Assembly: GCA_018823105.1 (NCBI GenBank)
Contig: JAHJJH010000073.1
Span: 1 to 37,156 of the forward strand
DNA length: 37,156 bases
Direction: 5' to 3'
Source of the DNA: Verrucomicrobiota bacterium
GTDB lineage: Bacteria > Verrucomicrobiota > Kiritimatiellia > CAIQIC01 > JAGNIJ01
The notes below the pieces were generated by a model, which worked only from the letters and a program-made list of their open reading frames with translations, was not told the DNA's origin and ran no database searches. The translations under genes were made by a program, and so were the position numbers. This document shows positions 1-37,156 of this stretch, piece after piece. The stretch's first letter is position 1. Every line of letters starts with the position of its first letter.

Positions 1-166
1 AAACGGGGAGTGACCCCAGCGTCATTCTCGAGCGTCTCACGTTCGCCGCCAGTTGGTTTGCACGACACCCACTGGCTGTGACGATAACTCCGCCACGCCA
101 CCTTTGCACTCTTGGCATGACAGACCACATACCGTCACGAATGAACGCGAATATTGCTTTTTCTTA

Positions 167-199
167 TTTGGCGTTAATTAGCGTTAATTTGCGGTGATC
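167..199 (+). repeat. Short tandem ~10-bp repeat (GCGTTAATTA / GCGTTAATTT / GCGGTGATCG)
   Basis: Direct reading: ...ttggcgttaattagcgttaatttgcggtgatcg, preceded by 'cacgaatgaacgcgaata'; AT-rich intergenic stretch in a GC-rich context. Confidence 0.55.
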
Positions 200-209
200 G
201 CTCTTCGGG

Positions 210-1262
210 TTAGAACCGCAACCCCGCCAGGAACGTCACCGACGTCATCTCCAGCTCGACGATCTTGTTGAATTTCTCACGCCGCTCCTCGACTTCCTCG
301 GGCGGCCGGTCTTCCGCCAGCACCTCGGCGTTGGCTTTCATGTGCTGCACGGCGACACCGACGAGCAGGTCCACGGCCCGGCCCATCGGAATGCCGAGGA
401 GCGCGCGGGCTTCGAAATGGTCATACTCCAGGTTCAGGACCTTGTTGTTCCGCGAGGAGGTGATCCCGAGGTCCCGGGTATCGCCGCTGAAATCCAGCAG
501 GGCATAGTACCCCTGCAGCACGAGCTCCGGGGTGCGCCGATCCGCCGTGCTCCCCCCCATCCGGACGTCCAGTCCCACGCCCAGTTCCGGCAGGATCATG
601 CCGGTCCAGCCCTTACCGTGACCGCCGACCACGTATTCCTGGGGTGGAGCCTCGTAGAAGACCGTGCCGCGGGCCCGGCCCGCGTCGATGTCAAACGTGC
701 TCACGAACGTGTTGAGGCCCAGGCCGATGGAGGGGGTGATTTCCACGACGTCACCGCCGGTGATCGAGACAGGGGTGAGCATCCCGCGCATCTCCAGCGT
801 GCCGCCCTCCATGTCCGCCTTGAACGTCTCCCCGTCCGGGATGACCATGTACTCGTACTTCTCACCCTGGTAGTACACCTCCTCCACGCCGATGTAGAAA
901 TCCCGGTCCGCCGTGCTGGTCTCGGACGGGTTCAGGTAGGTGCCGGCGGCATGGAGCGTGAAGAAGCTCCAGGCCTTGTCGAACAAGAGGCCGAAGGTGC
1001 CGTACCCGCCGTCGAAGCCGAGTTCCTCCAGCGTGTAGCTTTTGGCGAACAGCGTGTTTTTTTCCGGGTCCGTGATATCGTAGTAGGGTCGGGTGGTTTC
1101 CTGGACGTACCCGTCCAGGGCGGTGATCTGTCCCGCGGCGAACGCCAGGGAAGCGCTCCGCCGCCCCTCCGTGGAGCGTCCCCATTGCACGCCGGCACGG
1201 CCGGCGGCGGGCCACAAGGCGGTCACGAAAAGGCCGATCATCACCGGGGTTCTGTTCATCAT
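210..1262 (-). CDS. Predicted exported/outer-membrane beta-barrel-like protein
   Basis: ORF with N-terminal signal-like segment MMNRTPVMIGLFVTALWPAAGRA, Gly/aromatic alternation and C-terminal aromatic (…TFLAGLRF). Start moved to the internal ATG-ATG at ~1262. Confidence 0.7.
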   Translation of the reverse strand: MMNRTPVMIGLFVTALWPAAGRAGVQWGRSTEGRRSASLAFAAGQITALDGYVQETTRPYYDITDPEKNTLFAKSYTLEELGFDGGYGTFGLLFDKAWSFFTLHAAGTYLNPSETSTADRDFYIGVEEVYYQGEKYEYMVIPDGETFKADMEGGTLEMRGMLTPVSITGGDVVEITPSIGLGLNTFVSTFDIDAGRARGTVFYEAPPQEYVVGGHGKGWTGMILPELGVGLDVRMGGSTADRRTPELVLQGYYALLDFSGDTRDLGITSSRNNKVLNLEYDHFEARALLGIPMGRAVDLLVGVAVQHMKANAEVLAEDRPPEEVEERREKFNKIVELEMTSVTFLAGLRF

Positions 1263-1384
1263 GGGGCGTCTTTCTGTTGTTGAGCGGCGCAGCGTCGGTA
1301 AAAACCGCGGGCGCGTCAAGTGGAAAGCGGCGCCCCTTTGACTTTTCGCGGTCGACGGTTTACAAAGGCACGCGCGAAAAGACC

Positions 1385-1711
1385 ATGACGCATCTGACGA
1401 TCAACGCGTGGCTCGGATTCCTGATCACCGGCGTGGCGCTGGGGATTGGCGGGGTCGCGACGTACACGAATATCCGCAACTCGCGCGGGCCCCTGGAGCG
1501 GCGCTTCGTGATCTGGAACTGCGTCGCCGCCTGGACCGCCATTCTCCTGCTGTTGTTCCTGGTGACGATCACGCCGTTCCCCTGGAACCTGATCTGGCTG
1601 GCCCTGTATTTTGTGCACTTGCCGATCGCCATCTATCGTTTTGCCTCGAAGAGCCAACTCATTCGAGTCGTAGAAGGCCGGGACGCCGCCCAGGCCGATG
1701 GGGCGCCGTGA
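1385..1711 (+). CDS. Small hypothetical membrane protein
   Basis: Internal ATG start (MTHLTINAWLGFLITGVALGIGG...); three hydrophobic segments. Confidence 0.65.
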   Translation: MTHLTINAWLGFLITGVALGIGGVATYTNIRNSRGPLERRFVIWNCVAAWTAILLLLFLVTITPFPWNLIWLALYFVHLPIAIYRFASKSQLIRVVEGRDAAQADGAP

Positions 1712-1720
1712 GAGCAAAGA

Positions 1721-1742
1721 ACCCGGGCGATGCCGCCCGGGT
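1721..1742. terminator. Perfect 9-bp stem / 4-nt loop hairpin between convergent genes
   Basis: ACCCGGGCG-ATGC-CGCCCGGGT between the 1711 stop (+) and 1766 stop (-). Confidence 0.6.
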
Positions 1743-1765
1743 CCCGTGCCGCAAACATATAACGA

Positions 1766-2701
1766 TTACTTCGCCGGGATTTCGTCCACGGGCCTGCTTA
1801 CCAGGGCGCGCCGCGGATTCTTGATCTGCACCCAGTCCGGGCCGGGGTCCTGCGCCAGTGTTTTTCCGCGGTGCGTCGGCGAGGCCTTCGCGGCCTCGTA
1901 GGCCGCCAGGGCCTCGGGGAGATGCTCCTCGAGATCCCGCGCGCGATCCTTGCTGGAGGGGTGCGTGGACAGGAAACTCAAGGCCCGGTTGAACTTGCTC
2001 TCCTCCTTGGCCGCCCGCTGCCAGAGCCGTAGCGCGGCCCGCGGATCGTACCCGGCCCGGGCCATGTACATCAACCCCACGCGGTCGGCTTCGCGCTCGT
2101 CCTTGCGCGAGTACTTCGTCACGATCAGCCCCTGGTAAAACAGGAACGCACCGCCAAAGATGGCCTGCAGATCCTCGTCGTCCTTGGCCTCGGCGTACAA
2201 CGCCCCGCCGAGCAGCAGCAGTTCCCAGGGCAGGTTGCGCGTCAACTCCTCGGTCGAGTGCCGGCAGTTGACGTGCGCGATCTCGTGCGCCAGGACGGCC
2301 GCGAGTTCGTCCTCGTCCCGGACCAGCCCATCCTCGGGATCGTACAGGCCTTCCAGCACGATCAGTTTCCCGCCGGGCAGGGCCATGGCGTTGACCTCGT
2401 TCGTGTGCAGCAGGATGACTTCATAGGGCAGTCCGGGCAGATGCGAGACCGCCGCGATGCGCTGCGTCACGCGTTCCAGTTGCTGCACGCGTTCGGGATC
2501 CTTGTTGACCCCGACCTTTTCATCCCGGGCCCATTTCTTGACGTCCTTGTAGAAATCCGTGCCGAGTTCGATATCGTCGTTGATGGACCAGAGGTTCTTC
2601 ACCTTTTTGCCCGTCACCGGGTCAATCGTGGAGCAGGAAACCAGGCCCAGGGCAAGAACCGGCAACAGCGCGGTGCGCAGCAACGACAGTATCGTCTTCA
2701 T
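1766..2701 (-). CDS. M48 family zinc metalloprotease, lipoprotein
   Basis: Lipobox LGLVSC; HExxH in AVLAHEIAHVNCRHS; EREADRVGL third-ligand motif. Confidence 0.93.
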   Translation of the reverse strand: MKTILSLLRTALLPVLALGLVSCSTIDPVTGKKVKNLWSINDDIELGTDFYKDVKKWARDEKVGVNKDPERVQQLERVTQRIAAVSHLPGLPYEVILLHTNEVNAMALPGGKLIVLEGLYDPEDGLVRDEDELAAVLAHEIAHVNCRHSTEELTRNLPWELLLLGGALYAEAKDDEDLQAIFGGAFLFYQGLIVTKYSRKDEREADRVGLMYMARAGYDPRAALRLWQRAAKEESKFNRALSFLSTHPSSKDRARDLEEHLPEALAAYEAAKASPTHRGKTLAQDPGPDWVQIKNPRRALVSRPVDEIPAK

Positions 2702-2737
2702 AGGTCCTCCGCTGATTGCGACGAGTACGGGCCGGCT

Positions 2738-3850
2738 TTATTCAACCGTGGAGGCGGTATTCTCCGGAACGGAGCCTGGTCCGTCAAGGGCCGCGAGGCG
2801 CTGCAGCGCCCATTCCGCATGCTCCCGGAGGAGTTCGTCGGGATCGCGCCGCATCCGCTGCAGCGCCGGGCGTGCCTCCGGCCGCCCGCTGTTGCCGAGG
2901 GCGACGAGCGCGTTGCGGATCAGCCGCCGCCGGCCGGTCCGCGCCACCGGCGTACCGCCGTACAGCGTCTGAAACCCGCGCTCATCAAGTTCCAGCAGGT
3001 CGGTCAGACGCGGCGCCCAGCGTTCCGGTTCGAAGCGGAGGAACGGCCGCGCCGCCGGCCGCGAGCAGCGGCGGACCCACGGGCACACCACCTGACAGAG
3101 ATCGCAGCCGAAAATCCAGCGGCCCATCCCGACACGCAGCTCCGGCGGGATCGCGCCCGGGTGCTCGATCGTCAGATAGGAGAGGCAGCGCCGGGCGTCG
3201 AGGCGGAAGGCGGAGGGAAAGGCCCCGGTCGGACAGGTGGACAGGCAGCGCGTGCAGCGTCCGCACGGATGATCGGGCGCATCCCCCGCCCCGGCGCAGC
3301 CCCACGGCGAGGCGGCGTCGTAGTCGAGCTCAAGGTCCAGCAGAAGCGCGCCCAGGGAAATGAACGACCCGAAGCGCGGGCTGACCAGGAGAGTATTCCG
3401 CCCGATGAATCCCAGGCCCGCTTGCGCCGCGAAATGGCGCTCGAGGATCGGGCCTGTATCCGTGTACGCGCGCCAGGAAACACCGCGCGCTTCGCGAGAG
3501 AGGAATTGTCCCAGCTCCTGCAGCCGCGGGAGGAGGACATCGTGGTAATCCCGGCCCCAGGCGTACGCCGCCATGCGCCCCCGCCATGGATCCTGCGCGA
3601 GGGCCGGATCCGGCCACTCCACAAAATACGAGCAACCGAGCGCCACCACGGACCGGGCCCCGGGCAGGACGGTCCCGGGCCGCGCGCGCCGTTCGGCCGA
3701 CCGGCCCAGCCAGTTCATCTCCGCCGCGTACCCCCGCGCCAAGGCGTCGCGCAACGCTGCGGCGCAAGCCGGGGATGATGCCGGGGCCAGACCGACCAGG
3801 TCGAACCCCAATTCCAGGGCCTTTTGCCGTATATGATCCGAAAGACTCAC
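2738..3850 (-). CDS. queG: Epoxyqueuosine reductase QueG
   Basis: Two ferredoxin-like Cys clusters (CGRCTRCLSTCPTGAF; CDLCQVVCPW), QueG-like N-terminus, HEAT-like C-terminus. ORF extends to 3874; a GTG at 3850 (VSLSDHIRQKALELGF) is the more plausible start. Confidence 0.93.
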   Translation of the reverse strand: MSLSDHIRQKALELGFDLVGLAPASSPACAAALRDALARGYAAEMNWLGRSAERRARPGTVLPGARSVVALGCSYFVEWPDPALAQDPWRGRMAAYAWGRDYHDVLLPRLQELGQFLSREARGVSWRAYTDTGPILERHFAAQAGLGFIGRNTLLVSPRFGSFISLGALLLDLELDYDAASPWGCAGAGDAPDHPCGRCTRCLSTCPTGAFPSAFRLDARRCLSYLTIEHPGAIPPELRVGMGRWIFGCDLCQVVCPWVRRCSRPAARPFLRFEPERWAPRLTDLLELDERGFQTLYGGTPVARTGRRRLIRNALVALGNSGRPEARPALQRMRRDPDELLREHAEWALQRLAALDGPGSVPENTASTVE

Positions 3851-3882
3851 GGTTGTGCGTGAAAAGATGGACAAGCTGAATT

Positions 3883-6051
3883 ATGTTAAACAAACTGAAG
3901 AAAGCACGCATGAAGGTATCTTTGTTCAGAATCCGGGGCCTGGATTGCGCGGAGGAAGTGAACGCCCTGCGCGCCGCCGTCGGCCGGATTCCGGGCGTCG
4001 AGGTCATGGATTTCGACCTGCTCAACGGCGTCATGAAAGTGACCGGGGCGGAAGAGCTTGCCGACGCCGTCGTTCTCGCGGCCGTCAAGAAAGCCGGACT
4101 GGAAGGAGCGCGGATCGGTCCGATCGGTCAGAACAGTCCGGCAAAAAGATTTGCCCCCGGTCGGCTTTTTGCCTGCGTGATCTCCGGCGGCGCCACGTCA
4201 GCCGGCTTCGTGGTCCACGCGTGGATGGCCGGAGGGGTGATGGCCGCGCTGGCGGAGAAAGCCGCCTTCCCGCCGGTGGCTCGGGCGCTATACGCCGCGG
4301 CGATCCTCGCGGCCGGCTGGCACGTCGCGCCTCGCGCCTGGGCTTCCGCCCGGCGTCTGCGCCCGGACATGAACCTCCTGATGACGCTGGCCGTTCTCGG
4401 GGCCGCGGCCATCGGGCAATGGTTCGAGGCGGCCACGGTGTCGTTCCTGTTCACGCTGGCCCTGTGGCTCGAATCCTGGAGCGTCGGCCGGGCGCGCCGG
4501 GCGATCCGCGCCCTCATGGATCTTGCCCCGCCGGTGGCCCGCGTAGTGGGTCCGCGCGACGGGAAGGTGGAAGAAAAACCGGTCGAAGCCATCCAGCCTG
4601 ATAGCCGGGTGGTGGTCCGGCCGGGCGAGCGTATCCCGCTGGACGGCGTGGTCATCGAGGGGGCCACGACGGTCAACCAGGCGCCGATCACCGGCGAGTC
4701 GGCCCCGGTGTCCAAGCGGGTCGGCGACGAGGTGTTCGCCGGCACCATCAACCATGACGGGGCCTTCACATTCCGCGTTACCCGTCCGTCGCAGGATACG
4801 CTCCTGGCCCGGATTCTGCGCATGGTCGAGGAAGCCCGCTCCCGGCGCGCGCCGGTCGAGCAATGGGTGGACCGGTTCGCCCGCTTCTACACCCCCGTCA
4901 TGTTCGGGCTGGCGGCCCTGGTCTGCGTGGGGCCGCCGCTGGCGGGCGTCGGGACCTGGGGCGAGTGGTTCTACCGCGGCCTGGTCCTGCTCGTGATTGC
5001 CTGCCCGTGCGCGCTGGTGATCTCCACGCCGGTCAGCCTGGTCGCGGCGCTGACGGCGGCGGCACACGCGGGAGTGCTGGTGAAGGGCGGCGCGTTTCTC
5101 GAAGCGGCGGGCCGTCTTAAAGCCATCGCGCTGGACAAGACCGGCACGCTGACCGTCGGCCGACCCGAGGTGCAGCGTGTTATCCCGCTCGACGGACACA
5201 CCCCCGGAGAACTGCTGGCCACGGCGGCGGCGCTCGAGACCCACAGCGAGCACCCCCTCGCGCGCGCCATCTTGCGGAGGGCGCAAGACGACGGCGTGGC
5301 CCCGCGCACAGCCACGGCCTTCCGCGCCCTGCCGGGCCGGGGCGCCGAGGCGGAAATCGAGGGGCGCCGCTATTGGATCGGCAGCCACCGGTTACTCCAC
5401 GACGAGGGCGGCGAATCCGCTGTTTTGCACGATCAACTCCAGACCCTCGAAGACGAAGGCCACTCCGTGATCGCCGTTGGCAACGGGCGGCACGTCTGCG
5501 GGGTGATCAGCGTGTCGGAGGGGATTCGTCCCGGAGCCGTCGAGGCCATCCGGGAATTGAGGGCCCTGGGCGTGCAACACGTGGCGGTACTGACGGGCGA
5601 CAACCAGGGCACGGCCGAGGCCGTCGCGCGCGTCGTCGGCGCGGATGAATGCCGCGCCGAACTGCTGCCGGGGGACAAGCACGATGCCGTCCGCGAACTG
5701 GCCGGGCGCTACAAGACCGTCGCCATGGCCGGCGACGGCGTCAACGATGCGCCGGCGCTCGCCGCGGCCACGATCGGGATCGCCATGGGCGCCGCCGGCA
5801 CCGATGCCGCCCTGGAGACGGCGGACATCGCCCTGATGACGGACGACCTGTCGCGACTGCCGTGGCTGGTCCGACATTCGCGACGCACTCTGCGCATTGT
5901 TCGTCAGAACATCTTCGTCGCGCTGGGCGCGAAAGGGGTGTTTATGGCGCTGGCGGCGGCGGGCCGGGCCACGCTGTGGATGGCCATCGCGGCCGACATG
6001 GGCGCCTCGCTGCTGGTGATCTTTAACGGCCTGCGCCTGCTGAAGCGTTAA
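3883..6051 (+). CDS. Heavy-metal translocating P1B-type ATPase (Zn/Cd/Pb type)
   Basis: CPC motif (IACPCALVISTPVSL), DKTGTLT, HP-locus SEHPLARAI, GDGVNDAPALA; degenerate N-terminal HMA domain with GLDCAEE. Confidence 0.95.
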   Translation: MLNKLKKARMKVSLFRIRGLDCAEEVNALRAAVGRIPGVEVMDFDLLNGVMKVTGAEELADAVVLAAVKKAGLEGARIGPIGQNSPAKRFAPGRLFACVISGGATSAGFVVHAWMAGGVMAALAEKAAFPPVARALYAAAILAAGWHVAPRAWASARRLRPDMNLLMTLAVLGAAAIGQWFEAATVSFLFTLALWLESWSVGRARRAIRALMDLAPPVARVVGPRDGKVEEKPVEAIQPDSRVVVRPGERIPLDGVVIEGATTVNQAPITGESAPVSKRVGDEVFAGTINHDGAFTFRVTRPSQDTLLARILRMVEEARSRRAPVEQWVDRFARFYTPVMFGLAALVCVGPPLAGVGTWGEWFYRGLVLLVIACPCALVISTPVSLVAALTAAAHAGVLVKGGAFLEAAGRLKAIALDKTGTLTVGRPEVQRVIPLDGHTPGELLATAAALETHSEHPLARAILRRAQDDGVAPRTATAFRALPGRGAEAEIEGRRYWIGSHRLLHDEGGESAVLHDQLQTLEDEGHSVIAVGNGRHVCGVISVSEGIRPGAVEAIRELRALGVQHVAVLTGDNQGTAEAVARVVGADECRAELLPGDKHDAVRELAGRYKTVAMAGDGVNDAPALAAATIGIAMGAAGTDAALETADIALMTDDLSRLPWLVRHSRRTLRIVRQNIFVALGAKGVFMALAAAGRATLWMAIAADMGASLLVIFNGLRLLKR

Positions 6052-6235
6052 TCTCCCTCGAACGGCGAGCTTCATCGCGTTCGGACGCCCCGGGCAGATT
6101 GGCCGGCGAGGACACGAACGGGAAGAAATGATACGCGGTGAGGGTGAGCAACTCGTGCGGTTCGAGTTCAGCGCTCACCCGGCTCCGGAGCGACCTCATT
6201 TCACAGGACTATTGTTCCCAAGCGTCCACACCCCC

Positions 6236-6261
6236 GGATCACACTTAATTAACTGTGATCC
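6236..6261. promoter_or_regulatory. 26-bp palindrome, copy 1 (one mismatched pair)
   Basis: GGATCACACTTAATTAACTGTGATCC; 25/26 identical to copy 3. Confidence 0.8.
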
Positions 6262-6273
6262 AGCCTTTGCTGT

Positions 6274-6337
6274 GCCTTCTCGCCGTGGAAAAGGCGGCAA
6301 GGCCAGGGCGGGTTCGAGCGCAACCCGGTTGACGCCC
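6274..6337 (+). other. Two adjacent potential RNA hairpins
   Basis: GCCTT-ct-CGCC(gtggaaaa)GGCG-gc-AAGGC (6274-6303) and GGGC.GGGTT(cgagcgc)AACCC...GCCC (6306-6337). Confidence 0.45.
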
Positions 6338-6470
6338 ATAGTCCACGATATGTGTTTTTTAGCTGTTATCAAATAAACGCATAAAAATTGCGTGAATACT
6401 AAAAAGGCCCGCTGAAGAATGAGCAGTGGCGCTATAGTGACTTTTTTTAATTAAATGACTTGAATGGGCA

Positions 6471-6494
6471 GATCACGCTTAATTAAGTGTGATC
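6471..6494. promoter_or_regulatory. Palindrome, copy 2 (one mismatched pair), upstream of the wHTH gene
   Basis: GATCACGCTTAATTAAGTGTGATC, ending 31 bp before the ATG at 6526. Confidence 0.8.
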
Positions 6495-6525
6495 CGAGAG
6501 AAACCAGGAAAGGAAGGGGAGTTCC

Positions 6526-7095
6526 ATGGCCTTACATCCAACTCTGTGGCGGACCTGTCGAGTTCTGGCCGGGGAAACGAGGATCCGTCTACTTCGGCTG
6601 GTGGTGAACAATCCCGGGCGGACGGTCTCGGACCTGGCCGCCACCATCGGCATCAGTCTCCCGCGCGCGAGCCAGGAACTGCGCCGGCTTCAGTCCCGGG
6701 GTCTCCTTCAGGCTGTCCGGGTCGGGCGGCAGGTGAGATACCAGCCGATCCCGGACCCCCAGGTGCCCAGCGCGAAGCCCCTGCTCAAGGCCGCAGAAAC
6801 TGTTTTCCGGCGTTTCCCGCGCGAGGCCGAAACACGTCTCGCGGAAATCGCAACGGCCTTTTCTCATCCGCGTCGTATAGCCATTGTTCGGGAACTTCTG
6901 TGGGCGCCCCAAGATACCCTCTCGCTTCTGAACGGAGTCGGCATACCACGAATTTCCCTTAATCGGCATCTGCGGCTACTACGCGCTCGGGGTTTGGTGG
7001 AGCACCGCGGAGGAAAAAACCGCTTAACGGCAAGTCACCACCCGCTGGTACAGTGTCTTGCGCGCATGATCAAGCAATCGTCCGCGGGCGGCTGA
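6526..7095 (+). CDS. Tandem (double) winged-helix ArsR-like DNA-binding protein
   Basis: Two ArsR/wHTH-like halves: LAGETRIRLLRLVVNNPGRTVSDLAATIGISLPRASQELRRLQSRGLLQAVRVGRQVRYQP and FSHPRRIAIVRELLWAPQDTLSLLNGVGIPRISLNRHLRLLRARGLVEHRGGKNRLTAS. Strong purine-rich RBS (aggaaaggaagggga). Confidence 0.85.
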   Translation: MALHPTLWRTCRVLAGETRIRLLRLVVNNPGRTVSDLAATIGISLPRASQELRRLQSRGLLQAVRVGRQVRYQPIPDPQVPSAKPLLKAAETVFRRFPREAETRLAEIATAFSHPRRIAIVRELLWAPQDTLSLLNGVGIPRISLNRHLRLLRARGLVEHRGGKNRLTASHHPLVQCLARMIKQSSAGG

Positions 7096-7110
7096 AGCCG
7101 CCGTTGGGAT

Positions 7111-7136
7111 GGATCACAGTTAATTAACTGTGATCC
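7111..7136. promoter_or_regulatory. 26-bp perfect palindrome, copy 3
   Basis: GGATCACAGTTAATTAACTGTGATCC, 15 bp after the end of the wHTH gene. Confidence 0.85.
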
Positions 7137-7180
7137 GGGGCTTTTTGGCGCAGGGGATGTTTCTTTCCCGCACGGGAAGA

Positions 7181-7208
7181 AAAAAACAGGCCCGAGGGCC
7201 TGCTTTTT
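7181..7208. terminator. Bidirectional intrinsic terminator
   Basis: AAAAAACAGGCCCGAGGGCCTGCTTTTT: 7-bp stem flanked by A-run and T-run; lies just 3' of the ferredoxin gene (minus strand). Confidence 0.85.
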
Positions 7209-7228
7209 CCCTTCATATGAATCAGGCG

Positions 7229-7417
7229 TTACTCGACCTTGATGCACTCGACCGGGCAATTGGCGGCCGCTTCCTTGGCGGCGTCCTCGGAGCCGGCCGG
7301 CACGCTGTCGCCCTTGGTCACGGCAATGTTGTCGTCGCCCATCGCGAAGACGTCCGGGGCGGTCGTCACGCACAGCTCGCAGCCCGTGCACAGGTCTTTA
7401 TCAATCGTCGCTTTCAT
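7229..7417 (-). CDS. Ferredoxin, single [4Fe-4S] type
   Basis: MKATIDKDLCTGCELCVTTAPDVF...ANCPVECIKVE; CxxCxxC...C motif. Confidence 0.93.
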   Translation of the reverse strand: MKATIDKDLCTGCELCVTTAPDVFAMGDDNIAVTKGDSVPAGSEDAAKEAAANCPVECIKVE

Positions 7418-7493
7418 GGTTGTTCTCCTTTTTTTGGTTGGATGCCAACAGGATACATGGATCATGGGCGCTTGGTCATTGTTTTTTTCCGAC

Positions 7494-8501
7494 TCATCCC
7501 ATCCGGTACTCGGTTTTGTACTTCTCCAGGATCTTGATGTAGTTGGCCCGCTCGAACGCGGCGGGGTCGGCCACGGACTTCTGGCTCAACACGCCCTTCA
7601 TCTGCCGGACGGATTCGTACTCGTTTTCCTCGAGCCAGTTGTCGAGGTCTTCCACCAGCGTGGTGAGGTGGCGGATGCCCTTCTTGAGCAGCGCGGCGGT
7701 GGTCATCACCACGTCCGCGCCGGCGAGCAGGTACTTGGCCACCTCGCGCACGGTATGTACGCCGGTGGTCGCGGCCAGGGAAGCTTGGAGGCGTCCATGC
7801 AGGATCGCGATCCAGCGCAGGGGCAGCCGGATATCCTCGGGTGTGCTCAAGTTCAGGGTGGAAGCCACGGTCATGTTCTCCAGGTCGAAGTCGGGCTGGT
7901 AGAACCGGTTGAACAGCACCAGCGCGTCCGCGCCGGCCTGGTCGAACTGCTGCGCCATGTGGGCCATGGAGCTGAAGAACGGACCGATCTTGAGCGCGAC
8001 GGGGATCGTGACGGCGGATTTGACCGCCTTCAGGACGTCGAGATACTGCTGCTCGACTTCGGTCCCGGTGAGCGCGGGATCGGTCGGGATGTAGTACACG
8101 TTCAACTCCACGCCCTTTGCCCCCGCTTCCTGGATTCTGCGCGCATACGAGATCCAGCCCTCGTGCGACACGCCATTGAGGCTGCCAATGATCGGGATGT
8201 CCACGGCGTCGGCGGCCTTGCGGATCAACTCGAGGTACGCGTCCGGCCCGACGTGGTAATCGCCGACGGACGGGAAGTAGGAGAGCGATTCGGCGAAGCT
8301 GTCGGCGCCCGCGGACAGCCGGTCATCCAGCACCTGGTCCTCCTGGCGCACCTGCTCCTCGAAGAGGGAGAACATGACCACGGCGGCGGCGCCGGCGTCC
8401 TCCATCTGCCGGATGGTATCCACGCTTTCGGAGACCGGGGCGGCGGAGGGAACGAGCGGGTTCTTCAGGCTCATGCCCATGTACGGGGTGCTCAAGTCCA
8501 T
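7494..8501 (-). CDS. Dihydroorotate dehydrogenase-like protein (DHOD family)
   Basis: MDLSTPYMGMSLKNPLVPSAAPVSES..., TIM-barrel DHOD-like sequence; immediately downstream of the PFOR gene. Confidence 0.88.
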   Translation of the reverse strand: MDLSTPYMGMSLKNPLVPSAAPVSESVDTIRQMEDAGAAAVVMFSLFEEQVRQEDQVLDDRLSAGADSFAESLSYFPSVGDYHVGPDAYLELIRKAADAVDIPIIGSLNGVSHEGWISYARRIQEAGAKGVELNVYYIPTDPALTGTEVEQQYLDVLKAVKSAVTIPVALKIGPFFSSMAHMAQQFDQAGADALVLFNRFYQPDFDLENMTVASTLNLSTPEDIRLPLRWIAILHGRLQASLAATTGVHTVREVAKYLLAGADVVMTTAALLKKGIRHLTTLVEDLDNWLEENEYESVRQMKGVLSQKSVADPAAFERANYIKILEKYKTEYRMG

Positions 8502-8533
8502 GGCGGCTTCCTTTCGTTTCCGGTGAATCTTTC

Positions 8534-12103
<3,570 letters not shown>

Positions 12104-12326
12104 CTCCGGCGCTCTCCGTTTCCTGGCTGTGTGTGTGAAAGTCTTCGGAATTGAAGATTTCAGGACAAAAAAACGGTCTACGACTAGCATACACGCCCCG
12201 CCCGCGCAAGAACCGTCTTGGGTTTTTTCGAGCCTGCGCCCGCCCGGCCATCAGGCCGCGGGACGGGAAAATGCGAATTGAATGCCCGGTGCGGTTTATG
12301 GTGTCATGTCTCTGCGGGGGAATGAT

Positions 12327-12881
12327 ATGAAAGCGAGCGTAATTCTTCTTTTCGTTCTGAGTTTTATTGCGTGTTCAGGGCTTTGTTCCGCGAGCGGCGG
12401 ACTGGATCAGGTCGTTTTACTCGACGTGCAGGGATTGTGGGGTGGGGCCGACCTCTGGATTTCATCGGATAGCCGGGCGGTCTGCCGCTTCGTCGCGCGT
12501 CCCGCGGAAGGCGAGGCCGGCCTGCAGGAGAGCCGTTATGCCTTCGAGTTGTCGGAAGACCAGAGGGCGAGGCTGGACGATCTGGTTCAGCGCCATGATT
12601 TCTTTTCCATACGCACGGAGAGCCGGATGGGCATGCCGGATGAAGCGCGCCCCTGCATCTATCTCCATGCCGTGGACAAGGCGCATGCCGTGGGCAAATG
12701 GATCGGCGACCGGCACAAGGATTTTGATCCCTTGTATGATCACCTCAGGCAAATCGCCGAGTCGGGACGGTCGGGCGTCCCGTTTCACAAAGGCCTTTAT
12801 GAACCCGCCTGGCATCCGGAGGGATTCCCGGAGAATAAAACCATCCGGGACATGACCGCGCCCGCCCCGGCCCGCCCTTGA
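12327..12881 (+). CDS. Hypothetical secreted protein
   Basis: Signal-like N-terminus MKASVILLFVLSFIACSGLCSA; no recognised domain. Confidence 0.65.
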   Translation: MKASVILLFVLSFIACSGLCSASGGLDQVVLLDVQGLWGGADLWISSDSRAVCRFVARPAEGEAGLQESRYAFELSEDQRARLDDLVQRHDFFSIRTESRMGMPDEARPCIYLHAVDKAHAVGKWIGDRHKDFDPLYDHLRQIAESGRSGVPFHKGLYEPAWHPEGFPENKTIRDMTAPAPARP

Positions 12882-12914
12882 ACGTTGCTGTCTTCGCGCG
12901 TAAAGACTGAAAAA

Positions 12915-13931
12915 ATGACTCGGACGAAGACGGCCTCCAAAAACGGCTGGATCCTGGGCGGCCTGGCTCTTTCGACGCGTGTCGTCCTGGCGCCCATGGC
13001 GGGGTATACCGACCTGCCGTTCCGCCGCCTGGTAAGGTCCTTTGGGGGGGTGGGGCTGGCCTTCAGCGAGATGGTAAACCCGGACAGCATACTACGCGGC
13101 CGCAGCCGCAAGAGCGCCGCGCTGGTAGCCACCGCACCGGATGACCGGCCGTTGGGCTGGCAGATTTACGGCACCCATCCGGACCTTCTCGCCGAGGCCG
13201 CGCAATGGTTCGAAGCGCGCGGGGCGGAATTGATCGATGTGAACATGGGCTGCCCGCAAAAGAAGATTTGCAGCCGGGGCGGCGGCGCGGCGCTGATGAA
13301 AAAGCCGGATTTGGCCGTGGCGCTGGCGCGCCGCGTGGTGGAGTCGGTGAAAATCCCGGTGACGGTCAAGCTCCGGCTCGGCTGGGACGCGCCGGATGTG
13401 GCCGTTGAATTGGCCCGCGGGTTAGAGGGCGCCGGCGCCGCGGCGTTGACGGTGCACGGACGCACCCGCGCGCAGCGTTTTGCGGGAGAAGTGGACCTCG
13501 ACGGCATCCGGCAGGTGGTTGAGGCCGTGCGCATCCCGGTGATCGCCAACGGCGACGTGTTCACCCTGGCCGCCGCGCGCGAGATGTTTCGGAGCACCGG
13601 CTGCGCGGCGATTATGATCGGGCGCCATGCCTTTTCCGAGCCGTGGTTCCTGCGCGACGTCGAGCGCGACCTTGTCGGCGAACCCCCGCTGCCGCCCCCG
13701 ACGTTCGCGGAGCGCCTGGTGATGATGCGCCGATTGTATGCCGACCACCTGGCCCTTTACGGAGAGCGGTTCGGCGTCGCGCTGTTCCGCCGGTGGATTC
13801 CGCGTTTCGTCAAGGGCATGGGCGCGCCGCGCCCGCTGATGATTGCCTTTCTCCAGGCCGCCACCCCCGCCGAGTGGGAGGCGCACATGGGCGAACTGGA
13901 GCGCTGGACGGAGACCGTCGTTCGGGCCTGA
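12915..13931 (+). CDS. dusB: tRNA-dihydrouridine synthase (DusB-like)
   Basis: LAPMAGYTDLPFRRL, DVNMGCPQKKICSRGGGAALMKKP, TVHGRTRAQ, IPVIANGDVF, GCAAIMIGRHAF. Confidence 0.93.
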   Translation: MTRTKTASKNGWILGGLALSTRVVLAPMAGYTDLPFRRLVRSFGGVGLAFSEMVNPDSILRGRSRKSAALVATAPDDRPLGWQIYGTHPDLLAEAAQWFEARGAELIDVNMGCPQKKICSRGGGAALMKKPDLAVALARRVVESVKIPVTVKLRLGWDAPDVAVELARGLEGAGAAALTVHGRTRAQRFAGEVDLDGIRQVVEAVRIPVIANGDVFTLAAAREMFRSTGCAAIMIGRHAFSEPWFLRDVERDLVGEPPLPPPTFAERLVMMRRLYADHLALYGERFGVALFRRWIPRFVKGMGAPRPLMIAFLQAATPAEWEAHMGELERWTETVVRA

Positions 13932-13944
13932 TTCCGGCGATCCT

Positions 13945-13965
13945 GGAGCAAGGCCTCCTACAAAA
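13945..13965 (-). repeat. Partial copy of a TTTTGTAGG-type intergenic repeat
   Basis: Reverse complement reads TTTTGTAGGAGGCCTTGCTCC; resembles the left end of the repeat at 15671. Confidence 0.4.
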
Positions 13966-14027
13966 TGTGGCCCATGAGGCATTTTTCCTGTGAACGCCGA
14001 CAGCTTCCCGGGGTATGGAAAAAAAGT

Positions 14028-15584
14028 ATGAATGGGAGGCGAGCGTTTCTGTCCTGCTGGTTGGCCACCGCGGCCTGCGCCGGGGGGGCGTGGCCGTTTG
14101 CCCCGCCGGCTCCCGGTCTGCCGTACGCGGCGGATCACGTGATCGTCCGATTTAAGACGAACCAGGTGGCGGGCCGGCTCGGGCGAGTGCTTGACGTGTC
14201 CCCGCGCGCCGCCGAAGTCGCCCTCGGGCTTCCCGCCGGTGCCGCGCTGACCGACACGGGATTCGGCCGGTGGCGGCGCGGGGCCAGTCGCGCTGCCGAC
14301 AGGAAGGCGATTAACTTGGATCGGCATGTATATGTCAGCATCCCGCGCGGCATGTCCGTCGATGCGCTTGTTGAAACGCTGCAGACCAACCCCGCGGTCG
14401 AGTATGCAGAGCCGGATCACATCGGGTCCGGCGGGGCCACGGTGCCGGATGATCCTTCCTTCACTTCCCAGTGGCATCACCTGAACACGGTTTACACCAA
14501 CAACCCGTTACCCGCGGACATCCGGTCCACTCTGGCTTGGGATATCACGCAAGGTTCTACCAGTGTGGTTGTTGCAATCCTCGACACCGGCCTGGCGACG
14601 AACCTGTCCGAGTTCGCGGGCCGACACGTGAACGGCTACGATTTCGCGAACGGCGACGCTAATCCCGTCGACGACCACAACCACGGCACCATGGTGGCCA
14701 GTGTCCTGGGCGCCAATGCGAACAACGGCACCCTGGTGGCCGGCGTAGACTGGAACTGCCGGATCATGCCGGTGAAGGTCCTGAACAGCGCCAACAACGG
14801 ATTGTACTCCTGGTGGGCGGACGGCATTGACTGGGCGGTGGCGAACGGGGCGAAGGTGATCAACCTCTCGGCCGGAGGTTTTGACAGTGACATCACGTTA
14901 AGCAACGCCATCATGGATGCGATCGCGCAGGGTGTGATCTTCGTCACGATCACACACAATGATTACAGCAGTTCGATCCGGTTTCCCGGCCGGATGAACG
15001 CGTGCATTACCGTTGGCGCGACGAACACAAATGACACACGCGCCTCGTTCAGCAACTACGGCTCGGCCATCGACCTTGTGGCGCCAGGGAATAACATACC
15101 CCTGGTGTCCAAGGCGGGACTGATTAGTAATAACTGGTGGGGCACGTCGTTTTCCGCCCCCCAGGTGGCCGGGGTGGCCGCGCTGCTCTGCGGTTTCTAT
15201 CCGGAGTTGACCCAGGCGCAGGCCTGCGCGCTGCTGACGGCGGGAGCGGACGACCAGGTAGGCAACGCCCAGGACACGCCGGGCTTTGATAATTATTATG
15301 GGTGGGGACGCCTCAACGCCTACAACACGCTGGTCCTGGCGCGGACCAGTGTCCAGCCCGCGGGCTGGGACATGAATCTGGTCCCCCAATTATCTTGGCA
15401 GAGCCCACTCAACGCCAGCAACCGGACGCCCTTCGCCGTGGAACGCAGCCCATCCGCCACGGGCCAGTTCGCGGCTGTTTCCGTGTCCACGCAGTTCTTT
15501 TACACGGCCTCACAAACCCTGTGGCAGGCCGACGATTCCCTGTCGGACAGCGATTGCTTCCGCGTGCGGATAACCAACCACTGA
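14028..15584 (+). CDS. Secreted S8 family serine protease (subtilase)
   Basis: Catalytic D (VVAILDTGLATN), H (HNHGTMVASVLG), S (GTSFSAPQVAGVAALLCG); signal peptide and I9-like prosegment. Confidence 0.93.
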   Translation: MNGRRAFLSCWLATAACAGGAWPFAPPAPGLPYAADHVIVRFKTNQVAGRLGRVLDVSPRAAEVALGLPAGAALTDTGFGRWRRGASRAADRKAINLDRHVYVSIPRGMSVDALVETLQTNPAVEYAEPDHIGSGGATVPDDPSFTSQWHHLNTVYTNNPLPADIRSTLAWDITQGSTSVVVAILDTGLATNLSEFAGRHVNGYDFANGDANPVDDHNHGTMVASVLGANANNGTLVAGVDWNCRIMPVKVLNSANNGLYSWWADGIDWAVANGAKVINLSAGGFDSDITLSNAIMDAIAQGVIFVTITHNDYSSSIRFPGRMNACITVGATNTNDTRASFSNYGSAIDLVAPGNNIPLVSKAGLISNNWWGTSFSAPQVAGVAALLCGFYPELTQAQACALLTAGADDQVGNAQDTPGFDNYYGWGRLNAYNTLVLARTSVQPAGWDMNLVPQLSWQSPLNASNRTPFAVERSPSATGQFAAVSVSTQFFYTASQTLWQADDSLSDSDCFRVRITNH

Positions 15585-15670
15585 CACCTCGCCGCGAAGA
15601 TCATCCGCCCCCTGTCGTCTCTCCCTTTTGGTGATAGAGGGGGATAGGAGATCTGGGGTCTGAGGGATTT

Positions 15671-15729
15671 TGTAGGGCCGCCGCTTGCGGCGCGCCGAGT
15701 TCTCGGCCCTGCGCAAGCGCAGGCCCTAC
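15671..15729. repeat. Multi-hairpin (four-way-junction-like) intergenic repeat, GTAGGGC...GCCCTAC, copy 1
   Basis: GTAGGGC-c-GCCGC(TT)GCGGC-gc-GCCGAG(TT)CTCGGC-c-CTGCGC(AA)GCGCAG-GCCCTAC: closing stem plus three internal hairpins. Confidence 0.75.
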
Positions 15730-15774
15730 GCTGTTCGCAATAGATGCCGGGTCCCCCGCGCAGTTCATTCCCGG

Positions 15775-15802
15775 TTGACTTGGCGGCGAAAGCTGCTACA
15801 AG
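15775..15802 (+). promoter_or_regulatory. Putative sigma70-type promoter of rpmH operon
   Basis: TTGACT-16 bp-TACAAG, 37 bp upstream of rpmH ATG. Confidence 0.5.
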
Positions 15803-15839
15803 GGCAGGGTCGCAGCGAAAATCATACGGAAATACGGTC

Positions 15840-15974
15840 ATGAAACGAACCTATCAGCCTTCCCGGGCCAAGCGGAAACGGACGCACGGATTTCGAAGCC
15901 GGATGGCCACGAAGAACGGCCGCAACATACTGGCCCGCCGTCGCCAAGCCGGCCGGAAACGGCTTGCCGTCTGA
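15840..15974 (+). CDS. rpmH: 50S ribosomal protein L34
   Basis: [44 protein letters not shown]. Confidence 0.98.
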
Positions 15975-16002
15975 TCCCGCCCGCCGGATGGCTGGGGGAA
16001 AC

Positions 16003-16413
16003 ATGACCAATGCCGCGGGCAGTCGGCGGACTCCCGGCCCGGATCAGCGTCTGGGCCGGCCACGGCGGCTGATCCGTTCGGCGCTGTTCCGGGAGGCCTA
16101 TGACCAGGGGCGCCGTCACTTCGGTCGTTTCATGGTCCTGTGGCTGCGCTCGGGTGAGGGCGCCTCGTTGCGGTTGGGCGTGGTGACCGGGCGGAAGGTC
16201 GGCGAGGCCGTGGAGCGCACGCGGGCCCGGCGGCGATTGAGAGAGGTTTTCCGCCGCCACCGGCATTTGTTCGAGGGCGCTTGGGACGTGGTCCTGGTCG
16301 GGCGCCGGGCGGTTGTGGACGCCTCGTGGGCGGACCTGTCGGCGGAGTTGCTGACGCTGGCCCGCCGGGCCGGCCTGCTGCGCGGCGATGCGCCGGCGAA
16401 AGAAAAATCATGA
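16003..16413 (+). CDS. rnpA: Ribonuclease P protein component
   Basis: [16 protein letters not shown] motif; between rpmH and yidD; ORF could start at 15964. Confidence 0.92.
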
Positions 16414-16658
16414 AGTATGTCCTGATCGCATTGATTCGGTTGTACCGGACGACGATTTCACCCTGGGTGGGCCCCTGCTGCCGGTTCGAGCCGTCCTGCT
16501 CCGCCTACTGGATTGACGCGCTCCGGGAGCATGGCTTGTGGCGCGGCGTCGGGCTGGGTATCCGCCGCCTGCTGAAATGTCATCCGTTCCATACCGGCGG
16601 GTTCGATCCGGTCCCGGTGCGCGGCGCGTGGCGGCGCTCCGGAGTTGAGGGCTCATGA
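16410..16658 (+). CDS. yidD: Membrane protein insertion efficiency factor YidD
   Basis: [35 protein letters not shown]...[21 protein letters not shown] overlap with rnpA. Confidence 0.97.
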
Positions 16659-18451
16659 AAAGAAACGACATCCTGATTCTCGTGGCGCTCTTCGCGCTCT
16701 GGTTGGCCTGGCCGATGATCGACCGGGAAATCATCAAGAAGCATTTCTACTCTTCCCCGTCGCCCGCGCCGGCGGAGACCGTTGTTGAGCCGGAGCGCCC
16801 CGCGGCCGAGCCGCCTTCGCTGGCTCCGGCGGAAAACGCGGAGCCCGCGGCGCCGGGTCCCGTGGCCGAACCCGCGGCGGAACCCGTGCCGGAGACCGTC
16901 GCGACCGAGCCGCTGCGGCCGGAAACCACCGCCGTGTTGGAGGATGAGCGGGTGCGGCTCGTCGTTTCCTCGCGCGGGGCGGGGCTGGCGTCCGCCGAAC
17001 TCAAGCAGTATCCGCTGACCGCGGCCCCGGACAGTGCGCCGGTGGTACTGGATTTTTCCGCGCGCCGGGCGCTGGCGTACACGGACCTGGCGGGCCTGAC
17101 CGAGGCCGGGGATTTTGACCTGGTGTCGTCGAGCAACAACGAGGTGGTTCTGGAACGCACGACGCCGGCGGGCCTGCAACTCCGGCGGACCCTCCAGCTC
17201 GAGGCCGGCTATGTACTGAAAGTCACCGACCGGTTTGCCAACCACGGCACGCAGGCCGTTGTTCTGCCCCTGCACTACCTGCAAACGGGCGCAATGCCCG
17301 GCCTGCCGGGCGAAGCGACCACCCGGGGCCTGATGAACCACGGCGTGGATACCCTGTCCCCCGGCGGTGAGGGCGTGAAGCATTGGGGCAACAAGCTGGC
17401 GCGCTGGTTCGATGAAGTGAAGAAGGAGAAGGGGCTGTCCAAGACGCCCGTGCAGATCGAGTGGCCGTTGGACACCCCCATGGAGTGGGTGGCGGCGAAG
17501 AACAAGTATTTCGCGCAGATCCTGACGCCGGAGGGCGGCGCGGAGAAGGCCGTGGTCCTGGTCCGCCGGGTGGTGTCGGAGGCGGAGCAGCAGAAAACGG
17601 GCGCCCGGATTCCCCCGCTGGCCATCGAGAGCGTGTCCGTGGCCGTGCAATTCGTCGACTTTACCCTGGGGCCGGGCGATGCTTTCACGCGGGCGATGCA
17701 GTATTACATCGGCCCCAAGAAGTACGACGAGTTGAGCCGCCACGGGCAGCACCTGGTGGACGTGATGGAGTTCGGCTTCTGGGCCCCGATCGGCAAGCTG
17801 CTGCTGAAAGTGATGAACGGCATCCATCGCTTCCTGTGGCCGCACAGCTATGGCCTCGCAATCATCCTGCTGACGGTCCTCATCCGCGTCGTGTTCTGGC
17901 CGATCACGCACAAGAGCACGGAGAGCATGCGGAAGATGCAGGAGATCCAGCCGCTGGTCGCGGCCGTGCGCAAGCAGTACAAGGACAACGCGCAGAAGCA
18001 GCAGCAGGAAATCATGGCGCTCTACAAGGAGCACAAGGTCAACCCGTTGGGCGGATGCCTGCCGATGCTCATCCAGATCCCTGTGTTCATCGCGCTGTTT
18101 GTGGTTCTGCGCAGCGCCATCGAGCTGCGGTTCGCCAGTTTCCTGTGGATCCGGGATTTGAGCCAGCCGGAGAACCTGCTGGCGGGGATGCTGCCGTTCG
18201 GGCTGTCACTGAACCTGCTGCCGATCCTCATGGCGGCGACCATGGCCTGGCAGCAAAGGCTCACGCCCTCCGGCGGCGACCCGAACCAGCAGAAGATGAT
18301 GATGTTCATGCCGATCATGATGCTGGTCCTGTTCTACAATTTCGCCTCCGGCCTTTCGCTGTATTGGACCACCAACCAGTGTCTGATGATCGCGCAGCAA
18401 CTGGTGGCACAGCGTCGCAAGAAAGCGGCGGCCGCCGCGGTGGCCCGGTAA
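16655..18451 (+). CDS. yidC: Membrane protein insertase YidC
   Basis: [61 protein letters not shown] overlap with yidD. Confidence 0.97.
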
Positions 18452-18486
18452 GGCCGGGCGGGGGCGCCAAGGGGAGGGGAGTCGTC

Positions 18487-19020
18487 ATGAATGACCAGGA
18501 CACGCGCACGCAAACACGGGAGGCCGCCCGGGGCGTGCTGCAGGAACTGCTCCGATTAATGGGGTTCGAGGGCCGGGTCGAGGCCTCGGATCAGGGGGAA
18601 CAGGAGGTCCTCCTGCGGCTTGAATGCCCGGACGCCGCCCCCCTGATCGGGCGCAAGGGGCAGGTGCTGGATGCCTTGCAGTTCGTGCTCGGCCGCATGC
18701 TGTTCCGCCAGGGCGGCCGGGACCTGCATTTTGTCGTGGACGTCGGGGGCTATCGCGATCGCCGCAAGGAGCAAGTGCTTCGCGATGCGACGGCGGCGAT
18801 CGAGGAGGTCAAGCGGACGAACCAGGCCATCAAGCTGCCCGGCATGTCGGCGGGCGAACGAAGGCTGGTCCACCACCTCGTGGCGGAACATCCCGGGTTG
18901 GAGACCTTCTCGGAGCCCACGGAGGAGGACGGCCGCAAGCGCGTGGTCATCAACCCCGTCGGGCAGCCCGGGCCGGCAGGGAGTGCGCCAGTTCTGGAAG
19001 GCGGGGGTGAAACCCCTTAG
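18487..19020 (+). CDS. khpB: KH/R3H RNA-binding protein (Jag/KhpB family)
   Basis: KH motif LIGRKGQVLDALQFVLGRML; R3H-like MSAGERRLVHHLVAEHPGLETFSEP; follows yidC. Confidence 0.9.
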   Translation: MNDQDTRTQTREAARGVLQELLRLMGFEGRVEASDQGEQEVLLRLECPDAAPLIGRKGQVLDALQFVLGRMLFRQGGRDLHFVVDVGGYRDRRKEQVLRDATAAIEEVKRTNQAIKLPGMSAGERRLVHHLVAEHPGLETFSEPTEEDGRKRVVINPVGQPGPAGSAPVLEGGGETP

Positions 19021-20354
19021 CCGCCCTTTATTTTTCTTTCCAGCCGCACGACGGCCTCGATGTGGAAGGTGTGCGGGAACATGTCCAGCGGTTGCACCTG
19101 CTCGATCCCGTAGCCCGCCTCGACCATCCCGGCCAGGTCGCGTGCCAGCGTGGCCGGGTTGCATGAAACATAGATGACGTGCGGCGGCGCGGCGGCCAGC
19201 AGCGCGGCCAGGGCCTTGGGATTCAGCCCCGGCCGCGGCGGATCCACCACGACCAGGTCCGCGCGCTCCTCGCGCAGGGTTTCCCCCACGCGCTCCGCCT
19301 TCGCGCAGACCATCCGGACGTTGGCCAGGCTGTTCAATTCCACGTTCCGCCGCGCGGCGTCCACGGAGGGGGCGTGCGATTCAATGCCGAGCACCTGTTG
19401 GGATACCGCGCCCAGGTGGATAGCGATCGGCCCGGTCCCCGCGTACAGGTCCACCGCCCGCTCCGGCCGGCCGCTCGCGGCCCAGTCGCGCACCAGGCCG
19501 AACAGCCGTTCACCCTGAAGGGTATTGGTCTGGAAGAACGTGGCCGGGCCGATTTCGAAAAGGAAGCCGTTCAAGCGCTCATGGATCAGCCCCGGCCCGG
19601 AGAGGACCACCGTCGAACCCGGCGGCGCGGCTTCGGGGACCCGGGTATGGAAGCTGGCCAGCACGGTCGTCGCCAGATCGCCGACCACCGCGGGCAATTG
19701 CTCGAAGGCCAGGTGCCGCTCGGCGGCGTGCAAGTGAACCATCCGTTCGCCGGTGAGTTTGCCCTCGCGGACCACCAGGTGGCGCAGGAGGCCCGCACGC
19801 CGTTTTTCGTCATAGACCGGCAGGTCGTGCTCCTGCACAAATGTCCGCACGCGGGCCAGAATCTCGCGCGATTCGGGCGACTGCAGCAGGCAGGCGCCTG
19901 CCGTCACCACGGAGCGCCAGTTGCCGCGCCGGTGCAGCCCGAGGACGATCCGGCCCTCCGTCATGCCGAACGCAAAGCCCATCTTGTTGCGGAAATGAAA
20001 GGGCTCCACCATGCCCAGCGGTTCGGCCACGATCCCCGGCACGCCGGGCAGGCCATAGAGGGCCTCCAGCAGGATCCCGTGTTTGGCGCGCAGCTGGGCG
20101 GGATAGGCCATGTGCTGGAACGCGCATCCGCCGCACTCGCCAAAGACCGGGCAGGGCGCGGCCTGCCGATCCGGCGACGGTTCCAGCACCTCCAGCGCCT
20201 GCGCGAAGGCGAAGGATTTCTTGCGCTGCGTGATCCGCGCCCGGACCCGTTCGCCCGGCAGTGCCCCCTCGATGAAGATCACGAAGCCGTCCGGCCTCGC
20301 CAGGGCCCGGCCCTCGGCCACCATCTTTTCGGCGGTCAATTCCAGTTCGCGCAT
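19017..20354 (-). CDS. TrmA/RlmD-family RNA (uracil-5-)-methyltransferase
   Basis: N-terminal TRAM-like domain; CPVFGECGGCAFQHM; AVDLYAGTGPIAIHL; DPPRPGLNPKAL; YVSCNPATLARDL. Confidence 0.92.
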   Translation of the reverse strand: MRELELTAEKMVAEGRALARPDGFVIFIEGALPGERVRARITQRKKSFAFAQALEVLEPSPDRQAAPCPVFGECGGCAFQHMAYPAQLRAKHGILLEALYGLPGVPGIVAEPLGMVEPFHFRNKMGFAFGMTEGRIVLGLHRRGNWRSVVTAGACLLQSPESREILARVRTFVQEHDLPVYDEKRRAGLLRHLVVREGKLTGERMVHLHAAERHLAFEQLPAVVGDLATTVLASFHTRVPEAAPPGSTVVLSGPGLIHERLNGFLFEIGPATFFQTNTLQGERLFGLVRDWAASGRPERAVDLYAGTGPIAIHLGAVSQQVLGIESHAPSVDAARRNVELNSLANVRMVCAKAERVGETLREERADLVVVDPPRPGLNPKALAALLAAAPPHVIYVSCNPATLARDLAGMVEAGYGIEQVQPLDMFPHTFHIEAVVRLERKIKGG

Positions 20355-20469
20355 AGGCCCCCATCCATACCCGCGAACCCCGTCATCGCGCAACACCCAA
20401 GAAAGCTGCTCTATCCATACGGAAGCTTAAACGGTATAGTTAAATAGAATCGAGAAGAGAGGGCCGAAC

Positions 20470-23016
20470 GTGAGGACCATTCGGCGAAAGCCGAGGATTA
20501 CCTGTCGCGCCGGGACGGCGCTTGCTGCGCTTTTCATGTTCCTGATCCCGGCCTTGTTGCAGGCGCAGGTTTCTGTTTTCCGCCCGAAGATCGGCGTGCC
20601 CGCCTTTCCGCTGACCAACGGAACCTTCGACGCGGAGATCGAGGCCGCGCCCGGCCTGGCGTCGAATGGCTGGAGCGCCCTGCTGCTCAACGACCTGCGG
20701 AGTTGGACTTGCTCCGTGGAGCGCGTGGATTACGGGGCCTACGTTTATTGCAACTCGACCAACGGGTATCGAATGATCCTGCGCGTCCCGCCGGACGCCC
20801 CGCCGGAAGTCCTTCATCTGCTGGTGAGCCACACGTCCGCCGGATCGGACACGAACCGCCACTGCGTAAAAATCCTGCCCGCCTACGAAACCAACTTCTA
20901 TGTTCTTCACTATGCCGATCCGCAGGTGGAAACGGTGAACGCCACGGCGGCCAACGGCGCGGGGGGCTCGCACGGCAGCGTGCAGGCGATGACGTGGGCC
21001 GCTCCCGCTTACAGCCTGATGAATCCCCGCTTCATGTTCAACACGGGGGACGAAGTCGAGAACGGAGTGGCGGGCATGTACCCGAACTACCTCGCCGCCA
21101 TAGACACGATCGGCGCGCCCCTGCTGATCACCCGCGGCAACAACGACGCGCAGGGCAGCCTGGCCGACTGGAAGCGGGATATCGGCCCGCCGACCTACTC
21201 GATCACCATGGGCTCCTTTTACATCTGCATGAAGGACTACGGCGCCAACGAGAGCCTGTCCTGGTTCACCAACGACTACGCGCGCTCGTTCACCAACACC
21301 GCGATCACGTTCCGCCTGTTCGGCCAGCACTTCATTTCGGGGGGCTCGTTTTATGCCCCGCTCGCGGGGCAGTATCCCGACCTGATGCTGGTGGGCCACA
21401 ACCACACCTTCGCGACATTACTCAGCAGTCCTTTTTACATCCTGTCTTCCGGCCCGGGTTGGGATTACGGCGCGGTCGGGATCTTCGAGTTCCACAAGAA
21501 CGGCAGCGGATGGGTCTGTTCCAACAAGACCGTTCACGGCACGAGCAACAAGCTCCAGGTCTACGGCGACTGGGGCCAGCCCTGCCGCGTCACCAATACG
21601 TTCCAATACGCCAACAACGGCTCGGTCTTCACCAACACCACCTGGATCACCAACAGCCTGGCCTACGATTTCTGGGACGGCCGGGTCCGGTTCCTGATGC
21701 GCAAGGCGGACGCCGGGTATACCGTCAGCGGCGGAGACAAGGTGGCGGAATACGATTACTCCGCCACCAATACGGCGGTCCTGGTGAAGGTCCGTATCGC
21801 CCGGAACGCGCGGACCACCGTCACGGTGTCGCCGACCGTGGCCGACACCGAGCCACCCGCCCTGACGATCCTCTGGCCCACGAACGGGGCGGCGTACCGG
21901 ACCCGCTCGTCCAATGTACTGGTCGCCGGGACGGCGACGGACGCCGGCGGCATCACCTCCGTCGTCTATTCCATGGCCGGGGCCGGCTCGGCGTCGGGCC
22001 AGGCGACCACCGGCCGCGTCGAACTGGTCGCGGCAGGCGCGACGTGGAAATACCGCGACGACGGCAGCGACCAGGGGACCGCGTGGCAGGTCACCACTTT
22101 CGACGATTCCGCCTGGGCGTCCGGCACCGCGGAACTGGGCTACGGCGACGGCGACGAGGCCACCACCAACAGCTTCGGACCCGATCCGGCCAATCGCTAC
22201 ATCACGACCTACTATCGCCACGCGTTTGAAACCGCGGAGGCCGGCGTGTTCACCAATGCGCTGGAGGTGTCGCTGAAGCGCGACGACGGGATCGTGCTGT
22301 ACGTGGACGGCACCGAGGCGTACCGGAACAATATGCCCTCCGGGGCCGTGGGCTATACCACCCTGGCCACCGGCACGGTGTCCGGCGCGGGAGAAAGCAC
22401 ATGGTGGTTGGCCTCCCTGCCCGCCGGCAGCCTGACCGGCGGATCGCATGTGATCGCCGTGGAGATCCACCAGGCCAATCCGACGAGCAGCGACATCAGC
22501 TTTGCCCTGTCGCTCGGGACGGATCTCGGGAGCACCTGGCTGATCACCAACCTGACCTTCGCCACGGGAACGAGTCTCGTCAGCGTCGTGGCACGCGACG
22601 CCGCCGGCCACGCGGCGACCCAAACGGTCAGCGTGATCGTGACGGACGACGTGGATGATGATGGGATGAACGATGACTGGGAGCAGTACTATTTCGGCGC
22701 CGGGGGCGCCGAGCCCGACGGGAATTTTGACGGGGACCCGTTCAGCAACCTCCAGGAATACATCGCCGGCACTGATCCGACCAACAGCCTGTCAATCTTC
22801 CGTCTGGAGATGGCCGCCGGCTCGATCCAACCCGTCCTGCAATTCCTGGCCCGGACCAACCGGCTGTACACCCTCTGGTTCAAGACCAACCTGCTGGAGG
22901 CGGGCAATTGGCAGGTCCTGTCGAACGATGTGGAAGGGGTGGACGGCACCCTCACGATCCAGGATCCCGCCGGGGACTCCAATCGTTTTTATCGCATCCA
23001 CACGGAAATGCGGTGA
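20470..23016 (+). CDS. Secreted calcineurin-like metallophosphoesterase with C-terminal Ca-binding-like and terminal module
   Basis: Signal peptide; HYADPQVE, NTGDEVE, RGNNDAQ, VGHNHTF; C-terminal DDVDDDGMNDDWEQYYFG...NLQEYIAGTDPTN. Confidence 0.85.
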   Translation: MRTIRRKPRITCRAGTALAALFMFLIPALLQAQVSVFRPKIGVPAFPLTNGTFDAEIEAAPGLASNGWSALLLNDLRSWTCSVERVDYGAYVYCNSTNGYRMILRVPPDAPPEVLHLLVSHTSAGSDTNRHCVKILPAYETNFYVLHYADPQVETVNATAANGAGGSHGSVQAMTWAAPAYSLMNPRFMFNTGDEVENGVAGMYPNYLAAIDTIGAPLLITRGNNDAQGSLADWKRDIGPPTYSITMGSFYICMKDYGANESLSWFTNDYARSFTNTAITFRLFGQHFISGGSFYAPLAGQYPDLMLVGHNHTFATLLSSPFYILSSGPGWDYGAVGIFEFHKNGSGWVCSNKTVHGTSNKLQVYGDWGQPCRVTNTFQYANNGSVFTNTTWITNSLAYDFWDGRVRFLMRKADAGYTVSGGDKVAEYDYSATNTAVLVKVRIARNARTTVTVSPTVADTEPPALTILWPTNGAAYRTRSSNVLVAGTATDAGGITSVVYSMAGAGSASGQATTGRVELVAAGATWKYRDDGSDQGTAWQVTTFDDSAWASGTAELGYGDGDEATTNSFGPDPANRYITTYYRHAFETAEAGVFTNALEVSLKRDDGIVLYVDGTEAYRNNMPSGAVGYTTLATGTVSGAGESTWWLASLPAGSLTGGSHVIAVEIHQANPTSSDISFALSLGTDLGSTWLITNLTFATGTSLVSVVARDAAGHAATQTVSVIVTDDVDDDGMNDDWEQYYFGAGGAEPDGNFDGDPFSNLQEYIAGTDPTNSLSIFRLEMAAGSIQPVLQFLARTNRLYTLWFKTNLLEAGNWQVLSNDVEGVDGTLTIQDPAGDSNRFYRIHTEMR

Positions 23017-23055
23017 CGCGGCCTTTCGTGCCCCGCTGAATCGGCTATCGGCCCG

Positions 23056-23072
23056 CCGGCTTCCGGAGCCGG
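23056..23072. terminator. Hairpin between convergent genes
   Basis: CCGGCT-TCCGG-AGCCGG; no strong T tract. Confidence 0.35.
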
Positions 23073-23128
23073 TGGAAGTGGCACGCCAGGATGACGTGCG
23101 AGAAACCCGACGAAATCCTGCCGAACGG

Positions 23129-24073
23129 TTACGATTTCCGTCCGCCGATACCCGGGGACGACTCCCCGCGGCGCGCAATCGCGAGCAGGTTCGGCCCGCG
23201 CCCCAGCCGCTCGAAGAGGACATACACCGGCAGGGTGAGCGCCTTGACAGGAGCGGAGGAGGCTATCCGGCAGATTATTCGTGCAAAAGAAGCCCGGCGG
23301 TCTCGAGCCCAGTTCTCAAGGCTCATGGTAAAGTACCAGTGTCGCCCGCCGCGCGCGAACATCTGTACGTTCGACCACCCGGTCTCCGCCAGCAGCCGCG
23401 CCAGGACACGTTTCGGAAACAGGCACAGGTGCCGCGGGACGTCCCATCCGCACCAGTACGGGCCGAAGAGCGCGGCCATCCAACTCTCGGGATCGGGCAG
23501 GCTCAACAGCAACGTGGCTCCCGGCCTGGCCACGCGCGCCGCTTCCGCGAGCGTCGGCCGGGGATCCGGCACATGCTCGAGCACGTGCCAGAAACAGATC
23601 AGGTCAAAATGCTCATCCGGAAACTGAGCATCCTTCAGAGTGCCCTGGCGGACATCGAGCCCGAGGCGCTCTCGCGCGAATGCCGCGGAGGCGGCATCGG
23701 GTTCGACCCCGTACGGTTCCCAGCCCTTGGAGCGCAGTTCCTCGAGCAGTGATCCCGTGGCACAGCCCACGTCCAGTACACGGCCGCAGACAGGCGCCAG
23801 GCGTTCGATCAGCGAGATACGCTGGGCCCTGTCTTTCCGCCGCCCCCGTTCGCGCTCCGGCGATTTTCCGGGCAAGGCATGAGGTTCGTATTCACAAGGG
23901 TAATAGCCGGCCATCTCGTCGGCCGTCGGCCGCGGACTCAGATAAAACAGGCCGCAGGCCGTGCATCGGCGAACCGGGAAGACCCCCGGGCCCCCGTGCA
24001 GGACGTCGCGGCCCTCGAAAAGAACCGCCGCCTTGGAATCCCCGCAACCCGGACATGGAACAGTTTCGCTGAT
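23129..24073 (-). CDS. SAM-dependent methyltransferase with N-terminal zinc-ribbon-like CPGC...CTACG
   Basis: CPGCGDS...RRCTACGLFYLSPRPT; VLDVGCATGSLLEELRSKGW; WHVLEHVPDP. No ATG/GTG/TTG at the expected start; see findings. Confidence 0.85.
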   Translation of the reverse strand: MSETVPCPGCGDSKAAVLFEGRDVLHGGPGVFPVRRCTACGLFYLSPRPTADEMAGYYPCEYEPHALPGKSPERERGRRKDRAQRISLIERLAPVCGRVLDVGCATGSLLEELRSKGWEPYGVEPDAASAAFARERLGLDVRQGTLKDAQFPDEHFDLICFWHVLEHVPDPRPTLAEAARVARPGATLLLSLPDPESWMAALFGPYWCGWDVPRHLCLFPKRVLARLLAETGWSNVQMFARGGRHWYFTMSLENWARDRRASFARIICRIASSAPVKALTLPVYVLFERLGRGPNLLAIARRGESSPGIGGRKS

Positions 24074-24074
24074 C

Positions 24075-25022
24075 CTACACCTCCGGTCCGTCGGGCTTTT
24101 TCGCCTGGAAGCCAGCCGCCGTCGCGCTGTATCCGTCGCGCAGGCCCCGCCAGTAGGCGGCCGCCGCGTCGCGCCGTCCCGCCGCCAGCAGGCACACCAT
24201 GATCCGCACCGTGCTGAACAGGCGCCACGGCAGGATGCCACACCACTGGACTCCACGCGCATTCTTGCGGAAGAACAGCACCGAACTGCGGGCGGACCAG
24301 TATCGTTCCCCGGACGTCCCGCGCCCGCCGCTGCTCGCGGCGCCCGCGTGCCACGCGCGCGCGCTGCTGTCCAGCAGAAGGGCGTAACCCGCGGCCTTGA
24401 GCCGCAGGCAAAGATCCATGTCCTCGAAGTACATGAAATACCGCTCGTCGAAACCGCCCGCAACCTCCAGCGCCTTGAGATTCAGCAGCAGGGCGCAGCC
24501 GTAGAGGTAGTCGCGTTCAAGAATCCGGGGCCACGAGGACCGCCACCGCCGCCGGTGGCGCGTGTCCATGTTGCCCAGTGTCAGGGGGTTCCTCCGGGCC
24601 CCGGCCGACCAGATCCGGTCCTCGGTTTCCGGGAAGAGCACCAGCGGCGACACGGCCCCCGTCCCGCGACGATCCGCCGTATCCACCAATCGCTCGAGCG
24701 CATCGGGCGCTACCGTGGCATCGTTGTTCAGAAGGAACACGTACGAGGCCCCGAGATCTCTCGCCCGTGCAATCCCCTGGTTCGCCGCCGCTCCGAATCC
24801 GCGGTTGGTCGGATTCCGTATCAAGCCCACGGCCGGGAATTCACGCCGGATGCTTTCCAGGGAGTCGTCTTCCGAGCCGTTGTCCACCAGCAGGATCGTC
24901 AGGGAGAGGTAAGAGGTGCCGCTCAACGACCGCAGGCAGTCCCGGGTTTCCTGAGGTCGGTTCCAGTTGATCACCACGGCGACCACAAGGGGCGCGCTGT
25001 TCGAACGGGTTGTCCCGACCAT
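24075..25022 (-). CDS. Family 2 glycosyltransferase (rhamnosyltransferase-like)
   Basis: VVINWNRPQETRDCLRSL, LLVDNGSEDDS, NRGFGAAANQGI, FLLNNDA, MYFEDMDLCLRLKAAGY. Confidence 0.94.
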   Translation of the reverse strand: MVGTTRSNSAPLVVAVVINWNRPQETRDCLRSLSGTSYLSLTILLVDNGSEDDSLESIRREFPAVGLIRNPTNRGFGAAANQGIARARDLGASYVFLLNNDATVAPDALERLVDTADRRGTGAVSPLVLFPETEDRIWSAGARRNPLTLGNMDTRHRRRWRSSWPRILERDYLYGCALLLNLKALEVAGGFDERYFMYFEDMDLCLRLKAAGYALLLDSSARAWHAGAASSGGRGTSGERYWSARSSVLFFRKNARGVQWCGILPWRLFSTVRIMVCLLAAGRRDAAAAYWRGLRDGYSATAAGFQAKKPDGPEV

Positions 25023-25048
25023 CGGAATCTCGAGTCTCCTTTGCGGGC

Positions 25049-25077
25049 AGGTTACGGGAAATGCCGGGGGGTGTCAA
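25049..25077 (-). promoter_or_regulatory. Putative promoter of GT2-methyltransferase operon
   Basis: Minus strand TTGACA-17 bp-TAACCT, 27 bp upstream of the GT2 start. Confidence 0.55.
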
Positions 25078-25124
25078 AAACGCGCGACGAAGGCCACGGG
25101 GTACCTGCCGGCCGTCGAGATGGA

Positions 25125-25199
25125 GGGACGCGGGCCCTCCAAAGGGCTTGATTCATGGAAGGCCGGCGGCCTCGCCTGCCGTCCCTCCGGCCCGCGTCC
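25125..25199. repeat. Intergenic inverted repeat
   Basis: GGACGCGGGCC (25125-25135) / GGCCCGCGTCC (25189-25199), 11-bp perfect arms, with internal GC-rich palindromic sequence (GGCCGGCGGCC). Confidence 0.6.
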
Positions 25200-25413
25200 A
25201 GTAAGAGAACCGTGCATTTGTCTTTGGAGCCGCAGCGTCTCGGGGGATTTCGGCTCCTTGCTTGACACAACCACCCCCATTTGAAAGCTTGGCCGCCATG
25301 AACACGCGCCTTCCGGCCGATCTCGCCAGGCTCGTGTCCGTTCCGCCCGAGAAACGATTTCTCGTCCACGCGCCGGCCGCCTCCCGGGGGGGCGGGAGGA
25401 GGGAGCGTCCGAC

Positions 25414-26910
25414 ATGGCGGACGTGATTCTTGTTTTTCCCAGCACGGGAATCGCGTCCGGTCAGTACCGGATGCTGCCGCTGTCGGTGCTTATGTTGGCG
25501 GCGCCGCTGGAGGCCCATGGCTATTCCGTCCGTATTATTGACCAGCGCGGCAATCCCGCCTGGCGGCAGGAACTGAAAGACGAACTCGCCGCGCAACGCC
25601 CGGTCATGGTGGGCATCTCCTCGATGACCGGGCAGCAGATCGGCGGCGGCTTGTCGGCGGCGCGCGTCGTGCGCGACGCCGCCCCGGGCGTACCGATCGT
25701 GTGGGGAGGTGTTCACCCGTCGTTGCTTCCCGAGGAGACGGTCGCGCACGACCTGGTGGACGTCGTCGTGGTGGGCGAGGGCGAGGTCACGGTCGTGGAG
25801 CTGGTCGGCGCGCTGCGGGCCGGCACCTCGCTTTCGAAGGTGGCCGGCCTCTGTTTCAAGGAGAACGGGCGCGTCACACGCACGCCCGATCGCCCCTTCG
25901 CGGATCTCGCGTCGTTGCCGGAGCCGGCTTACCACCTCGTGGATATCGAGCGGTACCGCGTCGCCCCGCTTTTGACGGGCGAGAAGAGCCTGCCGCTCCT
26001 GACCAGCCGGGGGTGCCCGTTCCGCTGCACCTACTGCTACAACGTGCGGTTCAATCACCGCACGTGGCGCGCCCTGCCGGCCGGGGAGGTGGTCCGCCGC
26101 ATGCGCTCGATGAAGGAGCGGTTCGGCATTTCGGGCGTGTTGCTCCTCGACGACAACTTCTTCTGCAACCTGGGCCGTGTCCGGGAGGTCTGCCGCCTGC
26201 TCATCGAGCAGCGCCTGGGCCTGGCGGTTCACAACGCCAACTGCCGGGCCGATACCGTGGTGCGCCTCGACGACGAGCTCCTGGGCCTGCTGAAGAAGGC
26301 CGGGTTCACGCAAATCCTCATCGGTGTAGAGTCGGGATCGCCCGGCGTCCTGGAGCGGATGAAAAAGGACATCACGCCGGACCAGGTCCTGGAGGCCAAC
26401 CGCATCCTGCGGAAACACGGGATCAAGCCCTATTACACCTTCATGGCCGGGTTCCCCTACGAGACGGCGGCCGATGTGCGCACGACGCTCGCGTTCATGT
26501 CCCGGCTTCTGGATGAGAATCCCGACGCGGTGCTGTCCCGTCTCTCGCTGATCGCGCCCTATCCCGGCACGGAACTGCTCGACGATTGCGTCGCCGCGGG
26601 GCTCCGGCCGCCCGCGGATCTTGAGGGCTGGGTCCAGTGCGGCCACGCGAACCTGAACTTCCGCGGCTTTGATCGGAAGCACACCGCGTTACTTCACAAG
26701 GCCCAGTTGATCAGCTTTTTCCTGGACCGCAAGAAGATCGAAATGAACAACAGGATCCTTCGTTCCGTGGCGACCCTCTACTCCCGCGTGGTGAGGGCGC
26801 GGGCGCGCCGCGATTTCTACGCGTGCATGCCGGAACTCGTCCTGGCCCGGGGCGTCCAGAAAGCGCTCGTTGCGTTTCGCGCCCTTCGCCGCGGCGACAG
26901 CATGGACTAG
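25414..26910 (+). CDS. B12-binding-domain radical SAM protein
   Basis: CxxxCxxC in SRGCPFRCTYCYN; N-terminal B12-binding-like domain (VGISSMTGQQIGGGLSAARVVRDAAPGVPIVWGGVHPSLLPEETV). Confidence 0.94.
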   Translation: MADVILVFPSTGIASGQYRMLPLSVLMLAAPLEAHGYSVRIIDQRGNPAWRQELKDELAAQRPVMVGISSMTGQQIGGGLSAARVVRDAAPGVPIVWGGVHPSLLPEETVAHDLVDVVVVGEGEVTVVELVGALRAGTSLSKVAGLCFKENGRVTRTPDRPFADLASLPEPAYHLVDIERYRVAPLLTGEKSLPLLTSRGCPFRCTYCYNVRFNHRTWRALPAGEVVRRMRSMKERFGISGVLLLDDNFFCNLGRVREVCRLLIEQRLGLAVHNANCRADTVVRLDDELLGLLKKAGFTQILIGVESGSPGVLERMKKDITPDQVLEANRILRKHGIKPYYTFMAGFPYETAADVRTTLAFMSRLLDENPDAVLSRLSLIAPYPGTELLDDCVAAGLRPPADLEGWVQCGHANLNFRGFDRKHTALLHKAQLISFFLDRKKIEMNNRILRSVATLYSRVVRARARRDFYACMPELVLARGVQKALVAFRALRRGDSMD

Positions 26911-26912
26911 AC

Positions 26913-27026
26913 GGCCCGCGAGGCCGCGGGCCCTCCAAACCAAGGATCGTTGCAGAAGGCCGCCTTCGGGTAGGGCGCGTTGGCTCAACGCGCCGAAAAG
27001 CGGCGGCTTCGGCGAAGCCGCCCTAC
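26913..27026. repeat. Multi-hairpin intergenic segment containing GTAGGGC...GCCCTAC repeat (26970-27026)
   Basis: GGCCCGCG(AGGC)CGCGGGCC, GAAGGC-C-GCCTTC, then GTAGG-GCGCGTTG(GCT)CAACGCGC-CGAAAAGC-GGCGGCTTC(GGC)GAAGCCGCC-CTAC. Confidence 0.65.
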
Positions 27027-27071
27027 CTGCTGATCGTGATGGAAAACCAAGGGGCAGCCGGAAATCGAGTT

Positions 27072-28082
27072 CTACGACGCGTCCAGGATTTCCTGCCGCT
27101 GGCGCTCGAGGTCGGCGATCTCCTGGCGCCAGAAATCGGTTGTGCCCCACCCAGGCGCGAGGCGCGCGAAGCCGCCGTCCGCCTTCTGCCGCGCGCACCA
27201 CGCGGTATAGTGAAGGAAGCGCATCGCCCGCAGGGGCTCGATCAGTCGCAGCGACTCGCGCGGGAAGGGCAGGAAGGTTTCGTAGCCTTCGATCAGGCAT
27301 TCCGCTTCGAACCGCGCCGCGCGAAGGCGGTCGGGCAGCAGCATCCAGACATCCTGCACGGCGGGCCCCACGGCCATGTCGTCGAAATCCAGCAGGTGAA
27401 ACCCCTCGCCGGGCCGGTGCAGGATGTTGCCGCGGTGGCAGTCGCCGTGAATCCGCAGCATCTCCACACCTTCGAACTCCGGGGCCGTGAGATCCGCCAG
27501 CTCCGCCACGATCTTCTCATACGTCCGGGCCAGGCCGGAAGGGAGCGTGCCCGACTGGAGGATGTACTCCAAGTGCAGGCGCGTCGAGTGATGGGGGTGC
27601 AGGGTGATCCGATTCCGCGGGCGGTGTCGCGCGCCGACCGCGTGCATCCGGGCCAGCAAGCGGCCGAGTTGGACCCACGTGTTGGAGTTGGGCTCGTCGA
27701 GCGGCCGTCCGCCGCGCTTGGGAAAAATGGCGAAATCCGTGTGGCCCAGTTCGTGGAGCAGTTGCCCGGTCCGGCCCGGCAGGGGCGGGACCACGGGAAC
27801 CTCCGCCTCGGCCAGTTCGGCCAGGAAATCCAGCTCGTCCTGTAGGGCCGTTTCATCCCAGCGTCCCGGCCGGTAGAACTTGGCAATAACGTATCCGCCG
27901 TCGTCGAGCCCGACTTCGTATACGCGGTTGATGTAGCTGTTCAGCGGCCGGCAGATATTCGCGCAGGCGACGCCCAGCACGGCCTCCACGGCGTTGATCA
28001 CGGCCTCGGGCGTCAGGTGGCTGAAATCGGCTGTTTCGGGCAAGTGCACGGCGGGACAGACTACCCGCAAGCGGATTCCCAA
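27072..28082 (-). CDS. SrkA/RdoA-like (YihE) phosphotransferase-fold kinase
   Basis: RIHGDCHRGNILHRPGEGFHLLDFDDMAVGPAVQDVW; SYINRVYEVGLDDGGYVIAKFYRPGRW. ORF starts with TTG; true start may be downstream. Confidence 0.88.
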   Translation of the reverse strand: MGIRLRVVCPAVHLPETADFSHLTPEAVINAVEAVLGVACANICRPLNSYINRVYEVGLDDGGYVIAKFYRPGRWDETALQDELDFLAELAEAEVPVVPPLPGRTGQLLHELGHTDFAIFPKRGGRPLDEPNSNTWVQLGRLLARMHAVGARHRPRNRITLHPHHSTRLHLEYILQSGTLPSGLARTYEKIVAELADLTAPEFEGVEMLRIHGDCHRGNILHRPGEGFHLLDFDDMAVGPAVQDVWMLLPDRLRAARFEAECLIEGYETFLPFPRESLRLIEPLRAMRFLHYTAWCARQKADGGFARLAPGWGTTDFWRQEIADLERQRQEILDAS

Positions 28083-28124
28083 GGCAAAAGGATTCCGTAC
28101 AAATCCTGTCTGCGGGGATGACGA

Positions 28125-29150
28125 TCAGCGGGCAACCTGCTCGTACACCTGCGCCAGGTCCCGGATGAGGCGTTCCCACGAGAATCGTTCCTTGATTTCC
28201 GCGCGCAGCGCCGCGGATCCACCCTGCGCGTGCGCCCGGAGAATCGCCTGTCGGATGGAATCCTCCGAGTCCGCGTTGCAGTAGTGGGCGTGATTGCCGA
28301 GGTAGTACCGCACCACGGGATTATCCGTCGCCACAACCGCCGCGCCGGCCGCGGCGGCCTCGACGTTGGCCATGCCGGGATACTCGGGCAGGCCGCGGCT
28401 GGCCTGGACGTGGACCCGGCAGGCGGCGCAAGCGGAGGCCAGCAGGGGGAGGGCCTCGTGGGGCAGTTCCCGGGTCCACAAGACCTGGGGGCGGGCCCTG
28501 ACCTCGCGCTCGAACACGCGCGCGTACTCCGGCTCCAGCGGTTCAGCCCCGCCGACGAACACGACGGGTAGCCCCGAGCCGTCCAGGCATCGCAGAATCC
28601 CGAGCTGGTTTTTACGCTTACTGATCCGGCCCGCGCACAGCACGAAATCCCGGAGCCCGTACTTCGCGACGAACAACTCCGGGGTAGCCGTCAGGAAGAA
28701 CGGAGCCACCCCGCAGGGTATGACCGTGCACCGCTCGGGGGGCACGCCGTAGTAGGTCTCGACGTAGCGGCCCATGGCCGGGGAATTGACAACCACGCGC
28801 TTCACGCTCCGGAGCACCCGCGCGCGAAAGACCTGGCTGGATCGCGAGCCCAGCAGGCGGCAGGCCAGGCGGCCCGCGCGCAGCCGCCACGGCGACCAGG
28901 TCCGGTACTCGAACACGGACATCACGATCTTCAGGCCTCGCCCGCGCGCGACCTCGGCGAACTCGAGTACCTCGCGGTTGCACGCGAGGATATGCAGCAC
29001 GTCAAAATCATCCCGGGGGTTCCAGGGATCGAAGAACTCGGCCTGGTGGCCCGTGGCGGGCAGGTACTCGCGGATGCGACGGACCATGCCCTCCCCGCTG
29101 CCCCCGATCCAGAGGGCCTTCGGATAGAACATGAATAAACCGATCTTCAT
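28125..29150 (-). CDS. Family 4 glycosyltransferase
   Basis: VIPCGVAPFFL, LCAGRISKRKNQLGIL, EYPGMANVEAAAAGAAVVATDNPVVRYYL. Confidence 0.87.
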   Translation of the reverse strand: MKIGLFMFYPKALWIGGSGEGMVRRIREYLPATGHQAEFFDPWNPRDDFDVLHILACNREVLEFAEVARGRGLKIVMSVFEYRTWSPWRLRAGRLACRLLGSRSSQVFRARVLRSVKRVVVNSPAMGRYVETYYGVPPERCTVIPCGVAPFFLTATPELFVAKYGLRDFVLCAGRISKRKNQLGILRCLDGSGLPVVFVGGAEPLEPEYARVFEREVRARPQVLWTRELPHEALPLLASACAACRVHVQASRGLPEYPGMANVEAAAAGAAVVATDNPVVRYYLGNHAHYCNADSEDSIRQAILRAHAQGGSAALRAEIKERFSWERLIRDLAQVYEQVAR

Positions 29151-29269
29151 GGGCTGGGTGTCCGCGTGGAGCCACTATAGAGGCGCGCGCGACAGCGCCC
29201 AAGCCGCTTTTTGTCGCTTCGGGTGTCAAAAAAATGCTATCCACAGCACGTACCCGGACTGTCCGGAAA

Positions 29270-30442
29270 ATGAGACTGGTCAGCATAGCCCCCTATCGCA
29301 TCGTGCCGCCGGACACCGGGGGGCGGCTGGTGATCTTCGGCCCGTGCTGCGCCTACGCGAAGTTGACGGAAGCGTTCCTGTGCCTCGCGCTGACGACCCT
29401 TCGGGACCGGCGATCCTTCGATGTGCCGTTTCGCTACAGGGAAAAGCGCGCGGCGACCTCGCTGCTCATCGCTTTCGACCGCCTGGGGTTGTTTCCCAAG
29501 GTCCCGTATCTCTGGTCCATGCGTGGCTATGCGCGCCGCCTGGCGCAAGAGGCGCTGGCCGAGCATCCGGACGTGATCGAGGTGCATCTCCCCTGGTTGG
29601 CTCCCGTGCGTCGTCACCTGCCCGCCCGCCTCCCCATGGTGCTGGTCACTCAGAACGTAGAGGCGGTCTGGTACGGCGACTATATCCGACAGCGGTGGTG
29701 GCCTTCGTTCTTTCAGCGGTGGATCGAGCGGATCGAGGCGGAGGGGGTAAGGCTGGCCGACCACGTGATCTGCCTCACGCCGAATGACCGCGATGAACTG
29801 GTGCGGCGCTACAGAGTGCCAGCGGAAAAATTGTCCGTCATCCCGCCCGGCTATGAAGGATCGGCGGTTCGCCCCCTCCCGCGTCTCGATCTTCCGGCGG
29901 GCGCGATCCGGCGCGGCCTGCTGGTGGGGACGCGTACGCCCTCTAATATCGATGCGGCGCGGCAGCTGGTGGAGCGGGTGGCGCCCTCGTGCGTCGGCCG
30001 GGCGGAATTTGTCGTCGCGGGCACGGTCTGCGAGGAACTGCGCGGGCGAAGCCTGCCCGCCAACGTGCGGTTGAAGGGATATGTCCGGGACCTGGAGCCG
30101 CTCTACGACGAGGCCGATCTCTTTGTGTTCCCGCTGGAAATGGATGGGATCGCCAACACCAAGGTCATCCAGGCGCTGGCCCGGGGCCTGCCGGTGGTTT
30201 CGACGTCCGCCGGGATGCGCGGGTACGAGGACCTGGCCGGCGGACCGATCCGCGTGGCGGCCGTGGCGGAATTTGCGCGCGCGATCGAAGACACGCGACC
30301 GCTGACGGAGAAGGACCTCGAGAAAGTGCGCCGCTATGAATGGGATGAAATCGCCCGGCGCCGCCTGCGTCTTTATCAGGATCTGGCCGCGGATCGCTCA
30401 ACTTATCAGTCAGTCCATAATAGAATAGACCTACGAATGTAG
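29270..30442 (+). CDS. Family 4 / group 1 glycosyltransferase
   Basis: MRLVSIAPYRIVPPDTGGRLVIF; VIPPGYEGSAVR; GLLVGTRTPSNIDAARQLVERV; ANVRLKGYVRDLEPLYDEADLFVFPLEMDGIANTKVIQALARGLPVVST. Confidence 0.88.
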   Translation: MRLVSIAPYRIVPPDTGGRLVIFGPCCAYAKLTEAFLCLALTTLRDRRSFDVPFRYREKRAATSLLIAFDRLGLFPKVPYLWSMRGYARRLAQEALAEHPDVIEVHLPWLAPVRRHLPARLPMVLVTQNVEAVWYGDYIRQRWWPSFFQRWIERIEAEGVRLADHVICLTPNDRDELVRRYRVPAEKLSVIPPGYEGSAVRPLPRLDLPAGAIRRGLLVGTRTPSNIDAARQLVERVAPSCVGRAEFVVAGTVCEELRGRSLPANVRLKGYVRDLEPLYDEADLFVFPLEMDGIANTKVIQALARGLPVVSTSAGMRGYEDLAGGPIRVAAVAEFARAIEDTRPLTEKDLEKVRRYEWDEIARRRLRLYQDLAADRSTYQSVHNRIDLRM

Positions 30443-30496
30443 GGCCGCCGCTTGCGGCGCGCCTACTTTCGGCCTCCGACAAGCGGAGGCCCTACA
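30439..30496. repeat. Multi-hairpin intergenic repeat, TGTAGGGC...GCCCTACA, copy 2
   Basis: TGTAGGGCCGCCGCTTGCGGCGCGCCTACTTTCGGCCTCCGACAAGCGGAGGCCCTACA; left 25 nt identical to copy 1. Confidence 0.75.
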
Positions 30497-30575
30497 TAAA
30501 TCGCTACCTGCCCGCAGTGCTTCACACAACGATGCGGCCGGGCAAATAGGGCAGAAATTACAAATATTTTTTTTT

Positions 30576-30604
30576 TTGAATAATTCAACTAGTCGGTGTA
30601 TACT
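30576..30604 (+). promoter_or_regulatory. Putative sigma70-type promoter of the giant surface-protein gene
   Basis: TTGAAT-17 bp-TATACT; the -35 overlaps the palindrome TTGAATAATTCAA; followed by a 5'UTR inverted repeat GTTTCA(gtcat)TGAAAC at 30627-30643. Confidence 0.6.
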
Positions 30605-30660
30605 TTCTTTCAAGAAGGCCATTTACGTTTCAGTCATTGAAACGAAGGCTCTTCGACCAC

Positions 30661-33600
30661 ATGTTTGCCCATCTGACAATGAAGATGGCGCGATGCCTAT
30701 TTATTACGGCAGCTGTGTTCTTGCTGGGTTTTAACCTTTTTGCCGCGGAGATCCTTCAGACATACTATGCGCCGTTCTCCGAAGATGACATGCAGGCGTC
30801 CCTGAATGCCATCGACGCCTACCGCGGGTACATCGGCAACGAGATGCGCACGGTGCTTTCCATGATCGCGGGCATGGACGGGACGGTTATTTACTACGAC
30901 CACTGGGAGGACGGCTACGAGGCGGACATCACATCGCCCACCCAGGCCACGACGCAGATCTGGGGCGACGGCGATTCCGGAACGGGCATCCCGCCGGGTT
31001 TTACCCAGGACGTGGTCAACGCGGGGACGCTGATCAACCTGGAAGCGACGATCGACGTCACGCGGAGCGCCATCCAGATCGAATATGACGGGCGCGACAA
31101 GGTCTCGGCCACGCGGCCGATCTCGATGACCCGCGCGCTGTATGCCATAGACCCGGGCGAGGTCCTGGCCGAGGCGTGCGGGGTGTTCGACGTCAGCCTG
31201 CACGGGCTGATGTATCGCGCCCCGGTGGGGGTGGGCACGGGCGTGGGCAACGGCACCAATTCGATGTTCAGTTATTCGGCCTTCTACATCATGGGCGACC
31301 GTGACCATACCCTGGTCGAGCTGGACAAGGACAACGACGGCGACTTTGAGGAGTGGCGGTACTTGGACGCCGGCGAAAGCTGGTTCGTCAACGGCGGCGT
31401 GGTCGCCGGCGCCACGGTACAGGGCAGCAAGGCCTTCCAGTGCCACCTGGTGACCGGCGATATCGGGTCCACCTATGAAATGCGCTGGTACGAGCTGTGG
31501 CCGGAGGACAAGTGGGGGTCCGACTACTACTGCCTTGCCGGCACGCGGGAGGACGGGGGCAACACGCATCCGGCCCTCGTCTATTGCTTCAATCCCAACA
31601 CCAATGCGATCACCGTGTTTTATGAGACGCGGTCGAGCACCGGGTCCTTTGCCGTCGCCGCGGGCGTCGTGTCCGATGGGTTCACGATGCCCCTGGATTC
31701 CGGCGGCCGGTTTTACACGACCAACGCGGACCGGTTTCTCGGGGTGCTGGCGTTCGACACGTGGGTGGCGGGGGGGGTCCTGTACGGGTATGTGCAGCAC
31801 TGCCAGCGCTATGACTGGGGCATGGGCTTGATCCCGCGCGACACGCTGACCACGATGGGGATTTGCAGCTGGGGCCCGGGTCACGGCACCACCGCGGACG
31901 GCACCAACGGCAACCCCGTCTGGGTGATGGCGGTGAGCAATACGACCATCTATGTGGACCTGGACAGCGACCCGACTACCGGGCCGCTGACCGACCCGCT
32001 GGGCAACCGATATGATTTCTCCACGAACGTGAGCTACCTGGAGTCGGCGCTGATTTTCGACAACACCGACGGCGACCAGACCGGTATGCGCATTTACACG
32101 CTCGACGGCACCCAGTTGACGTCGGGGTGGGGAGAGGACCCGGTGCCGTCCGAGCCGGGGAATCCGTACCTGGACATGGGCTACGGCGTCCTGCCGTTCC
32201 CGACGGTCCTCGCGCGCAAGTACGCGACGTTGTTCACGGACATCAATACCAACGGCTATCCCGACCCCGGCGACGAACTGGAGTTCATGGTGGACGTCAT
32301 CAACGTGGGCTTCGCCACGGCGAACGCCGTCATTTTCAGGGATGACCTGCCGACCAACCTGACGATCTACGTGAACAATTCCTCCGAGCTCAACGGCGAT
32401 CCCGTGCCGGACGACCTGCCGCCGCGGCCCACCCGTTTCCCCTTCGACGGGTCCGGCTACGACATCGGCTCGATCGACATCGGGGAGACCTCCACGGTGC
32501 GGTATGTCACGGAAATCACGGAGACGCTCCCGACCAATTTCCTCGGGTATATCCACAACAACGCCACGGTGACGGGCACCAACGCGAACTGGTCCGCGGT
32601 CGGCTTCACCAACATCCTCCTGGGCGGCCTGGCGTTGTACAAGACCTCCAGCGCCACCAACCCGCTCGACCCCGGGGCGTTGCTGGTCTACACGGTGACG
32701 CTCGTCAATACGGGGCAGTTCACCTACACCGGCGTGACCCTGGAGGATTACCTGCCCCTGGGCGTCGCCTATGTCTCCAACAGCACGGTCATCCGGGCGC
32801 CCGGCGGGTTGACGAACACGGTCTGGGACCGGTTCAACAAGCCGGTCTTCACCAACAACAACGGGACCTTGAGCTGGCTGAACCACTGGCAGGAGTTCGG
32901 GGAGAGCGACGGCCCGGCCTCGGGGAAAGTCCGGGTGACGCCGGACACCAACTCCGTGTTCATGGAGACCTATGCGCTGGTGGTCTGCGGATCCAACGCC
33001 GCCGCCTGGCGCTCGGCGGACCTGTCCGGCCACAGCGCCGCCTGGTTGAGCTTCAAGTACCGGCGCGACAGCCTGCCGGACATCAACCGCTACGTGGACG
33101 TCTTCATCTCCACCAACGGGTGGGCGTCCTCCAATTTCCTGGGCCGCTTCCAGGGGGCGGCCACGGATACCAACTTCATCAGCACCAATGTCGAGATCTC
33201 GGCCTACATCTCGACGAACACCGCGATCCGCTTCCACAGTTGTTCGGCGCCCAACATGGGGCTGACCAACCGGGTCTGGTTCGACGACGTGAAAATCGAG
33301 GCGGCGGGGAGCAACGTGGTCTTTGCCGGCAATCCGCCGCCGGACCTGATGGAGGGGCTGATGCTGCCGCCGGGCACGACCATCGTGGCCCAGCTTTCGG
33401 TGACCGTGGACGATCCGCCGCTCTCGACGCAACTGGTCAACACCGCCCGCGCGCGCGCCCAGCAGTATGATGTCTGGCTCTACGCCACGGCCACGAACAG
33501 TGTCCACGCGACGTCCGGGGTGTCCATGGTGAAGGGCGTGACGCCGGCCGGCCTGGTCGCTCCCGGCACAAACCTGGCGTACACGATCACCATCATCAAT

Positions 33601-36600
33601 ACCGGCAACGTCAGCCAGACGGGTATTACGCTGAACGACACCCTGCCGGTCGGCGTGACGTACGTGTCGGGGAGCGCGGAGCTGTCGCGCAACTACCTGC
33701 ACACGAACACGGTGCAGGACCTGTGTTCCTTCAAGGTCTATACCAACCAGGACGGGCTCGTGGATTGGAGCACGGCCTGGACGGAAACCGGTGACGACGG
33801 CTATCCGACCTCCGGCGTGATCCAGGTGGCGGTGGACAACGGCATCTTCCCGGGCCACACCTACGCGCTGACCATCGCCGGTCCCAGCGCGAGCCTCCAG
33901 CGTTCGACCGACCTGCGCGCGGGCTATACCAACGCCTGGTTGAGCTTTGAACACCGTCGAAGCGACCTGGATGCGGGGGATACGCTGACGCTGCAGGTCT
34001 CGTCCAACGGCGGGGCCACGTGGTCCGCCGCCCTGGTGACGCTCGCCGGTCCCGGGACGGACAGCAGTTATGCGACGACCAACGTGGACATCAGCACCTA
34101 CATTTCTTCCAACACGGCCATCCGGTTTCTCTCGTCGGCCACCGTCGACGCGACCGACCTGTTCTGGCTCGACGACATCCTGATCACCTATTCCGGCGCG
34201 CCGGCCACCAACAAGCTGCGCGGCCCGCCGGAGTTGCTCGACGGCCGGTACGACCTGCCGCCCGGCCAGACGATGACCGTGCGGTTGAACGCCCTCGTGG
34301 ATGATCCGCCCGCCTCGACGCAAATGGTCAACACCGTCTGCTACCAGAGCGACCAACATCCGGACTGCCTCTACGCGTACGCGACCAACCACCAGGACTT
34401 CAGCGTCGGGATGACCGTGGCCAAGACCTCCAGCCTGGCGGGCGCCGATTGGCCGCTCTACTACACGAACACATACACCATCACCCTCGTCAACACCGGC
34501 CAGATCGTGCAGACCGGCATCACCGTGACGGATGCCCTGCCCGCGGGGGTTTCGTACGTCCCGGGCAGCGCCGTGGTCGTCGCGCCCGGCCTGGTGACGA
34601 ATATCGTCACGAACATCACGGCCACGGTGATCACCAACACCGTGCGGGATGAGTTCAATACCCGGGCGTACACGAACAACGACGGAACGGTCAACTGGGC
34701 GGGGAACTGGGTCGAGGAGGGTGATGACGGCAACCCGCTGCTCAATGATGTCGTGGTGTCGAATCGTTACAACACCTACACGCTGGTCACCAAGGACAAC
34801 AACAACGGGGCGTACCGCGAGGTCGACCTCTCGGGCTGCACGGGCGCGGTCTTCAGCTTCGACTGGGCGCGGTTCCAGCTGGACGCGGCCGATTACTACG
34901 CGGCCTATGTTTCCTCCAACGGCGGATCTTCGTACAGCCAGCTGATTCAATACAACGGCACGGGGGGCAACGACCCGGCGCTGTCCTCCACGAATTTCGA
35001 CATCTCTGCCTGGATCTCCGCCGACACCCGCATTCGTTTCTACTCGGCAGACGGGTCGGTTGGGGACGATGAAGGGATGGCCTGGGACAATGTACAGATA
35101 CAGTTCACCGCCCCCTCGGCCGTCACCAACTTCACCACGAACGTCTTCTGGACGGCCGTCACGAACGCAGGCGGCGCCCCGCCCCCCGTAGCCAGCGGCT
35201 ACACCCTGCCCACCGGCCAGACCATGACGGTGACGCTGAAGGTCACCGCGGACCTGCCGACCACCTACACGCAGTTCATCAACACCGCCTACGCGTACAG
35301 CCTCCAGCAGGGGGAACTCCAGGCGCCGGCGACGGACCACCTCGTCCGCGTGGCGGTCGGTGACTGGGTCTGGTACGACGCGAACACCAACGGTGTCCAG
35401 GACGTGGGCGAGCAGGGCATCAGCAACGTCACCGTCCGGCTGTACGCGGGGACCACCAACCTCGTGGCGGTCACGAACACCTCCGCGACCGGCTATTATC
35501 TCTTCTCCGGCTGGCCGGCTGGCGAATACTTCGTCGAGTTCGTCAAGCCCTCCGGCTACTGGTTCACGGCGCAATACCAGGGCGGCGACCCGGCGCTGGA
35601 CAGCGACGCGGATACCACCACCGGGCGAACCGCGATCACCAACCTGGTCAGCGGCACGAACCTGACGCTGGATGCCGGACTCTATGTGCCGCCCAGCGCG
35701 ATCGGGAACTGGGTCTGGTTCGACACCAATACCAACGGCATCCAGGACGGCGGCGAATCGGGAGTGACGGGCATCGTGGTCCGTCTGTACAACGGTTCCA
35801 GCAACCTGCTGGCCACGACGACCAACGATGCCTCCGGCTACTACTCCTTCACTAACCTCCCTCCGGGCAATTACTTCGTGGAATTCGCAATTCCCACGCA
35901 ATACGTGTTTACCCTGGTCAACCAAGGCGGCGATGACGCCGTGGACAGCGACGCCGATCCCGTCACCGGCCGCACGGAGATCTTTGCCCTGGGCACGGGG
36001 ACCAATGACACACGATGGGATGCCGGCGTGATCTATCCCGTCCAGGGCCTCTACATCACCAAGACCTCGGACCTGGCCGGATGCGGCAATCCCGGCGGCA
36101 CGGCGACCTATACGATCGTGGTATTCAACACCAACGTCTTCACGCAGACGGGCGTTACGGTCAGCGACCCGACGCCGGCGGGAACGACGTGGCTGACAAA
36201 CAGCATCGTCATCCAAGCGCCGTCGTCCGGCTACACCGGCACGCCGCCGACGCTGGCGTACGGCTATACCCTGGCCGCCGCCCAGGCGATGACGGTGACG
36301 GTCAAGTATGTCATCAGCATGCCGACCGCGAGCACCCAGTTGCTCAACACGGCCTATGCGTACAGCGCGGGCAACCCGCCCGTCGAGGCGTCGGTGACCA
36401 ATTGCCTGGCCTCCGCCGACCTGGCCGTCGAAAAGACGGCCACGGACAGCGAGGTGATCGAGGTCCAGGTGATCGAGTACATCGTGACGGCGACCAACCA
36501 TGGGCCCGACACGGCGACCGGCGTCGAGTTGACCGACATCCTGCCCGAGGATGTCCAGTACAACAGCCACAGCAACGGGACCTATTCCTCCGGCTCGGGC

Positions 36601-37156
36601 ATCTGGACGATCGGAACGCTGCCGTCCGGCGGCTCCACGTCGCTGTATATCAACGTGACGATTCGCGAGGGCACGGCGGACTCCTATATTACCAACGGGG
36701 TTTGCGTGACCGCCGCCGATCAATACGACCCGGTGAGCGCAAACAACTGCACCGACAACACCATCCGCGTGACGATGATCGTGCTGGGGCGGTTCGAGGG
36801 GATGAATGTCGATGGGCAGGTGTCGCTGGAATGGGAGACGGTGGCCGAGATCGGGACGGTGGGCTTTCACCTGTATCGTCGCGATCCGGGCGGGGCGGAA
36901 ACGGTCCGGGTCACGGAGGATTTGCTGCCGTCCGTGGTCGGCGCGCCGCAGGGCGGAATCTATCGTTTCGTGGATCCGACCGCCGCGCCGGGCCGGACCT
37001 ATCTCTATGAGCTGGAGGAAATCGAGGCCGGAGGCCACCGCATCCGGTACGGGCCTTTTGAGGTCCGGCCGTCGGTCGGGAAGGCGGCGCGCGTCGCGAA
37101 GGCGGCTCCGGCCGAACCTTTCACGTCCGAGGTGCGCGTCTCGGCCTTCCGCGAAG
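30661..37156 (+). CDS. Giant secreted surface protein with DUF11 repeats and SdrD B-like domains (3' partial, runs off window)
   Basis: Open frame from ATG 30661 (or 30679) to the window edge, >=2165 codons; signal sequence MARCLFITAAVFLLGFNLFAAE; DUF11-like repeats (YTVTLVNTGQFTYTGVTLEDYLPLGVAYVSNS; YTITIINTGNVSQTGITLNDTLPVGVTYVSGS; YTITLVNTGQIVQTGITVTDALPAGVSYVPGS; YTIVVFNTNVFTQTGVTVSDPTPAGTTWLTNS; IEYIVTATNHGPDTATGVELTDILPEDVQY) and two SdrD B-like domains (VGDWVWYDANTNGVQDVGEQGI...; IGNWVWFDTNTNGIQDGGESGV...). Confidence 0.93.
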   Translation, partial: MFAHLTMKMARCLFITAAVFLLGFNLFAAEILQTYYAPFSEDDMQASLNAIDAYRGYIGNEMRTVLSMIAGMDGTVIYYDHWEDGYEADITSPTQATTQIWGDGDSGTGIPPGFTQDVVNAGTLINLEATIDVTRSAIQIEYDGRDKVSATRPISMTRALYAIDPGEVLAEACGVFDVSLHGLMYRAPVGVGTGVGNGTNSMFSYSAFYIMGDRDHTLVELDKDNDGDFEEWRYLDAGESWFVNGGVVAGATVQGSKAFQCHLVTGDIGSTYEMRWYELWPEDKWGSDYYCLAGTREDGGNTHPALVYCFNPNTNAITVFYETRSSTGSFAVAAGVVSDGFTMPLDSGGRFYTTNADRFLGVLAFDTWVAGGVLYGYVQHCQRYDWGMGLIPRDTLTTMGICSWGPGHGTTADGTNGNPVWVMAVSNTTIYVDLDSDPTTGPLTDPLGNRYDFSTNVSYLESALIFDNTDGDQTGMRIYTLDGTQLTSGWGEDPVPSEPGNPYLDMGYGVLPFPTVLARKYATLFTDINTNGYPDPGDELEFMVDVINVGFATANAVIFRDDLPTNLTIYVNNSSELNGDPVPDDLPPRPTRFPFDGSGYDIGSIDIGETSTVRYVTEITETLPTNFLGYIHNNATVTGTNANWSAVGFTNILLGGLALYKTSSATNPLDPGALLVYTVTLVNTGQFTYTGVTLEDYLPLGVAYVSNSTVIRAPGGLTNTVWDRFNKPVFTNNNGTLSWLNHWQEFGESDGPASGKVRVTPDTNSVFMETYALVVCGSNAAAWRSADLSGHSAAWLSFKYRRDSLPDINRYVDVFISTNGWASSNFLGRFQGAATDTNFISTNVEISAYISTNTAIRFHSCSAPNMGLTNRVWFDDVKIEAAGSNVVFAGNPPPDLMEGLMLPPGTTIVAQLSVTVDDPPLSTQLVNTARARAQQYDVWLYATATNSVHATSGVSMVKGVTPAGLVAPGTNLAYTITIINTGNVSQTGITLNDTLPVGVTYVSGSAELSRNYLHTNTVQDLCSFKVYTNQDGLVDWSTAWTETGDDGYPTSGVIQVAVDNGIFPGHTYALTIAGPSASLQRSTDLRAGYTNAWLSFEHRRSDLDAGDTLTLQVSSNGGATWSAALVTLAGPGTDSSYATTNVDISTYISSNTAIRFLSSATVDATDLFWLDDILITYSGAPATNKLRGPPELLDGRYDLPPGQTMTVRLNALVDDPPASTQMVNTVCYQSDQHPDCLYAYATNHQDFSVGMTVAKTSSLAGADWPLYYTNTYTITLVNTGQIVQTGITVTDALPAGVSYVPGSAVVVAPGLVTNIVTNITATVITNTVRDEFNTRAYTNNDGTVNWAGNWVEEGDDGNPLLNDVVVSNRYNTYTLVTKDNNNGAYREVDLSGCTGAVFSFDWARFQLDAADYYAAYVSSNGGSSYSQLIQYNGTGGNDPALSSTNFDISAWISADTRIRFYSADGSVGDDEGMAWDNVQIQFTAPSAVTNFTTNVFWTAVTNAGGAPPPVASGYTLPTGQTMTVTLKVTADLPTTYTQFINTAYAYSLQQGELQAPATDHLVRVAVGDWVWYDANTNGVQDVGEQGISNVTVRLYAGTTNLVAVTNTSATGYYLFSGWPAGEYFVEFVKPSGYWFTAQYQGGDPALDSDADTTTGRTAITNLVSGTNLTLDAGLYVPPSAIGNWVWFDTNTNGIQDGGESGVTGIVVRLYNGSSNLLATTTNDASGYYSFTNLPPGNYFVEFAIPTQYVFTLVNQGGDDAVDSDADPVTGRTEIFALGTGTNDTRWDAGVIYPVQGLYITKTSDLAGCGNPGGTATYTIVVFNTNVFTQTGVTVSDPTPAGTTWLTNSIVIQAPSSGYTGTPPTLAYGYTLAAAQAMTVTVKYVISMPTASTQLLNTAYAYSAGNPPVEASVTNCLASADLAVEKTATDSEVIEVQVIEYIVTATNHGPDTATGVELTDILPEDVQYNSHSNGTYSSGSGIWTIGTLPSGGSTSLYINVTIREGTADSYITNGVCVTAADQYDPVSANNCTDNTIRVTMIVLGRFEGMNVDGQVSLEWETVAEIGTVGFHLYRRDPGGAETVRVTEDLLPSVVGAPQGGIYRFVDPTAAPGRTYLYELEEIEAGGHRIRYGPFEVRPSVGKAARVAKAAPAEPFTSEVRVSAFRE

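Follow-up and report, generated by a model that had tools for sequence, protein, structure and literature searches.

The repressors of the ArsR/SmtB group, such as SmtB, CzrA, and AntR, carry one winged helix-turn-helix (wHTH) domain in a chain of about 100 amino acids, and an autoregulatory palindrome adjoins the gene. The protein considered here has the ArsR winged-helix fold in each of two domains, both within 189 amino acids, and its gene likewise adjoins a palindrome that is probably autoregulatory. Its family differs from those repressors, however, in that each paralog has a private palindrome, and further sites are dispersed between genes in place of a resistance operon.

The closest described layout is that of REP/REPIN-RAYT systems (PMC3116915), where a single-copy gene is flanked by its own palindrome, with doublets and other extragenic copies elsewhere. 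In those systems the protein (RAYT) is a Y1/HUH transposase, a domain absent from the tandem-ArsR protein, and copies usually number more than 100 per genome, as against ~5-24 sites per tandem-ArsR paralog. The tandem-ArsR sites are also different in kind: they are symmetric double-strand operators, and the spacers between them are non-homologous but helically phased.

Two other groups of DNA-binding proteins bear comparison. Like the looping repressors LacI and AraC, the tandem-ArsR family has paired operators (66-100 bp apart) with a period of ~11 bp, as measured for LacR loops in vivo (PMC1762422). The fold differs, the tandem-ArsR pairs occur also in convergent gaps far from promoters, and bridging between tandem-ArsR dimers is conjectural. 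SlmA, Noc, and MatP, whose fold is unrelated to that of tandem-ArsR, resemble the family in that their specific sites number in the tens, are spread across the chromosome, and are not tied to promoters, but the tandem-ArsR genomes have several paralogs with private sites and show no significant regional clustering.

The locus and its protein

The window, by which is meant the whole stretch of 37,156 nucleotides that was analyzed, contains two 30-bp repeats (6232-6261 and 7111-7140) that match in inverted orientation at 29/30 positions, as the initial annotation had it. That annotation took each to be a 26-bp palindrome, which is exactly so for 7111-7136, while 6236-6261 has one mismatched pair. 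The sequence GGATCACASTTAATTAASTGTGATCC, allowing ≤3 mismatches, is matched three times in the window and not once in 100 dinucleotide shuffles, so the repeats are real and chance is excluded. The third match, which the initial annotation did not list, is a palindrome that lies between the outer two. There are thus a distal upstream site, A-1 (GGATCACACTTAATTAACTGTGATCC, 6236-6261), a proximal site, A-2 (AGATCACGCTTAATTAAGTGTGATCC, 6470-6495), 30 bp 5' of the ATG, and A-3 (GGATCACAGTTAATTAACTGTGATCC, 7111-7136), 16 bp 3' of the stop codon. Nor are the outer repeats the unique ends of a box, since they are two of ~17 copies in the genome at ≤3 mismatches.

Between the outer copies lies, as annotated, a single gene (6526-7095, plus strand), encoding a tandem wHTH protein, and no transposase. 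The non-coding spacer that separates A-1 from A-2 (6262-6469; centre-to-centre distance 234 bp) is AT-rich, the GC fraction being 0.36 in 6350-6499 vs 0.55-0.70 in the surroundings, which bears out another of the initial observations. The promoter of the gene is presumed to lie in this spacer; no sigma70 signal above composition is found in it. Upstream on the same strand is zntA, and the palindromes sit behind its 3' end. A-3 lies in the convergent gap ahead of a ferredoxin gene (7229-7417, minus strand), which a member of the same genus retains, with a different neighbor coming next there. Scans of the window with Rfam and for tRNAs gave no matches.

The protein of 6526-7095 matches the ArsR-type profiles NF033788 (77.9 bits, cutoff 55) and PF01022 (41.2 bits, cutoff 22), each in two stretches. 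An AlphaFold2 model of the monomer (pLDDT 90.1, pTM 0.83) gives a confident tandem wHTH, with each domain structurally like SmtB, CzrA, or AntR. No solved structure in the PDB matches the full-length protein (best TM-score by query ~0.4). Neither the profile matches nor the model reveals an HUH/transposase or other catalytic domain, and there is no obvious metal site, since the protein has only two cysteines, residues 11 and 177. The recognition helix of wHTH 1 would comprise residues 45-57 (6658-6696, plus strand) and that of wHTH 2 residues 142-154 (6949-6987, plus strand), as judged from the model and from the covariation described below. A codon-usage model trained on its own genome gives the gene a low score, and the gene caller did not pick it up.

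A family of paralogs with private palindromes

The window genome (G000; 3.56 Mb in 356 contigs) has two further paralogs, B (contig C274) and C (contig C56), 63% and 53% identical to the window protein, respectively, and each gene is flanked on both sides by a palindrome variant of its own. Across 56 genomes, made up of the window's own and 55 relatives, the family is matched in 26, with up to ten matches in one genome. The tandem-ArsR family is expanded in Kiritimatiellae. Its genes form ortholog groups common to several species, and palindrome specificity is kept within these groups. No genome searched has near-identical copies of a family gene, and no member encodes a transposase. An origin in phages or plasmids was considered and rejected: no phage homolog was found, and the plasmid matches are to AntR-like single-domain proteins only.

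An own-type palindrome lies upstream in 80 of the 82 family genes for which a palindrome was identified (all from Kiritimatiellae genomes) and downstream within 150 bp in 22 of them; 65/88 upstream palindromes outscore every shuffle. Where a downstream site is present, there is mostly one upstream site; the other genes mostly have an upstream pair (Fisher p=3e-5). Since the upstream pair and the downstream site are alternatives, the tendency is towards two sites per gene, and the box seen in the initial annotation is one of two family layouts.

Nearly every family member has a private palindrome variant, different for each paralog. The pattern CACACTTNNNNAAGTGTG occurs in 17 of the 56 genomes, 14 of which carry the family. 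In the other three, G009, G013, and G040 (8, 3, and 4 sites, respectively), there is no homolog above the cut-off. The reversed control pattern gave no match in 55 genomes and one in the remaining genome. A second pattern, of the TTAATTAA type, is limited to genomes carrying the family. Thus a search of related genomes, as had been proposed, finds the sites only in carriers, with few exceptions, and finds tens of them per genome, not the hundreds of sites without link to the gene family that had been named as a refutation. The GATC motifs of the window palindromes, once thought to hint at DNA modification, are not a general feature, as most paralog palindromes have none. One genome may hold another related system: G004 abounds in CACACTTGTACAAGTGTG palindromes, some of them paired at a distance of 188 bp (e.g., C11:1614 and 1802, C18:47325 and 47513), and its one detected family gene has a palindrome with a different core (TTTGCAAA).

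Protein and palindrome vary together. Background-corrected mutual information between alignment columns and half-site positions, computed in an unbiased sliding window, is highest for residues 43-54 with inner half-site positions 1-4 and for residues 132-143 (windows to 147) with outer positions 8-11. The two-domain statistics lie above all 200 permutations, giving p-values that are optimistic because the sequences are related, and the crossed combinations are negative. Within the second domain, residues 143 and 147 covary with outer half-site positions and residue 151 with the middle. When the two domains are aligned, the strongest columns (46, 47, and 50 in one, 143, 147, and 151 in the other) occupy matching structural positions in the two recognition helices, and the AlphaFold2 model confirms the helices picked by covariation. 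It is therefore well supported, at the level of sequence, that the tandem-ArsR protein would bind its own palindrome, wHTH 1 at the center and wHTH 2 on the outer parts.

Location and spacing of dispersed sites

The window variant recurs ~14 times in its genome, always intergenic, often between convergent genes, as a rule closer to a stop codon than to a start codon, and beside unrelated genes. Each paralog has ~5-24 dispersed sites, adding up to tens per genome. According to gene calls made by a codon-bias script written for this analysis, none of 66 dispersed sites is entirely contained in a called gene, the coding density being 90%. Convergent gaps are enriched for them (odds ratio 3.2, p=0.012). 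Of those in co-directional gaps, 16/19 are nearer the stop than the start codon (p=0.004). Several lie in divergent gaps. Many single sites are ≤20 bp from a stop codon, and some have perfect arms longer than the protein site. Pfam and NCBIfam confirm the neighbor pairs rimO-alaS, RsmE-GH31, and radical SAM-nadA, which have no common theme. A role as promoter operators, and with it the "global regulator" of the initial annotation, is disfavored by the enrichment in convergent gaps, the bias towards stop codons, and this lack of a theme, whereas the autoregulatory layout, with sites on both sides of the gene or paired in front of it, recurs across the family. A conserved regulon was likewise rejected (neighbor functions are unrelated and few orthologs are shared), as was the supply of start codons to remote neighbors by the palindrome, which was seen only at the genes of the regulators themselves and at a few more.

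Many of the dispersed sites stand alone, no partner lying within 700 bp, so that any looping there would have to be long-range. Clustering of sites along the chromosome of the genus mate (G001) is not significant (p=0.065). Three B-type sites (L029:5666, L036:5425, and L037:86) share the same asymmetric variant, CACACTTTATAATATGTG, and each lies 76-624 bp from a standard B site.

Sites are also frequently paired, 66-100 bp apart. In the genus mate, one site type is 100 bp apart in 4/5 pairs and others are 77-79 or 85-90 bp apart; for several types the spacing is fixed to the base pair. Spacings of 60-130 bp show a period of 11.0 bp at the family's own genes (n=30) and of 11.4 bp in dispersed pairs (n=33), both with p=0.001, the floor of 1000 phase-jittered simulations. 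Wider ranges agree with a period of ~11 bp. The dispersed spacings were gathered by hand from pattern listings, and some of the pairs may share descent. The spacers have a GC fraction of 0.41 vs 0.63 in the flanks, show no homology to one another above shuffles, and have no sigma70 signal (mean z 0.16 in dispersed pairs and 0.06 in own-gene pairs). For lack of this homology, the idea that the pairs are MITE copies was rejected. One 150-bp paired site, in the radical SAM-nadA gap of the genus mate (L148:3965-4132), holds, as judged by eye, a possible ORF of 26 codons with an AAGGAG-like ribosome site.

For loops of LacR in living E. coli, measurements at operator spacings of 57.5-155.5 bp gave a helical repeat of 11.08-11.60 bp per turn (PMC1762422), and the palindrome pairs match these loops in both period and spacing. 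DNA looping by the tandem-ArsR protein is moderately supported. Presumably one dimer would touch another across a small loop, and perhaps the AT-rich spacer DNA helps the loop to form.

Gain and loss of sites between related genomes

Comparison of the window genome with its genus mate shows that sites and some units have been gained or lost between species. The genes rimO and alaS abut in the genus mate (gap ~0 bp), and in the window genome they are separated by 366 bp that hold a palindrome pair. The reverse is true of the radical SAM-nadA gap, 24 bp in the window genome vs 226 bp with a palindrome pair in the genus mate. The unit of paralog B (palindrome-gene-palindrome) fills a convergent gap of ~830 bp that in the genus mate measures ~40 bp. 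Paralog C, on the other hand, sits between the same genes in both genomes; its product is identical at 117/190 residues, and the neighbors are 77-81% identical. No target duplication could be recognized between empty and filled gaps after the divergence. Few remote sites allow comparison across genomes; several lack positional conservation, an unusual trait for essential architecture.

Shared sites turned up in two cases. The window genome has two CACACTTTGCAAAGTGTG palindromes, L011:4004-4034 (contig C206) and L034:9336-9366 (contig C334), a variant that belongs to none of its three detected family genes, and both lie in gaps orthologous to gaps of the genus mate that have the same core. They may be orphans left after loss of a gene, or perhaps the gene is absent from the assembly. 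Where L011:4013 is compared with its counterpart L155:4023 in the orthologous gap, the core is kept and both outer arms differ symmetrically, being of the GCGC type in the window genome and of the TTTC type in the genus mate. It is as if the site had passed from one paralog to another whose palindrome has an identical core.

Discussion

The tandem-ArsR proteins are probably autoregulated, paralog-specific proteins that loop or bridge DNA, each by way of its private palindromes. A homodimer would most likely sit on one palindrome, one half per monomer, and to judge from the covariation, the core on the inside, of TTAA type, would fall to wHTH 1 and the outer arm, of TCAC type, to wHTH 2. A family gene usually has at least two own-type sites, either an upstream pair that would flank the promoter region or one site on each side. 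Since this is so, and the spacing is phased, the gene is probably autoregulated through a DNA loop. The dispersed sites are found in any gene orientation, singly or in pairs whole helix turns apart over AT-rich DNA. There, one may conjecture, it is most likely as an architectural factor that the protein loops or bridges DNA, and not as an operon-specific switch. Looping or bridging is preferred to the switching of one gene set because the same address flanks its own gene, recurs between other genes, and often comes in phased pairs.

The main challenge comes from the resemblance to REP/REPIN elements. The palindromes might be selfish, a miniature mobile DNA, with the tandem-ArsR protein as its cognate binder, an analog of RAYT without a nuclease of its own or dependent on a transposase acting in trans. 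A single-copy gene between palindromes of its own type is what one finds in REPIN-RAYT (PMC3116915), doublets are common, the sites are extragenic and near stop codons, and two palindrome pairs and one gene unit each occur in just one of the two genus members compared. This is a serious rival, if an unlikely one: the protein has no HUH/transposase domain, there are only tens of copies, no target duplication is seen at the gaps compared, the spacers retain no homology even where spacing is fixed to the base pair, and mobility does not predict an 11-bp period. Mobility was also raised in the initial annotation, in the form of a boxed gene as a minimal element with a single protein that acts on the element's ends. 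The presence and absence of the paralog-B unit and of the two palindrome pairs lends this something, but self-mobility is not established, given that no member has a transposase, no target duplication is seen, and ortholog groups are shared between species. With no catalytic domain and no near-identical copies in any genome, and with paralog C keeping its place in both members of the genus, such an element is hardly credible.

Could these be ordinary ArsR-type repressors, one regulon per paralog, with dispersed palindromes serving as promoter operators, also for small RNAs or genes in convergent gaps that escaped annotation? Own-gene sites do lie across or ahead of the start codon, divergent gaps contain several dispersed sites, paired operators are classic in repressors, and specificity is kept within ortholog groups. 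The enrichment of convergent gaps, the bias towards stop codons in co-directional gaps, the unrelated neighbors, and the spacers without sigma70 signal nevertheless make this quite unlikely. It is very improbable that the palindromes are roadblocks or terminators of transcription at gene ends, either through the protein or as hairpins alone. Such a role would suit the many single sites close behind a stop codon and the arms that continue perfectly beyond the protein site, but most sites have no T-tract, and hairpins do not explain paralog-specific covariation or the phased pairs at the family's own promoters.

If the looping proteins preferred here are taken together, a broader reading is possible, though short of probable: a DNA-architecture code of many paralogs in Kiritimatiellae, made of parallel site networks with fast gain and loss, which would be an analog of REP-RAYT built on a repressor fold and without a transposase. 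Up to ten tandem-ArsR proteins per genome would then each loop or bridge their own intergenic sites.

With ~80 natural pairs of protein and site, in which two recognition helices appear to read separable parts of one half-site, the family is a ready data set for a winged-helix recognition code. The spacings provide a readout of helical phasing, from sequence only, in an uncultured lineage, and one that matches the ~11 bp per turn of Lac loops. Should the dispersed sites prove selfish, they would represent a system of the REP kind, able to spread although it encodes no transposase. Should they be architectural, they would represent a new kind of chromosome-organizing system, with several parallel addresses per genome. 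The known kind to which the family would belong is that of ArsR-type repressors with looping operators; a new system of chromosome addresses is a possibility.
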